DNA of 64,000 nucleotides from positions 5,704,001-5,768,000 of the forward strand of contig NZ_CP114287.1 of assembly GCF_027111295.1 (NCBI RefSeq). Direction: 5' to 3'. Below are positions 1 to 64,000 of the stretch, piece after piece. This stretch comes from Flavobacterium gelatinilyticum. GTDB taxonomy: Bacteria > Bacteroidota > Bacteroidia > Flavobacteriales > Flavobacteriaceae. A program made the translations under genes and the position numbers. The notes beneath the pieces were generated by a model, which had not been told where the DNA came from, searched no databases, and saw only the letters and a program-made list of their open reading frames with translations. Position 1 is the stretch's first letter. The number at the start of each line of letters is the position of its first letter.

Positions 1-1
1 T

Positions 2-262
2 AAAGAACTCGAAAAGCAAAAACTCATTCGCTCAAAAAAAGACAAAATAGACGAGCGTAAAAGACTGCTTCAGCTCACGCCAAAAGGACAGGAATTAATT
101 TTGGAAATGAAACCCGTTTGGGAAATCATGAAAAGTGCCTTAACAGAAATCACAGACAATCAAAACAATTTACTTAAAGCTATTGAAGAAGCCGAAAGTA
201 AAATCCTGCATCAAAGTTTTTTACAGAGAGTTTTGCAATTGAAGAGTGAAGCGGAAAAATAA
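2..262 (+). CDS. MarR-family transcriptional regulator, C-terminal part
   Basis: The 5' end lies outside the window; 86 residues remain. The visible part has the wing of a MarR winged helix (basic strand, then DERKRLLQLTPKGQEL, matching the D-x-R..LT.kG signature) followed by the C-terminal dimerisation helices. MarR proteins are dimeric repressors that respond to phenolics, antibiotics or oxidants. The target cannot be told because the upstream neighbours are missing. A strong terminator hairpin follows about 95 bp downstream, so it is the last gene of its transcript. Confidence 0.8.
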   Translation, partial: KELEKQKLIRSKKDKIDERKRLLQLTPKGQELILEMKPVWEIMKSALTEITDNQNNLLKAIEEAESKILHQSFLQRVLQLKSEAEK

Positions 263-357
263 AAAATAGATAGTATAAAAATTCAAGAAAAATCATAGAA
301 AGAATTGAATGTTATTCTAACTAAGATAAATTCTTTTATCTTAAAAAAGGAAAAACA

Positions 358-384
358 AAAAGCGATCTGATTAAGATCGCTTTT
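358..384 (+). terminator. Intrinsic terminator after the MarR gene
   Basis: AGCGATCT / AGATCGCT stem with a five-base loop, A-rich before and a run of eight T after. The region 385-715 behind it holds no gene that I can see. Just before oxyR there are loosely repeated CTTAG/CAACT words of unknown meaning. Confidence 0.85.
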
Positions 385-715
385 TTTTATTACAACTGTT
401 TAATTTGTAAATGATATTCAGGAATGATAAACCCAACATGCTCCAAAAACTACTCCATTTGAATTTACCCCATTCCTAAACTTCATTTTATATATGTACG
501 ATAAACTTTACTTTATAGTTTTGAAAAATGGAAAAAAAAATCAAAATATTTTTATTTTACAAAACTGACTTCAAAACGAACCTGACAAAGTGCAGCGCAA
601 ACGAAACCGCAGTCAAGTCATTCATGAAATTAACTCCGAAAAAAGTTTAAGAAAAAACAAGAATAAAAAAACGCAGTATCTTAGTACCTTAGCAACTCAG
701 TAACTTGAAAAAAAA

Positions 716-1687
716 ATGACCATCCAGCAGTTAAAATACATTGTCGCTCTCGACGAAGAACGTCATTTTGCAAGAGCAGCCGAAGTTTGTATGGTAACAC
801 AGCCCGGACTTACGATACAGTTAAAAAATCTTGAAGAAGAAATTGGAATCAAGATTTTTGACCGAAACAAAGTACCGCTTACGCCTACAGTTTTAGGAAT
901 AGAAATTATTGCTAAAGCCAGAAAGATTCTTCGCGAAGCAGATGAAATCCGTGACTTTGTAGTGAACCAGAAAAATCTGCTGGAAGGAGAGCTGAAACTT
1001 GGAATTATCTCGACTTTATCGCCCTATCTCATTCCGCTTTTTATTCAGGCTATGAAAGAAGCCGCTCCAAAAGTACATTTCATTATCAAAGAATCCAATA
1101 CCGGACAATTGATGAAGGATCTCGAAACCGGAGCAATTGACGCTGCCATTATGGCAACACCCACCGGAAACTCCAATTTAATCGAACATCCTATTTTTAA
1201 GGAACCTTTTGTAGCTTATTTAAATCAGACGCATCCTATGGCTGATGACGAATTTTACGAAATGCAGCCCGGTGATAAAACCGAATTATTGCTGCTTCAT
1301 AACGAATTCTGTTACAATGCACAGCTGCTCGACATCTGCGGACTAAAAACATCCGACAAAATAAAAGAACAATTTACCTACGATATCAGTTCTATAGAAA
1401 CCTTGAAAAATCTCGTTCGCGCCCATTTAGGATTTGCAATTATACCGCAGCTTTCTATTTTAAACGAAGCTCCATCGGGACTTTTTAAACCCTTCAAAGA
1501 ACCAATTCCGGTAAGAGAAATCAGCCTCGTAGTTTCAGATTCATTTTCGAAGAAATTACTTCTCGAAAAAATGAACGAAGCCATCTGGAACTGCCTTCCC
1601 GAATCCCTCAAAAAAGATTTCACATATAAAAAAATACGATGGAATGATTCACCGTATTTTATTGAGAAGGTCAGCAAGTATTCTTAA
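716..1687 (+). CDS. oxyR: Hydrogen peroxide-sensing LysR-type activator OxyR
   Basis: LysR-family regulator of 323 residues. The N-terminal winged HTH (about 1-60) is followed by a periplasmic-binding-protein-like sensor domain (about 90-300). Two cysteines at positions 199 and 208 have the same numbers and nine-residue spacing as the peroxidatic disulfide pair of E. coli OxyR, so a peroxide-responsive disulfide switch is well supported. It converges with an OsmC-type peroxidase gene 41 bp away, which fits an oxidative-stress role. In many flavobacteria OxyR controls katA, dps and ahpCF; none of these lies in this window. No clear TAnnTTTG promoter was found in front of it. Confidence 0.92.
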   Translation: MTIQQLKYIVALDEERHFARAAEVCMVTQPGLTIQLKNLEEEIGIKIFDRNKVPLTPTVLGIEIIAKARKILREADEIRDFVVNQKNLLEGELKLGIISTLSPYLIPLFIQAMKEAAPKVHFIIKESNTGQLMKDLETGAIDAAIMATPTGNSNLIEHPIFKEPFVAYLNQTHPMADDEFYEMQPGDKTELLLLHNEFCYNAQLLDICGLKTSDKIKEQFTYDISSIETLKNLVRAHLGFAIIPQLSILNEAPSGLFKPFKEPIPVREISLVVSDSFSKKLLLEKMNEAIWNCLPESLKKDFTYKKIRWNDSPYFIEKVSKYS

Positions 1688-1728
1688 AATTCAATTTTTT
1701 AAATTTCAAGTCTGCGAAAAATTGTAAT

Positions 1729-2145
1729 TTAATTAAGCGTTACAGATAATGTAATCTCGGTATTCAACAGCTTCGAAATAGGACAAATTTCTTTTGCTTT
1801 TTGAGCTGCTTTCTGAAAATCTTCTTCTGAGATTCCAGGTACTTTTCCGGTAAGTTCTAACTGAATTAAAGTGATGGTTCCGTCTTCAAAAGTTACTTTA
1901 GCTGTTGTATCTAAATCTTCGGGAACGAAACCCGCTTCAGACAATAAAAAGCTTAACTGCATTGTAAAACAACCAGAATGTGCCGCGGCAATTAATTCTT
2001 CAGGATTAGTCCCAACGCCTTGTTCAAAACGCGTTTTAAAAGATAATTGAGCGTTATCTAAAGTTGTGCTTTGTGTACTGATGGTTCCTTTTCCTTCCAT
2101 TCCTGTACCTTTCCAGTTTGCGTTTGCTCTTCTTGTAAATTTCAT
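1729..2145 (-). CDS. OsmC-family peroxiredoxin (organic hydroperoxide reductase)
   Basis: 138 residues, the usual OsmC/Ohr length. The two catalytic cysteines are in SGCFTMQLS (about residue 59) and KEICPISK (about residue 120), and the EELIAAAHSGC helix is typical. OsmC proteins reduce organic hydroperoxides with dihydrolipoyl or thiol donors in the cytoplasm. The OsmC subgroup (rather than Ohr) is suggested by the ANANWKGTGMEGKGTIS start. It has its own strong promoter on the minus strand and converges with oxyR. Confidence 0.92.
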   Translation of the reverse strand: MKFTRRANANWKGTGMEGKGTISTQSTTLDNAQLSFKTRFEQGVGTNPEELIAAAHSGCFTMQLSFLLSEAGFVPEDLDTTAKVTFEDGTITLIQLELTGKVPGISEEDFQKAAQKAKEICPISKLLNTEITLSVTLN

Positions 2146-2206
2146 GATTTCTATTTTTTAAGATTAATTTTTAGATGATCAAATCATTTCTTTGATTTTG
2201 ATGAGA

Positions 2207-2237
2207 CAAAGTTATGGTGAAGGTGTTTATTAATCAA
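2207..2237 (-). promoter_or_regulatory. Bacteroidota-type promoter of the osmC gene
   Basis: On the minus strand, TTG (2235-2237), 20 bp spacer and TAACTTTG (2207-2214) match the TTG-N19-21-TAnnTTTG consensus. The rest of 2146-2515 holds nothing else recognisable apart from a short ATGAT-CAA-ATCAT palindrome in the osmC leader near 2174. Confidence 0.75.
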
Positions 2238-2515
2238 ATTAATAATTTTTAGTAGTTATTAAAAATATTTATAATCTCTGATTTATAAAAGCCTGATCAA
2301 ACTTTCTTGAATTGGTATTTTTTGTTCAGATACTTTATAATAGAAAGAAGAAAGAAGAGTATTTCCAGATTATTTGGTTTCAAGTTAGAATTTGAAACAA
2401 AGTAAGATATTGATTATGGGGTGAATATGTTATATGAAGTTTAATTTTATCTGAAACAATTTTATAAAAGACAGAGAGAATAAATTTTCAATGCATAACC
2501 TAAACATTTTTATTT

Positions 2516-4978
2516 ATGAAAAATACTTTTCTAATAGTTTCAGTTTGTTTGAGTACAGTTTTGTTCTCGTGCAAAAAAGATAAAAATACAGCGGACTTAA
2601 TTACAGAAACCGAAAAGACGGATACCGTAAATTCTAAATTAATTGCCGATAACGGCTGGCCTCGTGAAGCAGAACATAATGGTGCAAAACTCGTTTATTA
2701 TCAGCCTCAGATAGATGACTGGAAAGATTATAAAGAACTGACAGGCCGATTGGCTTTTTCGCTGACACCAAAAGACGGAAAACAGGTTTTGGGCGTGGCG
2801 TCTTTAAAAGCAGAAACTTTGGTAGATAAAGACAACCGAAGCGCTTTTATTAAAAAGATTGAGGTAACCGATGTGCGATTTCCTGCTCTGGACGAAAAGA
2901 AAGTGCCTGAAATGGAAAAGCTTTTTAAGGAAACACTGCCTCAAAGCGGTGATCCAATTTCGGTAGATCGTATTCTTGCCGATTTAAGCCAGACCAAAAG
3001 CCCGCCAAAAGGAATTACAGCCAAAAATGATCCTCCAGCCATTTTTTACAGCACCAATCCGGCAATTTTGCTTATCGTTCAGGGAGAACCTGTTTTGGTA
3101 CCTGTAGAAAAAACAGATATACAATATGTCGTAAATACAAACTGGGATTTGTTTTTTGATAAAACAACAAACGATTATTACCTGCTGGCAGAGAATGTCT
3201 GGCTGACTTCAAAACAAGTAAACGGAAAATGGATCAAAACCGCCAAACTTCCTTCGGGAATAATTAACCTTCCTGCAGGTGAGAATTTTGATGAAGTCAA
3301 AAAAATGATTCCGCCTCCTTCAACAGGAAATGCTCCAGAAGTTTTCTACAGCAATAAACCAGCCGAATTAATCGCAGTAAACGGAAGTCCGAAATTCATT
3401 AAAATAGACGGCACCAAACTGATGTACATTGACAATACCGAAAATGATGTTTTTGCCAATGAAGCCGATGGTCAGTATTATGTACTATTATCCGGAAGAT
3501 GGTTTAAATCGAAAGAATTAACCGGACCGTGGTCGTATGCCGGAAATAGCCTTCCTGCTGATTTTGCTAAAATTCCTAAAGATTCCCCGCGCGGAAATGT
3601 ATTAGCATCTGTACCCGGAACACAAGAGGCTAATGATGCCGTAATGCTGTCGCAGGTTCCTACAACGGCTATTTTAAAGAAATCCGATGCCGAAGCAAAA
3701 GTAAAAGTGGCTTATGATGGCGGAACACCTCAGTTTAAACCAATCGAAGGCACAAAAATGCAATATGCAAGCAACACTCAGGAAAAGATCATTAAAGTAG
3801 GCGATTTGTATTATTTATGTTTTCAGGCCGTTTGGTTTATGTCGACAAGCCCTAACGGACCCTGGAAAACAGCCGATTCTGTTCCGAAAGAAATTTATAC
3901 CATTCCGCCAAGTTCTCCCGTATACAATGTGACGTATGTAACACAAACCACAACCGATACTACTGTAGAAAGCAGTTCTACTGCCGGTTATTTGGGTGCT
4001 TTTATTATTGGCGCTACAGTAGGTGCTATCCTGACTTACGGTACAGGATGGTATTATCCGCCTTATGTGTATTATGGCGGAATGTATCCAATCTACCGTC
4101 CGTGGCCGTATGCGTATGGAGGTGGAGCAGTTTACAATCCGTGGACAGGCGGTTATGCAGCCGGAAGACGCGTTTACGGACCTTACGGCGCAGCAGGAAC
4201 TTCGGCCTGGTACAATCCGGCAATAGGAAGATACGGGCGTTCTGCAAGTGTACAGGGATGGTACGGCGGGCGTACCGCAGCGAGTACTTATAATCCGTGG
4301 ACAGGAAATTATGCGAGAACCAATCAGGGACATAATGCGTATGCACAATGGGGACATTCTGCTGCTACAAATGGGCATCAATGGGCAGAAACCGGACACA
4401 TCACAACCCGACGCGGTACAGCAATTGGTTATGAAACCTCGGGCGGAAAAGAAGGTGTAATTACACATCATCGTGGCGGCGGAACGACAATTCATACCAA
4501 CAACAACGTATACGCAGGTCATGACGGACATGTCTATAAAAGAGATGCTAACGGAAACTGGAGTCATTACAACAACGGAAACGGAGGCTGGACGCAGGCA
4601 GGAACTTTAGGTTCTGCTAAAAAATCCGGAGACGGCATTCAGAACAGAGCCAATCAGGGACTTGGTGCAAATGGAGCAGGAGAGAGGGTTCAGCGTGATA
4701 ATCTGCCAAAAAACAATCAAAACCTGGGAGGCGAAACCCGATTAGGCGACAGAACTCAGGGAAATAATTTAAACAGACCGGAACAAACCCTCGGCCAGCC
4801 AAATAAACCTCTTGGAGAAGCCGGTCGTACAGATATTACAAACGATCTCAACCGCTCCGCTTTTTCAAGAGACCGCGGCGAAACACAAACCCGAAATTTT
4901 CAAAACTTCCAAAGAGACGGCAGCCGTTTAGGCGGCGGCAGTTTTAGAGGCGGCGGCGGATTTAGAGGCAGAAGATAA
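2516..4978 (+). CDS. Large surface/periplasmic lipoprotein with three repeated domains
   Basis: 820 residues. A lipoprotein signal ends at FSC (Cys 19). There are then three related modules of about 100 residues (starting near 175, 275 and 390), each with a P-x-(I/V)FYS-x-(N/K)PA or equivalent start, a GTK(L/M)xY-type strand and a YY-LL...W(F/L)-S...G(P/K)W ending. Next comes a hydrophobic glycine-rich stretch (about 490-520, GAFIIGATVGAILTYG) and a long Gly/Tyr/Asn-rich tail ending in RGGGGFRGRR. Database entries of this type are often called carbohydrate-binding family V/XII, with no known biochemical role. The stretch around residues 500-520 could be a membrane-inserting segment. Monocistronic, with a terminator at 5006-5048. 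Function unknown. Confidence 0.75.
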   Translation: MKNTFLIVSVCLSTVLFSCKKDKNTADLITETEKTDTVNSKLIADNGWPREAEHNGAKLVYYQPQIDDWKDYKELTGRLAFSLTPKDGKQVLGVASLKAETLVDKDNRSAFIKKIEVTDVRFPALDEKKVPEMEKLFKETLPQSGDPISVDRILADLSQTKSPPKGITAKNDPPAIFYSTNPAILLIVQGEPVLVPVEKTDIQYVVNTNWDLFFDKTTNDYYLLAENVWLTSKQVNGKWIKTAKLPSGIINLPAGENFDEVKKMIPPPSTGNAPEVFYSNKPAELIAVNGSPKFIKIDGTKLMYIDNTENDVFANEADGQYYVLLSGRWFKSKELTGPWSYAGNSLPADFAKIPKDSPRGNVLASVPGTQEANDAVMLSQVPTTAILKKSDAEAKVKVAYDGGTPQFKPIEGTKMQYASNTQEKIIKVGDLYYLCFQAVWFMSTSPNGPWKTADSVPKEIYTIPPSSPVYNVTYVTQTTTDTTVESSSTAGYLGAFIIGATVGAILTYGTGWYYPPYVYYGGMYPIYRPWPYAYGGGAVYNPWTGGYAAGRRVYGPYGAAGTSAWYNPAIGRYGRSASVQGWYGGRTAASTYNPWTGNYARTNQGHNAYAQWGHSAATNGHQWAETGHITTRRGTAIGYETSGGKEGVITHHRGGGTTIHTNNNVYAGHDGHVYKRDANGNWSHYNNGNGGWTQAGTLGSAKKSGDGIQNRANQGLGANGAGERVQRDNLPKNNQNLGGETRLGDRTQGNNLNRPEQTLGQPNKPLGEAGRTDITNDLNRSAFSRDRGETQTRNFQNFQRDGSRLGGGSFRGGGGFRGRR

Positions 4979-5005
4979 ATAAAATTACAAGGTTAGTTAT
5001 AATTG

Positions 5006-5048
5006 AAAAATCGGGGATGGCAGTAAGGGGCCGGACCTGATTTTTTTT
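5006..5048 (+). terminator. Probable terminator after the large lipoprotein gene
   Basis: AATCGGG pairs with CCTGATT (one G-U pair), with GC-rich bases inside the loop and eight T after the stem. Confidence 0.55.
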
Positions 5049-5109
5049 GCTGATTAAGTTCTGATTCTCAATTTGAAAACTTCCCTGGCACTATCATTTA
5101 AACAAAAAA

Positions 5110-5140
5110 TTGATTTATCTGTCTGTCTGTTGTATTTTTG
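5110..5140 (+). promoter_or_regulatory. Promoter abutting the trmH-family start codon
   Basis: TTG (5110-5112), 20 bp spacer, TATTTTTG (5133-5140), a full consensus match. The preferred start codon begins only 5 bp further on, at 5146, so the mRNA would be leaderless or nearly so. Confidence 0.7.
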
Positions 5141-5145
5141 CCTTT

Positions 5146-5604
5146 ATGAATGACAACTTTATAAATGAATACTTTGGCATAGGGATCTACAATGGTAAAA
5201 CACCTGAAAATTTAGGCGTTTTGTGGCGATCAGCTCAAAATTTAGGCGCAACCTATATATTTACGATAGGCAATAGATATGCTAAACAAGCCTGTGACAC
5301 CCATAATGCCGTTAAAGCAATTCCGTATTTTCACTATGATACTTTCGAAGCTTTTTTCGAAAATCTGCCTAAAGGAGCGCGATTAGTTGGTGTTGAATTA
5401 CATGATAAGGCTTTAGACTTAGAAACCTTCGAACACCCGCGACGCTGCGTTTATTTATTAGGGGCAGAAGACCACGGTCTACCTAAAAGAGCAATGGAAA
5501 AATGCCATCATTTAGTTAAATTCAAATCTGAAAAAAGCTTAAATGTCGCTGTAGCAGGAACAATTGTAATGTACGACAGAAACCTGCCTAAACCCCGATC
5601 TTAA
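5146..5604 (+). CDS. SpoU/TrmH-family RNA 2'-O-methyltransferase
   Basis: 152 residues from the chosen start. It shows the SPOUT knot motifs: NLGVLWRSAQNLGA (motif 1), YLLGAEDHGLP (motif 2) and SLNVAVAGTIVMYDR (motif 3), which make the SAM-binding trefoil knot. It methylates a ribose 2'-OH in tRNA or rRNA; the exact target cannot be read from sequence. The open frame runs upstream to 5110, but that extension would cover the promoter and encodes an unrelated hydrophobic stretch, so ATG 5146 is preferred. Short for the family (no N-terminal substrate-binding domain), similar to TrmL-sized enzymes. Confidence 0.85.
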   Translation: MNDNFINEYFGIGIYNGKTPENLGVLWRSAQNLGATYIFTIGNRYAKQACDTHNAVKAIPYFHYDTFEAFFENLPKGARLVGVELHDKALDLETFEHPRRCVYLLGAEDHGLPKRAMEKCHHLVKFKSEKSLNVAVAGTIVMYDRNLPKPRS

Positions 5605-5667
5605 AAAAAACTGCTGAAAATTATTTTTGATGGCGTAAAGTTTGAAAAAAAAGCTTTGCCACGCTAC

Positions 5668-5792
5668 GTAAATGTCTGTGACTTTGAGCTTTTAACATAA
5701 ATATTAAAAAGAAATAATGTGAGAAAGTCGGAGACTTTCGAGAGATTTTGTATTTATAAGAATTTAAAATACGCAAAGTCAGAGACGTTTGC
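5668..5792. repeat. Palindromic intergenic repeat element (MITE-like)
   Basis: Two 19-bp arms (5668-5686 and 5774-5792) form an imperfect inverted repeat around GTCTSTGACTTTG. Between them sits a perfect small hairpin GAAAGTC-GGA-GACTTTC (5723-5739). A partial copy of the right arm (GCAAAGTCAGAGA...) recurs at 38342-38362, so it is a dispersed element. It fills the gap 5605-5835, which has no gene. Confidence 0.6.
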
Positions 5793-5835
5793 ATAGTGTC
5801 GCTTTAGAAAATCTTCTGGGGGTATACAGTTATTA

Positions 5836-6462
5836 TTACTCTTTGGTGATATGAAATGTGGCTCTAGAAGAAACGTAGTTCGTTTCACTTAATGTAATTT
5901 TCAATTTACCGAATTTGTATGATGTTCCAACATTTACATCTTTAAAAATTTGATTGACCTTTTCGCCGGCATTTAATGTAAAGTTGCATAAGCCTTCTAC
6001 AGAAATTTCATTCACACCAATCATTAAATTCTCAGCATCATTAATATATGTTTTTCCTTTGTATATTTCTGCATCTATAAAAGAAAGAGCTTTTTTCGAA
6101 ATTATAACTTTTGGCTGATTAATTGGTCCTTTTTGCTTTAAAGAAAGACTATCTAATTTATTCTTTTGATTTGCAATTTCTTCATATCTAGTCTTATAAA
6201 AAAGTGCAGGATCTTTTGTAGTAAAGTTCCATTCTTCAAATTCCTTTAATATTATTTCGAGTTTGTCGTTTTCTTTTTCTAAGAATTCAATTCTTGCTTT
6301 ATGCTGTTCACTTTCTGTTCTGGAAGATTCAACTTGAGCTTTGTAAAAGTCGATTTTTTGTTCTTCAAAAGTGAATTTATAAAATGCCCACGTTGCTCCA
6401 GCAACTAGAAATGTATAAAGAAGTACAGATTTTGTTTGATTATTCTCGAACCAATCCCCCAT
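5836..6462 (-). CDS. Membrane-anchored coiled-coil protein, unknown function
   Basis: 208 residues. One N-terminal transmembrane segment (about 13-29, SVLLYTFLVAGATWAFY), then a charged coiled coil (about 33-80), then a beta-rich C-terminal domain (about 115-208). I do not recognise a family. It lies downstream of the DUF488/dual-OB operon on the same strand, 160 bp from the last gene, so co-transcription is possible but not shown. Codon use is AT-rich, like that cluster and unlike the flanking core genes. A role as a membrane effector or sensor for the cluster would be speculation. Confidence 0.65.
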   Translation of the reverse strand: MGDWFENNQTKSVLLYTFLVAGATWAFYKFTFEEQKIDFYKAQVESSRTESEQHKARIEFLEKENDKLEIILKEFEEWNFTTKDPALFYKTRYEEIANQKNKLDSLSLKQKGPINQPKVIISKKALSFIDAEIYKGKTYINDAENLMIGVNEISVEGLCNFTLNAGEKVNQIFKDVNVGTSYKFGKLKITLSETNYVSSRATFHITKE

Positions 6463-6622
6463 ATTTTCTATATTATTGCAAATTGTTAATTTGTTTTTCT
6501 GACTATAAATTTCTCCAATCCACCTAAATCATATGAACTTTATCAAAAGAAAATTGAATTTACTTTTGTTTAGTGTAATAAAATAAACTTACTTAAAATT
6601 TGAGGAGTGAGAGAACTACTCA

Positions 6623-7228
6623 TTAATACCATCCGGAAAGTTGTAAATAACATCGAGGCTCTGTATTTTGATCTTTGCTCCACCATTTTGCCAAAGATAA
6701 TCTTATTAATGTGCCAGCAGGAATAGTATGAATCGCGGGTACTTCTCCTTTGTAGGGCATTTTTTTATTTCTTTTTAGAATATTATTATAATTGTAAGTA
6801 TAACAAGGTTTTCCAAAATTTTCACTTAAGATTAGATCTTTGTCGGTTTGCCAAAAACCAACACTATTAATTGGGAGATCATTTGGATCATTTAAGAAAC
6901 CACTCCCGTTATTCCATTTTAATTTTGAATCATAAACATCATTTAGATCGCCTTTCCAGATTCTGCAATTATCTATAATGTATTGATTAGGGTTTACTGT
7001 GTCAATGTGATTTTTTAAAATGACTTTAACATCTTCTATATGTGGAGGTGTTCCTGGAGTTGATTTATATTCAATATCCCAAATTTGACCAACTTTGAAA
7101 GGAGTATTAGATGGTTGATATCCTCCATTTAAATCCATTAAACGCAAATACTTATTTGTATCAATTTCAATTCCTCCAATACAAAAATATTCTCCCCATT
7201 TTGTTTTTGCCACTATCAGTACATTCAT
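6623..7228 (-). CDS. Dual OB-fold (DuOB-like) domain protein
   Basis: 201 residues. The start (MNVLIVAKTKWGEYFCIGGIEIDTNK) and the FKVGQIWDIEY segment resemble the dual-OB-containing domain family, in which a CIAGI(D/E)..-W.R-like strand opens the first OB fold. OB folds usually bind nucleic acids. It begins 3 bp after the stop of the upstream DUF488 gene and is clearly in one operon with it. The family call rests on my reading of the N-terminal pattern and needs a profile search. A nucleic-acid-sensing role beside two DUF488 proteins is inference. Confidence 0.6.
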   Translation of the reverse strand: MNVLIVAKTKWGEYFCIGGIEIDTNKYLRLMDLNGGYQPSNTPFKVGQIWDIEYKSTPGTPPHIEDVKVILKNHIDTVNPNQYIIDNCRIWKGDLNDVYDSKLKWNNGSGFLNDPNDLPINSVGFWQTDKDLILSENFGKPCYTYNYNNILKRNKKMPYKGEVPAIHTIPAGTLIRLSLAKWWSKDQNTEPRCYLQLSGWY

Positions 7229-7231
7229 AAA

Positions 7232-7711
7232 TTATAAATGATTAATAATTAAATTAAATACGTTCTTTATTTTTTCGGTAATTAAAGATCTATGACATGC
7301 CTTTGAGTTTTCTTCTACACAGAAAAAAACTATTTTTGAAGAATTGTGTTTTTGAAGATTATCTATGAAATATTGAAAGTCAAACTTATCTAGTATTAGA
7401 TTTCGGTATGAATTTTTGAAAGAATTATCAAGTTCCTCACGACTTTGTTTTAGCTCATTTTTTTTTAGATCAGCTTTTTTCTGTAATTCTCGTACTTCAT
7501 TCGATGGGGCTAAATCTAATTGATGAATATATTTTATATTTAATAAGGATAATTTTTGTTGTAATTTTTTACTATTAACGAATGAATATTTTGAACCTCT
7601 AACACCTCTTCTCTGTCTTACATCAATAAAAGTATCAATTTTATTATTAATAAGTTTTTTAAAGAAATCATCTTCAGTTGAATTGTAAACGCCAATAGTA
7701 TAAACTTTCAT
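7232..7711 (-). CDS. DUF488 family protein (second, divergent copy)
   Basis: 159 residues with the DUF488 landmarks: YTIGVY at the N terminus, FIDVRQRRGVRGSKY (the DVR motif) and FFCVEENSKACHRSLI (the C-x-E...CHR motif) near the C terminus. A basic, Lys/Glu-rich helix (about 88-105) is inserted in the middle. The biochemical activity of DUF488 is not established; the conserved Asp/Arg and Cys-His-Arg residues look like an active site. Lies 5 bp after another DUF488 gene and 3 bp before the DuOB-like gene. Confidence 0.85.
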   Translation of the reverse strand: MKVYTIGVYNSTEDDFFKKLINNKIDTFIDVRQRRGVRGSKYSFVNSKKLQQKLSLLNIKYIHQLDLAPSNEVRELQKKADLKKNELKQSREELDNSFKNSYRNLILDKFDFQYFIDNLQKHNSSKIVFFCVEENSKACHRSLITEKIKNVFNLIINHL

Positions 7712-7716
7712 AATGT

Positions 7717-8262
7717 TTAATATTTTTTTCTTGATGTTAAATTTTCATCCCCAAATAAATTAGTTAAATTTTTACCCTGTAAGAATTCGTTCATTACTTT
7801 TGCCTGATCTTTCATTACATTCGAATCAATAATATGATTAACAGAAATATTGTATTTTAGTAATTCTTGACCTATCAATTTACTTCTGTGACAAGTTTCA
7901 GGTTTAGCTTCACTACACATTAATGCTATTATCATTTTTTCATGATTTGCTTCTACAATTGTATTTATTCCTGTTTTGAAAAAATCTTTTTCTTTTACTT
8001 TTTCGTAATCTACTTTTCCTTTTACATAGCAACTAATATCATTAGGAAGTCCCCCTAGAAAATCGCCTGCATATATATATGTTACACCATTTTGCATAAG
8101 TTCCGCTTCTAATACCTCTTTGTTAAAATGGGGATTAAACTTAGAATATGGCTTCGATCTGACGTCAAATAAAAACTCTATTTTATAGGCGTGTAATTCT
8201 TCAATGAATTTTTCTAAAGTCTTGTTTCCATGTCCAATAGAATATATTGTACTCTGGTTCAT
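7717..8262 (-). CDS. DUF488 family protein (first gene of the cluster)
   Basis: 181 residues from the chosen start. Motifs: IYSIGHGN at the N terminus, FLFDVRSKPYSKFNPHF (DVR-x-P-x-S) and ALMCSEAKPETCHRSKLI (C-x-E...CHR), all standard for DUF488. An upstream in-frame ATG at 8340 would add 26 residues with no family similarity and would place a good promoter (TATATTTG, 8288-8295 minus strand) inside the gene, so 8262 is preferred. It heads a tight operon with the second DUF488 gene and the DuOB-like gene. Confidence 0.88.
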   Translation of the reverse strand: MNQSTIYSIGHGNKTLEKFIEELHAYKIEFLFDVRSKPYSKFNPHFNKEVLEAELMQNGVTYIYAGDFLGGLPNDISCYVKGKVDYEKVKEKDFFKTGINTIVEANHEKMIIALMCSEAKPETCHRSKLIGQELLKYNISVNHIIDSNVMKDQAKVMNEFLQGKNLTNLFGDENLTSRKKY

Positions 8263-8287
8263 ATTTTTTTGATTAAATTGAGTATCA

Positions 8288-8318
8288 CAAATATAAAAAC
8301 CATTATTGTGATGTTCAG
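8288..8318 (-). promoter_or_regulatory. Promoter of the DUF488/DuOB operon
   Basis: Minus-strand TATATTTG (8288-8295) with CTG (one mismatch to TTG) 20 bp upstream. It supports the downstream ATG at 8262. The remaining gap to 8751 holds no gene, only AT-rich sequence. Confidence 0.55.
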
Positions 8319-8751
8319 TTAAATTAATCTTTAATTTCAATTCATAATTGCTTACGTTTTTATTTAAAGAGCAAATGTTATTATTTAAAATGCAACTACA
8401 TTATGGGAAACCGTAATTAACTAAAAAAATCCTAACAATTTTAATAATAATTCGAAACCAGAAAAAGAGTATTTCTACGGTATTTTCTCAAACCCCAATA
8501 AAAAAACAAAACCCCTTAAATCTTTTCCAAGACCTAAGAGTTTTTTTTAAATTTTAAAGCAAAAAGAATTTACTCAGGGTTTCGTTAGAGTTTTTAATAG
8601 CCCTATTATAAATTCCTTTGCGCTCTTTGCGGTAAAATAAAGTAAAATAAACGTGATCTTTTCGGTAAAATAGACATAAGCCTTGCGGTTAAATAAACAT
8701 GAACGCTTAAAAATTTATAACTTTACAAAACTCTCTTCAAACAATTTTATA

Positions 8752-9834
8752 ATGTGGTACAATACAAAAGCGACGGAAATATTAGGAATCGAATATCCAA
8801 TCCTGCAAGGACCATTTGGCGGTAACTTATCGACGGTTGAACTAACCGCAGCGGTTTCGAATGCCGGCGGATTGGGCGGATACGGAGCCTATACCAACAG
8901 TCCGCAGGAGATTTACGAGATTGATAAGCAAATAAAAGCGGCAACCAATAAACCGTACAATATTAACCTTTGGGTTTCAGATCATGATATTCCGGAGTCG
9001 GGTTTAAGCGATGCGCAATTCGATAAAACCGCCGCTTTGTTTAAACCGTATTATGATGAGGTGGGAATTCCGTTACCCGAAAAACCGGCACCTTTTCAGT
9101 CCAGATTTGAGAACCAGTTAGACGTTATTTTAGACATTCGCCCAAAGGTTTTCAGTTTTATGTTTGGTGTGCCTCCAAATACTGTTCTGGAGCAATGCAG
9201 ACAAAAGGGAATTGTAACAGTAGGAGCCGCGACGACTTTAGACGAAGCCCTGTTTCTGGACAGCAAAGGTGTCGATATGATTATCGCATCGGGTTTTGAA
9301 GCGGGCGGACACCGGCCTTCTTTTCTCGATAAATCGGAATCGTCTCTAACCGGAACTTTCGTATTAGTGCAGTTAATGCGTGAAAAAATTAAAACCCCAA
9401 TTATCGCAGCAGGAGGCATAGCCGACGGAAGGGGAATTGCCGCTGCGCTGACATTAGGCGCAAGCGCCGCACAAGTAGGAACCGCTTTTTTAGCCTGCGA
9501 TGAATCTGGTGCTTTGCCGGTTCACAAGGAAATGCTATTTTCTGATGCTTCAAAATACACCACTTTATCACGCGCTTTTACAGGAAGACTCGGCCGCGGA
9601 TTAACTAGCCGTGTTGCTCAGGATATTACAGGAAAAGAATCCGGAATTTTGCCTTTTCCGCTGCAAACGACATTTATAGCCCCGCTGAGAAAAGCAGCGA
9701 TCGAACAGCAAAAATGGGACATGATTTTATTTTGGGCAGGACAGATTTCACCCATTTTAAAACATACCAAAGCTTCGGTTTTAATGAATGCGCTGATAGA
9801 AGAAACGACGAATTATTTTGACGGATTGAAATAA
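8752..9834 (+). CDS. Nitronate monooxygenase (2-nitropropane dioxygenase type)
   Basis: 360 residues from the chosen start, a TIM-barrel FMN enzyme. Visible motifs are PILQGPFGG near the N terminus (FMN site), VSNAGGLGGYGAY, ASGFEAGGHRP and PIIAAGGIADGRGIAAALTLGASAAQVGTAFL (phosphate-binding loops). It oxidises propionate 3-nitronate or related nitronates to keto acids plus nitrite. An in-frame ATG at 8683 would add 23 residues unlike the family start, so the ATG before WYNTKATEILGIEYP is chosen. It is followed after 5 bp by a gene of unknown function, probably co-transcribed. Confidence 0.9.
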   Translation: MWYNTKATEILGIEYPILQGPFGGNLSTVELTAAVSNAGGLGGYGAYTNSPQEIYEIDKQIKAATNKPYNINLWVSDHDIPESGLSDAQFDKTAALFKPYYDEVGIPLPEKPAPFQSRFENQLDVILDIRPKVFSFMFGVPPNTVLEQCRQKGIVTVGAATTLDEALFLDSKGVDMIIASGFEAGGHRPSFLDKSESSLTGTFVLVQLMREKIKTPIIAAGGIADGRGIAAALTLGASAAQVGTAFLACDESGALPVHKEMLFSDASKYTTLSRAFTGRLGRGLTSRVAQDITGKESGILPFPLQTTFIAPLRKAAIEQQKWDMILFWAGQISPILKHTKASVLMNALIEETTNYFDGLK

Positions 9835-9839
9835 ATAAT

Positions 9840-10358
9840 ATGAAATTAAAAAAAAGCGTCAGAATAGAATCAGAAAAACATTCTGTTTTAAAAAACAGGT
9901 TCAGTGTAGATTTAGAAAAATATCTCAGGAAGAAACTGTATTTTTTGAAAAAGAAAAGCATCAGTTCAGACTATATTTTATTGATTCTTTCCTCTGAAAA
10001 TAATCATTTTAAAGGGCAGTTAAGTAAATCAGAATATGAACTTCTTTTTGAAGTATTACAAAATCATACTTTTATCAAAAACAAAAATGCCGCGTATCCG
10101 GAATATTTTATTGTTATGGATAAGAAGAACTTTCAGGAAAACGAATCAATTCTTAGTTCATTATTCGGATTGTTTCAATTTTTAATGATTGCCGAATTAA
10201 AAAAGCAATTGACAAAAGAGGAGCTGATCAAAGAAATAAACAAATTCACGCTTTTGGATATTTTAAGTTTTAAAAGATGGTCAGCTTTTTCAAACGATAT
10301 GCTTTTCTTCGATTCAAATCATGAAGCAGGACATATTACTTGTATGCCGATTCTCTGA
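9840..10358 (+). CDS. Hypothetical protein
   Basis: 172 residues, Lys-rich, no signal peptide or transmembrane segment. The N-terminal third is very basic (KKSVRIESEKHS..LRKKLYFLKKKS), the rest is helical. No family recognised. Its start lies 5 bp after the nitronate monooxygenase stop, which suggests translational coupling in one operon. Confidence 0.6.
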   Translation: MKLKKSVRIESEKHSVLKNRFSVDLEKYLRKKLYFLKKKSISSDYILLILSSENNHFKGQLSKSEYELLFEVLQNHTFIKNKNAAYPEYFIVMDKKNFQENESILSSLFGLFQFLMIAELKKQLTKEELIKEINKFTLLDILSFKRWSAFSNDMLFFDSNHEAGHITCMPIL

Positions 10359-10529
10359 AGCTTTTGGCAGAGATGTAAAAACTTCTTTCTGCAGCAAAAC
10401 GTATGAATTTCTGTTGTAAAAGGAAGGGGTTTTAAAAATATTTCCAAAACATAATTGCTTTTAAATAAATACTTTGCGTTGTATTTGCGTGCTTTGTTGT
10501 AAATAAAAATCAAAAAAATATATTTAAAC

Positions 10530-10561
10530 TTGACTAATTTTATAGAATTAATGTATATTTG
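10530..10561 (+). promoter_or_regulatory. Promoter of the SAM riboswitch transcript
   Basis: TTG (10530-10532), 21 bp spacer, TATATTTG (10554-10561). Predicted start near 10568, about 20 bp before the riboswitch P1 stem. Confidence 0.65.
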
Positions 10562-10587
10562 CATTGCAGAAAAATTCTGTAATGATA

Positions 10588-10684
10588 CTTATCCAGAAAG
10601 ACTGAGGGAATGGGCCCGGTGAAGTCTTAGCAACCTGTTGCCGAATAAGGTGCTAAATCCTTCCGTTGTATGCGGACAGATAAG
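10588..10684 (+). ncRNA. SAM-I (S-box) riboswitch
   Basis: P1 is formed by CTTATC (10588-10593) and GATAAG (10679-10684). Between them are the S-box core words in order: ACTGAGGGAATGGGCCCGGTGAAG, TTAGCAACC, GGTGCTAAATCC and GGACAGATAAG. It binds S-adenosylmethionine and represses sulfur amino-acid genes. No classical terminator hairpin follows, so the expression platform is unclear. The next sizeable gene is a TlpA-like thioredoxin 240 bp away, rather than a methionine biosynthesis gene. Confidence 0.92.
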
Positions 10685-10742
10685 AAAAAAGATTGCTCGA
10701 ATCTGGATTAGGTCATCAACGTTAAATTCTTAATGTATTACA

Positions 10743-10829
10743 ATGAAAGCAGAATCAATTTTGTATGCCGGCTATGAACTCTTAAATTCAATTTTCGAAG
10801 AAAACAGTCTTGCCGTTTTCCGAATGTGA
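10743..10829 (+). CDS. Short ORF in the riboswitch leader (28 residues)
   Basis: ATG 10743 to TGA 10829, peptide beginning MKAESILYAGYELL. It is the first ORF after the SAM riboswitch and could be a small regulated peptide, a leader peptide or the relic of a longer gene. No Met/Cys runs. Unsupported beyond its position; 10830-10927 holds nothing recognisable. Confidence 0.25.
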   Translation: MKAESILYAGYELLNSIFEENSLAVFRM

Positions 10830-10927
10830 AGTTCGTAATACCTTTTAAATTTCTTTTAAATATCAGCTGCTGGTGGCTTTATAACATTGGCCTGAAATTC
10901 TTTTGTCTAATCTTAAAATAAAATACA

Positions 10928-11917
10928 ATGAAAAAAATACTATTGGGTTTTGCCTTATTTGTTGGAGCTTTTCAAACTCAGGCGCAGGAAAATAATTTAC
11001 AATTAAAAGGAACTGTTGTCGATACAATTGTACAGTACGTTTATCTGCAAAAGTTTCATAATAAAATGTTTACGACTATTGATTCGGTAAAAGTAAAAGA
11101 CGGAAACTTTGCTTTTAAAACAAAAGTAAAAACGCCGGAATTATACGGATTAAGCGTAAATAAAGAAAGTTCGCCATTGTATATTTTCCTCGAAAAAGAC
11201 CCAATTACGGTTAAGCTGAGTCCAAAGAAATATTACAGCACTTCGGTTGTAGAAGGTTCAGCTTCGCAGGATTTGTTTGAAACCTATAAGAAAACAAAAG
11301 ATGCAGAAATCAGCAAATTCATTACAGAACATCCAAAATCTATTGTTTCGGCTTATGTATTGTACAGAAACTGGTCGTACAGGCTGTCTCCGGAACAGAT
11401 TACACAGAATATTGCTTTGCTGGATAAAAGTCTTCAAAATGTTACTTACGTGAAAGAATTAAAAGAACTGGTTACCGTATTAGACGGATTGGCGGTAGGT
11501 AAAAAAGCCCCTGATTTTACAGCCAGCGATCCTGATGGAAAACCAGTTCGTTTTTATGAAAATTTAAAAGGCTATACTCTGGTTGATTTTTGGGCTTCGT
11601 GGTGCGGACCCTGCCGAAGAGAAAATCCAAACATTGTAGCGGCTTACAAGGAATTTCATGATAAAGGATTCAATATTGTAGCAGTTTCACTGGATAAAAA
11701 GAAAGAAAACTGGGTAAAGGGAATTAAGGATGATAACTTAACATGGACACATGTTTCTGATTTATTGTTCTGGAACAGTGCCGTTGCCAGATTATATGGT
11801 GTAAGAGCTATTCCGGGGAATTATTTAGTTGATTCAAAAGGAATAATCGTTGCGAAAAACCTGCAGGGAGAAGAATTGCAAGCGACATTAAAAACGCTTT
11901 TAGAAAATAAAATCTAA
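10928..11917 (+). CDS. TlpA-like periplasmic thioredoxin with DUF4369-type N domain
   Basis: 329 residues. Signal peptide 1-19 (cut after QAQ), an N-terminal beta domain (about 22-110) of the DUF4369 kind common in Bacteroidota, a helical linker, then an AhpC/TlpA thioredoxin domain (about 190-329). WCGPC lies at 225-229 and the cis-proline loop is in VRAIPGNYLVD. It probably reduces disulfides in the periplasm. It is the first full gene behind the SAM riboswitch and sits 29 bp before a class V aminotransferase, so both may respond to SAM. Confidence 0.88.
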   Translation: MKKILLGFALFVGAFQTQAQENNLQLKGTVVDTIVQYVYLQKFHNKMFTTIDSVKVKDGNFAFKTKVKTPELYGLSVNKESSPLYIFLEKDPITVKLSPKKYYSTSVVEGSASQDLFETYKKTKDAEISKFITEHPKSIVSAYVLYRNWSYRLSPEQITQNIALLDKSLQNVTYVKELKELVTVLDGLAVGKKAPDFTASDPDGKPVRFYENLKGYTLVDFWASWCGPCRRENPNIVAAYKEFHDKGFNIVAVSLDKKKENWVKGIKDDNLTWTHVSDLLFWNSAVARLYGVRAIPGNYLVDSKGIIVAKNLQGEELQATLKTLLENKI

Positions 11918-11946
11918 GATAGAAAATACAATTTAGTTAATTTAAA

Positions 11947-13437
11947 ATGATAAAGGAAATGAATGCCATTGAACCAACAACAAAACCAACAGAGTCTGAA
12001 TGTTACTTTTCTAAATTCAGGGAAAATACAGTAGGAACAGACCATACTTTCGAATCGGTTTACGGACAACAAAATCTGTTATATGCAGACTGGGTTGCCA
12101 GCGGAAGATTATACGCTCCGATTGAAGATATTATGCTCAATAAAATAGGTCCGATGATTGCCAATACCCATTCATTTTCCAGTCAGACAGGAAAGGCTTC
12201 GACTTACGCTTACCAGTATGCAAGAGAGATTATCAAAAAAGCGGTTAATGCAGATGAATCGGATGTTTTGGTTACGACCGGAACAGGAATGACGGCCGCT
12301 TTATCGAAATTACAGCGTATCATGGGGTTAAGAAAAACCTATGAAAATGAAAACGACAGACCGGTGGTTTTTATCACTCATATGGAACATCATTCCAATC
12401 AGGTTCCGTGGTACGAAACCAATGCCGATGTGGTGATTCTGCCTGCTGATGAAAACAATTTAGTCGATCCGAAAATCCTTTCTGAAGAAATAAAAAAATA
12501 TGCCGGCAGAAGTCTGAAAATTGGTTCGTTTACGGCTTGTTCAAACGTTACCGGAATTATTACGCCTTATCACGATCTGGCAAAAATCATGCACCGGAAC
12601 GGCGGTTATTGCTTTGTCGATTTTGCTGCTTCGGCACCGTATGTAAAAATCGACATGCATCCGGAAGACTCTGAACAACAGCTGGATGCTATTTTCTTTT
12701 CGCCGCATAAATTTCTGGGCGGACCGGGAACCTGTGGTATTTTGGTTTTTAATGAGAATTTGTACCAGGCTGACTTTCCGGATAATCCGGGCGGAGGCAA
12801 TGTAAAATGGACAAATCCGCTTGGAAATTATTGTTACAGCGATGTAATAGAAGTTAGGGAAGACGGAGGTACTCCTGGTTTTCTGCAGGTAATGAGAGCA
12901 GCTTTGGCTTTAGAATTAAAAGAAAAAATGGGATTAGGAAACATTGCCAAAAGAGAGAAAGAACTTTTGGATCTGTGTTTTTCGAGGCTTCAAAAAATAC
13001 AGGGCTTGTCTATTCTGGGCGATCTTAAAAGTCATAGAATAGGCTGTGTATCTTTTGTTATCGAAGATATTCATTACAATTTGATTGTAAGGCTTTTAAA
13101 TGACCGTTTTGGAATTCAGGTTCGAGGCGGCTGGTCGTGTGCCAGTACGTATGCACATTATTTGTTTAATATTGACGAAAAACGTTCTAAAGCGATTACA
13201 AATGAATTACTGCAGAAAAACCAGACTAACAAACCGGGCTGGGTTCGTTTGTCGCTTCATCCGATAACCACAAACGAAGAACTCGAATTTATTTGCGATG
13301 CGATTCAGCAAGTGTCTTTAAACTATAAAAAATGGAGAAAAGATTACAGGTATAATGCAGCTGCAAATGAGTTTGAAAGTATTCATGTAAACGAAACAAT
13401 CAAAGAAGATGTTCAGGATTGGTTTCAACTGGACTAA
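11947..13437 (+). CDS. Class V aminotransferase, cysteine desulfurase-like
   Basis: 496 residues, PLP fold type I. The Schiff-base lysine is in FFSPHKFLGGP (Lys 255), the PLP phosphate and ring contacts are in TGTGMTAAL, THMEHHSNQVPW and VDFAASAPY, and a Cys sits in RGGWSCAS (Cys 398), the place of the catalytic loop cysteine of desulfurases. Longer than IscS/SufS and without the scaffold-binding features, so it could be a cysteine desulfurase, a selenocysteine lyase-like enzyme or an isopenicillin-epimerase-like enzyme. Sulfur metabolism is suggested by the upstream riboswitch and the downstream metNIQ. A second in-frame ATG (codon 5) is also possible. Confidence 0.82.
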   Translation: MIKEMNAIEPTTKPTESECYFSKFRENTVGTDHTFESVYGQQNLLYADWVASGRLYAPIEDIMLNKIGPMIANTHSFSSQTGKASTYAYQYAREIIKKAVNADESDVLVTTGTGMTAALSKLQRIMGLRKTYENENDRPVVFITHMEHHSNQVPWYETNADVVILPADENNLVDPKILSEEIKKYAGRSLKIGSFTACSNVTGIITPYHDLAKIMHRNGGYCFVDFAASAPYVKIDMHPEDSEQQLDAIFFSPHKFLGGPGTCGILVFNENLYQADFPDNPGGGNVKWTNPLGNYCYSDVIEVREDGGTPGFLQVMRAALALELKEKMGLGNIAKREKELLDLCFSRLQKIQGLSILGDLKSHRIGCVSFVIEDIHYNLIVRLLNDRFGIQVRGGWSCASTYAHYLFNIDEKRSKAITNELLQKNQTNKPGWVRLSLHPITTNEELEFICDAIQQVSLNYKKWRKDYRYNAAANEFESIHVNETIKEDVQDWFQLD

Positions 13438-13517
13438 CACATTTTTCTTATCACATTCTAACAGGTTTCTAAAACCTGTTAGGTATTTCGAGAATTATTT
13501 CCAGATAAATAATTATG

Positions 13518-13653
13518 TAAACACATAGAAACATAGATTTTCTGCCTTAAATGAGGAGCAGGAAAAAACTAGTTTTCACACACAGCTATGTTTGTTTAAA
13601 GAAATGAAATGCCTTTTTAAAGACAAAGTAAAGCCTATATTCCTATGTGTTTA
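13518..13653. repeat. 136-bp palindromic dispersed repeat, copy 1
   Basis: Begins TAAACACATAGAAACATAG and ends with the near-inverse CTATATTCCTATGTGTTTA, so it has terminal inverted repeats of about 19 bp. No coding capacity. It looks like a MITE or a large extragenic palindrome. Confidence 0.75.
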
Positions 13654-13734
13654 CATTTATAATTAGTCTTATTGATAAATATGGATTTATATTAAGTGTT
13701 AAACCCGACAGATTTTTAAAACCAGTCGCTAATT

Positions 13735-13870
13735 TAAACACATAGAAACATAGATTTTCTGCCTTAAATGAGGAGCGGGAAAAAACTAGTTTTCACACAC
13801 AGCTATGTTTGTTTAAAGAAATGAAATGCCTTTTTATAGACAAAGTAAAGTCTATATTCCTATGTGTTTA
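13735..13870. repeat. 136-bp palindromic dispersed repeat, copy 2
   Basis: Same length and nearly the same sequence as the copy 217 bp upstream, in the same orientation, with the same terminal inverted repeats. The few differences (GAGCAGG/GAGCGGG, TTTTTAAAG/TTTTTATAG) show some age. Confidence 0.75.
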
Positions 13871-13891
13871 CATTTATAATTAATCTTATTG

Positions 13892-13949
13892 TTAAACATA
13901 GATTTTCTGCCTTAAATGAGGAGCAGGAAAAAACTAGCTTTCACACATT
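13892..13949. repeat. Partial third copy of the palindromic repeat
   Basis: Left half only: AAACATAGATTTTCTGCC through ACTAGCTTTCACACAT, ending 24 bp before the cupin start codon. The three copies fill the whole 535-bp gap 13438-13972. Confidence 0.7.
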
Positions 13950-13972
13950 AATAAATTGATACTACAAACCAA

Positions 13973-14443
13973 ATGAAAACAATACCAAGAAGAGTAGTTA
14001 CAGGAGTAAAAAACGGAAAATCGATTATTGAGCAGGATGCAATTGTAACGAATGTATCAGAACATTTTCCGGGACTTATTATTTCTGATATCTGGTCAAC
14101 TGACAGTACTCCGGCGAAATTCGAAGAAAAAGTAATCGAAAATACCGCTTTTCCCAATACACCAAAAAACGGCAGTTATTTTCGGTACGTTCAGATTCCG
14201 CCCGACAAAGATTTAGGAATAGAAGCACCGGAAGGCCAGCCTCATCCGTTAATGCATCAAACCGATACTTTGGATTATATCATCATTATTTCAGGCGAAA
14301 TTTACCTCATTACAGATGAAGAAGAAACCCTCCTGAAAGCCGGAGATATCGTCATACAGCGAGGAACAAATCACGCTTGGAGCAATCGGTCTGATACGTC
14401 TTGTATCCAATTAGCCATTTTACTGGATGCAAAATCATTGTAA
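13973..14443 (+). CDS. Cupin-domain protein
   Basis: 156 residues, single conserved beta-barrel. The metal-binding cupin motifs are degenerate: LMHQTDTLDYIIIISGEIYLI (motif 1) and LKAGDIVIQRGTNHAW (motif 2). The family often annotated as cupin domain protein has no fixed function (isomerase, dioxygenase or regulator). It lies between the aminotransferase and the metNIQ attenuator but is separated from both by regulatory or repeat DNA. Confidence 0.8.
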   Translation: MKTIPRRVVTGVKNGKSIIEQDAIVTNVSEHFPGLIISDIWSTDSTPAKFEEKVIENTAFPNTPKNGSYFRYVQIPPDKDLGIEAPEGQPHPLMHQTDTLDYIIIISGEIYLITDEEETLLKAGDIVIQRGTNHAWSNRSDTSCIQLAILLDAKSL

Positions 14444-14552
14444 ATGAAGTACTAAAGTGTAGAAATCTACATCAAACGTTATAGTAGTCTATTATGTTGA
14501 TAGGGTATTAAAAGTTTTGAAAATTTATGCTTTAAAATTGAAAATAACTGTT

Positions 14553-14560
14553 TAAATTTG
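14553..14560 (+). promoter_or_regulatory. -7 element (TAAATTTG) of the metNIQ transcript
   Basis: Exact TAnnTTTG; the -33 position has TTT instead of TTG. The predicted start lies near 14567, just before the short leader ORF. Confidence 0.5.
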
Positions 14561-14568
14561 CAGCGGCA

Positions 14569-14664
14569 ATGACAAATAGTAACCAGAATATGAAGAATTA
14601 TTATAGCAGCAGCATGATGTGCTGTACTGCTGTTATGCGATTTAATGATCTGGCTTATATATAA
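14569..14664 (+). CDS. Putative Met/Cys-sensing leader peptide upstream of metN
   Basis: 31-residue ORF with two in-frame ATGs (14569 and 14590), containing the run S-S-S-M-M-C-C-T-A-V-M. It ends 17 bp before an intrinsic terminator that itself ends 21 bp before the metN start. The order of promoter, short ORF with tandem codons for the regulated nutrient, terminator and transport operon is that of ribosome-mediated attenuation (as in trp or his leaders). Ribosome stalling at Met/Cys codons when charged tRNA is low would be expected to prevent the terminator. The pairing of an antiterminator was not established by eye. Confidence 0.6.
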   Translation: MTNSNQNMKNYYSSSMMCCTAVMRFNDLAYI

Positions 14665-14681
14665 ACAACCTTATATTTTTC

Positions 14682-14716
14682 AAAAAGCCTTTCATGAATA
14701 TCTGAAAGGCTTTTTT
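14682..14716 (+). terminator. Intrinsic terminator (attenuator) before metN
   Basis: AAAAAGCCTTTCA (14682-14694) pairs with TGAAAGGCTTTTTT (14703-14716), followed by more T-rich sequence. It lies between the leader ORF and metN in the direction of transcription, so it must be bypassed for metNIQ expression. Confidence 0.8.
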
Positions 14717-14737
14717 GTTTTGTAAATCTGAATAAGA

Positions 14738-15769
14738 ATGATTGAATTAAAAAATGTAACCAAAACGTTTCATCAGAAAGACAGAATTGTGACTGCGTTG
14801 TCTGATGTTTCGCTCACGGTGCCGCCCGGGAAAATTTTTGGTGTTATAGGGACTTCGGGTGCAGGAAAAAGTACTTTAATACGCTGTGTCAATTTACTGG
14901 AAAGGCCTACATCAGGAGAAATTATTGTAGACGGCAAAGCTTTGATGCAATTGTCAAATGCACAGTTAGCAATTGAAAGAAGACAAATTGGAATGATTTT
15001 TCAGCACTTCAATTTACTTTCGTCAAGAACCGTTTTCGAAAATGTGGCTTTTCCGTTAGAATTAACCGGAACTCCAAAAAGCGAAATTAAAAATCGTGTT
15101 TTAGAATTGCTGCAATTGGTGGGGCTGGCTGAAAAAGCAAACGATTATCCGGCAAGCCTTTCCGGCGGACAGAAACAAAGAGTTGCAATTGCAAGAACTC
15201 TGGCTAATAATCCAAAAGTGCTTTTGTGCGATGAAGCGACAAGTGCGCTGGATCCTGCTACTACACGTTCTATTTTGAACTTATTGAAAGACATTAACAA
15301 ACGATTGAATATTACCGTTTTGCTGATTACACACCAAATGGAAGTAGTAAAATCGATTTGTGATGAGGTTGCCGTTATCAGCCACGGAAAATTAATAGAG
15401 CAGGGAAGTGTAGGTGAAATTTTCGCCGATCCAAAACACGAACTGACAAGAGAGTTTATTTCTTCTTCGCTGCATATTGATGTTCCAGCGGTTTACGAAG
15501 AAAAATTGCAGAAGGAAGACGACGGAACTTTGAATCCGTTATTGAAACTGGAAATGACCGGAAAATCAGTTAACGAACCTGTTATCTCCGAAGTTTCAAG
15601 ACTCTTCGATACCGATTTTAAAATCGTAAGCGCTCAGATGGATCAGGCGGGCGATGTAAATTTTGGCGTTATGCTGATTGAATTATCCGGTAAGCGCGAA
15701 AATTACGCCGCGGCGATTCAGTATTTTAATTCAAAACATATTAAAACAGAAATTATAGGTTATGTCTGA
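14738..15769 (+). CDS. metN: Methionine ABC transporter ATP-binding protein
   Basis: 343 residues, full length for MetN. Walker [10 protein letters not shown] (38-46), Q-loop FQHFNLL, signature LSGGQKQR, Walker [13 protein letters not shown] and H-loop ITHQ are all present. The C-terminal NIL domain (about 260-343) is the methionine-binding domain that causes trans-inhibition by intracellular methionine. Overlaps metI by 8 bp. First gene of metNIQ, behind a transcription attenuator. Confidence 0.95.
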
Positions 15770-16415
15770 TTCTCTTATAGATTTATTGTTAAAAGGAACA
15801 TGGGAAACCATTGTAATGACTTTTGTATCGGGATTTTTTGGCTTCTTGCTGGGACTTCCAACGGGAATTTTGCTTTTCCTCACCCGTAAAAATCAAATTC
15901 TGGAACAGCCGGTTTTAAACAGAACTTTATCTGTTATCGTGAATGTTTTTCGTTCTATTCCGTTTATTATTTTGATTGTTTGGATGATTCCGTTTACACG
16001 TGCTATAGTGGGAACTTCGATAGGTGTTAGTGCGGCATTAGTGCCTTTAAGTATTGGTGCGGCGCCGTTTATTGCCCGTTTAGTCGAAAATAGTTTGTTA
16101 AGTCTTCCGTCAGGTTTAATCGAAGCGGCAAGAGCTTTGGGAGCAACTCCGTTTCAAATCGTATATAAAGTATTACTGCCGGAAGCTCTGCCATCGTTGA
16201 TCAACGCAGCATCGATTACCTTAATTACTTTGGTAGGATATTCTGCAATGGGAGGTGCTGTTGGTGCCGGCGGATTAGGTCAGGTTGGGTATCAGTATGG
16301 TTATATTGGTTATGATGCCGTAACGATGAATTCGGTACTGGTTCTTTTGGTTATTCTGGTATTCCTGATTCAGTTTGCAGGTGATGCTTTATCAAAACGA
16401 TTTGATCATAGATAA
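15762..16415 (+). CDS. metI: Methionine ABC transporter permease
   Basis: 217 residues with five transmembrane segments and the EAA loop [24 protein letters not shown] that docks on MetN. Overlaps metN by 8 bp and is followed after 35 bp by metQ. Imports methionine (D and L forms) across the inner membrane. Confidence 0.95.
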
Positions 16416-16450
16416 TTATTAATTAAAAATTTAGAATTAAAAATATAAAA

Positions 16451-17269
16451 ATGAATACGAAATTGAATATTTTAAAAACGGCAGGAATTTTGGCTTTGGC
16501 ACTTGTTTTATCAAACTGTGGAAATGAAAAAAAGAATGATCCTCACTTTATAAAAGTAGGAGTGGCGTCCGGACCTGAATTAAAAGTAGCTGAAGCGGCT
16601 AAAAAAGTTGCCAAAGAAAAATACGGACTGGAAGTTGAATTGGTTTCCTTCAACGATTATGTGATTCCTAACGAAGCTTTAAGCCAGGGTGATATTGATG
16701 CCAATGCTTTTCAGCATAAACCGTATTTAGATGAGCAGTCAAAACAGAGAGGGTATAAATTAGCCATTATAGGAAATACATTTGTTTACCCGATTGCCGG
16801 ATATTCTAAAAAGATTAAATCGCTTGGAGAATTAAAAAATGAAAGTACGATCATCATTCCAAATGATCCTACAAACGGCGGACGCTCGTTATTGCTTTTA
16901 CAGAAAAACGGTTTATTAAAACTAAAAGAAGGTGTTGGTTTATTACCAAAAGTTACTGACATTGTAAGCAATCCTAAAAACTTAAAAATTTTAGAATTAG
17001 AAGCACCTCAATTGCCTCGTGCTCTTGATGATGAAAATGTTTCTATAGCGATTATCAACAATACGTTTGCTTCTCAGGCAGGATTGGTTCCGTCTCGTGA
17101 TGCTTTATTTGTAGAAGATAAAGATTCACCTTATGTAAATCTGGTTGTAAGCCGTGAAGACAATAAAAATGAAGAAAAAATAAAACAGTTTTTACAGGCT
17201 TTCCAGTCTCCTGAAGTTGAAAAAGCAGCAGATAAGGAATTCAAAGGCGGTGCTGTAAAAGGCTGGTAA
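16451..17269 (+). CDS. metQ: Methionine-binding lipoprotein
   Basis: 272 residues of the NlpA/MetQ family. Lipoprotein signal with lipobox LSNC, then the KVGVASGPE start, NAFQHKPYLDEQ (the MetQ signature) and NPKNLKILELEAPQLPRALDD. Captures methionine for MetNI. Last gene of the operon, followed by a strong terminator. Confidence 0.95.
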   Translation: MNTKLNILKTAGILALALVLSNCGNEKKNDPHFIKVGVASGPELKVAEAAKKVAKEKYGLEVELVSFNDYVIPNEALSQGDIDANAFQHKPYLDEQSKQRGYKLAIIGNTFVYPIAGYSKKIKSLGELKNESTIIIPNDPTNGGRSLLLLQKNGLLKLKEGVGLLPKVTDIVSNPKNLKILELEAPQLPRALDDENVSIAIINNTFASQAGLVPSRDALFVEDKDSPYVNLVVSREDNKNEEKIKQFLQAFQSPEVEKAADKEFKGGAVKGW

Positions 17270-17290
17270 GAAGTATAAAATATAGTCTTT

Positions 17291-17329
17291 AAAGAGGTTG
17301 TTTTACAAAGTGAAACAACCTCTTTTTTT
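17291..17329 (+). terminator. Intrinsic terminator of metNIQ
   Basis: AAAGAGGTTGTTT / AAACAACCTCTTT stem with a T run. Confidence 0.88.
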
Positions 17330-17463
17330 GTTTAATGATCTCAAAATTAAAGCTTTATTGTTTTAAATAAAAGTCCTATTGTTTTGTTCTTCAGTCTTCT
17401 ATGGGTATTTTTTGTTTTAGCGGCGGGATAACTTTGTCCTGTTAATTTCTAAGAACAATTATT

Positions 17464-18063
17464 ATGAAAATCTTTAGTCTCACTTTATTTTTATTTATGG
17501 GTTTTTTAGGTACTCCTAATGAAGTTAAAAAAGAAATACCACCGCTTAGTCCAGAAATGGAACGATTTAATGTTCAGCTTGCAGAAGTAAAAGCTGCAAT
17601 AGCAAAAAGTAATGCCTATAGTTCTAAAATTGCTTTTTTTATAGATATGAAGATTAAATCCGGAAAAAACAGATTTTTTGTTTATGATCTGGAGAATGAA
17701 AAGATTATAGAGCAAGGTCTTGTCGCAAATGGTTCAGGATCCGAAACTAATTTGAGAGGTGAATTGAAATTTAGTAACGAACCGAATTCTAAATGTACTT
17801 CGCTGGGAAGTTATGCCATAGGAAAAGCATACAGAGGTATGTTTGGAAAATCATACAGACTTTCAGGTTTAAATGAAACCAACAGCAATGCCGAAAAAAG
17901 AGCAATCGTTTTACATCCTTACTCAGCTGTGCCAAACGAAGAGCAGGATTATTATATATACAACAGTCAGGGCTGTCCGATGGTCAGCGAGGCTTTCTTT
18001 AAAAAATTAGAAAAGATTATTGACGGCTCCAAATCAAAGATAATTTTAAACATCTACTATTAA
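17464..18063 (+). CDS. Secreted murein L,D-transpeptidase-like protein
   Basis: 199 residues. N-terminal signal sequence (about 1-18), then a YkuD-like catalytic domain of the PF13645 type: the His of IVLHPYS and the nucleophile Cys in YNSQGCPMVS form the catalytic dyad. Such proteins act on peptidoglycan stem peptides in the periplasm, either making 3-3 crosslinks or anchoring proteins. A good -7 element TAACTTTG lies at 17429-17436. Monocistronic. Confidence 0.85.
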   Translation: MKIFSLTLFLFMGFLGTPNEVKKEIPPLSPEMERFNVQLAEVKAAIAKSNAYSSKIAFFIDMKIKSGKNRFFVYDLENEKIIEQGLVANGSGSETNLRGELKFSNEPNSKCTSLGSYAIGKAYRGMFGKSYRLSGLNETNSNAEKRAIVLHPYSAVPNEEQDYYIYNSQGCPMVSEAFFKKLEKIIDGSKSKIILNIYY

Positions 18064-18073
18064 AAAGGTATGA

Positions 18074-18271
18074 GTTAAGTGTTAAAAGTTATGAGTTTAG
18101 CCCCAAATCTTTTTTGAAATTCCAAATGTCAAGCTCTGGATCTAATTTGAAATTCCAATCTCAAATTCCAAGTCCTAAATCTTTTATGTAAGCCCTAAGC
18201 TTATGCCCCCAGATCTTTTTTTGCAAGACCTCAATTGCACAAGTTTAAGCTCATAACTTTTAACCCTTAAC
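18074..18271. repeat. Intergenic element with 26-bp inverted repeats
   Basis: Left arm 18074-18099 (GTTAAGTGTTAAAAGTTATG...) and right arm 18246-18271 are inverse copies with two mismatches. The inside is low-complexity AAATTCCAA/CCTAAATC-type repeats. No coding capacity. It lies between two converging genes. Confidence 0.65.
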
Positions 18272-18284
18272 TTCTAACTTTTCT

Positions 18285-18833
18285 CTAGAATTTTTTATAC
18301 TCAACGCCATGTTTATCGGCGTACGGCAGTAAAAGTTCCATTACCTTTTTGTATTTTTTATCTACTTCTGCACCTTTAGTGTTGTCGAGCTGCTGTGCGG
18401 CCTGATTGACTTCTTCCTGAGTTTTTCCATCATCGATCATTTTGGCAATTTTAGGAAAATCGTTGGTTTGTATTTCCTGAGCATATTCAAACATGTCAAT
18501 TGCAGCCTCGATAATAGGTTTGGTTTCATCGGTTTTACTCAGGTTGTGTATCTTTTTGATGTCTTCTTTAAAAGTATTTCCATAGAAAAAATTAACAGCT
18601 TCAACACAAGTTGACGAACGCATTGATTTCTGGTCATCAGCAAGGGCTTGCAGAGTTCCGTTTTGTTTTTGCTGATAATACTCTTTAAAAACACGTTCGT
18701 AGCTTGACGGAATTTTGTTGGCGTTTAAACCTATAAGTTCAAAAACTCTGTTTGGAGAACTGTCTGTAAAAAAATTACATGAAAATAAAAAGGTTGATAC
18801 AAATACTAAGGCGATGATTTTGTGGATTTTCAT
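18285..18833 (-). CDS. Lipoprotein of unknown function
   Basis: 182 residues. Signal peptide with lipobox FSC (Cys 19). The mature part is helical and charged, with a Cys in SSTCVEAVNFF. No family recognised. Last gene of a four-gene minus-strand operon (secreted protein, two membrane proteins, lipoprotein). Confidence 0.7.
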   Translation of the reverse strand: MKIHKIIALVFVSTFLFSCNFFTDSSPNRVFELIGLNANKIPSSYERVFKEYYQQKQNGTLQALADDQKSMRSSTCVEAVNFFYGNTFKEDIKKIHNLSKTDETKPIIEAAIDMFEYAQEIQTNDFPKIAKMIDDGKTQEEVNQAAQQLDNTKGAEVDKKYKKVMELLLPYADKHGVEYKKF

Positions 18834-18850
18834 ATATAAATAATTTAATG

Positions 18851-19384
18851 TTAAACAGTTTGAACAGAGTCAGTCATTTTCTTGATTTCAGCTAAAATAT
18901 GATTTTCATATGCCGCTTGGTTTCGATCGCTTTTTTTGCCCGAACTAAAATTTTCGCTTAAGATATAGCTTTTTATAAACTGGCTTTTTCGTGCACCGAT
19001 GCTGTAATGCCAGCTTCCCATCTCAGAACTTACAAAGATAACAGCCTCATCGAGTTTCAGGATTTTTTTCTTTGCAGATAACGGACTTTCCCTGTAAACT
19101 GAATTTTCCCTGAGATCAAATGTATACTTGATTTTCGCCCGTATAAAAATATCATATAATGAATGTACGATACCATAACCGCACAAAACATAAAGCGAAT
19201 AGAACCAAACATCGTTTAGATAAACTCGAAAAAAAGGCAATAGTATCCCGCAGACAAAAATTCCTGCCAAAAACCACTGCGAAAGCAGCTGTAGTGGTTT
19301 TAATGGCTGAAATAGTAAATAGTCAGCAGTTTTTTCCAGATTGTATTTCTCCCGAATGTTCATCTCCATGTATAATTTCATCAA
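18851..19384 (-). CDS. Membrane protein with PH-like cytoplasmic part, unknown
   Basis: 177 residues with two transmembrane segments (about 34-52 and 58-80), then a beta-rich soluble domain. The start is uncertain: several ATGs lie close together (codons 1, 2, 6 and 8) and all overlap the end of the upstream gene by 41-62 bp, so translation is coupled. Architecture (two TM, then PH/YcxB-like domain) resembles its upstream neighbour. Function unknown. Confidence 0.65.
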   Translation of the reverse strand: MMKLYMEMNIREKYNLEKTADYLLFQPLKPLQLLSQWFLAGIFVCGILLPFFRVYLNDVWFYSLYVLCGYGIVHSLYDIFIRAKIKYTFDLRENSVYRESPLSAKKKILKLDEAVIFVSSEMGSWHYSIGARKSQFIKSYILSENFSSGKKSDRNQAAYENHILAEIKKMTDSVQTV

Positions 19385-19811
19385 TTTCGTTGGCTAGATT
19401 TTGCATGGCTTTACTCGTAAACCCCTGGGCAATCATGGCACATTTTTCTTTTCCGTCTTTTAAATAATAAATGTTTAAAGAAGTATTGGTTGTCAATAAA
19501 TATTGCTTTAGACGTACCAGTTCGAAATTTTGAAAATCCTGAAACGGAATTGGAAAAGGTTTGCCAATCAGCCCCATTTTTACAATAATTTCTTTTCTGT
19601 CCAGATCAATAATTACCTGTTTTGACCAAACCGAAATCAGAGAGAGAACAGACAAAATCCCAAAAATCCAGAACATAGCCATTTCCTTAATCCAGATTCC
19701 GGCACCTGCAAATGCAGCAAGCGCCAGACTGATTATTAAAGCAAAACCATATTCACGTTTCATGATATATTGATTTTCATTTTTTGTGAAATATTGCAGC
19801 TTCGTTCTCAT
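19323..19811 (-). CDS. Membrane protein with two TM segments, unknown
   Basis: 162 residues; the second Met (codon 17, MKREYGFALII) is an equally good start. Two hydrophobic segments (about 23-42 and 46-63) are followed by a strand-rich part (VIIDLDRKEIIVKMGLIGKPFPIPF) like the PH-domain half of bacterial bPH/YcxB proteins. Its first codon shares one base with the stop codon of the upstream gene. Function unknown. Confidence 0.65.
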   Translation of the reverse strand: MRTKLQYFTKNENQYIMKREYGFALIISLALAAFAGAGIWIKEMAMFWIFGILSVLSLISVWSKQVIIDLDRKEIIVKMGLIGKPFPIPFQDFQNFELVRLKQYLLTTNTSLNIYYLKDGKEKCAMIAQGFTSKAMQNLANEIDEIIHGDEHSGEIQSGKNC

Positions 19812-20266
19812 TATTCAATAGTTATGCCGTCAATAATCAAAAGATTACAGTAAATTGAGAAATACGAACTCGTATATTCTGACGCAAGCTGATCGCTTAA
19901 ACTGTCTAATTTTCCTCCTTTAAACTCAAATTTTCGCGAAGGCAGTTTTCCATAAGTATCCACCATCGTAATTTGTCCGTCGAGTCCCTTTTTGCTTGTT
20001 GCAAAAGCACGAAGAAGATTGGTGTCCTGTTTTTCGAAATCGACTGTCAGATAATAATTTCGCGTTTCTGATTGATCTGCAGCATCTTTTGGAGCACTTG
20101 ATCTTGTAAACGATACTGTAGCAGTACGAACCGGAACCGTGATTGTTTTATTGCCGTCCTTTACTGTAATTTCTACTTTAGTGCGTTTTTCTTCAAGCTG
20201 CCCATATGAGATTTGAGTTAAAAAACAGAAAGCAATTAAAAAGAATGAAAGAATTTTCTTGTTCAT
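19811..20266 (-). CDS. Small secreted beta protein (possibly Hcp/TssD-like)
   Basis: 151 residues. Signal peptide 1-22 (cut after SYG), then an all-beta domain with RNYYLTVDFEKQDTNLLRAFA and a C-terminal SSYFSIYCNLLIIDGITIE. The pattern faintly recalls the tube protein of Bacteroidota type VI-like systems, but a signal peptide is unusual for Hcp and no other T6SS gene is nearby, so I keep it as unknown. First gene of the four-gene operon. Confidence 0.6.
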   Translation of the reverse strand: MNKKILSFFLIAFCFLTQISYGQLEEKRTKVEITVKDGNKTITVPVRTATVSFTRSSAPKDAADQSETRNYYLTVDFEKQDTNLLRAFATSKKGLDGQITMVDTYGKLPSRKFEFKGGKLDSLSDQLASEYTSSYFSIYCNLLIIDGITIE

Positions 20267-20463
20267 AATAATAGTGATTTTAAAATAATTTTACAGAACA
20301 AGATTACTTCATAACCAAACCAATGACAATTGCCAATTGGTAAATGGAGCTTTTAGATTTTTATTTGGTTAATTCTGAAATATATCAGGAAATACGCGGG
20401 TTTTCGATTTTGTTTAACGCCTTGTAATGAAGAGTTTTATCTCAAAAAAAGCACTTTGAAATG

Positions 20464-20494
20464 TTTGGTCAGTCTGAAGACAATTTGTACTTTG
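20464..20494 (+). promoter_or_regulatory. Probable promoter of the LytS-type kinase gene
   Basis: TTTG (20464-20467), 20 bp spacer, TACTTTG (20488-20494), one base short of the TAnnTTTG consensus. Confidence 0.4.
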
Positions 20495-20513
20495 CCGTCA
20501 ATAACTACTATTT

Positions 20514-22526
20514 ATGTTCCAAAAACCTGCAATTTATTTCCTTAAAAAGAAGAAAATTAGTCTCTTGTTCTGCTTTTTGTTTTCTGCCCTAATTCAGGCT
20601 CAGGTTTCTCCTGTTGAACAAATGGCGGCCAATGGCTATGCAAAACGTTTTGCTGATACCACAGCCAGCATCAAAATACAAAATCAGGCACTTAATCTGG
20701 CAAAAAAAAATAATAGCAAAGACGATGAAATAATCTGTTATGCTTATCTGGCTCTTACAAAGCGAAAACAGCTTCATTTAAAAGAATTTATGCATTATGC
20801 AGATACAGCCTATTATTTGTCGCAAAATACAAATGCCCTGAGAGCAAAAGCACACGCTGCCACGGCAATGGGCGCTTTAAAATCGTATATCGAAGACAAA
20901 CCTCAGGCATTGAATTATCTGCTCGAAGGGTATAAGTTATTTTCTAAAGTAAAAGCCCACGACCAATGCGCTAAAATTGCCTCAGATATATCGTATCTTT
21001 TTTCTCCTGCCTCGCCTGTAAAAGTCGAAAAATATGCCAGAGAAGCTATGACGCACGCAGCAAAATCAGGCGATCCGGAAAGTCAGTTATATGCCAGACT
21101 TGCTTTTGGAGGTTTTATGGCCGATAATTTAGAAACAGGCGGTATTTTAGAATGGGCTGCAGCACTTAAATTCTTTGAAGAAACGGTGTCTTTGGCTGAA
21201 AAAAATGCAGATAAAATTGTAAGCAAAAGCAATATCGGGATCGCGTATGTAAATCTGGCGGATCTTTATACCAAAGGCCCAAGACCAATTGATGAAGAAG
21301 CATTTTTGCTAAATCTGCAAAAAGCAGAAACCATTGCCAAAAAATACAACATCAAAATTATTCTGCGAAGCGCCATTGGACTTAAAGGATTTTATTATAC
21401 ACAAAAAGGCGATTATGCAAAGGCAGAACTATTATTTGTTGAAGGAATTAAATATCAAAAAAGCCTTCCGTATACCGATAACTATTTGTTTGCGGCCTTT
21501 TACAACTCTTTAAAAGATGTTTCGGTTAAGAGAAAAGATTTTCAGGCGTATTATGGTTATGATACGCTTTTTACTAAATACAATCAGTTAAAATACAAAG
21601 AATCTGCACAGTCGATGCTTCAGAATGCCGATGCGAGATATGAGTCGTCTAAAAAAGCAGAACGAATCAAACAGCTCGAACTGGAAAACGAACTCGAACA
21701 AAAGAACAAATTGCTGGGTTACGGAATTGCCGGTGTTTTACTTATCGGCCTTGTTTTTATGTTCAGATCGTACCATTACCGTCAGCGATATTACCAAAAC
21801 AGAGAAGACCTTTTGCAGCAAAAACAGGAACATAACGAGCTTAAAATCCAGCTGATGGAGAAAGAAACCATCGAAAATCTGGCAGCGAGATTGTCATTAG
21901 AAAGAAGATTACTACGCTCGCAGATGGACCCGCATTTTATTTTTAATGCATTAGGAAATATCCAAAGCATGATCTTGCAGAAAGATACCATTCCGGCAGT
22001 TTCCTATCTGAATAAATTCGCCAAGCTTACCCGGCAAGTTTTGGAACAATCAAGAAAAGAAACAATCTCTCTGGATGAAGAAATCAGCACTTTAAAAAAC
22101 TATATCGAATTGCAACAGCTTCGTTTAAATAATGGTTTTGATTATGTAATTGAATGCGATGAAAATGTAGAAACTGATGCTTTAATTCCGCCTTTATTGA
22201 TTCAGCCTTTTATAGAAAATGCCGTCGAACATGGTTTAAAACCGCAGGAAAACAATGTTAGAGGTTTAATCGAGATTTATTTTGAAGAAGATGAAACAAG
22301 TCAAAGTTTAATTTGTACTATAAAAGACAACGGAATTGGATTGGCCGCTTCGAGAAAACTGAAAATTAACGACACACATCAATCCCTTTCGACCATTATA
22401 ACCGATGAAAGGCTGGCTAAAATGAAAAAAGAAAATCCAAATGCCGGATTTACTGTCAGCGAAAGAGATCTTAATACAGACAGACAGGGCTGTATAGTAA
22501 TTATAAATATTCCGATACTGCGATGA
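20514..22526 (+). CDS. LytS/YpdA-type sensor histidine kinase with TPR sensor region
   Basis: 670 residues. Signal sequence (about 10-30, cut near QAQ), a helical TPR-like periplasmic region (about 35-385), a coiled coil, one transmembrane segment (about 401-420), a second coiled coil, then the His_kinase domain with the phospho-acceptor His in SQMDPHFIFNALGNIQ and an HATPase with N-box QPFIENAVEHGLKP and IKDNGIGL. Overlaps its LytTR response regulator by 4 bp (ATGA). This is a typical Bacteroidota envelope-sensing pair; the signal is unknown. Confidence 0.9.
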   Translation: MFQKPAIYFLKKKKISLLFCFLFSALIQAQVSPVEQMAANGYAKRFADTTASIKIQNQALNLAKKNNSKDDEIICYAYLALTKRKQLHLKEFMHYADTAYYLSQNTNALRAKAHAATAMGALKSYIEDKPQALNYLLEGYKLFSKVKAHDQCAKIASDISYLFSPASPVKVEKYAREAMTHAAKSGDPESQLYARLAFGGFMADNLETGGILEWAAALKFFEETVSLAEKNADKIVSKSNIGIAYVNLADLYTKGPRPIDEEAFLLNLQKAETIAKKYNIKIILRSAIGLKGFYYTQKGDYAKAELLFVEGIKYQKSLPYTDNYLFAAFYNSLKDVSVKRKDFQAYYGYDTLFTKYNQLKYKESAQSMLQNADARYESSKKAERIKQLELENELEQKNKLLGYGIAGVLLIGLVFMFRSYHYRQRYYQNREDLLQQKQEHNELKIQLMEKETIENLAARLSLERRLLRSQMDPHFIFNALGNIQSMILQKDTIPAVSYLNKFAKLTRQVLEQSRKETISLDEEISTLKNYIELQQLRLNNGFDYVIECDENVETDALIPPLLIQPFIENAVEHGLKPQENNVRGLIEIYFEEDETSQSLICTIKDNGIGLAASRKLKINDTHQSLSTIITDERLAKMKKENPNAGFTVSERDLNTDRQGCIVIINIPILR

Positions 22527-23266
22527 TATACAAAACAATAATTATTGAAGACGAACACAGATTAAGAGAAGCTTTATCGATTATGCTCGAAATGGTTTCA
22601 GGGGACAGCATTCAGATTATCGGATATGCCGAAAGTGTTGAGGAAGCCAGGAAACTGATTGACAGGTTAAAACCGGATTTGGTTTTTATGGATATTATGC
22701 TCAAGGACGGAACCGGGTTTGATGTCCTGCAGCAAATTACGTTTAATTCGTTCCATCTTATATTTACAACTGCTTACGAACAGCATGCCGTAAATGCCTT
22801 TAAATACAGCGCAGTAGATTATCTCTTAAAACCAATTGATCCTCAGGAATTAAAAGATGCAATTGACCGAATAGAAATCCTGCAGGAAAGGGTTCTGGAA
22901 AAACAACAGATTACAGAATTGCAGACCAGTCTCACCAAAACTCCCGACAGACTGGTTCTGCCGACTCAGGAAGCAATGTATGTGGTAAAATTAGAACAGA
23001 TTCTGCGATGCGAAACGTCAGGTTCATACACTACTTTTTTCCTGACCGACGGACGAAAAATAATGGTTTCAAAACCATTAAAAAACTATGAAGATATTTT
23101 GCTGCCACCAATGTTTTTCCGCGTCCATCAGTCACATTTAATCAATGTTAATTTTATTCTGAGTTATTCGCGTGAAGGAATGATACAGATGACTGATAAA
23201 TCTTCGGTGCCTGTTTCGAGAGGAAAAAAGGAACAATTTTTTAAATTAATGAAAGACGAAGCCTGA
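22523..23266 (+). CDS. LytTR-type response regulator
   Basis: 247 residues. Receiver domain 1-~120 with acidic pair EDE (10-12), phospho-Asp in LVFMDIML, and Lys in YLLKPID. LytTR DNA-binding domain (about 145-245) with the FFRVHQSHLINVNFI core. It is the partner of the kinase it overlaps. Confidence 0.93.
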   Translation: MIYKTIIIEDEHRLREALSIMLEMVSGDSIQIIGYAESVEEARKLIDRLKPDLVFMDIMLKDGTGFDVLQQITFNSFHLIFTTAYEQHAVNAFKYSAVDYLLKPIDPQELKDAIDRIEILQERVLEKQQITELQTSLTKTPDRLVLPTQEAMYVVKLEQILRCETSGSYTTFFLTDGRKIMVSKPLKNYEDILLPPMFFRVHQSHLINVNFILSYSREGMIQMTDKSSVPVSRGKKEQFFKLMKDEA

Positions 23267-23396
23267 TTTTATGATAGTCGTTGACCGTTTATAAATTCAA
23301 TCTCTACCAATGCCAACCCAAAACAGCCAATGACAAAGTAAAGGTTTCGTTCTAGTAGCGTTGTGTCTATTTTTGTCTCAATAAATATATACAACC

Positions 23397-23726
23397 ATGA
23401 ATAATAAAACCTTATCAATCTTAAGCTATGTAACAATCATTGGCTGGATTATAGCTTTTGTAAAAAGCAAAGACACAACTCCAAAAAGCGACCTTGTTGT
23501 GTACCACCTTAAACAGGGATTTGGAATTTTTCTGCTAACCTTTGCAGTCAATATCGCACTTTCTATCGTATTGGCAGTAGTGCCTTCACTTTACTTTTTA
23601 AGCTTTGTGGGGTATGCTTTTTTAATTCTGTGGATTTTCGGAATCATCAATGCCGCGAATGAACAAAAAAGGCCTATTCCAGTAATTGGAAAAATGTTTG
23701 AAGATAAATTCGATTTTATAAACTAA
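23397..23726 (+). CDS. DUF4870-family membrane protein
   Basis: 109 residues with three transmembrane segments. LSYVTIIGWIIAF and VVYHLKQGFGIFLL match DUF4870. Function unknown. Monocistronic, 130 bp downstream of the LytTR gene. Confidence 0.8.
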   Translation: MNNKTLSILSYVTIIGWIIAFVKSKDTTPKSDLVVYHLKQGFGIFLLTFAVNIALSIVLAVVPSLYFLSFVGYAFLILWIFGIINAANEQKRPIPVIGKMFEDKFDFIN

Positions 23727-23775
23727 GCTTCAAATTTACTTTATTTAGAGTTTTTAATTTTTTTTGAATAGATTG

Positions 23776-23976
23776 TTGTTTTCAATGCATTTTCCTGTAT
23801 TTGCAGGTTGAGAATAATACATTAAAAAGCCATTTTCAGTTTCCGTTTCGTTTTAACTTGTAGTGTAGTAAAACTTCTGAAAATGTGTTTTTTAATTAAG
23901 CAGATTCTGCTGAAAATGATTTTGAATTTAATTCGTTTTTTGAAAGAGACAATGGCCATTGTCTCTTTTTTTTGTT
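23776..23976 (+). ncRNA. Candidate small RNA with promoter and perfect terminator
   Basis: TTG (23776-23778), 19 bp spacer and TATTTG (23798-23803) give a possible promoter. A perfect hairpin AAAGAGACAATGG / CCATTGTCTCTTT with a T run (23943-23976) ends the unit. Inside, CATTTTCAG pairs with CTGAAAATG, which suggests a folded RNA of about 165 nt starting near 23810. No ORF of note. The terminator could instead serve the DUF4870 gene, though it sits 217 bp behind it. Confidence 0.4.
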
Positions 23977-24118
23977 CCTGATTTTTTGATCATTACGATT
24001 TTTTTTTAACATTTAAAAACGGAAAACTTGAAAATATTTGGTTTTTTATATTAAAAAGTTAAATTTTTTCTTTTTTTTGGATTTAACAATTCTTTTCTCA
24101 ACTTTAGATTTAAAACAG

Positions 24119-24126
24119 TATATTTG
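24119..24126 (+). promoter_or_regulatory. -7 element of the stressosome operon
   Basis: TATATTTG, exact TAnnTTTG, 26 bp before the rsbR start codon. No good TTG at -33. Confidence 0.45.
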
Positions 24127-24152
24127 TTAAAGAAAATCCAAATTTAATCCAA

Positions 24153-24995
24153 ATGCAAAACAACTTACTAGGTGTCCTGAAAGAGCACGAAAACAAATTA
24201 TTAACAATATGGTCTCAAATTCTTCTGGACAGCGGATCTGGTGATGGAGCGATGGAAGAAGAAGAGTCAAAAGAATTTGCTTCGCTCTTTTTAACTGCAT
24301 TGGCTAAATCTGACGAGAAGTACAAAGATTCAACGGAATTTGAAAAAATTCAGGATCTTATTGTAGGTATCTCATCTTCAAGAGGAAAACGTGGTTTTTC
24401 ACCCAGAGAAAATGCACAATACTTGATATCATTTAAAGAAGCTTCTTCGCAGATTCTTTCAGAATTAATTCATGATCCTGCTCAGTTGTACGAAGCTAAC
24501 TCAAAACTCAATGCCATTTTAGACAATATGATGATTATGACTTTTGAAGCCTTTATGAAAGGAAGAGAGGATGTAATCTCAAGACAGATAGATGAAATTA
24601 GTGAAATTTCGACTCCTGTTATTACCGTTTGGGAAGGAATTGTTGCATTGCCAATTATTGGTACTTTAGACAGCTCAAGAACTCAGACTGTAATGGAAAG
24701 TCTTTTACAGCAGATTGTCGATACCGGAAGTTCGATTGCAATTTTGGATATTTCAGGTGTTCCGGCCGTAGACTCACTAGTGGCACAGCACCTTATAAAA
24801 ACAGTCAGTGCAACCCGTTTAATGGGAGCAGAATGTATCATAAGCGGTATCCGTCCGGAAATTGCACAAACTGTCGTGCATTTAGGAATCGATTTAAGCG
24901 GTATTACTACCAAAGCATCGCTTGCAAGTGCTTTACAAACAGCTTTTGAAATGCTGCAATTAAGTGTGGTTAAAAAAAGAAAAATTGTAGAATAA
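24153..24995 (+). CDS. RsbR-type stressosome protein
   Basis: 280 residues: an RsbRD-like N-terminal helical domain (1-150) and a STAS domain (160-270). Ser 208 (in DISGVPAVDSLVAQH) replaces the first RsbR phospho-threonine of Bacillus and Thr 240 (in SGIRPEIAQT) matches the second. These proteins form, with RsbS, the large icosahedral stressosome shell that holds RsbT until stress. First gene of a five-gene operon. Confidence 0.9.
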   Translation: MQNNLLGVLKEHENKLLTIWSQILLDSGSGDGAMEEEESKEFASLFLTALAKSDEKYKDSTEFEKIQDLIVGISSSRGKRGFSPRENAQYLISFKEASSQILSELIHDPAQLYEANSKLNAILDNMMIMTFEAFMKGREDVISRQIDEISEISTPVITVWEGIVALPIIGTLDSSRTQTVMESLLQQIVDTGSSIAILDISGVPAVDSLVAQHLIKTVSATRLMGAECIISGIRPEIAQTVVHLGIDLSGITTKASLASALQTAFEMLQLSVVKKRKIVE

Positions 24996-25011
24996 AGATT
25001 TAAGATTTTAT

Positions 25012-25410
25012 ATGGAAAGAATTCCTATACTAAAAATGGGGGATTTTCTGCTTGTTACCATACAAGTAGATTTGTATGATCAGCTGGCAGAAAATCTTGA
25101 ATCAGATTTAATAAATACCATTAGTAAACATAGTTCAAAAGGTGTATTAATTGATATCTCGGCAGTTTCGATAATCGATTCATTCATGGGACGAATTTTA
25201 GGAAATATTGCCGTAATGTCAAAAATAATGGACGCACAAACAGTTGTTGTAGGAATGCAGCCCGCAGTTGCTATAACACTGGTAGAACTTGGATTATCCT
25301 TAAATGGTGTCATAAGTGCCTTAAACGTAGAAAAAGGCATGGATTTACTTCGCTCAAAAATGCATATAAGCGATAACGAAGAGCAGGAGTATGACGACGA
25401 TAACGAATAG
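25012..25410 (+). CDS. RsbS-type STAS protein
   Basis: 132 residues, a single STAS domain. The phospho-acceptor Ser 57 lies in SIIDSFMGR, as in Bacillus RsbS. Scaffold partner of RsbR and antagonist of RsbT. The tail is acidic. Overlaps rsbT by 20 bp. Confidence 0.92.
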   Translation: MERIPILKMGDFLLVTIQVDLYDQLAENLESDLINTISKHSSKGVLIDISAVSIIDSFMGRILGNIAVMSKIMDAQTVVVGMQPAVAITLVELGLSLNGVISALNVEKGMDLLRSKMHISDNEEQEYDDDNE

Positions 25411-25807
25411 TAAAGAAGAAGCCCTGATCGTAAAAGAACAGGATGTTGTACCGCTCCGTAATCGTGTAAAAGAGTATGGCGTAAAGATTGGCATGAGTAT
25501 TTTAAATCAGACCAAACTTATTACAGCCACGAGCGAACTTGTGCGTAATCTTTTGAAATACGGAGGAGGAGGCAGAGTCATCATCGAGTCGGTCAGCAAT
25601 GGGCGCGAAAATGGTGTACGCGTTACTTTCATAGATAACGGACCAGGCATTGCCGATATTGATCTGGCAATGAAAGACGGTTACAGCACAGGCAAAAGCC
25701 TTGGATTAGGCCTGCCGGGAACAAAAAGACTTGTCAACGAATTTGACATTAAATCAGAACTGGGAAACGGAACTACCGTTACTATAACAAAATGGAAAAA
25801 TGGATAA
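25391..25807 (+). CDS. RsbT-type serine/threonine kinase
   Basis: 138 residues, GHKL ATPase fold: N-box ATSELVRNLLKYGGGG, G1 box DNGPGIAD, G2 box GLGLPGTKRLVNEF. Phosphorylates RsbR/RsbS and is then released to activate a downstream partner. In Bacillus that partner is RsbU; here no RsbU is present, and the following genes carry related ATPase domains instead. Confidence 0.93.
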   Translation: MTTITNSKEEALIVKEQDVVPLRNRVKEYGVKIGMSILNQTKLITATSELVRNLLKYGGGGRVIIESVSNGRENGVRVTFIDNGPGIADIDLAMKDGYSTGKSLGLGLPGTKRLVNEFDIKSELGNGTTVTITKWKNG

Positions 25808-26813
25808 TACGTTTTCCACTTATAAAATAGACGATCGAAGTCTAATTGCTTTTATAAAAAGAGAAATACATAATCTTGCCCTTCAAATAGGGTTTACACC
25901 TCACAGAGCAGCAGAAACAGATATTATTGTTGCAGAATTAACTTCAAACTTAATAAAATACGCAAACGGAGGTGAGCTTTTGTACAGAGCTCATTTAGAA
26001 AACGACCAGAACCAGATAGAAATTTACTGTCTGGATAAAGGCGTTGGATTTGAAAATGTCGCCAAAATTATGAACGACGGTTATTCATCTTCCAACACGC
26101 TGGGCCACGGACTGGGCTCTATTAAAAGACTCAGCAACGATTTTCAGATTTATTCTATCCGTAATTGGGGTTGTGTACAATATGTTAAAATCTGCGAAAG
26201 ATTAGACATTACACTGCCTCAATTAAAAAGCGGCCTAAATTACACTACAATTGCTGTAAATTACCCAGGAGAAAAATTATGCGGAGATGGGTATTATGTA
26301 AAACATTCTAACAAAGGTTTTCAGATATTTGTAGGAGATGGACTGGGACATGGTGAAAGTGCCAATGAAGCAGTAGAAGCAGCAATTAAAGTTTTCAGAC
26401 AGACAATAGAGTGGGAACCTGCCAGTATTTTGAGAGAGATTCACACCAAAGTAAAGAAAACCAGAGGGCTTGTTGCTACGATAGCATCGGTTGATTATAA
26501 ATCAGAAGTTTGGAATATTTGCGGTATAGGTAATATAAATACGCGTATTTATAATGGTTTAGAAAATAAAACCTATACACCGTATAACGGTATTATCGGG
26601 CATAATATACCACGGACTTTAAACAGTACGATTGTACCTTATAAAAAACATCAGATTATTATTATGCATAGTGATGGATTACGTACACGATGGAGTTTAA
26701 ACGACTTAACTTCTATTTTTAAGCAGAGCCCGGGTATAATTGCCGCTTCTTTATTTAAAGAAAATATAAGAGGTACAGACGACGCAACAATTTTGGCAGG
26801 TAAAATATTTTAG
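25800..26813 (+). CDS. RsbT-like ATPase fused to a PP2C/SpoIIE phosphatase (RsbX role)
   Basis: 337 residues. The N-terminal GHKL domain (about 10-135) has AELTSNLIKYANGG, DKGVGFENV and GHGLGSIKRL. The C-terminal PP2C-type domain (about 150-337) has FVGDGLGHGESANEA, MHSDGL and RGTDDATILAGK (metal-binding aspartates). It would dephosphorylate RsbR/RsbS and reset the stressosome, as RsbX does. The added ATPase domain may compete with or tether RsbT. Overlaps rsbT by 8 bp. Confidence 0.88.
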   Translation: MDNTFSTYKIDDRSLIAFIKREIHNLALQIGFTPHRAAETDIIVAELTSNLIKYANGGELLYRAHLENDQNQIEIYCLDKGVGFENVAKIMNDGYSSSNTLGHGLGSIKRLSNDFQIYSIRNWGCVQYVKICERLDITLPQLKSGLNYTTIAVNYPGEKLCGDGYYVKHSNKGFQIFVGDGLGHGESANEAVEAAIKVFRQTIEWEPASILREIHTKVKKTRGLVATIASVDYKSEVWNICGIGNINTRIYNGLENKTYTPYNGIIGHNIPRTLNSTIVPYKKHQIIIMHSDGLRTRWSLNDLTSIFKQSPGIIAASLFKENIRGTDDATILAGKIF

Positions 26814-26817
26814 AATA

Positions 26818-28437
26818 ATGAAAGAGATCATACAAATTAATCTTGACAACGAAATGGACTTAATATTAGCCCATAAACGTTGTATGAAAATTGCCGAGAT
26901 GTGTGGTATGCCATCTTCTTTCCAGACCAGATTTTCAACCGCCGTATCCGAAGTAGCCAGATGTTCTATTGCAAAAGGCAAAGATTCCCTTCTTGTGCTG
27001 GGTATCAATATTATAAAAGCCACGAAAAAAGAAATTACAGCCGTAATTACTGATAAGGTAGATTTAAAAAACTGCAGCCCCGAAGCTTTTAATTATGCCG
27101 CAAAAATTTCCGGTAATATAGAATATAGTTATTTTGATAACTTATCGACTACCAAAATAAGTCAGGCAGTTTCATCGCCGGGACTGCTTTCAGAAGCAAA
27201 AATAAAAGGACTTATTGATTATTTTAAATTCGAACCGCCTTTATCGCCCTATGATGAAATCAGAAAGAAAAATATCGAATTGATCGCCCTTTCTGAAAAA
27301 CTGGCCGAAAGCGAAAACAAATACAAACAGTTAGCCAATACAATCCCTATTTTGATTTGCGTGGTTAATGAGCGCAATAATGTACTGCTTGTCAACGAAT
27401 CCTTAGAGAAATATCTTGAGCTGCCGTTACTTATTTTTGACCGCAGGACAATAAGTAATTTTGTTCATTCTGATGATGTTGACGGAATTTTGGATGGCTG
27501 GAACAAAGCCAAACAAAACAAATCTGATTATATAGGCGAAACCCGAATTAAAATAGGCTCGAGTTATATCTGGCATTTAGTCACCATTATTCCCAATAAA
27601 GCCGAAGACGGAAGTTTTACCAGCTGGCTGGTGTACTTTGTAGATATCAATGCACAAAAAATGATGGTTGAAACGCTGAAAGACAATACAGAACTTAAAG
27701 CGATTCAGCGTGAACTGGAAAGTGCGAACTCAAAACTTCGTTTCAAAAACAAAGAATTAGAGCAGTTTGCCTACATTGCCAGTCATGACCTTCAGGAACC
27801 GCTGCGAAAAATCATGATTATGCTTTCGCGTGCCGGACAGCATCTCAGCGAAGACCAGAAAAAAGAATATTATTTTGACCGAATCACCTTAGCCGCCGGA
27901 CGATTATCAAACTTAATCACCGATGTGCTTAATTATTCCCGAATTGATAACCAAGAGCAATACTTTGAAAAAGTTGATCTTAACAAGGTTATCCCTGAGG
28001 TTCTGGGCGATTTAAGTCTGGTTATAGAAGAAAAAAATGCCGTAATTAATGTAAATCCGCTTCCGGAAGTTTCAGGACTCGATACACAGCTTCGTCAGTT
28101 ATTTTACAATCTGATTAATAATGCGTTGAAATTTAATACAGCGCAGCCAACTGTAACGATTTCATACGAAGATGTCCCAAAAGATCCTAATCTGGTCACT
28201 TCGGCAGAAAACTACCACGTAATCTCAATCGCCGACAACGGAATTGGAATGGACAACCAGTATTCTGATCGTATTTTCGATATGTTCCAACGACTCCACG
28301 AACGCGACCAGTACGGCGGAAACGGTATAGGTCTCGCACTCTGCCGCCGAATTATAGAAAACCACAACGGTATGATTAACTTCAGCAGCAAACCCGGAGA
28401 AGGAACTATGTTCTGGATTTATCTTCCTAAGAAATAA
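26818..28437 (+). CDS. Stressosome-linked hybrid: GHKL-PAS-histidine kinase
   Basis: 539 residues. A degenerate RsbW/RsbT-like domain at the N terminus (about 1-135) lacks a clear N-box. A PAS domain (about 165-285) and a coiled coil follow, then HisKA (FAYIASHDLQEPLRK) and HATPase (N-box [28 protein letters not shown]). No transmembrane segment. It begins 4 bp after the PP2C gene, so it is the likely output of the stressosome: a two-component kinase rather than a sigma-B cascade. No receiver lies next to it. Its last 300 bp are duplicated at 37.9 kb. Confidence 0.88.
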   Translation: MKEIIQINLDNEMDLILAHKRCMKIAEMCGMPSSFQTRFSTAVSEVARCSIAKGKDSLLVLGINIIKATKKEITAVITDKVDLKNCSPEAFNYAAKISGNIEYSYFDNLSTTKISQAVSSPGLLSEAKIKGLIDYFKFEPPLSPYDEIRKKNIELIALSEKLAESENKYKQLANTIPILICVVNERNNVLLVNESLEKYLELPLLIFDRRTISNFVHSDDVDGILDGWNKAKQNKSDYIGETRIKIGSSYIWHLVTIIPNKAEDGSFTSWLVYFVDINAQKMMVETLKDNTELKAIQRELESANSKLRFKNKELEQFAYIASHDLQEPLRKIMIMLSRAGQHLSEDQKKEYYFDRITLAAGRLSNLITDVLNYSRIDNQEQYFEKVDLNKVIPEVLGDLSLVIEEKNAVINVNPLPEVSGLDTQLRQLFYNLINNALKFNTAQPTVTISYEDVPKDPNLVTSAENYHVISIADNGIGMDNQYSDRIFDMFQRLHERDQYGGNGIGLALCRRIIENHNGMINFSSKPGEGTMFWIYLPKK

Positions 28438-28463
28438 GAGATTTTATAAAAGGCAGTCTATTG
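28135..28463 (+). repeat. Direct repeat, left copy (3' end of kinase gene)
   Basis: This stretch (C-terminal ATPase half, stop codon and start of the terminator) recurs at 37912-38241 with a constant offset of 9777 bp and about eight substitutions over 300 bp. It bounds the RHS island on the left. Confidence 0.9.
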
Positions 28464-28475
28464 ACTGTCTTTTTT
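28451..28475 (+). terminator. Terminator of the stressosome operon
   Basis: AGGCAGTC-TATT-GACTGTCT stem and T run. The rest of 28476-28955 has no gene; a -7-like TATGTTTG at 28889-28896 may serve the RHS genes. Confidence 0.75.
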
Positions 28476-28967
28476 ATATAATTGTCTCTTAATAATAAAA
28501 AGTATAGTTTCCGTTGGCAGACTCTCTTACAAATTGATTGGAGAACACACCTTTTATTTAACAATCATCTTTGTACTTATTTTCTTATTTAGATATTAGC
28601 CATTCTTTTATGATGAATGCGCATTTTAATACCTATTTTCGAAGAAATTATCATTGTTTTCGTAATTAGTGATTTTTTATTTTTAGAAAATATCTTAAAA
28701 TGGAAAATATTTCGCATTTGTTTCTTTGTAAGTTTTTTATTTGTTTTTATGTATATATTTGATGAAGATTATTAGATACTGGTTTGAATGTAGTTTTTAA
28801 AAATTCAACTCTTTTTTAAACACTGTTTTTTATGAAATAATACTTTGTTGAATGTGGGATTCCGTAAAAAAATTAAAAGCATATTGAGTATGTTTGCAGC
28901 AAAATTCCAGATATATACGCCTCATTAAAATACCTTATAAAATCTATTATAAAAAATGTTAGTTGCC

Positions 28968-31900
28968 ATGTTTAATTTAATTGTAAAGAGTTCATTTAGG
29001 TTTTTGTTCTCTGTGTTCTTTCTATGTATAGTATCTTCCTCTAATGCGCAGAATACCGAAGGTTTTCTACCCAATATTACACCCCCGTCTCCTGTTGCGG
29101 GCGAATTAGGTAAATACGGGAATGTTCCCGTGGGGTTATTTACGGGAGCACCCAATCTCTCAATCCCGCTGCTTAATTTTAAAACAAAAAATTTAGAGTC
29201 TCCCATTTCGCTTTCTTATGGCTCAAACGGGATCAAAGTTGACGAAGTAGCTTCAAACGTAGGTTTGGGATGGAATTTGATTTTTGGAGGTGTTATTACC
29301 CGTACAGTAAGAGATCAGAATGATGATAACCAGCGAATGGTTTATCCGCCGGATGACATGCCCAATCCATCGCCTGACGATAGATTACAGTTTTACAGGG
29401 CTGCCGGACAGGAATTTGCTGATACTGAAAAAGATATCTACTCTTTTAATTTTAATGGCAATTCCGGGAAATTTATCTATGATAAAAATAATGTTCCGGT
29501 ATTGGTTAACAATCAAAAAATTAAGATCGAAAGAACCGGAACAAATAATGCTGATTTTTTATTAACAACTGCTAATGGAATCAGGTATTATTTTACAGAA
29601 AAAGAAACTACTGCTTTTAGAAGTCAGGGAGCGGGACATTCAATTATTAGTGCAAGTGTAACAGCTTGGTATTTAACCCAGCTGGTCCATCCTAATGGTT
29701 CAGTAATTAGTCTGGTGTATGAGAATACCTTTATGGATTATACAGCATCTAATTCGCAGACCCTTACAATGGCTTTTACACCGGGGCAGACCGGTTGCGG
29801 CAGGGATTTTTATGTTAAAGCCCCTACTCTCAGCGGTATTGTGGCTCACGAAATGTCAGTTGTAGGAAAAAGAATAAAAAAGATATACAGTAATAACAGT
29901 AAAGAAGGTTATATCACTTTTACCTATTTTACCGGAGGTATTAATGCAGAAGTAGAAGGAGACTGTAAAATAGAAACCCTTACTCACTATAATGAGAGTA
30001 ATCAGGTAATTGAAAAAGTAAGTTTCAATTATCTAAAAACTGCAAATGGCCGTGTTTTTCTTCAAAACTTTACCTTCTTGGACCCTTCAAAAAAATATAG
30101 TTTTGAATATATAAACCAATCGAATTTCCCAAAAAGACTTTCTGCCAGTCAGGATCACTGGGGGTATTACAATGGTAAAAGTAATAGCAATTTGATACCT
30201 AAAAATATTAGTGGTTACGGAGTAACCATTGATGAAACACAGTACAGTGGAGCTGATAAAGAACCGTATGCAGATTTTGCAAAAACAGGAATGTTAAGTA
30301 AAGTTATCTATCCTGCCAAGGGATATACTGAATTTGATTATGAAGGCAATACGTATTGGGGAGAACAAACCACTTATCCTGCCCGAAAAAGTGATAATTA
30401 TGTTAGAGGAACTGATGATAATGATGATACTCCGGTAGTTTATACCATGACCTCTCCAATAGACCAAAGAGTAGAAATGTACGGTCTTGTCACTTATGTA
30501 AGTCCCAACGGACCTCCAAAATATGATAAGGACGGAAATATAATCCCTGATCCTTTAGATACTGGACATGATATTGCTTCCGTACTGCTTAAGTGTAGAG
30601 ATTGTACTTCTTCCGGCGGTTCATTTTTTACTTACAGCCAGTTTGGAACTCAGGTTAGTCATTCGCCATATAATTTTATAAGAAGAGAAAGTAATATTTT
30701 TTATTTTAATGCGAAAGCAGGAAAAACATATGAATTTCATTTTTTCAAAGGAGGGATCAATACTAAAGCAAGCTTAAAGGCGACGTATTACGCAACAGCT
30801 CCTGTTAAAACGGATACTAATATTCCAACAGGAGGTGTACGTATTAAAACAACCAAAGATTTTTCGGGTACAGGAATAGCAGCAGGATACAAAAGATACT
30901 ATTACGGACCTAAGGATGATCTGAATCACTCATCCGGCAATAAAGGGAAAATGCCTTTGTACATGGATAAATCTGTGAGAAGAGTTAATTGTCCGCCCGG
31001 AGACGGACAGATGGGGACAGCTTGCTGGTTTGCAGATTACGAGGATCTTGTGGTAAGTTCCAGTAGTATAATTTCTTTGTTTGATACCGGAAGCAGCAAT
31101 TGTTTTTATAAATATGTGACCGTAAGCGAAGGAGGAGACAACTTCGAAAATGGAGGAGAAATGAAAGAATTTAAAATTCACAGAGATGTCGACGGTGCTT
31201 TGATTGTAGGTAATGTAGATATTAAAAGTGCGCCACTAACCAATCTTGGCTGGGATAACGGTCTTGAATTAAAGTCACAAATATTTAAGAAAAAAGCATC
31301 CGGAGATGGCTTTATCACTATAGCAGAGAGCGAAAATACGTATAAACTTGATCCTTCGTATGGAGGAGAAGTTAGGTCTTTTTCAGTACGTAAAAATTTT
31401 AATGATCCCTGCGGTGTTGCTCAGTATGCAGAAAATTTGAGTATAGTAGAATATAAAACAAAACTGTACTGGCATTATTTAGAATACTCAATCTCAAAAA
31501 AATACGATCTTGACGGATTAAACCCTGTTGAAACCCAAACGGTTTATAAATACGGTAATCCAAGCCATATCCAGCTTACTTCGCAGAGCACCAAATCATC
31601 TTTAAAAGAGAATCTGGAAACCCGATATTATTATCCTCATGATCTTCTTTCGGAACCTTTTGTATCAGAAATGATTGCAGGGAACCGAATCGATACCCCG
31701 CTGAAAACAGAAACCTACAGAGGAACTGTAAAACAGTCTGAACAAAAAACAGTTTTTGGCAAAGATGCCTCAACAGCAGATTTGTTACTGCCAAAATTTA
31801 TTTATACAGCCAAAGCTGCAGCGGCATTAGAGAAAAAAATCACCTTTGGCAAATATGATGAAAAAGGCAATATCCTTGAATATACTCCGGAGAACGGCAC

Positions 31901-32240
31901 GCCTGTATCGATAATCTGGGGCTATAATAAAACCCAGCCTATTGCCAAGATAGAAAATGCGCTTTACAGCCAGGCTGCTTCTTACGCAGCTAATTTACAG
32001 GATAAATCAGATACAAAAACAGAAACCGAACTAAAAGAAGCCCTCGGTCTGTTTAGAACAGCACTGCCCAATGCCATGATTACAACCTATACTTATAAAC
32101 CGCTTGTCGGGGTAAGCACCGTTACAGATCCTAAAGGCCAGACTACAACCTATACCTATGATGATTTTGGCCGTCTTGATGTTGTAAAAGATGCCAAAGG
32201 CAATATCCTTTCAGAAAACCAGTACCGTTACAAACAATAA
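28968..32240 (+). CDS. Secreted YD-repeat/RHS companion protein
   Basis: 1090 residues from ATG 28968 (an in-frame ATG lies 12 bp earlier). Signal peptide (cut after SNAQ), then a long beta-rich region starting PNITPPSPVAGELGKYGNVPVG...FTGAPNLSIPL, found at the N terminus of Bacteroidota RHS proteins. The C terminus has YD-type units (TTYTYDDFGRLDVVKDAKGN). No RHS core or toxin domain. It sits 17 bp before the main RHS gene and is probably exported with it as part of the same cell-surface toxin-delivery or adhesion system. Confidence 0.82.
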   Translation: MFNLIVKSSFRFLFSVFFLCIVSSSNAQNTEGFLPNITPPSPVAGELGKYGNVPVGLFTGAPNLSIPLLNFKTKNLESPISLSYGSNGIKVDEVASNVGLGWNLIFGGVITRTVRDQNDDNQRMVYPPDDMPNPSPDDRLQFYRAAGQEFADTEKDIYSFNFNGNSGKFIYDKNNVPVLVNNQKIKIERTGTNNADFLLTTANGIRYYFTEKETTAFRSQGAGHSIISASVTAWYLTQLVHPNGSVISLVYENTFMDYTASNSQTLTMAFTPGQTGCGRDFYVKAPTLSGIVAHEMSVVGKRIKKIYSNNSKEGYITFTYFTGGINAEVEGDCKIETLTHYNESNQVIEKVSFNYLKTANGRVFLQNFTFLDPSKKYSFEYINQSNFPKRLSASQDHWGYYNGKSNSNLIPKNISGYGVTIDETQYSGADKEPYADFAKTGMLSKVIYPAKGYTEFDYEGNTYWGEQTTYPARKSDNYVRGTDDNDDTPVVYTMTSPIDQRVEMYGLVTYVSPNGPPKYDKDGNIIPDPLDTGHDIASVLLKCRDCTSSGGSFFTYSQFGTQVSHSPYNFIRRESNIFYFNAKAGKTYEFHFFKGGINTKASLKATYYATAPVKTDTNIPTGGVRIKTTKDFSGTGIAAGYKRYYYGPKDDLNHSSGNKGKMPLYMDKSVRRVNCPPGDGQMGTACWFADYEDLVVSSSSIISLFDTGSSNCFYKYVTVSEGGDNFENGGEMKEFKIHRDVDGALIVGNVDIKSAPLTNLGWDNGLELKSQIFKKKASGDGFITIAESENTYKLDPSYGGEVRSFSVRKNFNDPCGVAQYAENLSIVEYKTKLYWHYLEYSISKKYDLDGLNPVETQTVYKYGNPSHIQLTSQSTKSSLKENLETRYYYPHDLLSEPFVSEMIAGNRIDTPLKTETYRGTVKQSEQKTVFGKDASTADLLLPKFIYTAKAAAALEKKITFGKYDEKGNILEYTPENGTPVSIIWGYNKTQPIAKIENALYSQAASYAANLQDKSDTKTETELKEALGLFRTALPNAMITTYTYKPLVGVSTVTDPKGQTTTYTYDDFGRLDVVKDAKGNILSENQYRYKQ

Positions 32241-32257
32241 AAAAAACCAAAAGCACC

Positions 32258-35200
32258 ATGAAAAATCTAATCAAATTCCTTTTGGTTTTGTTCCCTGTTA
32301 TGGTAATGAGCCAGACCCAGACTGAAAACTATGTTAAAACCGTTACCTACAAAGTGCCGGTTACACAGAAGATAGTGTCGCCTTCAATCTCGCAGGCATC
32401 ACAAAGCACCACTTATTTTGACGGACTGGGGAGACCCATCCAGAAAATAGACGGCCAGCAGTCCAAATCAGGAAAAGATATTGTAACGCATATCGAATAC
32501 GACGGTTTTGGAAGACAGATCGAAGATTATCTTCCTTTTAAGGCAGAAACCACCAATATGACTTTTGAACCTTCGGGAAAAGCCAAAGTACTGAACTATT
32601 ACAAAACGACCGCAGAAGCCGTTACGGGAAACCCAGCCATGGATATTACCGATTTCCCTTTCAGCCGAAAAGAACTCGAAGCATCGCCTCTTAACCGTGT
32701 GCTTATGCAGGCCGCTCCGGGCAGCGACTGGAGATCAGGATCAGGACATGAGATCAAAATGAGCTACCAGAGCAACGCCAAAGATGAAGTCAGGCTGTTT
32801 ACTGCCAGTACATCCTGGGATGCTGCATCCGGCTTGTATACTATTTCTTTTAACAATAACGGCTTTTATGAAGCAAACCAGCTTTATAAAACCGTTACTT
32901 ATGATGAAAATACCGCTCCGGCCGTAAAAGCCGGAACACAGGAGTTTAAAAACAAAGAAGGACAAATCGTGCTTAAAAGAACCTTTGATGCGGGTATAGA
33001 ACACGACACCTATTATGTTTATGATATTTATGGAAACCTTACCTATGTAATCCCTCCAAAAGCGGTGGATTTAATTGGAGGTTCTTCAAGCACACAGTCA
33101 GATGTAACCTCTACAGCCAAAGTAGAACCGGCAGGCACCCTGCATTTAACAGCATCAAATTCCATCAGGCTCCTTGACGGTTTTCATGCCAAGGCAGGAA
33201 GCACCTTCAGTGCCGTTATTGATGCCAATAAAGCTATCCTTGACGATTTGTGCTACCAGTATAAATACGATCACAGAAACAGATTAGCTGAAAAGAAACT
33301 CCCTGGAAAACAATGGGAATTTATCGTATATGACAAACTCGACAGAGTCGTGGCCGCAGGACCTGCCAATTCCCCGTTTTCTGATTTAAATACTGCTGGG
33401 TGGATTATTACCAAATACGATGCCTTCAGCCGTCCGGTTTATACCGGCTGGTCGACAGCTTCCCCGGCCACGGCATCAGGAAGGATCACCCTGCAGACAG
33501 CGCAGAACAGTCCGTCGCTGACTGTACTGAACGAAACAAAACTAACCAGCGGAACTCTTGACGGCATCCCGGCTTATTACTCCAATACAGTTTCGCCGAC
33601 TAGTTTTAAACTTCTGTCGGTGAATTATTATGACAATTATACCTTCCCGAGCACTCCTGCAATTGCAGTGCCTGCAATTATCGAAACACAAAAAGTTCTC
33701 TCTGCCAGTGAGGTAAAAGGACTTCAGACGGCTTCATGGACAAGAGTGCCTTCAGCCAGCACGGCTGTTATGGGAGAAACCACTGCTACATTTTATGATG
33801 ATAAAGCCAGACCGATTCGTATTTATACCATAAACCATCTGGGAGGCTATACCTATACCGACACCAAACTTGATTTTCCGGGTAAAACAGAATATACGAT
33901 AACCAGACATAAAAGACTGGCAGGAGATACCGAGCTGAAAACAAAAGATACTTTTACCTACTCGCCTCAGGATCGTTTAATAAGCCAGACACACCAGATA
34001 AACGATGTGGCTGCACCGGAAGTTTTATTTACCAATACCTATGACGAATTAGGACAGCTTATTTCTAAAAAAACAGGCGGTGCCGTGCAGAACATCAATT
34101 ACACCTATAACATCCGAGGATGGCTTACGGGGATTAATGATGTGACTTCACTTACAAAAGCAGGAGATCCTAAAGATCTCTTTGCTTTTAAAATTAATTA
34201 CAATACAAGTACAACAGCTGGTGTGAATCCTTTATACAACGGGAACATAGCAGAGACTTATTGGGCAACCAACTCAGACAACGGCATCATACGAGGCTAC
34301 GGGTATAGATACGATAATCTTAACCGTTTAAAGACCGGGATCTCTAAACAAAACGGCACTGTAAACAACTTTTTTGATGAGACCCTGACGTACGATAAAA
34401 ACGGAAATATCATGTCGATTGCTCGTAACGGAAACAATGCCCTGCAGCAGATTGATAATTTAGTCTACAGTTACCAAAACAGTAATAAAAGCAACCAGCT
34501 GGCAAAGGTAGTCGATAATGCTCCTGCAGCTTATAAAGCAAAAGGTTTTACAGACAGTGCTGCTAATACGGTTGATGATTACAGCTATGATGCAGACGGC
34601 AACATGACAAAAGACAATAACAAAAACATAACAGCAATAACTTACAACCATTTAAACCTGCCGTTAAAAATCACCTTTGGCGCCGCTGGGAATATTGTGT
34701 ATCTTTACAATACAGCGGGACAGAAGGTGCAGAAGATTGTAAGCGAAACAGGAAAAACAGCAGTAACTACCGATTATCTTGGAGGTTATCAGTATGACAA
34801 CAGTGCATTGAAATTTTTTCCAATGACAGAAGGATATATTGAACCTTCTGGAAGTTCTTTTAGATATATTTACCAGTACAAAGATCATCTGGGCAACATT
34901 AGAATCAGTTATGATAAAACTCTTGCTATTAAAGAAGAAAGTAATTATTATCCTTTTGGGTTAAAACAGGAAGGGTATAATACTGTGAAAACTGGTGTAG
35001 AGAATAAGTATAAGTTCCAAGGTCAGGAGCGTCAAGACGAGCTGGGACTGGGATGGGATAGTTTCAAGTACAGAAATTATGATTATACTATTGGTAGATT
35101 TATGAGTATTGATCCTTTAACCGAAAAATATCGTGATTGGGGGCCATATGTATTTAGTGGAAATAGAGTTATTGATGCACGTGAAATTGAAGGTTTAGAA

Positions 35201-35734
35201 CCAGATATTTTGTTTGGTTCAGAGAATGATGCTTTAAAAAACTTTGGTCAGCAATACAATGGTAAATCAATTAAGCAAGGAGTTGAATATGGAACAAACG
35301 TATATAAAACAACTGCAGCTGATGGAGGAACTTATTACTATTATGAGGAACCCAATGTAGGGAATAAGGCAAGTGTAAAATTACCTTCGACATTATTTAA
35401 TGAAGGAGAAAGAGTGTCAACTGTACATGCGCACGGCGAATATTTAAAGGAGTTCGATAATAATAATTTCTCTCCAAGAGATAAAGAGAATGCTGAGAAA
35501 AGAGGAGTTGATAACAATGTAGTTACGCCAGATGGTTCTTTAAAAAAATATGATGTAGAGACAAATAAGGTAATTGTAATTGATCAAAAAATGCCTAGTG
35601 ACCCTAAAGATCCTGAAAGAAAAAATAATGTTGCACCAAACGAAAATCCGGCTCCCGTAAAAACTACGCCAATTGTACCAAAAAAGGTTGAAGTAAAACC
35701 TGATCCGCAATACCATCACGGACGTATAATGTAA
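32258..35734 (+). CDS. RHS polymorphic toxin with JAB/DUF4329-like C-terminal tip
   Basis: 1158 residues. Signal peptide (about 1-18), an N-terminal DUF6443-like segment (TTYFDGLGRPIQKIDGQQS, YDGFGRQIEDYLPF), YD repeats through the middle, then the RHS core (YIYQYKDHLGNIRISYD, YPFGLKQEGYN, KYKFQGQERQDELGL, GRFMSIDPLTEKYRDWGPYVFSGN). The tip after about residue 990 differs in composition (AT-rich) and holds VHAHGEY (His 1057, His 1059) and FSPRD (Ser 1072, Asp 1075), a JAMM-like HxH...SxxD set as in DUF4329/Tox-JAB domains. A secreted metallopeptidase-type toxin is therefore likely. A lipoprotein immunity gene follows after 7 bp. Confidence 0.85.
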   Translation: MKNLIKFLLVLFPVMVMSQTQTENYVKTVTYKVPVTQKIVSPSISQASQSTTYFDGLGRPIQKIDGQQSKSGKDIVTHIEYDGFGRQIEDYLPFKAETTNMTFEPSGKAKVLNYYKTTAEAVTGNPAMDITDFPFSRKELEASPLNRVLMQAAPGSDWRSGSGHEIKMSYQSNAKDEVRLFTASTSWDAASGLYTISFNNNGFYEANQLYKTVTYDENTAPAVKAGTQEFKNKEGQIVLKRTFDAGIEHDTYYVYDIYGNLTYVIPPKAVDLIGGSSSTQSDVTSTAKVEPAGTLHLTASNSIRLLDGFHAKAGSTFSAVIDANKAILDDLCYQYKYDHRNRLAEKKLPGKQWEFIVYDKLDRVVAAGPANSPFSDLNTAGWIITKYDAFSRPVYTGWSTASPATASGRITLQTAQNSPSLTVLNETKLTSGTLDGIPAYYSNTVSPTSFKLLSVNYYDNYTFPSTPAIAVPAIIETQKVLSASEVKGLQTASWTRVPSASTAVMGETTATFYDDKARPIRIYTINHLGGYTYTDTKLDFPGKTEYTITRHKRLAGDTELKTKDTFTYSPQDRLISQTHQINDVAAPEVLFTNTYDELGQLISKKTGGAVQNINYTYNIRGWLTGINDVTSLTKAGDPKDLFAFKINYNTSTTAGVNPLYNGNIAETYWATNSDNGIIRGYGYRYDNLNRLKTGISKQNGTVNNFFDETLTYDKNGNIMSIARNGNNALQQIDNLVYSYQNSNKSNQLAKVVDNAPAAYKAKGFTDSAANTVDDYSYDADGNMTKDNNKNITAITYNHLNLPLKITFGAAGNIVYLYNTAGQKVQKIVSETGKTAVTTDYLGGYQYDNSALKFFPMTEGYIEPSGSSFRYIYQYKDHLGNIRISYDKTLAIKEESNYYPFGLKQEGYNTVKTGVENKYKFQGQERQDELGLGWDSFKYRNYDYTIGRFMSIDPLTEKYRDWGPYVFSGNRVIDAREIEGLEPDILFGSENDALKNFGQQYNGKSIKQGVEYGTNVYKTTAADGGTYYYYEEPNVGNKASVKLPSTLFNEGERVSTVHAHGEYLKEFDNNNFSPRDKENAEKRGVDNNVVTPDGSLKKYDVETNKVIVIDQKMPSDPKDPERKNNVAPNENPAPVKTTPIVPKKVEVKPDPQYHHGRIM

Positions 35735-35741
35735 TTTAAGT

Positions 35742-36047
35742 ATGAGAAATAAAATATTTATACTATTTTTTCTATTTATTGGTTGTATAAATAGAGAAAA
35801 AACAATTAACCTAGATAATTCTTTTTGTCTAAATAATTCTCAAGATGCGATTAAAGTCGCGGAAAAAGAATGGTTTAAACGATATGGAGAAAATATTTAT
35901 AATAAAAAACCATTTAAAGCAGAAATAAAAAATGATAGTATTTGGGTAATCACAGGTAGTTTACCTGAAGATTACGACGGAGGTGTACCATATGCAGAAA
36001 TTAATGCGAAAAATTGTAAAATTCTAAGCATTACACATGGGAAATAA
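35742..36047 (+). CDS. NTF2-fold immunity lipoprotein (YbbC/YhhH type)
   Basis: 101 residues. Lipobox FIGC (Cys 15), then the YbbC/YhhH immunity pattern: AIKVAEKEWFKRYGENIYNKKPF, IWVITGSLP, GGVPYAEINAKNCKILSI and terminal HGK. Such proteins sit directly behind RHS toxin genes and protect the producer. The lipid anchor suggests neutralisation in the periplasm. Being 7 bp behind the toxin gene, it is the cognate immunity gene. Confidence 0.82.
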   Translation: MRNKIFILFFLFIGCINREKTINLDNSFCLNNSQDAIKVAEKEWFKRYGENIYNKKPFKAEIKNDSIWVITGSLPEDYDGGVPYAEINAKNCKILSITHGK

Positions 36048-36151
36048 TAAATGTTAGTATTTAAAATTTAGTGATTTAAGATTTTAAAATTATAATTAAC
36101 TAATTAAAGACGAGCATAACTGTTCTAGATGTGCAAACAAAAATTGGAGGC

Positions 36152-36188
36152 ATAGTTAAGGGTGCAAAATTGCACCCTTAACTATTTT
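36152..36188 (+). terminator. Perfect 15-bp hairpin after the immunity gene
   Basis: ATAGTTAAGGGTGCA / TGCACCCTTAACTAT with a four-base loop and TTTT. Either a terminator or a recombination-related palindrome. A second, weaker hairpin AACAGTC-TTCG-GGCTGTTTTTTT lies at 36301-36322. Confidence 0.6.
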
Positions 36189-36365
36189 AAATCCCTTTAT
36201 AAAATCTTCTTGGTAATGTATCAGATGTGTTGGTAGTCAATTATTGCATAGAGTATTTACGGATTATCAGTGATTTATATTAATATCGCATAAAAAATCA
36301 AACAGTCTTCGGGCTGTTTTTTTATTTTATAATGCCTTAAATCGAAAAAAATGGAGTCAAAGTAA

Positions 36366-36516
36366 ACTAAGTGTTACAGATGTGTTGGTGACATTCGAAA
36401 GATGATAAAATATGGAAAAACAAAGTCTGGCAATCAAAGATATATTTGCAGACTATGTGGAAAAACCAGCGCTTGTAAAGCTTACATTTGCACTCTTAAT
36501 GCAAAGAAATCTTAAT
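36366..36516 (+). pseudogene. Transposase N-terminal zinc-ribbon relic
   Basis: A reading frame with CYRC...IKYGKTKSGNQRYICRLCGKT, the C-x2-C...C-x2-C zinc ribbon that opens IS1-like/InsA-type transposases. It stops after about 48 codons and has no catalytic domain. Evidence of a past insertion sequence in the RHS island. Confidence 0.7.
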
Positions 36517-36538
36517 CAATCACTTAAAAACATGTTAA

Positions 36539-36673
36539 GAGTTGCCTAACAATACAAAAATTGGTTCAAGAGTAAATTCAACTATTCAAAGCAATATCAA
36601 AACCAAAGAAGCAGTTTGGACGAAGGTTTCGGCTTTAGAACAAGTAAAATTAATATTTAAAGGATTTTTCTAA
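36539..36673 (+). pseudogene. Orphan RHS toxin tail (C-terminal remnant)
   Basis: An open frame of 44 codons without a start (ELPNNTKIGSRVNSTIQSNI... ending KLIFKGFF) ends one base before the start codon of the next gene, the way an RHS toxin abuts its immunity gene. It is not similar to the tip of the intact RHS protein. The reading as a displaced toxin tail is inferred from position, composition and the neighbour. Confidence 0.5.
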
Positions 36674-36674
36674 A

Positions 36675-37388
36675 ATGAATAGAAAACTATTAATTTCGGG
36701 TATATTTTGTATATTCTCAACTTTTAATATTATGGGTCAAACAAATAAAAATGTTTTGAATAGAAAATGGATTGTGTATAATACACAAGATAATGCCTTA
36801 ACAGGTTGGCATTCGTTTATGGACAACTATATCTTAGATTTTACAGACTTTAAGAATTTAAAAATTAAGACACTTGGAGAATCAGAGTTAACTACGATTC
36901 CTTATTCATTTAATAATGCGAATGGAAATGTTTATGAAGATAGCGGTGAATTACTATATAGTGTCCTAAAAATCGATAATACTAAGTTATCTCTCAAAAT
37001 GGGAGAAAGAAGCACAACTACTGTAAATTTTGTTACAATTGACGATAAGAGTTCGAAATTACCCATTAATGAGATTATTAAATTACTTCAAAAAGATAAA
37101 TGGGAAAAAGATTCAAATAGTATTCAATTCACAAATGAACCATATAAAGTTTTAAATCAAATTGAAACTAATTTTAAAGTTTTTATTGAAAAAGATGAAA
37201 AATCCAAGAAAGAGTATAAAGGTGCTTGGCTCTTAGATTCCTACGATGGTATGGTCTTGCTAGAGCTATATTCGGAACGTTTTAATCTTAAAGCAATTTA
37301 CCAAGTTAATGATATTAGTAATAATATTTTAAAAGCAATCTCTACAAATGATAAAGGTGAATCATTACTATTGGAGTTTAAGAGATAA
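36675..37388 (+). CDS. Secreted protein, putative orphan immunity
   Basis: 237 residues. Signal peptide 1-21 (cut after IMG). The mature protein is beta-rich (NRKWIVYNTQD, YILDFTDFKNLKIK, TTVNFVTIDDKSSKL, and a repeat-like FKVFIEK.. half). No family recognised. It starts 1 bp after a toxin-tail-like reading frame and is AT-rich, so it is probably the immunity gene of a displaced RHS tip. A hairpin at 37435-37470 may be its terminator. Confidence 0.55.
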   Translation: MNRKLLISGIFCIFSTFNIMGQTNKNVLNRKWIVYNTQDNALTGWHSFMDNYILDFTDFKNLKIKTLGESELTTIPYSFNNANGNVYEDSGELLYSVLKIDNTKLSLKMGERSTTTVNFVTIDDKSSKLPINEIIKLLQKDKWEKDSNSIQFTNEPYKVLNQIETNFKVFIEKDEKSKKEYKGAWLLDSYDGMVLLELYSERFNLKAIYQVNDISNNILKAISTNDKGESLLLEFKR

Positions 37389-37485
37389 AGAGATAAAAGG
37401 AAGAGTAATATTATCTTTTAAATCTCTCAATTTTTAAAAAACCATTCTATAACGGAGTGGTTTTTTATTTTACATTTTGAATGAA

Positions 37486-37667
37486 TTACTGGTTTGAAAA
37501 AGGTGGTAATTCGAAATTAAATAATTCGCTAGGTCTAACTTCTAAGGCCCTGGCTATTTTGAATATTGTGCTGACAGTCGGATTTATTCTTACCGTCTCA
37601 ATTCTGGCAATTTTGTGATAAGGTTATTTCGGAACGATAAGCCAGTTCTTCTTGTGATATATTCGGT
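37486..37667 (-). pseudogene. XRE-family HTH regulator, frameshifted relic
   Basis: On the minus strand NISQEELAYRSEITLSQ joins, after a single-base frameshift, IARIETVRINPTVSTIFKIA and then RALEVRPSELFNFELPPF before a stop at 37486. This is the second half of an XRE/Cro HTH (Q-x-E-L-A...S.IERG..NP...L..IA.AL). The first helix is missing. Non-functional debris inside the island. Confidence 0.75.
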
Positions 37668-37840
37668 AGTGTTACAGATTAGGTGTTTTTATAATTTAAC
37701 CACTTAACTCACTGAAAAATAAGGTTAAACTTTAATTATTGAATAGAAAAAGAGACGGCTGGCAGGTCGTCTCTTTCGTTTTTTGTCTTTTAATAAGCCT
37801 TAAAATGCATTTATTTTACCTTAGTGTTTCAAATTAGGTT

Positions 37841-37933
37841 ATGAAAATAAAATGTAATTTTTGCAATAGTAAATGCATAAAAAATGGATTTCAATCCAAC
37901 GGAAATAATTCAATGCAGCACAGCCAACCGTAA
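37841..37933 (+). pseudogene. Second transposase N-terminal relic, cut by the right direct repeat
   Basis: ATG 37841 opens KIKCNFCNSKCIKNGFQSNG, again a zinc-ribbon transposase start, different from the relic at 36.4 kb. It is interrupted at about 37912, exactly where the duplicated kinase sequence begins. Confidence 0.65.
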
Positions 37934-38241
37934 CGATTTCATACGAAGATGTCCCAAAAGATCCTAATCTGGTCACTTCGGCAGAAAACTACCACGTAAT
38001 CTCAATCGCCGACAACGGAATTGGAATGGACAACCAATATTCTGATCGTATTTTCGATATGTTCCAACGACTCCACGAACGCGACCAGTACGGCGGAAAC
38101 GGAATAGGTCTCGCACTCTGCCGCCGAATTATAGAAAACCATAATGGTATGATTAACTTCAGCAGCAAACCCGGAGAAGGAACTACGTTCTGGATTTATC
38201 TTCCTAAGAAATAAGAGAATTTATAAAAGGCAGTCTATTGA
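37912..38241 (+). pseudogene. Direct repeat, right copy: duplicated 3' end of the stressosome kinase
   Basis: About 97% identical to 28135-28463. It contains the last part of the HATPase (62 codons from ATG 38026, [15 protein letters not shown]...IYLPKK), the same stop and the same terminator stem, but no kinase upstream. It cannot make a functional kinase. It marks the right edge of the RHS island. Confidence 0.9.
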
Positions 38242-38413
38242 GACTGTTTTTTTGGTTTTATGACCAATAGATATTTTAATTTTTATTTTATCAGAGACTT
38301 TATACGTGTTCGTTTTTTTAAATATATTTGTTTAAGAAAGTGCAAAGTCAGAGATATTTACGCACCAACGAACAGCTTAATAAAATAAAGGTTAAATAAC
38401 TATAAGTTTTAAT

Positions 38414-38848
38414 ATGGGAGAGATTCTTAATGCTTTTAATAATTTTAATAACACCTCAAAACAGTTAATAGTTTTTTTTATAATTATAGGATCATTTTGG
38501 ACTGTTGCATTTTGTTTATTTAAGCCTGAAGTATTTGAATACCCTTTTTATGTGCAATTTGCTTTAATATTTGCATTAAGTGTTTGTTGGTTTCTGTATG
38601 CTTTTTTAGCTAGTTCAAAATTACTTGCTATAATAGATAAGAATGGTACATATGCAATTGGGTTAGTCTCTATCTTTTCGATAGTATTGTTGTGTGTTTC
38701 AATATTAATAAGTTATTATTTTTCAGGTAGTTTTACTTTCTTTCTTCGAATTGCTTTTTTAGCTGTAATGCTGCCTTTTCATATAATAATTGTGCTGTTT
38801 TCTATTGTATTAGATTACAGGGAACTTAGCAGAAATGTTTCTGAATAA
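38414..38848 (+). CDS. Hypothetical four-TM membrane protein
   Basis: 144 residues, four transmembrane segments (about 17-36, 45-66, 78-98 and 103-125). No family recognised. AT-rich like the island next to it. It converges with the CopD-like gene 12 bp away. A fragment of the dispersed palindromic repeat (38342-38362) lies just upstream. Confidence 0.6.
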   Translation: MGEILNAFNNFNNTSKQLIVFFIIIGSFWTVAFCLFKPEVFEYPFYVQFALIFALSVCWFLYAFLASSKLLAIIDKNGTYAIGLVSIFSIVLLCVSILISYYFSGSFTFFLRIAFLAVMLPFHIIIVLFSIVLDYRELSRNVSE

Positions 38849-38860
38849 TAGATCATTCTT

Positions 38861-39307
38861 TCAAATCCCCCCATACCTTAACGTAGATCCCAAAACAAGC
38901 ATAGTAACTCCAATCGAGGTTACCGATAAAATAATAACCGCCATTCGTTTAATATTGTTTGGTGTAAGATTAGGAATGACATAAAACTGGGCGCAGACGG
39001 CACAAAAGAAAGTGCAGAAAAGCAGAATAAGTTTTATGGAAACTACTTTTTCGAATCCGCCCGAAAAGCTGAACCAGGTTTCGTAAGTAACGCCAAAATC
39101 ATACGCCATCCAGATTCCGGTTACGATTAAAACCACGAGGGATGACATACCCAGGGTTTCGAATTTTTTTTCAAAATTTAAAATAATATGCGGGTCTTTC
39201 TTTTTTAAAGCCGCCGGCAGAAAACATACCGCTAGAAATAAATGACCGCCCACCCAGATTGTGGCTGCTAAAAGATGAAGAATTAATACAAAATGGTGAA
39301 GTGTCAT
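38861..39307 (-). CDS. CopD-domain membrane protein
   Basis: 148 residues, four transmembrane segments with conserved His in HHFVLILHLLAATIWVGGHLFL, the CopD/copper resistance D pattern. It may handle copper or heme in the membrane. It follows nrdG by 52 bp on the same strand. Copper handling would fit the neighbouring N2O reductase genes, but the family is loosely defined. Confidence 0.7.
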   Translation of the reverse strand: MTLHHFVLILHLLAATIWVGGHLFLAVCFLPAALKKKDPHIILNFEKKFETLGMSSLVVLIVTGIWMAYDFGVTYETWFSFSGGFEKVVSIKLILLFCTFFCAVCAQFYVIPNLTPNNIKRMAVIILSVTSIGVTMLVLGSTLRYGGI

Positions 39308-39359
39308 AAGATCTTAATTTTGAGTTTTGTTTTGCTGATGAGAGAAAAATACTAAAAAA

Positions 39360-40076
39360 TTAGTCCCTAAAAATAACTTTTATTTTTGAAGACGAAAAGT
39401 TTTTTAATCGTATTTCTTTATGTGAATCGTCTAATTCTGAAAGTGTTGGCACGTTGTTTACAAAATGCTGTACATAATAATTTCCTTCAAAATGCTGTTC
39501 TTCCAGATATTCGATCATTTTTACAAATTCAGGTTCACTGATAAGGGAAGAATGAAAAGTGGTTCGGATTTCAAATGGAATTTCAGATTGAAGCAGAAGA
39601 GAAAGACTCTGCTCAAATTCCGGAAATAATTTGGATTTTGTAATATGCTTAAACGTACCGGGAAGACTTTTAAAATCCAGTGCCACATAATCGATTAATT
39701 GGTCCTGAATTAGTTTTTGCAGTACTTTCGGGTTGGAACCGTTGGTGTCGATTTTTACTACAAACCCCATTTCTTTGATTTTTTTTATAAAAGAAACAAT
39801 GTTTTTGTGCATCGTGCATTCGCCGCCACTTAACACAACACCGTCCAGAAGTCCTTTTCGGGACTGGAGAAAAAACAGGATCGAATCAAAATCTATTTGA
39901 CCTTTACCTAAAACGATATCCGGATTGTAGCAGTATAAACACCGCATATTACAGCCCGCAAACCACACTATGCAGGCTGTTCTATCCGGATAATCTAATA
40001 AGGTAAAGGGGGTAAGACTGTAAATTGCCTTAGTAGATAATAGCTTCTTCGAAATGTGTACGCTGCTGGTGTTCAC
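39360..40076 (-). CDS. nrdG: Anaerobic ribonucleotide reductase activating enzyme
   Basis: 238 residues, radical SAM. The cluster motif is CNMRCLYC (C-x3-C-x2-C), followed by GVVLSGGECT. The start codon is GTG (40074-40076). It uses SAM and a [4Fe-4S] cluster to make the glycyl radical on NrdD. It overlaps the frameshifted end of nrdD by 47 bp, which supports the idea that nrdD originally ended at 40030. Confidence 0.9.
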   Translation of the reverse strand: MNTSSVHISKKLLSTKAIYSLTPFTLLDYPDRTACIVWFAGCNMRCLYCYNPDIVLGKGQIDFDSILFFLQSRKGLLDGVVLSGGECTMHKNIVSFIKKIKEMGFVVKIDTNGSNPKVLQKLIQDQLIDYVALDFKSLPGTFKHITKSKLFPEFEQSLSLLLQSEIPFEIRTTFHSSLISEPEFVKMIEYLEEQHFEGNYYVQHFVNNVPTLSELDDSHKEIRLKNFSSSKIKVIFRD

Positions 40077-40195
40077 CTTTTTTTCCTATGTTAAAACTTT
40101 CTACAGGTCTGTGATAACCCATTACTCGTGTATAAACCAAACATTTGCTTCTTTTGGTTTGATTCTGTTCCAGAATTTTATGCGTTTTTGTTTTC
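40030..40195 (-). other. Detached C-terminal glycyl-radical segment of nrdD (+1 frame)
   Basis: The +1 frame behind the nrdD stop reads THKILEQNQTKRSKCLVY, then TRVMGYHRPVESFNIGKK, then GEHQQRTHFEE and stops at 40030-40032. RVMGY is the glycyl-radical loop of class III reductases and would normally be continuous with the main frame. One extra A (five-A run, plus-strand T run 40185-40189) is enough to explain the break. Confidence 0.85.
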
Positions 40196-42301
40196 ATAAG
40201 CTAAGTGTTTTTGATTGTTTTTATTGAGTAAAATTTCGTCGCATTTTGGGCAGTATTCATGTTCGCCGTTAAGGTAGCCATGAATAGGGCAGATGCTGAA
40301 AATTGGTGTTACGGTTATATATGGCAGTTTAAAGTTGGTTAAAACCTTTTTTACAAAGTTTTTACAAGCTTCGGGACTGCTTATTTTTTCTCGCATATAC
40401 AAATGCAGCACCGTACCGCCGGTATATTTGCACTGCAGTTCATCCTGAAGCAGTAAGGCTTCAAAAGGATCTTCGGTATGGTCTACCGGAATCTGTGAAC
40501 TGTTTGTATAATAGATGTTTTCGTTTTGTCCGGCCTGTAAAATCTGCGGAAAACGTTTTTTATCTTCTTTGGCAAAACGATACGTTGTTCCTTCTGCCGG
40601 AGTAGCTTCGAGATTGTACAGGTTTCCGGTTTCTTCCTGAAACTCTTTCATTCGCAGACGGATATGATCCAGAATTTCGGTTGCAAAATGAATTCCTGAA
40701 TTGGATGTTATATTTTGTTTTCCATCAGAAAAATTAATGACCATTTCATTCATCCCGTTTACACCAATTGTTGAAAAGTGGTTTCTGAAATGATCTAAAT
40801 AGCGTTTAGTGTAAGGATAAAGTCCCTGGTCATACATTTTCTGAATAAAAATTCTTTTTTTCTCTAAAGTCGATTTTGCAATCTGCAGCAACTCATCCAG
40901 ATGTTCAAATAAACTGATGATGTTGCCTTTATATAAATATCCCAAACGGGCCATATTGATGGTCACAACCCCAATACTTCCGGTCATTTCGGCACTTCCA
41001 AACAGACCGTTGCCTCGTTTTAATAATTCTCTTAAATCCAGCTGTAAACGGCAGCACATACTTCGTACGGCGTTTGGTTTGTAGGCATCCGGATTTTCGA
41101 TTCGGTTTCCTTTTTCATCAAGAATATACTGGCTTCCTATGAAGTTCTGGAAATAAGAGGAACCAATTTTGGCTGTATTTTCAAATAATAAATCAACATT
41201 TTCTCCTTCCCAGTCAAAATCTTCCGTAATGTTTACAGTCGGGATTGGGAATGTAAAAGGCTGTCCGTTGGCATCACCTTCTGTCATAATAGTGTAATAT
41301 GCCTTGTTGATCAGGTTCATTTCATGCTGAAAATCGGCATACTTCAGGTTGACTAATTTGTCAACGCCGCGTTTTTTTGCTTCGGCTGTCAGTACTTCAT
41401 CTTCTATATCCAAAAACAAATGCAGATCTTTTCTGGTTGGAATCTGTTCTCTTAAATCTTCCGGAACATTCCAGTCGAGTGTTATATTGGTAAATGGCGA
41501 CTGTCCCCAGCGCGCCGGTACATTTAAGTTATAAACAAAACCTCTGATGGCTTTTAGAATCTGATCGTACGAAAGCTGATCTTTAAAAACATAAGGAGCC
41601 AGATAAGTATCAAAAGAACTGAAAGCCTGAGCACCTGCCCATTCGCTTTGCAGGATTCCCAGGAAATTCGCCATTTGTCCCAAAGCTTCCCTAAAATGAG
41701 AAGGAGGTCTGCTCTCAACCCTTCCGCGTACACCATTGAATCCTTCGTTTAATAGTACACGCAGGCTCCACCCGGCGCAGTATCCTGTGAGGCAGTCAAG
41801 ATCATGAATGTGTATGTCGCCATTCCTGTGTGCAGAACCTTCTTCTTTATTATAAATTTTATCAAGCCAGTAATTGGCAATAATTTTTCCGGCAGTATTG
41901 CTTACCAGTCCGGCGTTTGAATACGAAATATTGGCATTGGCATTAATACGCCAGTCCGATTGATGAATGTATTCTTCGACAGTCTGTGTACTGTCGATAT
42001 AAGTTGTGTCATCGTTTAAACCATTAATATGTTCACGCTGCAATTTTCTTGTATGACGGTAAATGATAAAAGACCGCATGGTTTTGAAGTAGCCATTTTC
42101 AAAAAGTACTCTTTCAATAGTATCCTGAATCTCTTCTACAGGCCATGAGTATTTGCCTTCCAGCCCGGAAAGTACAATTTTAAAAATTTTTTTATCTACC
42201 GTTTGATTTACACTCTGAAAAGCTTTTTGTATAGCATCCTCAATTTTGTAAGCTTCAAAAGGTTTGTAATCGCCATTGCGTTTGATCACATATTTCTCCA
42301 T
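40178..42301 (-). CDS. nrdD: Anaerobic ribonucleoside-triphosphate reductase, frame-interrupted
   Basis: 707 residues in the main frame. ATP-cone at 1-90 (YVIKRNGDYKPFEAYKIEDAI), the ten-stranded barrel with GDIHIHDLDCLTGYCAGWSL, and the C-terminal zinc site (ICPIHGYLNGEHEYCPKC). The protein makes dNTPs without oxygen. The frame ends KNA-stop shortly after the zinc knuckle, before the glycyl-radical loop that the enzyme needs; that loop is encoded downstream in the +1 frame. So it is either a one-base sequence error, a true inactivating indel, or (less likely) programmed frameshifting. Ten bp separate it from ytfE. Confidence 0.9.
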   Translation of the reverse strand: MEKYVIKRNGDYKPFEAYKIEDAIQKAFQSVNQTVDKKIFKIVLSGLEGKYSWPVEEIQDTIERVLFENGYFKTMRSFIIYRHTRKLQREHINGLNDDTTYIDSTQTVEEYIHQSDWRINANANISYSNAGLVSNTAGKIIANYWLDKIYNKEEGSAHRNGDIHIHDLDCLTGYCAGWSLRVLLNEGFNGVRGRVESRPPSHFREALGQMANFLGILQSEWAGAQAFSSFDTYLAPYVFKDQLSYDQILKAIRGFVYNLNVPARWGQSPFTNITLDWNVPEDLREQIPTRKDLHLFLDIEDEVLTAEAKKRGVDKLVNLKYADFQHEMNLINKAYYTIMTEGDANGQPFTFPIPTVNITEDFDWEGENVDLLFENTAKIGSSYFQNFIGSQYILDEKGNRIENPDAYKPNAVRSMCCRLQLDLRELLKRGNGLFGSAEMTGSIGVVTINMARLGYLYKGNIISLFEHLDELLQIAKSTLEKKRIFIQKMYDQGLYPYTKRYLDHFRNHFSTIGVNGMNEMVINFSDGKQNITSNSGIHFATEILDHIRLRMKEFQEETGNLYNLEATPAEGTTYRFAKEDKKRFPQILQAGQNENIYYTNSSQIPVDHTEDPFEALLLQDELQCKYTGGTVLHLYMREKISSPEACKNFVKKVLTNFKLPYITVTPIFSICPIHGYLNGEHEYCPKCDEILLNKNNQKHLAYENKNA

Positions 42302-42310
42302 GATATTTTT

Positions 42311-43048
42311 TTAGTTGTAAGTCACTTGTTCAAAAGATTTTTCCAGTTCAATTGCCTTTGGAAACAAAATATTGTTTTCCATATGAATGTGTTTTCGTAA
42401 ATCTTTTTCAAATTCTCCAAGCAATACAAAAGCGGCTTTATAAGTATTGCATGATTCAGCTGGAGGTGTGTAATTATTAGTTAATGCCGCAATTCGCCTA
42501 AAACGTTCTCCCTCTGTTTCGTGATCCTGTTTTAAGGAAGCTATTGGGTTTTTAATAGAGCCAAACTGAGGTGTTTCAATATAAAGCCCTTTGCTTTGTG
42601 CCCTTTTCATTTTTTGTATATAAGGAAAAACTACCAATTCTTCTTTTTTCATATGGGCTGCCAAATCCAGTGCAGCCTTAGAAAAAATCGTATGTATTTC
42701 ATGCAGTTCCGGATGTATAGCACCGTGTACACCGCATAATTTATTTAGATACTGAAGAATAATAGGGGATTTTTCCTCAATGTATCTGTGATGCGTTTTG
42801 GTGATATAATCTGTAATCATGTCTACTGACCATGTTTTGTAATCAAAAGACTGGTTGGCAGAACTTTTTTTTGCCGCTTCAATATGTTCGATTAGAAGAG
42901 TTTGCTCGATGTCACGTTTTTTGCAGACCTCTTCGATAGTTCTATGACCTTTGCAGCAAAAATCGATATGATATTTTGTAAAAATAGCTGCAGTTCTGAA
43001 ATCATCTGCTACGATTTCACCAATGGTAGTTTTACTTGTGAGTTTCAT
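42311..43048 (-). CDS. Di-iron iron-sulfur cluster repair protein (YtfE/ScdA/RIC)
   Basis: 245 residues from the preferred start (an upstream ATG at 43069 adds 7 residues). The N-terminal ScdA domain (FRTAAIFTKYHIDFCCKGHRTIEEVC) is followed by a hemerythrin-like four-helix domain with His/Glu ligands (THHRYIEE, HGAIHPELHEIH, HMKKEELVVFPYI, LKQDHETEGE, HIHMENNILFP). It repairs Fe-S clusters after NO or oxidative damage. Placement with nadA (an Fe-S enzyme), nrdDG and the nos genes fits NO stress during denitrification. Confidence 0.92.
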   Translation of the reverse strand: MKLTSKTTIGEIVADDFRTAAIFTKYHIDFCCKGHRTIEEVCKKRDIEQTLLIEHIEAAKKSSANQSFDYKTWSVDMITDYITKTHHRYIEEKSPIILQYLNKLCGVHGAIHPELHEIHTIFSKAALDLAAHMKKEELVVFPYIQKMKRAQSKGLYIETPQFGSIKNPIASLKQDHETEGERFRRIAALTNNYTPPAESCNTYKAAFVLLGEFEKDLRKHIHMENNILFPKAIELEKSFEQVTYN

Positions 43049-43085
43049 AATGGTTAGGGGGTATATCAATTGTTTTTTAGTTATT

Positions 43086-44597
43086 TCAGCACATTTCTTT
43101 TTTTTCGGTTTTGCATTGTTTTATTATAATTAATGCTGTAGCTAGCATATTTGAAAATTCTATAAACGGAATCGTTATTTCGTGTGCTTCAATAAGGGCT
43201 ATAGCGGCATTGTTAAGCATTTTTATCTTTTCATGAGCCACATCGGCATTGCGGTCGTCACTCGTATAAAAAGCCGTTACAAGACCTTTCAGCTCTTTTT
43301 TCAGAATATCAAAAGCGTAATAATCATTTGACTGTTGTGCTTTTGGAAACTTCGGAATTAATATTTTAGACGAATACGTAAACTCTGCAATCGTTCTGTC
43401 GATATTTTCAGACGCCTGATGTGCAAATACCAAAGCTTCAAGAAGCGAGTTAGATGCCAGACGATTTTTGCCGTGAAGTCCCGTTCTGGCGCATTCGCCA
43501 ATAGCATACAGATTACGGATATTCGTCGCCCCGTTTCGGTCCACTTTTATACCACCGCATTGATAATGTGCCGCAGGTACTATGGGAATTAAATCGGTTT
43601 CGGGTTTAATGCCCAATTCGTTGCAATGTGCCGTAATAGCCGGGAATTGATTGTAAAACGCATCGCGGTCTAAATGACGGCAGTCCAGATACACATGATT
43701 TTTTGAACTGTACTGAAGTTCTTTGCTTATAGCCTGCGAAATAATATCGCGTGTAGCCAGTTCGCCGCGTGTATCGTACTTAAAAAGAAATCTCTTCTGA
43801 TCTTCGTTTACGATATGCGCACCGTAACCCCTTACAGCTTCGGAAATAAGGAACAATTGATTTTCTTTTCCCGTATACAAAGCCGTTGGATGAAACTGAA
43901 TATACTGCATATCTTCAATTTCGGCTCCGGCACGTGCCGCCATTGCAATTCCGTCTCCGGTAGCGATCAGCGGGTTGGTGGTGTTTTCAAACAGCTGTCC
44001 GCATCCTCCTGTACTTAGCACAGTTGTTCTGGTTCTGATGTATTTTATGCGATTGTGTTTTTTATCATAGAAGAAAGCCCCGGTGCAGGTAGTTTTATTT
44101 TTTTTTGTTTCTGTATTCAAGTCAATGACAAAATGATTTTCAAGCATTTCAATGTTTGGCATTTTCTTAATGATTTTGAGAAGTTTGTTCTCAATTTCGA
44201 GACCGGAGCTGTCTTTATGATGTAAAATTCTGTGTTGTGAGTGTCCGCCTTCAAGCCCTAATTCCCAATGACCTTCCTGATCTTTATCGAACGAAGTGCC
44301 AATTTCAATTAGTTCCTTAAGTCTGTCAGGAGCCTGTTTTATAACCATATTGACAATTTCTTCATCGCAGTGGCCGTCTCCTGCTCGAAGCGTATCTTTT
44401 ATATGCTGATTAAAACTGTCTTGTATATGGTTGGTTACCACTGCAATACCACCTTGTGCAAGTTGTGTATTGGTGTTTTTGGCAGTTTCTTTCGTCATTA
44501 TAACAATAGATAAATCCGGGCGTTTTTTTGCCGTTTTCATAGCAAAAAATAATCCTGAAATACCAGAACCTATGATAAGTATATCTGTTTTAAGCAT
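43086..44597 (-). CDS. nadB: L-aspartate oxidase
   Basis: 503 residues, flavoprotein. FAD site GSGISGLFFA at the N terminus, NTQLAQGGIAVV, the substrate-site RGYGAHIVNE and the family motif HYQCGGIKVD...NLYAIGECARTGLHGKNRLASNSLLEALVFA. Oxidises aspartate to iminoaspartate with O2 or fumarate as acceptor, the first step of NAD synthesis. 33 bp downstream of nadA. Confidence 0.96.
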   Translation of the reverse strand: MLKTDILIIGSGISGLFFAMKTAKKRPDLSIVIMTKETAKNTNTQLAQGGIAVVTNHIQDSFNQHIKDTLRAGDGHCDEEIVNMVIKQAPDRLKELIEIGTSFDKDQEGHWELGLEGGHSQHRILHHKDSSGLEIENKLLKIIKKMPNIEMLENHFVIDLNTETKKNKTTCTGAFFYDKKHNRIKYIRTRTTVLSTGGCGQLFENTTNPLIATGDGIAMAARAGAEIEDMQYIQFHPTALYTGKENQLFLISEAVRGYGAHIVNEDQKRFLFKYDTRGELATRDIISQAISKELQYSSKNHVYLDCRHLDRDAFYNQFPAITAHCNELGIKPETDLIPIVPAAHYQCGGIKVDRNGATNIRNLYAIGECARTGLHGKNRLASNSLLEALVFAHQASENIDRTIAEFTYSSKILIPKFPKAQQSNDYYAFDILKKELKGLVTAFYTSDDRNADVAHEKIKMLNNAAIALIEAHEITIPFIEFSNMLATALIIIKQCKTEKKEMC

Positions 44598-44630
44598 GTT
44601 ATTTTGATTTAGATGTATTGCAATTCTTTT

Positions 44631-45563
44631 TTAAGATAATTCCAGCATTCTTTCAATTGGCTTCAGCGCTTCGGCTCGTAACTCTTCTGTAATCAGCATT
44701 TCAGGGCTTTCATTTTTCAGGCACAAATACAATTTTTCGAGTGTATTCATTTTCATAAAAGCACATTCACTGCAGGCACAGGTATTGTCCTCTGTGGAAG
44801 GAGCCGGAATCAGCGTCTTTTCGGGTACAGCTTTTGTGAGCTCATGTAAGATTCCGGCTTCTGTAGCCACAATGAAAACGGCAGCAGGTTCCGTTTTAAT
44901 AAAATTTATAATGCCCGATGTCGAGCCAATATAATGGGCCACTTTTAAAATGTGGCTTTCAGATTCTGGGTGCGCGGCAATTTTTGCCGTTGGGTTTTTA
45001 GTATAAATTTCGATCAGTTTGTCCAATGAAAAGGCTTCATGCACGACACAAGAGCCTTTCCATAAGACGAGGTCACGTTTGGTTTCTTTTTGAAGGTAAT
45101 TCCCTAAATTCTGATCCGGTGCGAAAATGATTTTCTTGTCGGCAGGAATTGACCCGATTATTTTTTTGGCATTCGCCGAAGTGCAAACCAGATCGCTCAT
45201 AGCTTTTATTTCGGCAGAACAATTAATGTAGGTTACCACCACATGATCCGGATGCTGTTCCTTAAAGATTTTAAAATCTGTAGGATTGCAGCCGTCAGCA
45301 AGAGAGCATCCCGCTTCCCAGTCCGGTAAGACTACTTTTTTGTCCGGATTTAAAATTTTTGCAGTTTCTGCCATAAAATGCACACCGGCAAAAACAATAA
45401 TATCGGCATCTGTATTCTGAGCCTTTTTAGATAATTCAAGGCTGTCTCCAATAAAATCTGCTATTTCCTGAATGTCTTCATTTTGATAATAATGAGCGAG
45501 GATAACGGCATTCTTTTCTTGTTTTAATCGGAGTATTTCCTGTACTAAAAAGTCTTTATTCAT
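44631..45563 (-). CDS. nadA: Quinolinate synthase
   Basis: 310 residues. [23 protein letters not shown] start, and [4Fe-4S] ligands in [15 protein letters not shown] and the C-terminal [13 protein letters not shown]. Condenses iminoaspartate with dihydroxyacetone phosphate to quinolinate. First gene of the minus-strand operon nadA-nadB-ytfE-nrdD-nrdG, about 130 bp behind a Crp/Fnr-type palindrome. Confidence 0.96.
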
Positions 45564-45695
45564 TTTTAATTCTAAATTTTTATCTCCTGATGTAACAGAA
45601 AAAGTGTGTGGGTTTGATTTAAATTGTGTTAAAAAATGCGCGGTTAAGCATATAATTTTAATAGGGTAAATGTATCATCAACAAATTTTTCAAAA

Positions 45696-45711
45696 TATGA
45701 TTCCAATCATA
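45696..45711. promoter_or_regulatory. Crp/Fnr-type operator upstream of nadA
   Basis: TATGATTCCAATCATA, a perfect 7+7 inverted repeat with a 2-bp spacer. The same half-sites occur at 48880 and 55754. Its position suggests control of the whole nadA...nrdG operon. Confidence 0.75.
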
Positions 45712-45756
45712 CTGTATTATATTTATTTTTATATGTTAACCTTATGTGCCTGACCC

Positions 45757-47751
45757 TTAGCGGAAACTGAAAACCAGATTTACAAAAACATTTCGTCCCA
45801 TGCGCGGAATCTTATTCCAGTCAGCATAAGTCGTGTAATATTTGTCGAAAATATTCTCGATACCGCTTTGTAACTTCACGTTATTTTGATTCCAAATAAA
45901 TGTATATCCGGCGTTGATCCCCATAATAAAATAATCCGAAGTTTTTGATTGCCCGTAGGTTACGGCAAATTTGTCCTGTGTCAGATTGCCCAAAGCCGTA
46001 ATTCCGGCATTAAATTTCTGATTGCTGTATTCAATGCCAGCCGTATATTTTATCGGACTAATAAAAGGAAGATTATTTCCTTTATCGTCTTTTCCGAGGC
46101 TGTAAGTCAGCTGGGTTTTGAGCATCCAGTTGTCCAGAAATTGGTAGTTTAGATTGAAATCAGTATTGAAAATGCCCGCGTTTTCTAAGGCTTCGTAACG
46201 CTTGGTTCCAGACGCTCCAATGGTCATAGGAAGCGTGTTTGGATCTATTTTTCCGATGATATAATCGGAGAAATAAAAATAAGAACCAGTGATTTTAGAA
46301 GTCAGACGGTTTGTTTTGAAACCCAGAGAAAAATTCCCTTCAATAGCTTTTTCATTCTTTAAATTCGGATTTCCGATATAATCATAAAAATCGCTGCTGT
46401 TATACAAATAAAACCCGTAACCTTCCGAAACCGACGGCGCTCTTTCGGCGTAAGCCATACCAAAACCAAACTCAAACTGAGTCAGACTTTTGGTATAATT
46501 TCCTGAAAAACTTTTCAGGAAACGATTTTTTGAAGCTTCCATTTGCGGATAAAAAATGCGCAGACTCTGCAATTCTAAATCATCTGCGACTTTATTCTGC
46601 TGATAGCCAACAGCAGCCCCAATCCTGATTTGGTCTGAACCTGAAATTTTAATAATATCCTCAAGAGACAATCCGTTGTAGAGTGTTCTCACATCCGGCC
46701 AGGTATACATAAACATTAGATTTTCAGCTGGATCGGTTGGGTACATGGTCATTTCGGCAACCGATTTGTTGTAGAAACCATTCAGGTCAGCCAGAAAAGT
46801 ATGTTTGTTCAGTTTTCCTTTCACTTTAGAATAATAGCCGTAGGTATCAGACCAGCCCGGCATATCCATATGTATAGGAACACTTGGTCGTTTGGTATCG
46901 TCCATTTTGTGGGTAATGCTGTTAAAATAGCCCTTGGTTTCCCAATAAGTCATCCATCCCGAATCCGGCATGTATTTATGGCTTAGTGATATAATTTTAG
47001 CTTCTGCCAGAGAAACATCCATTGGCAGTGCCGGATAGCCTATATCTGTCGCTTTATCATAAATTGCAGAAGCTTCCAGAATGTTTTTCTTATTAAGGCT
47101 GAATCCTGCATTGGCCGAAATATTGTATTTGGTGAACTGCGAAAAAGCAACTTCTTTATTGCCTCCTGCTTTGTAATTATCGGCATTGCGGTGCATAAAA
47201 TCAATATGCGTGTAAAAACGCGAATCATTGTAACCCAAAGAAGCACCAATAATTTTTTGCAGATTATTGCTTTCAAAACCCGAATTAAAACTCCCGTTCC
47301 AGCCTTTGTTTTTCTGACTGAAGTGATTGCGTTTTAAATCGACAGAACCGCCAATTCCGGCGCCGTGACAGCTTGCCTGCTGACCGGATGCGACTGTGGC
47401 TTCGGATAAATTCGAAACCTCTACATACGACGTTATCGGGTCCATTTTATCGGTACAGGCACCAAAAATCCGCATTCCGTCAATCGTAATCACCGTGCGT
47501 TCTGTAGTCATATTATTAAGGACAGGTTCCCAGGCATAAGCACCTCTTTTAATCATGTTTACTTTTGAAGACTGTGACAAATATTCCTCTACAGAAGTCA
47601 GGGATTTGGGCTGTTTCAGGTGAAGTGAAGTTTTCTTTCCAATTACGATTATTTCATCGAGTTTTACGGTTTCGAGACTGTCGGTTACTTTTTCCTGCGC
47701 CCAGCATATAGTTGAAAATACAGTCAGAAAGACTGCTGTTAGATTTTTCAT
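45757..47751 (-). CDS. TonB-dependent copper receptor (NosA/OprC-like)
   Basis: 664 residues from the preferred start (an upstream ATG at 47778 adds 9). Signal peptide cut after CWAQ, plug domain with VITIDGMRIFGAC, and a 22-strand barrel ending VFVNLVFSFR. The plug has CTDKM (C-x3-M) where OprC binds copper, and a His/Met-rich IHMDM lies in an extracellular-loop-like region. OprC/NosA receptors bring copper in for N2O reductase. Genomic position beside nosZ supports this strongly. Same strand as the small copper-type genes next to it. Confidence 0.85.
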   Translation of the reverse strand: MKNLTAVFLTVFSTICWAQEKVTDSLETVKLDEIIVIGKKTSLHLKQPKSLTSVEEYLSQSSKVNMIKRGAYAWEPVLNNMTTERTVITIDGMRIFGACTDKMDPITSYVEVSNLSEATVASGQQASCHGAGIGGSVDLKRNHFSQKNKGWNGSFNSGFESNNLQKIIGASLGYNDSRFYTHIDFMHRNADNYKAGGNKEVAFSQFTKYNISANAGFSLNKKNILEASAIYDKATDIGYPALPMDVSLAEAKIISLSHKYMPDSGWMTYWETKGYFNSITHKMDDTKRPSVPIHMDMPGWSDTYGYYSKVKGKLNKHTFLADLNGFYNKSVAEMTMYPTDPAENLMFMYTWPDVRTLYNGLSLEDIIKISGSDQIRIGAAVGYQQNKVADDLELQSLRIFYPQMEASKNRFLKSFSGNYTKSLTQFEFGFGMAYAERAPSVSEGYGFYLYNSSDFYDYIGNPNLKNEKAIEGNFSLGFKTNRLTSKITGSYFYFSDYIIGKIDPNTLPMTIGASGTKRYEALENAGIFNTDFNLNYQFLDNWMLKTQLTYSLGKDDKGNNLPFISPIKYTAGIEYSNQKFNAGITALGNLTQDKFAVTYGQSKTSDYFIMGINAGYTFIWNQNNVKLQSGIENIFDKYYTTYADWNKIPRMGRNVFVNLVFSFR

Positions 47752-47807
47752 TGTGTGGCAGATTAAAGAAAGAGACAAAAAATGTCTCTTTCCTGTTATT
47801 TTTTGTG

Positions 47808-48470
47808 CTAGAACTCAATTTCAAAATAAAGACTGCTCGCTGTATTTTCTGTTGTTACCGCTTCGCCTTTGAGTACTTCGTTTTGCGCATTTAAAACCTG
47901 CAGGTTAATTTTCCAATAGCCGGTCATGGTTAAAGAAAGTTTTCCGTTGTACAAACCATTAGTCTGCAGCAAATCTGTATTATTAGGAGAACCGTGATTG
48001 CCCATGCCCGGCATTCTTGGATCCATTTTTATGGTATAATCAGTTGGGACAGAAAACGTCATCATATCCTCCATTTTGTATAAACCAACTGTTATATCGT
48101 TTGCAGCTACTTTAGGAGACGATGGTGCGATATAAGCAATTACATAGTTGTTTCCGTCTGTTCCTTTAAAAGAACTTACAGTTCGTTTTGCCGATGCCGG
48201 AACCGAGATTTTTGCCGATGCCGTATACGAAACGGTATTAATAGTATAGGTAAGACCAAGTTCCCAGTATTCGGTTTCATTTTGGGCCATCTGAAAAATG
48301 ATGCCGCCTTCATACACCGTTTTTTTACCGGCTGCTTTTGTTACAGCTGTTTTTGGGCAGGAATGCTTCATCATGGTCATGTGCATAAGCGGTGTCCATT
48401 CGACCTGCGCATCAGTGCTGTATGTTTTGGTTTTGTTGTCTTTTATACGAAGTGAAACAGGATTGTAACC
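47808..48470 (-). pseudogene. Copper-type (FixH/YtkA-like) beta protein, apparently 5'-truncated
   Basis: The frame is open from 48470 (GYNPVSLRIKDNKTK...) but the first ATG is at 48386. The protein has WTPLMHMTMMKHSCP, a Met/His-rich patch, two similar beta halves, and YTIKMDPRMPGMGNHGSPNN...YNGKLSLTMTGYWKINLQV, the FixH/YtkA-like pattern. Relatives that I recall start with a lipoprotein signal well before GYNPV; here the upstream DNA instead encodes the end of the next gene in another frame. So a deletion probably removed the signal peptide. Function, if any, would be periplasmic copper binding. Confidence 0.6.
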
Positions 48471-48832
48471 CTAGGAGGACGGAAAATAAAAAAAGCCTCT
48501 AAGTGAGAATACAGATCCATATAAACAGAGTTTATTTGTGAGGCTGACAGCGCATTTTTCCTGAAACTGAAAACAGGAATTTTTACAATAAAAAGAACAA
48601 CAATTTCTACCGTTTCGCTTTTTTTCTCATTAGAGGCGGGTACATCATTTTTATAGGCTTTTGCTAACTCTTTCTTTAAATGGCATTTACCATTACAATG
48701 AAGTTCGGGAGCATTTTTGTTTTCGCATAACTCGGTTGTAATGTAATGGTAGTTGACCACATAATCCAAAAATGGAAAAGCCGGCCGGAACACCACTGCA
48801 AACAGAAATATGTAAACGCAAAATTTCATTAA
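48443..48832 (-). CDS. Small membrane protein with CNGKCH motif
   Basis: 129 residues from the preferred ATG at 48832 (an earlier in-frame ATG at 48910 would reach into the regulatory region). One N-terminal hydrophobic segment (KFCVYIFLFAVVFRPAFPF), then LHCNGKCHLKKELAKA with a C-x3-C pair, and a C-terminal FIFRPPR. In flavobacteria such small proteins accompany copper and TonB receptor genes; their role is unknown. The last residues after FRPPR run into the coding sequence of the following gene, which looks like a deletion scar. Confidence 0.65.
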   Translation of the reverse strand, partial: LMKFCVYIFLFAVVFRPAFPFLDYVVNYHYITTELCENKNAPELHCNGKCHLKKELAKAYKNDVPASNEKKSETVEIVVLFIVKIPVFSFRKNALSASQINSVYMDLYSHLEAFFIFRPPRVTILFHFV

Positions 48833-48879
48833 ACCTTTGTTTTGAGAATACGAAGGTATTATGAACTTTTTTTTAAGGA

Positions 48880-48895
48880 TATGATTGTAATCATA
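48880..48895. promoter_or_regulatory. Crp/Fnr-type operator between divergent nos transcripts
   Basis: TATGATTGTAATCATA, the same 7+7 palindrome as at 45696 and 55754. It lies 48 bp from the minus-strand gene start (48832) and 61 bp from the cytochrome start (48956), so it could serve both directions. Confidence 0.8.
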
Positions 48896-48917
48896 CTCTG
48901 TGAAAAACAAGTTTTGG

Positions 48918-48933
48918 ACTTTTGATCAAAAGT
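48918..48933. promoter_or_regulatory. Second palindrome, ACTTTTGATCAAAAGT
   Basis: Perfect 16-bp palindrome, 22 bp downstream of the Crp/Fnr-type box and 23 bp before the cytochrome gene start. Possible operator of another regulator, or an accidental palindrome in AT-rich DNA. Confidence 0.45.
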
Positions 48934-48955
48934 TTAACAAATAAAAAACAAAGTA

Positions 48956-49432
48956 ATGAACAAACTATTCTTATTAACCATGTTTGGTTTTCTGATGCTG
49001 ACGTCGTGCGGTAAAGAAAAATCAAACACCGATCAGGATTTTTCAACTCCGGCAGCAGAGGAAAAAACAGCCGAAGCAGAATCATACGATCCTAAAAGAG
49101 GAATTGGAAAATTTACAACGGTAGAATTAGGTGCATCTTTAGATAAAGCAATGGCTGAGAAAGGACTTAAAGCAGCCGAAGTTAAATGTACATCCTGCCA
49201 CAAACCAACAGATGAAAAACTGGTTGGCCCGGGATGGAAAGGGGTAACCGAGAGAAGAACTCCAGAATGGATCATGAACTTTATTACCAATCCGGACCCT
49301 ATGATCGACAAAGATCCAGAGTTGCAGGCACAGTTGGAACTTTGTTTAATTCGTATGCCAAATCAGGGCCTCAGCGATGACGAAGCAAGATCTATTCTGG
49401 AATATATGCGCCAGAATGATGGGGTGAAATAA
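48956..49432 (+). CDS. Monoheme cytochrome c lipoprotein
   Basis: 158 residues. Lipobox LTSC (Cys 18), acidic linker, one heme site CTSCH, and an axial Met in CLIRMPNQGLS. The class I cytochrome c fold spans about 70-158. It is 33 bp before nosZ and probably donates electrons to it. First gene of the nos operon. Confidence 0.92.
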   Translation: MNKLFLLTMFGFLMLTSCGKEKSNTDQDFSTPAAEEKTAEAESYDPKRGIGKFTTVELGASLDKAMAEKGLKAAEVKCTSCHKPTDEKLVGPGWKGVTERRTPEWIMNFITNPDPMIDKDPELQAQLELCLIRMPNQGLSDDEARSILEYMRQNDGVK

Positions 49433-49465
49433 TTTTTGAAAATCAAAATCTAAAATAATAACCTT

Positions 49466-51439
49466 ATGAAAAACAAATTTTTAAAATCGATTTTCGTTGT
49501 TACGTTAGGCTGTGCTTTTTTTGTTTCTTGTAAACCAAAAGACTCTACAGATGCTGTTGAAGGCGATGCCGCCTCAAAAGTATACGTGGCACCGGGTAAA
49601 TACGACGAGTATTACAACTTTGTATCGGGCGGTTTCAGCGGTCAGGTAAGTGTTTACGGACTTCCAAGCGGCCGACTTTTACGCGTGATGCCGGTGTTTT
49701 CTGAAGATCCGCAGAGTGGTTACGGATATAGCGAAGAAACAAAACCTATGCTGAATACTTCTCACGGTTATGTGCCTTGGGATGATCAGCATCACATGGA
49801 TTTATCGCAGACAAATGGTGAAGTTGACGGACGCTGGCTTTTTGCTAATGCCAATAATACGCCTCGTATTGCACGTATCGACCTGAAAACGTTTAAAACA
49901 GCAGAGATTATCGAGCTTCCTAACTGCGGCGGTAATCACTCATCGCCATTTATTACGCAAAATACGGAGTATGTGGTAGGAGCAAGCCGTTTTAGTGTTC
50001 CTGCAGATAATGATAATGGCGATGTGCCTATTAATACCTACAAGCAAAATTTTAAAGGACATCTTAGTTTTGTAAAAGTGGGGCAGGAAGGCGAATTGGA
50101 CCTTGCGTTTCAAATCGTAACGCCGGGTGTTAATTTTGACCTCAGCCATCCGGGTAAAAAAGAATCTCATGGATGGTTCTTCTTCTCCTGCTACAACACA
50201 GAGCAAGCCAATACTTTACTGGAAGTGAACGCTTCTAAAAATGATAAAGATTTTATCATGGCGGTAAACTGGAAAAAAGCTGAGGAATACATCAAAGCAG
50301 GAAAAGGAAAAAAAGTGCCTGCAAATTATGCCCACAATACCTGGGATGAAAAAACACAGACAGCAAAATCTGAGATTAAAAAAGAAGTGCTGATTCTGGA
50401 TGCTTCTGAGCTTAAAGATATTTGTTACATGATTCCTTGTCCAAAATCGCCTCATGGCTGCGACATCGATCCTTCTGGTGAATTTATTATCGGAAGCGGA
50501 AAACTGGCAGCATTAATTCCGGTATTCAGTTTTACAAAATTAAAAGAAGCTATTGCCAGCAAACAATTTGACGGAGCTTATGCAGGAATTCCTGTTATTA
50601 AATACGAAGCAGCTCTTTACGGAGAAGTTCAAAAACCAGGGTTAGGACCTCTTCACACAGAGTTTGACGGAAAAGGAAATGCCTATACAACCATGTTCGT
50701 TTCGTCTGAAGTTGTAAAATGGAACATTAAAGATCTTAAAGTTTTAGACAGAAAAGCGACTTATTATTCTCCTGGACACTTAATGATTCCGGGCGGAAAC
50801 ACCGAAAAACCATTTGGAAAATACATGGTGGTTTACAACAAAATTACCAAAGACCGTTTCCTGCCAACAGGTCCTGAATTGGCTCAAAGTGCTCAGTTAT
50901 TTGACATTAGCGGCGATAAAATGAAACTGCTTTTAGATTACCCTACTATTGGAGAACCGCACTATGCACAAGGTATTCCGGCTGAAAAAATTAGAAACAA
51001 CGGACAGTTGAAATTCTATGATATTGCTAAGAACAGCCACCCTTTTGCTACCAAAGGAGAAAAAGAAACCAAAGTAGTTAGAGAAGGAAATAAAGTCCAC
51101 ATTTATATGACCTGTATACGTTCTCACTTTGCACCGGATAATATCGAAGGAATCCGCGTGGGCGACGAAGTATACTTTCATGTTACGAATCTTGAACAGG
51201 ATTGGGATGTTCCTCACGGATTTGCCATAAAAGGTGCCAATACAGCTGAAATTTTAATCATGCCGGGAGAAACGCTTACTTTAAAATGGGTGCCTCTGAA
51301 AAAAGGAATCTTCCCATTCTATTGTACCGATTTCTGCAGCGCACTGCACCAGGAAATGCAGGGATATGTGCGAGTATCGCCTGCCGAAAGCAATGTTCCG
51401 ATTAGTTACAGTGTAGGTACCAACCTGCCAAAAGAATAG
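49466..51439 (+). CDS. nosZ: Nitrous oxide reductase, Sec-type (clade II)
   Basis: 657 residues. Sec lipoprotein-type signal (lipobox FVSC, Cys 22) rather than a Tat signal, which marks the clade II enzyme. Seven-bladed propeller with CuZ ligands in DQHHMDLSQTNG and other His, then a cupredoxin domain with the CuA site CTDFCSALHQEM (C-x3-C-x3-H-x2-M). Reduces N2O to N2 in the periplasm. Followed by a hairpin that may lower downstream expression. Confidence 0.96.
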   Translation: MKNKFLKSIFVVTLGCAFFVSCKPKDSTDAVEGDAASKVYVAPGKYDEYYNFVSGGFSGQVSVYGLPSGRLLRVMPVFSEDPQSGYGYSEETKPMLNTSHGYVPWDDQHHMDLSQTNGEVDGRWLFANANNTPRIARIDLKTFKTAEIIELPNCGGNHSSPFITQNTEYVVGASRFSVPADNDNGDVPINTYKQNFKGHLSFVKVGQEGELDLAFQIVTPGVNFDLSHPGKKESHGWFFFSCYNTEQANTLLEVNASKNDKDFIMAVNWKKAEEYIKAGKGKKVPANYAHNTWDEKTQTAKSEIKKEVLILDASELKDICYMIPCPKSPHGCDIDPSGEFIIGSGKLAALIPVFSFTKLKEAIASKQFDGAYAGIPVIKYEAALYGEVQKPGLGPLHTEFDGKGNAYTTMFVSSEVVKWNIKDLKVLDRKATYYSPGHLMIPGGNTEKPFGKYMVVYNKITKDRFLPTGPELAQSAQLFDISGDKMKLLLDYPTIGEPHYAQGIPAEKIRNNGQLKFYDIAKNSHPFATKGEKETKVVREGNKVHIYMTCIRSHFAPDNIEGIRVGDEVYFHVTNLEQDWDVPHGFAIKGANTAEILIMPGETLTLKWVPLKKGIFPFYCTDFCSALHQEMQGYVRVSPAESNVPISYSVGTNLPKE

Positions 51440-51451
51440 CCAGTAACCATT

Positions 51452-51484
51452 AAGGGAACAAAGTATTCTTTGTTCCCTTTTATT
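51452..51484 (+). terminator. Partial terminator between nosZ and the accessory genes
   Basis: AAGGGAACAAAG-TATT-CTTTGTTCCCTT stem followed by T-rich sequence. It sits inside the operon, so it may set a higher nosZ level than that of the maturation genes, or protect the nosZ mRNA. Confidence 0.65.
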
Positions 51485-51494
51485 TTGAATCATT

Positions 51495-52499
51495 ATGAGA
51501 AATAAAAAACTATCCACTTTTTCCAAAGCGGTACTTTTCTTATCAGGACTTTTATTGATAGGATCTATATTTTTTCCCATTTGGAAAATTGAACTTACAG
51601 CACCTCAATACCCCGAAGGTTTAGTATTAAAACTTCATGCTGCCAAGATTGCGGGAGATGTCGATATTATCAACGGACTCAATCACTACATCGGGATGAA
51701 AACACTTCATACCGAAGATTTTATCGAATTTAAAATACTGCCTATTATTGTTATAGGTTTCGGCATTGCAGCATTGACTATTATGGCGATTTCCAGCAGA
51801 AGAGGGCTTTTTATACTCTTTTTTTCTTTTATAGTTTTCGGAATCTTGTCGGGTCTTGATTTTTACCGATGGAATTACAATTACGGACACAATTTAGATC
51901 CCAACGCGGCAATACGGGTTCCGGGCATGGCGTATCAGCCTCCGGTTCTGGGTTACAAACAATTACTAAACTTTGGTGCTTATTCTATTCCGGATATTGG
52001 CGGCTGGATGCTTATTACGGTTGGTATTTTACTTGTTGCAGCTATTTTTAAAGAAAGAAAATCGAGAGCACTGCCAAGTCGTTTTTTCAGTCTGCTTTTT
52101 GTTGCTGCTTTTCTTTTTTCCTGTTCAGGCGATAAGGCGGTTCCAATTAAGTTAAATGTCGATAATTGCGATTTCTGCATGATGGGAATCAGCGATGGCA
52201 GACATGGTGCTGAAATTATTACAGAAAAAGGGCGTGCCTACAAATTTGATGATGTTGCCTGCATGGCGCATTACTGCAAAGATAATGCATCGATGAAAAT
52301 CAAGGCGTATTATGTGCATGATTATACCAAAAACAACGAATTGATTCCGGCAGACAAGGCCTTTTTTGTATCCGGAGGAAAAATAAAAAGTCCTATGAAC
52401 GGCAACATTGCGGCATTTACTAATAAAAGTGAAGCAAAAGCATTCGAAGCACAGTCGAAAGGGCTTGAAACCGAATGGTCTGAAATTCTAAAGGAGTAA
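51495..52499 (+). CDS. Membrane protein fused to NosL copper chaperone
   Basis: 334 residues. The N-terminal half (1-190) has about four transmembrane segments (near 12-30, 80-98, 104-120 and 166-186). After a basic linker comes an internal lipoprotein-like signal LFVAAFLFSC (Cys 210), then NosL with DNCDFCMMG (Cys 225, Cys 228, Met 229-230) and a C-terminal NosL fold. NosL supplies Cu(I) for CuZ assembly in NosZ. Usual NosL is a separate lipoprotein of about 150-190 residues; here both parts are one reading frame. Whether the inner lipobox is processed is unknown. Confidence 0.82.
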   Translation: MRNKKLSTFSKAVLFLSGLLLIGSIFFPIWKIELTAPQYPEGLVLKLHAAKIAGDVDIINGLNHYIGMKTLHTEDFIEFKILPIIVIGFGIAALTIMAISSRRGLFILFFSFIVFGILSGLDFYRWNYNYGHNLDPNAAIRVPGMAYQPPVLGYKQLLNFGAYSIPDIGGWMLITVGILLVAAIFKERKSRALPSRFFSLLFVAAFLFSCSGDKAVPIKLNVDNCDFCMMGISDGRHGAEIITEKGRAYKFDDVACMAHYCKDNASMKIKAYYVHDYTKNNELIPADKAFFVSGGKIKSPMNGNIAAFTNKSEAKAFEAQSKGLETEWSEILKE

Positions 52500-52533
52500 A
52501 TACAAACTCTAATTCTAATTAAAACAAAAAACT

Positions 52534-53766
52534 ATGAAGCTGCATTTTTGTCTTTCATTCTTGTTGTTTTTCAATTGTCTTTGGTCACAAACGATAGAAG
52601 TAGGGCCCGGCAAAGCGGTAAAAACAATTAAAAAAGCGATCGAACTGGCAAAATCCGGTGACACTATTATCGTAAATAAAGGTGTGTATCGTGAAGGCAA
52701 TATTATTGTAGATAAAAAAATAATTCTGCAGGGAAAAAACCTGCCTGTCCTTGATGGTGAGAGAAAGCATGAAATCATATCTATAAAAGCCGACAGCGTA
52801 ATTTTTTCCGGATTTAAGGTTATTAATTCAGGTTACGCATCCCTGAATGATCCCTGTGGAATTAAAATATATAACAAAACGGGTGTTGTGGTAAAAGACA
52901 ATCTTCTGGAGAATAATTTCTTTGGAATTTATGTTCAGAAAGGCACAAACTGCATCATCAAAAACAATACAATAAAGGCGTTTCAGAAAGAAGAACAGCG
53001 TATTGGCAACGGCATTCACTGCTGGAAAAGCGACAATATGCAGATCATCGGCAATAAAATTTCGGGTCATCGTGACGGAATTTATTTTGAATTTGTTTCC
53101 AATTCGGTCATCTGGCGGAATGTTTCAAAAGCCAATATTCGTTACGGACTTCATTTTATGTTCTCAAATGATGATGCTTATATCTCAAATGTTTTCAAAA
53201 ACAATGGGGCAGGAGTGGCGGTTATGTTTACCAAAAACGTAAAAATGTTCAATAATTATTTTGAAGAAAACTGGGGCGATGCGGCCTACGGTTTACTTCT
53301 CAAAGAAATATCCGACAGTTATATCACGGGAAATAAATTCATTCGAAATACTTCAGGAATTTATATGGAAGGAACCAGCCGTGTACAGCTCGAACGGAAT
53401 ATTTTTAAAGATAACGGCTGGGGAATGAAAGTTCAGGCGAGCTGTATGGACAATGTCATTTCGTTCAATAATTTTCTTTCTAATACTTTTGATATCAGTA
53501 CCAACGGAAGTTTGGTGCTCAATCACTTCAATAATAATTATTGGGACAAATACGAAGGTTACGATCTCAATAAGGACGGCATAGGCGATGTGCCTTTTCA
53601 TCCGCTGAGTCTCTTTGCGGTTATTACCGAAAGCAATCCGTCGGCAATGCTTTTGTTCCGAAGTTTTATGATTACGCTTTTGGATAAATCCGAAAAAATT
53701 CTTCCGAGTATTACCCCTGATAATTTTGTTGACGAAACCCCCGAAATGAAATCTCTTGTATTATGA
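52534..53766 (+). CDS. nosD: Periplasmic copper-site maturation protein NosD
   Basis: 410 residues. Signal peptide, then a right-handed beta helix of the NosD/carbohydrate-binding-and-sugar-hydrolysis type with repeated N-x-I..N turns (ENNFFGIYVQKGTNCIIKNN, GHRDGIYFEFVSN, SYITGNKF, GIYMEG). Together with the ABC proteins NosF/NosY it is required for CuZ assembly. Overlaps nosF by 4 bp. Confidence 0.93.
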   Translation: MKLHFCLSFLLFFNCLWSQTIEVGPGKAVKTIKKAIELAKSGDTIIVNKGVYREGNIIVDKKIILQGKNLPVLDGERKHEIISIKADSVIFSGFKVINSGYASLNDPCGIKIYNKTGVVVKDNLLENNFFGIYVQKGTNCIIKNNTIKAFQKEEQRIGNGIHCWKSDNMQIIGNKISGHRDGIYFEFVSNSVIWRNVSKANIRYGLHFMFSNDDAYISNVFKNNGAGVAVMFTKNVKMFNNYFEENWGDAAYGLLLKEISDSYITGNKFIRNTSGIYMEGTSRVQLERNIFKDNGWGMKVQASCMDNVISFNNFLSNTFDISTNGSLVLNHFNNNYWDKYEGYDLNKDGIGDVPFHPLSLFAVITESNPSAMLLFRSFMITLLDKSEKILPSITPDNFVDETPEMKSLVL

Positions 53767-54485
53767 TTACTTTAAAAAATATAAATAAAAAATTTGGCAG
53801 ACTTCAGGTTTTACAAAATGTCAGCCTTGAATTTAAAGCAGGAGAATGCATTGCTCTTATCGGCCCGAACGGCTGCGGCAAAACGACTTTGATTAAATCG
53901 GTTCTGGGAATGGTTGTTCCCGACAGCGGTGATATTTTACTGAATAACGAATCGATCTTAAAAAAGTTTGAGTACCGAAGCAACATTGGCTACATGCCTC
54001 AAATTGGGCGTTATCCGGATAACATGACCATCTCTCAGATTATATCGATGATCAAGGAAATCCGAAATTCTAAAGCAGAACTGGACGAGGATTTGATACA
54101 GGCTTTTAAACTTGATAAAATGAGCGATAAGCAGATGAGAACGCTTTCCGGAGGCACGACACAAAAGGTGAGTGCCACACTGGCTTTTCTGTTTAATCCC
54201 GATGTTTTAATTCTCGATGAGCCTACTGCCGGACTTGATCCGCTGGCGGCCGAAATTCTGAAAGAAAAAATCATCAAAGAGAAGAACAAAGGAAAACTAA
54301 TCCTGATTACTTCGCATTTACTGAGTGAACTTGACGATATGATTACCCAGATCATTTTTATGCAAGACGGAAAAGTACATTTTCATAAAACGATCCATGA
54401 TCTTCTGGAATCTACAGGCGAGACTAAAATTTCGAAATCTATTGCCGCAATATTAAAAGAAAAACAGCATGAACAGAATAATTAA
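53763..54485 (+). CDS. nosF: ABC transporter ATP-binding protein NosF
   Basis: 240 residues. Walker A GPNGCGKTT, signature TLSGGTTQK, Walker B VLILDEPTAGLDP, H-loop ITSHLL. Works with NosY and NosD in N2O reductase maturation. Overlaps nosD by 4 bp and nosY by 17 bp. Confidence 0.93.
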   Translation: MITLKNINKKFGRLQVLQNVSLEFKAGECIALIGPNGCGKTTLIKSVLGMVVPDSGDILLNNESILKKFEYRSNIGYMPQIGRYPDNMTISQIISMIKEIRNSKAELDEDLIQAFKLDKMSDKQMRTLSGGTTQKVSATLAFLFNPDVLILDEPTAGLDPLAAEILKEKIIKEKNKGKLILITSHLLSELDDMITQIIFMQDGKVHFHKTIHDLLESTGETKISKSIAAILKEKQHEQNN

Positions 54486-55236
54486 AATTGTCTTACTCGA
54501 CATCCTTAAAAACAAAATTGTAGTAAGTTATGCTTTAGTTTTGGGCCTTCTTTCCTGGGGATCTTTTATGCTCGAGAATAATTCGGCAAAAGGGCTTTTG
54601 ACTATTCTGAATGTAATTTTATTTACTGTTCCACTGGTTTCGATCCTTTTTTCTACGATTTATATTTACAACAGTTCCGAGTTTATTGAACTTTTGCTGA
54701 GCCAGCCTTTAAAACGAAAAAAAATCTGGATCAGTTTATTTGCGGGACTTTCTATTGCACTGGTTCTCGCTTTTTTTGCCGGCGCCGGAATTCCGCTCTT
54801 GATTAATGCGCCGGATACAGCAGGTTTCATGATGCTTTTGTCGGGATGTTTAATCACGGTCGTATTTGTTTCGCTGGCTTTTTTAAGCTGTATTTTAACA
54901 CGCGACAAAGCCAAAGGAATTGGTATGGCGATTATGTTCTGGCTTTATTTTGCCATTCTTTTTGATGCTTTGGTGCTGTTTCTGTTGTTTCAGTTTGCCG
55001 AATATCCAATCGAAGAAGCCATGGTTGCCGTAACAGCTTTAAGCCCGATAGACCTTGCAAGAATACAAATTTTACTACATTTGGACCAGTCGGCGATGAT
55101 GGGCTACACAGGCGCTATTTTCAAGGACTTTTTCGGGACTGCGGCAGGATTATTGATTTCTTTTCTGCTTCTTGTTTTATGGATTGTTGTTCCGTTTGCC
55201 GTTTCGGTTAGAAAATTTGATAAAAAAGATCTTTAA
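54469..55236 (+). CDS. nosY: ABC transporter permease NosY
   Basis: 255 residues with six transmembrane segments, ABC-2 type (FSTIYIYNSSEFIELLLSQPLKRKKIW is the typical first cytoplasmic part). Forms the membrane part of NosDFY. Confidence 0.92.
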   Translation: MNRIIKIVLLDILKNKIVVSYALVLGLLSWGSFMLENNSAKGLLTILNVILFTVPLVSILFSTIYIYNSSEFIELLLSQPLKRKKIWISLFAGLSIALVLAFFAGAGIPLLINAPDTAGFMMLLSGCLITVVFVSLAFLSCILTRDKAKGIGMAIMFWLYFAILFDALVLFLLFQFAEYPIEEAMVAVTALSPIDLARIQILLHLDQSAMMGYTGAIFKDFFGTAAGLLISFLLLVLWIVVPFAVSVRKFDKKDL

Positions 55237-55269
55237 TGTTTTTTATGATATTAGAATTATAAAGAGAAA

Positions 55270-55641
55270 ATGAAAACAGATATTAGAAATAAAGATGATA
55301 TAGAAATACTCGTCGACGCCTTTTATAATAAAATAAAGGCAGATGCCACGATTGGCTATTTATTTACAGAAGTAGCAATGGTTAACTGGCAGAAACACCT
55401 CCCGATCATGTATGATTTTTGGGATAACATTCTTTTTCATACCGGAAATTTTGACGGGAATCCTATGATGAAACACCGGATGCTGGACAAGAAAAGCACT
55501 TTGACCGAGGCCCATTTTAAGCACTGGACAAAGCTCTGGAAAAAAACAGTCGATGATTTATTTGAAGGCGAAAAGGCTGATGAAGTAAAAGTAAGGGCCG
55601 AGAATATATCGAAAGCAATGATGAATAAAGTAATTGCATAA
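55270..55641 (+). CDS. Group III truncated hemoglobin
   Basis: 123 residues of the 2/2 globin fold, group III type: DIEILVDAFYNKI at the start, TEVAMVNWQKHLPIMYDFWDNILF, and the proximal His in the MMKHRML/TEAHFKHWTKLW region. May bind NO or O2 during denitrification. It follows nosY by 33 bp and is probably the last gene of the nos operon. Confidence 0.9.
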   Translation: MKTDIRNKDDIEILVDAFYNKIKADATIGYLFTEVAMVNWQKHLPIMYDFWDNILFHTGNFDGNPMMKHRMLDKKSTLTEAHFKHWTKLWKKTVDDLFEGEKADEVKVRAENISKAMMNKVIA

Positions 55642-55642
55642 A

Positions 55643-55672
55643 AAAAACGGGAGCTGCGAGGTTCCCGTTTCT
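55643..55672 (+). terminator. Terminator of the nos operon
   Basis: AAACGGGAGC-TGCGAG-GTTCCCGTTT stem with TTTTTG behind. Confidence 0.7.
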
Positions 55673-55753
55673 ATTTTTGCGAAAGATATTAAAACTGAAT
55701 TAATAATTTTCTTTTAACCGAGGTCAAAGAACTTACTTTTTTAAGCGATAAAG

Positions 55754-55769
55754 TATGATTTAAATCATA
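55754..55769. promoter_or_regulatory. Third Crp/Fnr-type palindrome (orphan)
   Basis: TATGATTTAAATCATA, identical half-sites to the boxes at 45696 and 48880, but between two convergent genes, so no obvious target gene. Confidence 0.6.
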
Positions 55770-55803
55770 TTACTTTAAAAAATTTCCGATCTATATTTTC
55801 TAA

Positions 55804-57039
55804 TTACTGCGGTATGTAAATATGAAATGTCGCACCCTGCATAGGCTGTGCCGCAGCGAGGATTATACCGTTATGGTTCTCGACAATTTTTTTTACAATA
55901 GCAAGTCCCATGCCGGTTCCTTCGTATACATCACGGCTGTGCAGTCTTTGGAAAACGCCAAATATTTTTTCGCTGTATTCAGGATCAAAACCTATTCCGT
56001 TGTCTTTAAAACTAATGTGGCAGTACGTTTCAAGGGGCAGCAGCTTATCGTTTTTCAGGTCTTTTCCGCTTGCAATCCTGCTTTTAATTTCAATTTGAAG
56101 CGGTATATCCTTTTTGGAAAATTTCAGCGCATTGTTAACTAAATTTTCGAGAAGCTGAATGAACAAAAACGGAATAATATTAATTTTTCCATGCAGATCG
56201 GTTACGATTACGGCATTTTTTTCTTTAATATTTTCACGCAACGCTTCTTTGATGTTTTCAACCATAGTATTGAGATCTGTGTTCTCGTAAACGCGGTCTG
56301 TGATATTGGTTCGGGAAAAAGACAAAAGATCGTTTATAAGCTCGCGCATTCGGTTTGTGGCATACAAAATCCGGTCAAACTTGATTCGGCCGTCCGGACT
56401 CAGGTTGTCGTATTCCCTTGCCAGAATGATATTGGTAAAAGTTTGTATTTTCCGGAGGGGTTCCTGTAAATCATGACTGGAAATATGCGTAAAAGCATCC
56501 AGTTCCTGATTCTTCTTTTTTAATTCGGCGGCGTATTTTTCTATTGCTTCATATTGTTTTTCCAGCTCTTCATTAGCTTTTGTAATTTTTGCATTCAGTG
56601 CAGTTGTTTCTTCTTCTTTGATCTGTAATTCTTTGTTTTTCTTGTATAATTCTGTAAAAACCAAAACTTTGGCCTGCAAAATTTCAGCAGACAAAGGTTT
56701 AATCATATAATCAACCGCGCCAGATTGATATCCTTTAAAAATATAATCGGAAGTATTCATGTTGGCGGTTAGAAAAATAATAGGAACATGTTTGAGTTTA
56801 TCGCTCTGTCGGATTAGTTCTGCAGTTTCAAATCCATCCATAAGAGGCATTTGCACATCCATTAAAATGATGGCAAAATCCTGATTCTTAAGAAGAATCC
56901 GAAGTGCATCTTTACCAGATGTAGCTTCTACAAACTCATATCCCTGATCTGCGAGTATGACCTGAAGCGAAAGTAGGTTTTCCTTCTTGTCATCGACGAT
57001 TAATATTTTTACCGAATGTTTTTGCATGGGGGCTTTCAT
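55804..57039 (-). CDS. REC-histidine kinase
   Basis: 411 residues. N-terminal receiver (about 10-130; acidic DDK, phospho-Asp in AIILMDVQMP, Lys in YMIKPLS), a long coiled coil (about 135-190), HisKA with FTHISSHDLQEPLRK, and HATPase with LVNNALKFS, FKDNGIGF and GTGMGLAIVKK. No membrane segment. It starts 8 bp behind the poly-HAMP kinase, so it is co-transcribed and probably part of a phosphorelay with it. Confidence 0.9.
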   Translation of the reverse strand: MKAPMQKHSVKILIVDDKKENLLSLQVILADQGYEFVEATSGKDALRILLKNQDFAIILMDVQMPLMDGFETAELIRQSDKLKHVPIIFLTANMNTSDYIFKGYQSGAVDYMIKPLSAEILQAKVLVFTELYKKNKELQIKEEETTALNAKITKANEELEKQYEAIEKYAAELKKKNQELDAFTHISSHDLQEPLRKIQTFTNIILAREYDNLSPDGRIKFDRILYATNRMRELINDLLSFSRTNITDRVYENTDLNTMVENIKEALRENIKEKNAVIVTDLHGKINIIPFLFIQLLENLVNNALKFSKKDIPLQIEIKSRIASGKDLKNDKLLPLETYCHISFKDNGIGFDPEYSEKIFGVFQRLHSRDVYEGTGMGLAIVKKIVENHNGIILAAAQPMQGATFHIYIPQ

Positions 57040-57047
57040 TTAGGTTT

Positions 57048-60000
57048 TTATTTCAACCAAACTCTCATTAAAGAGGATAATTGTTCAACATTTACCGGTT
57101 TAGTAATATAATCTGAGGCTCCGGATTCGATGCATTTTTGTCGGTCACCTTTCATTGCTTTTGCTGTTACTGCAATAATGGTCAAATCTTTATGTTTGCT
57201 ATTTTGTCGAATGATTTTCATGGTTTCGTAACCGTCCAGTTCCGGCATCATGATATCCATTAAAACAATATCGATACTGTTGTTATCACTCAAGATTTGA
57301 ATTGCTTCGTGACCACTTTCAGCACTAATAACTTCTAGTCCAAAACGTTCCAGCGCAGTGGTTAATGCAAATAGATTTCGAACATCGTCATCTACCAAAA
57401 GTACTTTTTTATTGATAAGAACATCTTCTTTTAAATAAAAAGTTTCGATTCTATCTCTCATACTATCAGGCAGATCTTTGTGAATACGGTGCATAAAGAG
57501 AGCAGTCTGATCGACTAATTCATCAATTGAAACAGCACTTTTGGTGATAATACTATGCGCAAATCGACCTAGTTTACTGCGTTGTTTTTTGTTGACATCT
57601 CCGGCTGAATATATAATAATTGCTGTTTCCTGACCGCTGATATTATTTTCAAGATCACTTATTAAATCCAATCCGTCTGCATCTGGAAGATATAAATCTA
57701 AAATAATACAATCGAATGATTTTTGTTTAATGAGCTCCACGGCTTCTTTTGCCGTTAAAGCAGTAGATATTACAATATCATCGCCTTTTACTGCGTCTAC
57801 AATTCTTTTTAATTCTTCATTATTATCATCTACAACAAGCAGATTTTTTTCTTTTTTATTTTTGAAATCCTGAATATCATTGAATAAAGAAGTCAAAACA
57901 TCGTTTTTTACCGGTTTCACCAAAAAGTTTCGGGCGCCTCGTTTTAAACCTTTATTTCTTTCATCTTCGCCAGAAATAATATAAACCGGGATATGACGTA
58001 ATGTAAAATCAGTTTTTAAACGATCCAGAATTTTCCACCCGCTTGTATCAGGCATATTCAAATCCATTGAAATGGCATGAGGCTGAAATTGATTGATATA
58101 ATCTACAACATCGTTTCCTCTTGTGGTTACAACGGCTTTAATATCATGCTGATGCGCTCTTTCGAGCAGGATTTTTGCAAAAGTGACATTGTCTTCTGCT
58201 ATCAATAAAACTTTGTCATCTGTTTTAATATCAGCACGATCGTCACCAACTTCATCAATAAAGTACAAATCCATATCTGATTTGTTGAAACTAGCCGATG
58301 GAAGCGATTTTAAACGACTTTTTCCGGCATGGATTACATTGGTTTCTTCGTTTACATTCATATCTTCAATTTCAGGAATATGAACGAATTTTAATGGAAG
58401 AAACAAAGTAAATTTACTTCCAATATTGGTATCACTTTCAAGTTCAATGCTTCCGCCTAATAAGTCAGAAAGTCCACGGCTAATGGATAATCCTAAACCA
58501 GTTCCTCCATATTTACGACTTGTAGATCCTTCTGCCTGTTGGAAAGCTTCGAAAATGATATTTTGTTTTTCTTTTGAAATTCCGATTCCGGTATCCGAAA
58601 TTTCGAAAGCCACAACAGCTTCGGCATTTTCTAAACTGTTATTTTTTGTTTTCCAATTATTATCTGCTTTGTATATATTTAATTTTACTTCCCCTTTTTC
58701 AGTAAATTTGAATGAATTCGACAAAAGATTTTTAAGGATTTGATTTAATCTTTGTGAATCTGTTTCCATTACTTCCGGTAAATTTTCATCCATATTGATT
58801 TCAAAGCGAAGATGTTTTGCCTGAGAAATAGGGTTGAATGTAGACTCCACAAATCGGCTGATTTCTGCAAAACTAATCGGATTATAATCTACAGAAATAT
58901 AACCGGATTCAATTTTAGAAAGATCCAGAATATCATTAATCAACTGAATTAAGTCATCTCCACAAGAATTGATCGTTTTGGCAAACTGAATTTGTTTTTC
59001 GGATAAATTTCCGTCGCGGTTGGCGATTAATTCGTTGGCCAAAATTTGTAAACTGTTCAACGGAGTTCTTAACTCGTGGGACATATTCGCAAGGAATTCC
59101 GATTTATATTTGGATGTCAAAGTAAGCTGATCTGCCTTTTCCTCCAAAGCTTTACGGGCAACCTCGACTTCCTGATTTTTGAGTTCCACTTCTTCTTTTT
59201 GGTTCGCCAATAAAATAGCTTTTTCTTCGAGCTCTTCGTTGGTGTTTTTTAATACTTCCTGCTGACTTTTCAGCTCGCTTGCCAGCGATTGAGACTGAAC
59301 CAATAACTCTTCTGTTCTGGAATTCGATTCGATTGTATTTAATACAATTCCGATACTTTCTGTCAAACCTTCTAAGAAATCTAAGTGCGTCTGACTAAAG
59401 GTATCCAATGACGCTAATTCAATAACAGCTTTAAGTCTTCCTTCAAACAAAACTGGAAGAATAATAACGTCTTTAGGCTTCGCATCACCAAGTCCGGAAT
59501 TGATTCTGATGTAATCTTTTGGAACATTACTCAAAATAATTCTTTCTTTTTCAATCGCAACCTGACCAATAAGTCCTTCACCCATTGCATATTGTGTAAT
59601 AGAATCTTTTCGTTTGATGTAGGCGTAAGAAGCAATTAAATTCAGTTTAGAATCCATAAAATCTTCTCCTTCTTCGAGAATATAGAAAAGTCCGTGCTGT
59701 GCTGTAACCACCGCTGCGAGTTCTGAAAGGATTTTTTTGGTCACCGCATTCAGTTCTTTTTGTCCCTGAAGCATCTGCGTAAATTTTGCCAAATTCGATT
59801 TCAGCCAGTCCTGTTCCTGATTACGTAAAGTAGTTGCTTTTAGGTTTGAAATCATTTGGTTGATAGTATCTTTAAGAGCCTCAACTTCACCTTTTGCTTC
59901 AACACCAATTGTTCGGGTTAAATCTCCTTGTGTTACCGCCGAAGCAACCTCAGAAATGGCACGAACCTGAGTCGTAAGATTTGCAGCCAGCTGATTAACA

Positions 60001-63000
60001 TTTTCTGTTAAGTTTTTCCAAGTTCCCGATGCTCCCGGAACGTTTGCCTGACCGCCCAGTTTTCCTTCGGCACCTACTTCTCGGGCCACAGTTGTTACCT
60101 GATCTGAGAAAGTGGCCAACGTATCAATCATCTCATTAATAGTATCTGTAAGCTGTGCTACTTCACCTTTTGCATCAATAGATAATTTTTGTTTTAGATT
60201 TCCTTTTGCTACCGATGTTACAACTTTAGCGATTCCACGAACCTGACCTGTTAAGTTGGATGCCATTACGTTAACTGAATCGGTTAAATCTTTCCAGGTT
60301 CCGGCAACACCTTTTACTTCAGATTGCCCTCCCAATTTTCCTTCGGTACCCACTTCACGTGCCACACGCGTAACCTCAGAAGCAAATGAATTTAATTGTT
60401 CCACCATCGTATTGAAGGTGTTTTTTAGATCGAGAATTTCTCCTTTTACGTCAACCGTAATTTGTTTCGAAAGATCGCCATTGGCAACGGCTTTCGTTAC
60501 ATCGGCAATATTACGCACCTGACCGGTTAGGTTGGATGCCATTTGGTTAACCGAATCTGTTAAATCTTTCCAAGTTCCAGCAACTCCGGGTACGAAAGCT
60601 TGTCCGCCCAGTTTTCCGTCTGTTCCTACTTCTCGAGCCACACGGGTAACCTCAGAGGCAAAGGCACGAAGCTGATCTACCATTGTATTTACGGTTTCTT
60701 TTAATTGCAGAATTTCTCCACGAACGTCTGCCGTAATTTTTTTCGACATATCTCCGTTGGCAACGGCAATGGTAACTTCGGCAATATTACGAACCTGAGT
60801 CGTTAAGTTACCCGCCATTTGGTTCACAGAATCGGTCAAATCTTTCCATGTTCCGGCAACACCAGGAACGTTGGCTTGTCCTCCCAATTTACCTTCGGTA
60901 CCAACTTCACGCGCCACACGAGTTACCTCAGAGGCAAATTCACGAAGCTGATCCACCATGGTATTCAGGGTTTCTTTTAATTGCAGAATTTCTCCGCGCA
61001 CGTCAACGGTAATTTTTCGGGACATATCTCCGTTGGCAACGGCAATCGCCACATCGGCAATATTACGTACCTGAGCGGTAAGGTTTCCGGCCATTTGGTT
61101 AACCGAGTCGGTCAAATCTTTCCATGTTCCGGCAACTCCAGGAACGTTGGCTTGTCCTCCCAATTTTCCTTCTGTACCAACCTCACGAGATACCCTAGTA
61201 ACCTCCGAAGCAAAGCCTCGAAGCTGATCCACCATAGTATTGATGGTATTTTTTAATTCTAAGATTTCTCCTTTTACATCAACCGTAATTTGGAGCGATA
61301 AATCTCCTTTTGCTACGGCTGTTGTTACTTCGGCAATATTACGTACCTGTCCGGTTAAGTTGGATGCCATTTGATTTACAGAATCTGTTAAATCTTTCCA
61401 GGTTCCGCCTACACCTTCAACCTGCGCTTGTCCTCCCAGTTTTCCTTCGGTACCAACCTCACGGGCTACACGGGTTACCTCAGAAGCAAAGGAATTCAGC
61501 TGTCCCACCATTGTATTAATGGTATTTTTTAGCTCTAAGATTTCCCCTTTGGTATCAACGGTAATCTGGCGGGATAAATCTCCTTTTGCCACGGCTGTGG
61601 TTACCTCGGCAATATTACGTACTTGTCCGGTTAAGTTAGATGCCATTTGGTTTACAGAATCTGTTAAATCTTTCCATGTTCCGCCGACACCTTTTACTTT
61701 TGCCTGACCTCCCAATTTTCCTTCGGTACCCACCTCAAGTGCCACACGCGTTACCTCAGAAGAGAAGGAGTTAAGCTGATCCACCATCGTGTTAATGGTT
61801 TTCTTCAATTCCAGAATTTCACCTTCGGCCACAGCCGTAATTTTTTTCGAAAGGTCGCCGTTTGCCACGGCAGTTGTTACCTCGGCAATATTACGTACTT
61901 GTCCGGTTAAGTTGGATGCCATTTGATTCACAGAGTCCGTTAAATCTTTCCATGTTCCGCCAACACCTTTTACTTTTGCCTGACCTCCGAGTTTTCCTTC
62001 TGAACCTACTTCACGTGCCACACGGGTTACCTCGGCACCAAAAGAGTTCAACTGGTCCACCATTGTATTGATGGTATTTTTTAATTCGAGGATTTCGCCC
62101 TCTACGTTTACGGTAATTTTTTTAGATAAATCTCCTTTTGCTACGGCAGTTGTTACTTCGGCAATGTTACGAACCTGACCTGTTAGGTTTGATGCCATTT
62201 GGTTTACCGAATCGGTCAAATCTTTCCAAACCCCGCCGACACCACGTACACGAGCCTGACCCCCCAGTTTTCCTTCAGAACCTACTTCTCGAGCCACACG
62301 CGTAACCTCAGAAGAGAAGGAATTCAACTGATCCACCATCGTATTAATGGTATTTTTCAACTCTAAGATTTCTCCTTTCACGTCTACGGTAATTTTTTTC
62401 GAAAGATCTCCTTTTGCCACGGCCGTTGTTACATCGGCAATGTTACGTACTTGTCCGGTTAGGTTGGATGCCATTTGGTTTACCGAATCGGTTAAATCTT
62501 TCCAAGTTCCGCCAACACCTTTTACCTGAGCTTGTCCGCCTAGTTTTCCTTCGGTACCTACCTCACGCGCCACACGGGTTACCTCAGAAGAAAAGGAATT
62601 CAGCTGATCTACCATGGTATTGATGGTATTTTTTAATTCCTGAATTTCTCCTTTTACGTCTACGGTAATTTTTTTCGAAAGATCTCCTTTTGCCACAGCC
62701 GTTGTTACATCGGCAATATTACGTACCTGACCTGTTAAGTTGGATGCCATTTTATTTACAGAATCGGTCAAATCTTTCCAAACACCGCCCACACCACGAA
62801 CTTTTGCCTGACCTCCCAGTTTTCCTTCGGTACCCACCTCACGCGCCACACGAGTAACCTCCATAGAAAAAAGGTTCAGCTGTTTTACCATTCCATTTAC
62901 CTCTTTTGCAATTCTGAGGAATTCTCCCTGAAGTGGGTTTCCTTCGATAGATAAAGGCATTTCCTGAGATAAATTCCCTTTTGCAACAGAAGTAATTACG

Positions 63001-63422
63001 TGAGCAATTTCAATCGTTGGGTGAACCAGATCCGAAATCAAGGTGTTTACAGAATCAACACAGGAACTCCACGAACCGCGTGCACCATCAAGAACCACAC
63101 GATTGTTTAGTTTTCCTTGTTTACCAATGCTTTTTCCAACTTTTTGAAATTCAAAAACCATTCTTTCGTTTAGGTCAATTATTTCGTTTAAAGTATCGCA
63201 AATTGATCTTTTTACTCCGTTTTGGTCGGTAGGAAAACGTTGGGAAAAATTACCATTTTTAACTTTCATCAAAATTTTCAAAAACTCAGCATCGGTAAGA
63301 ATAGATTCCTCAACCTCACTTTTTTTATTTTTGCGTCCAGATGATGGTTCATCTGTTATTATAGGCAGGGCGATCATCACCTCGTCTTTAGATGTCTTAT
63401 CGATGTGTTTTGGTTTTTTCAT
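57048..63422 (-). CDS. Soluble poly-HAMP hybrid histidine kinase with three receivers
   Basis: 2124 residues, no transmembrane segment. N-terminal divergent HAMP-like unit (about 50-180), then eleven units of about 92 residues (to about 1190), each [11 protein letters not shown](T/S)EGKLGGQA...[13 protein letters not shown] followed by [14 protein letters not shown](K/N)GDLS and EI..LK.T.NTMVDQ. A GAF domain (about 1235-1380), coiled coil, HisKA ([12 protein letters not shown], His near 1448), HATPase (about 1540-1720) and three receivers (about 1735-1858, 1860-1985 and 2005-2124) follow. The layout recalls fungal Nik1-type osmosensor kinases, which also use repeated HAMP units in the cytosol. 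The stimulus is unknown. Confidence 0.92.
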
Positions 63423-63429
63423 AATATCA

Positions 63430-63545
63430 TGGGGTGAGGAATATTAGATTTTGGATTTTGGATTTTAGATTTTGGATTTTAGATTTTGGATTTTAGATTT
63501 TAGATTTTAGATTTCAGACTTTAGATTTCAGATTTTGGATTTTTT
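63430..63545. repeat. Heptanucleotide tandem repeat upstream of the poly-HAMP kinase
   Basis: About sixteen units of TTTTGGA/TTTTAGA type (GATTTTAGATTTTGGATTTT...). It continues into a shorter ATTGATATTGATATTG-type repeat (63565-63600). The repeats fill the gap 63423-63604 between the response regulator and the kinase. Confidence 0.8.
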
Positions 63546-63604
63546 GATATTGCCATTGTCATTCATATTGATATTGATATTGAAATTTATATTGATATTG
63601 TCGT

Positions 63605-64000
63605 CTACCCATTTTCGTTTATCAATATTTTTCTAAGATGAAACTGTACAAAGGCATCCATCGAATCGGGTCTTTTGGTATTATCTGTATAATTTAAAGG
63701 TTTTATGATGTATCCTGAAATTCCGAGTGCTTCGGCAGTTACTCGGTCGTTGCTTTCAGACGAAGTTGTCATGATGAAAACTTTTAAATCCTTCAGCGCA
63801 TCATCTGTTCTAATAATTTTCAGGAACTCAATTCCGTTCATTCTCGGCATATTAATGTCCAGGAGAATTACATCCGGAACAAGCGGATTTTCGGTATCAC
63901 GAAGCATTTGCAGCGCTTCGAGTCCGTTGTAAGCTGTGTGAAGAACGTATTTGATTTCCAGTTTTTTAAGTGAACGTTCTACCGAAATCGTGTCCAGTTC
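63605..64000 (-). CDS. Single-domain response regulator, 5' end outside window
   Basis: The frame is open to the window edge at 64000; the N terminus with its first acidic residues is missing. Receiver motifs: phospho-Asp in DVILLDINMPRMNGIEFL, Thr/Ser in IMTTSSE, and Lys in GYIIKPLNY. Stand-alone receiver of the Rcp1 type, likely the first gene of the minus-strand signalling cluster with the poly-HAMP kinase and the REC-histidine kinase, and possibly a phosphotransfer partner. Confidence 0.85.
   Translation of the reverse strand, partial: ELDTISVERSLKKLEIKYVLHTAYNGLEALQMLRDTENPLVPDVILLDINMPRMNGIEFLKIIRTDDALKDLKVFIMTTSSESNDRVTAEALGISGYIIKPLNYTDNTKRPDSMDAFVQFHLRKILINENG

Follow-up and report, generated by a model that had tools for sequence, protein, structure and literature searches.

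Background

Methionine genes are known to be controlled mostly by SAM riboswitches, T-boxes and repressors. Leader peptides have also been considered in front of methionine transport genes: in Streptomyces lividans TK24, a candidate attenuator named metL precedes metNIQ, and Met-dependent attenuation was proposed for it (PMC8079986). Like the leader described here, metL is a short leaderless-transcribed ORF before metNIQ with several Met and Cys codons (MSTTSDRTPATEATTTPGARCMCRRMCAF), but what is reported comes from one genome and includes no typical Rho-independent terminator (PMC8079986). What the Flavobacterium locus has beyond this is an intrinsic terminator and a putative antiterminator, and the arrangement is conserved in many genomes and extends to further genes. 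By eye, the two leaders present no obvious sequence likeness beyond Met and Cys. Since a candidate Met leader before Streptomyces metNIQ has been published, the kind of element is already known.

Other leaders rely on Cys codons. The uORFC-8-2 motif, located before cysS in Rhodobacterales, contains a uORF bearing Cys codons in tandem and has a 3' end that resembles a terminator; ribosome-mediated attenuation was proposed for it (PMC8632094). It differs from our case in the phylum, the gene (cysteinyl-tRNA synthetase) and the use of Cys only. The cys-operon leaders of Actinobacteria, which are likewise short and precede sulfur genes, also contain consecutive Cys codons, although the report on them describes no conserved terminator hairpin and suggests Rho (PMC1262725).

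In Flavobacterium psychrophilum, strong clues were found for leader-peptide attenuation before amino-acid biosynthesis operons (PMC9723704); it belongs to the same genus, but methionine is absent from the main text of that study. Leader-like small ORFs are mentioned in Bacteroides (PMC7366714), and we found no Met/Cys leader case in the available text of PMC2965389 and PMC4833913. Among open-licence full texts, we found no description of leader-peptide attenuation at a methionine gene in Bacteroidota. A Met/Cys leader regulon in this phylum, together with attenuators arranged in series, appears to be new.

Results

Elements of the metN leader

We analyzed a window of 64,000 nucleotides (the whole stretch of DNA under study) from the genome of Flavobacterium gelatinilyticum. 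An earlier note on this DNA had claimed that metNIQ is preceded by a promoter box, a 31-codon ORF with Met-Met-Cys-Cys and an intrinsic terminator, with a SAM riboswitch further upstream. All the leader components are present (Table 1), and the riboswitch is real and lies about 3.9 kb upstream. MetN, MetI, and MetQ were identified by their scores against the NCBIfam cut-offs.

Table 1. Features of the metN leader, the metNIQ genes and the upstream riboswitch region, in window positions
Feature	Position	Strand	Basis
SAM-I riboswitch	10586..10686		
Thioredoxin-fold protein (DUF4369, AhpC/TSA) and class-V aminotransferase genes	10928..13437		
Candidate operator, palindrome-like, putative transcription-factor site, AGTCTATTATGTTGATAGG	14486..14504	+	exact site; function predicted
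-7 promoter box TAAATTTG (TAnnTTTG)	14553..14560	+	sequence
Leader ORF MTNSNQNMKNYYSSSMMCCTAVMRFNDLAYI, 31 codons plus TAA (ATG at 14569, TAA at 14662..14664)	14569..14664	+	sequence; kept in 25 distinct leaders
Segment A, CCAGA, could pair with segment B if the ribosome is absent	14583..14587	+	
Met-Met-Cys-Cys codons (ATG ATG TGC TGT)	14614..14625	+	sequence
Segment B, TCTGGCTT, putative antiterminator 5' arm, overlaps the ORF end	14649..14656	+	
Intrinsic terminator stem, followed by a T-rich tail	14682..14715	+	
Terminator 5' arm C, AAGCC	14685..14689	+	
Terminator 3' arm D, GGCTT	14708..14712	+	
metN (methionine ABC transporter ATPase)	14738..15769	+	TIGR02314, 545.6 vs. cut-off 499.7
metI (permease)	15762..16415	+	NF008049, 386.6 vs. 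cut-off 212
metQ (substrate-binding lipoprotein)	16451..17269	+	NF008285, 437.5 vs. cut-off 374

Three other identities were considered for the leader and rejected. A chance ORF was discarded because the leader is conserved and, among the 368 small ORFs of the window (15–40 aa, both strands), five of them Met/Cys-rich by the screen rule given below, it is the only Met/Cys-rich one with a terminator after it. The end of the upstream cupin transcript was discarded because the leader has its own promoter box and different upstream genes in other species. A known Rfam element was discarded because no family reached its gathering score in the leader; there were six sub-threshold matches up to E=1, the top one being the trpB motif (23.1 bits vs. 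a gathering score of 59). Within 14440–14760, the T-box covariance model had no match up to E=1 and no SAM riboswitch aptamer (RF00162, RF01726) was found, the only match in the window being the riboswitch in Table 1.

The leader ATG lies exactly 8 nt 3' of TTAAATTTG in all 25 distinct leaders that we collected. Since the TAnnTTTG box spans -12 to -5 (PMC9723704), transcription is predicted to start at about 14565, some 4 nt before this ATG.

Conservation in Flavobacterium

We searched MetN in 150 genomes of the genus, found metN in 26, and examined all 26 upstream regions. The leader was present in 23 of them, and no leader was found upstream of the three more divergent metN genes (L112–L114, with MetN 64–73% identical). 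In a separate Flavobacterium record set, it was present in the four loci that could be assessed (4/4), and a fifth contig starts too near metN. The 23 and 4 leaders, minus 2 duplicate sequences, gave the 25 distinct ones. Alignment A1 holds 24; L104, the remaining one, escaped the extraction rule and was added to the placement, shuffle, and codon counts. No such leader was found at the Pedobacter, Dyadobacter, and Apibacter metN loci.

At least one Cys codon of the doublet is kept in 25/25 leaders and both in 22/25 (one Cys is lost in 3/25), the first one being TGC in 17 leaders and TGT in 7. Relative to this doublet, position -1 is Met in 23/25 leaders and position -2 is Met in 21/25, with at least one Met of its own doublet lost in 4/25. 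Tyr-Tyr is also kept in 22/25; thus, conservation within the metN class does not single out Met and Cys. The leader peptide measures from 22 to 32 aa, and its stop position and C-terminus vary among orthologs.

We also sought four window genes near the 25 distinct leaders to identify the next upstream gene. The cupin lies within about 260 nt upstream in 4/25 (L089, L090, L096, and L102); in L110 it is 458 nt away. The aminotransferase is next upstream in L097 and L099, and another window gene is in L105. For most of the remaining leaders, none of the four genes was recognized upstream. The ORF, segment B, and the terminator are retained while the upstream gene differs between species.

RNA segments and their possible pairings

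Segment B contains GGCT in 24/24 aligned leaders, usually as GGCTT and as GGCTG in L107 and L109. In 25/25, its first base lies between -10 and +10 nt relative to the first base of the stop codon, and it falls in reading frames 2, 1, and 0 in 20, 3, and 2 leaders, respectively. Since all three frames are used and the position near the stop is kept, segment B is held as nucleotides rather than as peptide.

The putative antiterminator shares the 5' arm of the terminator, with B pairing with C. In the 24 aligned leaders, 97.5% of the cells of its outer helix and 92.3% of those of its inner helix are paired, and the terminator reaches 99.2%. Covariation in B:C is modest: in two pairs, amounting to 3 cells, both partners have changed. 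In comparison, 13/500 shuffles reach that number of both-sided pairs and 0/500 reach the percentage paired. Segment A covers codons 5–7: the last base of codon 5 is C in 25/25, even though the residue encoded is N, S, D, I, or F, and codon 6 is CAG in 23/25. The A:B pairing was predicted unprompted by RNAalifold and presented no covariation across the aligned metN leaders.

Leaders before other methionine genes

Met/Cys-rich leader ORFs with terminators also precede the Chryseobacterium metNIQ, a TonB-dependent receptor gene, and metY. The number and spacing of Met and Cys vary widely among leaders (MMCC, MMMCC, MSCKMPE, MCKMMPD, MNTCNVKSMICAKAMMCICVC).

The Chryseobacterium metNIQ leaders, e.g., MKSNFRNQSIKKHTINTMMMYCCMPELRNCCG and MKAELKYNSMKKHTIKNMMKDMCMPIHQEYCG, have a different terminator and a different antiterminator. 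Their profile (A5) matched 50 of 395 genomes of the order at E<=0.05. At E<=6.4e-5 there were 37 genomes, all from one genus (g240), taken as Chryseobacterium from identical peptides in named loci; weaker matches (E 0.0075–0.0415) were found in G105, G279, G454, G461, G467, G484, G500, G528 (second), and G651. One g240 genome also had a second, weak match (L233). In 29 of the 30 A5 loci fetched, metN or an EamA-like gene was the largest ORF just downstream. Many Chryseobacterium-type loci carry an EamA-like transporter gene between the leader and metN (L056, L058, L060, L064, L065, L068, L073, and many of L191–L220), named through Pfam PF00892 for the L065 protein and by eye for the other loci.

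In the genome of the window, a second leader (MKFTICNMMSCKMPELSAETLL) with its terminator lies before a TonB-dependent receptor gene divergent from metK (TIGR01034, 513.9 vs. 309.4). We located it via the operator motif, not via its Cys codons, and the receptor presents a Plug domain. The leader is found in 19/19 close orthologs (L161–L179) and was not recognized upstream of ten more distant receptors (L180–L189). Its antiterminator, GCAGAG:CTCTGC, has 100% of cells paired, with one both-sided change in L179 (GTAGGG:CCCTGC), and 59/500 shuffles do as well. In L190 (genome G096), an intact leader stands before a receptor gene that is split into two matches, which overlap.

For metY (O-acetylhomoserine sulfhydrylase; TIGR01326, 640.6 vs. 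495.1), found in 37/61 genomes, we fetched 30 loci. In 28/30, one or more Met/Cys-rich ORFs followed by a terminator lie within 730 nt upstream; the other two loci (L267 and L268) have none with a terminator there. Two such leaders stand in tandem in 13/30 loci. The tandem leaders are placed one before and one after the receptor gene, which is missing in some species; a weak match of the receptor profile in G060 proved to be a true tandem leader before metY. In the window's genome (L250), the metY leader (MKTIARRNIMCCKMMQMCIHSCCCQK) follows the receptor gene and is 463 nt upstream of metY, and an extreme case of Met/Cys richness is MNVIAKNMMSCMMMHMMMCCIGICYYQKRKT (L258).

The tandem leaders of L240, L242, and L245 leave no room for a receptor gene between them, which would fit either a loss of this gene or its insertion between the two putative attenuators. 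L250 and L240 have a further ORF of about 56–62 codons between the metY leader and metY, and this ORF is not rich in Met/Cys.

The earlier note had read the metN leader as a Met/Cys attenuator and proposed aligning the metN upstream regions as a check. On alignment, orthologs do keep the ORF, the Met/Cys codons, and the competing antiterminator pairing. Its reading gains further support from the leaders of other sequence at metNIQ, the receptor, and metY, which share the Met/Cys richness and the architecture.

Specificity of the signature

Our screen rule retained ORFs of 15–40 aa with at least four Met/Cys after the start, a Met/Cys share of at least 18%, at least one Cys, and a terminator within about 60 nt. 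With thresholds chosen after the leaders had been seen and on loci that are not a random sample, all distinct hits (30/30) in 106 Flavobacterium loci (380,784 bases; 2,208 small ORFs, 63 Met/Cys-rich) were metN or receptor leaders. The same rule gave 37 hits in 30 metY loci, all upstream of metY, and 9 hits in 15 Bacteroidota metN loci, all Chryseobacterium leaders. There were 0 hits in 59 non-Bacteroidota metN loci (465,964 bases; 2,386 small ORFs, 47 Met/Cys-rich). The rule misses some true leaders, for example L092, L096, L097, and the metY leader of the window's genome (L250), the last being recovered by a laxer rule.

Profiles of the metN, receptor, and metY leaders, run on 299, 299, and 397 genomes of the family, respectively, retrieved no convincing leader outside Flavobacterium, although such profiles would miss diverged ones. 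The weak matches inspected in other genera were coding or otherwise unrelated. In the window's genome, the A2 profile gave two true and two false matches and did not report the metY leader. The pattern ATGATGTGYTG occurs there at 10 sites, and the 9 examined were the window's own and 8 unrelated ones (L001–L008). With one mismatch, CTGGCTTATATA has 48 sites in this genome, about 2.5 times the reversed control.

Predicted folding with a placed ribosome

We placed a ribosome with the first of the two Cys-doublet codons in its A site, assuming a footprint that extends 13 nt beyond the A-site start. With the ribosome stalled there, the predicted probability of B:C was about 0.95 or more in 24/25 metN leaders. 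The exception was L092, with a changed C arm, where B:C was 0.01 in the usual register and C was otherwise sequestered (0.99). With no ribosome, the mean for the metN class was 0.70 for A:B vs. 0.29 for B:C. Segment B starts 25–33 nt after the stalled A site in 25/25 leaders; given this distance, the closeness of B to the stop codon and the assumed footprint, B would be free when the ribosome stalls and at least partly covered when the ribosome terminates at the stop codon.

Sequestration of C with a stalled ribosome was at least 0.9 in 25/25 metN, 19/19 receptor, and 8/10 Chryseobacterium leaders. In most members of the classes other than metN, C is sequestered with the ribosome on the main Met/Cys codons, and less so as the ribosome approaches the stop. 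L058, L249, and L262, from the metY and Chryseobacterium classes, keep C 0.4–0.6 sequestered even with the ribosome at the stop, and in metY leaders the last Cys codons sit at positions from which a stalled ribosome would cover part of B. When the segment from the ribosome to the terminator is dinucleotide-shuffled, the C sequestration is matched in about 20% of cases per sequence. Thus, the folding results support the model but do not decide the case, and they depend on conservation for their weight.

When no ribosome is placed, C sequestration still reaches 0.5 or more in 13/19 receptor and 10/10 Chryseobacterium leaders; therefore, transcription of these leaders would pass the terminator even if the RNA were not translated, in contrast to the textbook attenuator. 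One may speculate that in these leaders the absence of translation, e.g., from a shortage of initiator Met-tRNA, could itself favor readthrough.

Candidate operator sites

The operator AGTCTATTAnnTTGATAGG is conserved, with a similar site 5' of the leader in orthologs. A relative is found upstream of the receptor leader (L161 region), and Chryseobacterium L065 carries a near-perfect palindrome, AGTCTACTnnnnnAGTAGACT. This palindrome, in its clearest form AGTCTAyTnnnnnArTAGACT, lies 5' of leader promoters in both Flavobacterium and Chryseobacterium; in Pedobacter L015 it stands before metN. Its distribution points to a candidate shared sulfur regulator. In the operator search there were 11 near-matches besides the window's own, of which only L151 leads to a leader, and the reversed pattern gave more matches than the pattern itself; thus, the pattern alone is not specific.

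The promoter of the receptor leader (L164 and similar loci) resembles TAnnTTGY, the SM5 type. SM5-type promoters have been linked to amino-acid scavenging, among other functions (PMC9723704).

Discussion

The metN leader is very probably a classical ribosome-mediated attenuator that answers a shortage of Met, Cys, or both. Transcription would start just before the leader ATG, with the ribosome trailing RNA polymerase through the short ORF. When charged Met-tRNA or Cys-tRNA is scarce, the ribosome would stall at Met-Met-Cys-Cys and leave segment B free; B would pair with C before D is made, the terminator would fail, and metNIQ would be transcribed. With a good supply, the ribosome would reach the stop codon and cover B, C would pair with D, and transcription would end. 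The same logic with other sequences could operate at the Chryseobacterium metNIQ, at the receptor by metK, and at metY, where it is often found twice in series. Because similar switches precede other methionine genes, Flavobacterium probably senses sulfur amino-acid shortage through stalled ribosomes.

Regarding the signal, some metN leaders keep Cys without Met-Met (L010 and L110), whereas one Chryseobacterium leader type has Met-Met, a single Cys in the run, and one Cys near the end. This suggests that both Met and Cys are read by the leaders. We lean, with some reserve, towards a wider leader-peptide regulon in which Met and Cys would be read jointly to control import in Flavobacterium and Chryseobacterium and synthesis in Flavobacterium, with the serial metY attenuators giving a stepped response. 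This layer would act alongside, yet independently of, the SAM riboswitches that sense the end product at metK and other genes.

The alternative that survives best is nascent-peptide arrest, where the leader peptide would stall the ribosome on a sulfur metabolite (SAM, Met, or Cys) instead of on the lack of charged tRNA. The order MM-x-C-x-M-P recurs in receptor and Chryseobacterium leaders, and a proline that follows the Met/Cys run could contribute to the stall. However, the wide variation in Met/Cys number and spacing, with classes that share composition and not one fixed motif, makes arrest unlikely.

Less probable still, a transcription factor at the upstream operator would control metN, and the terminator and ORF would be incidental or merely end upstream transcription. 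The conserved operator and its relative at the receptor leader fit with this control. Nevertheless, the promoter box and the operator lie 5' of the ORF, which puts the terminator inside the predicted metN transcript, and the leader elements persist whichever gene comes next upstream; we consider this explanation very improbable. Finally, the conserved ORF could encode a functional small Met/Cys-rich protein (e.g., metal-binding), or the peptide or the terminated RNA could act in trans, as published elsewhere for a leader peptide (PMC7298713), but we give this almost no credit, given an end that shifts between orthologs, a segment B kept as nucleotides whatever the frame, and leader classes that share little but Met/Cys.

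If the attenuator reading is true, two large Bacteroidota genera would sense sulfur amino acids by ribosome stalling, and their leaders would provide a natural test of one leader with two amino-acid signals and of attenuators in series. The signature of a Met/Cys-rich small ORF plus a terminator would also help to annotate sulfur-amino-acid genes, such as the receptor beside metK.

SAM riboswitches (RF00162 and RF01726) resemble the leaders in that they control methionine and SAM genes and occur near these loci. Unlike the leaders, they sense SAM and not aminoacyl-tRNA, and none is found in the metN leader itself. These loci place SAM sensing next to Met/Cys leaders. In the window, the SAM-I riboswitch precedes the genes for the thioredoxin-fold protein and the class-V aminotransferase, the latter being related to cysteine desulfurases. 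SAM-II riboswitches lie on the other side of receptor and metY leaders, at L161:3097-3203 (metK side) and L235:267-373, and L253:771-874 and L253:3244-3368 hold a SAM-II riboswitch plus a SAM-I riboswitch beyond metY.
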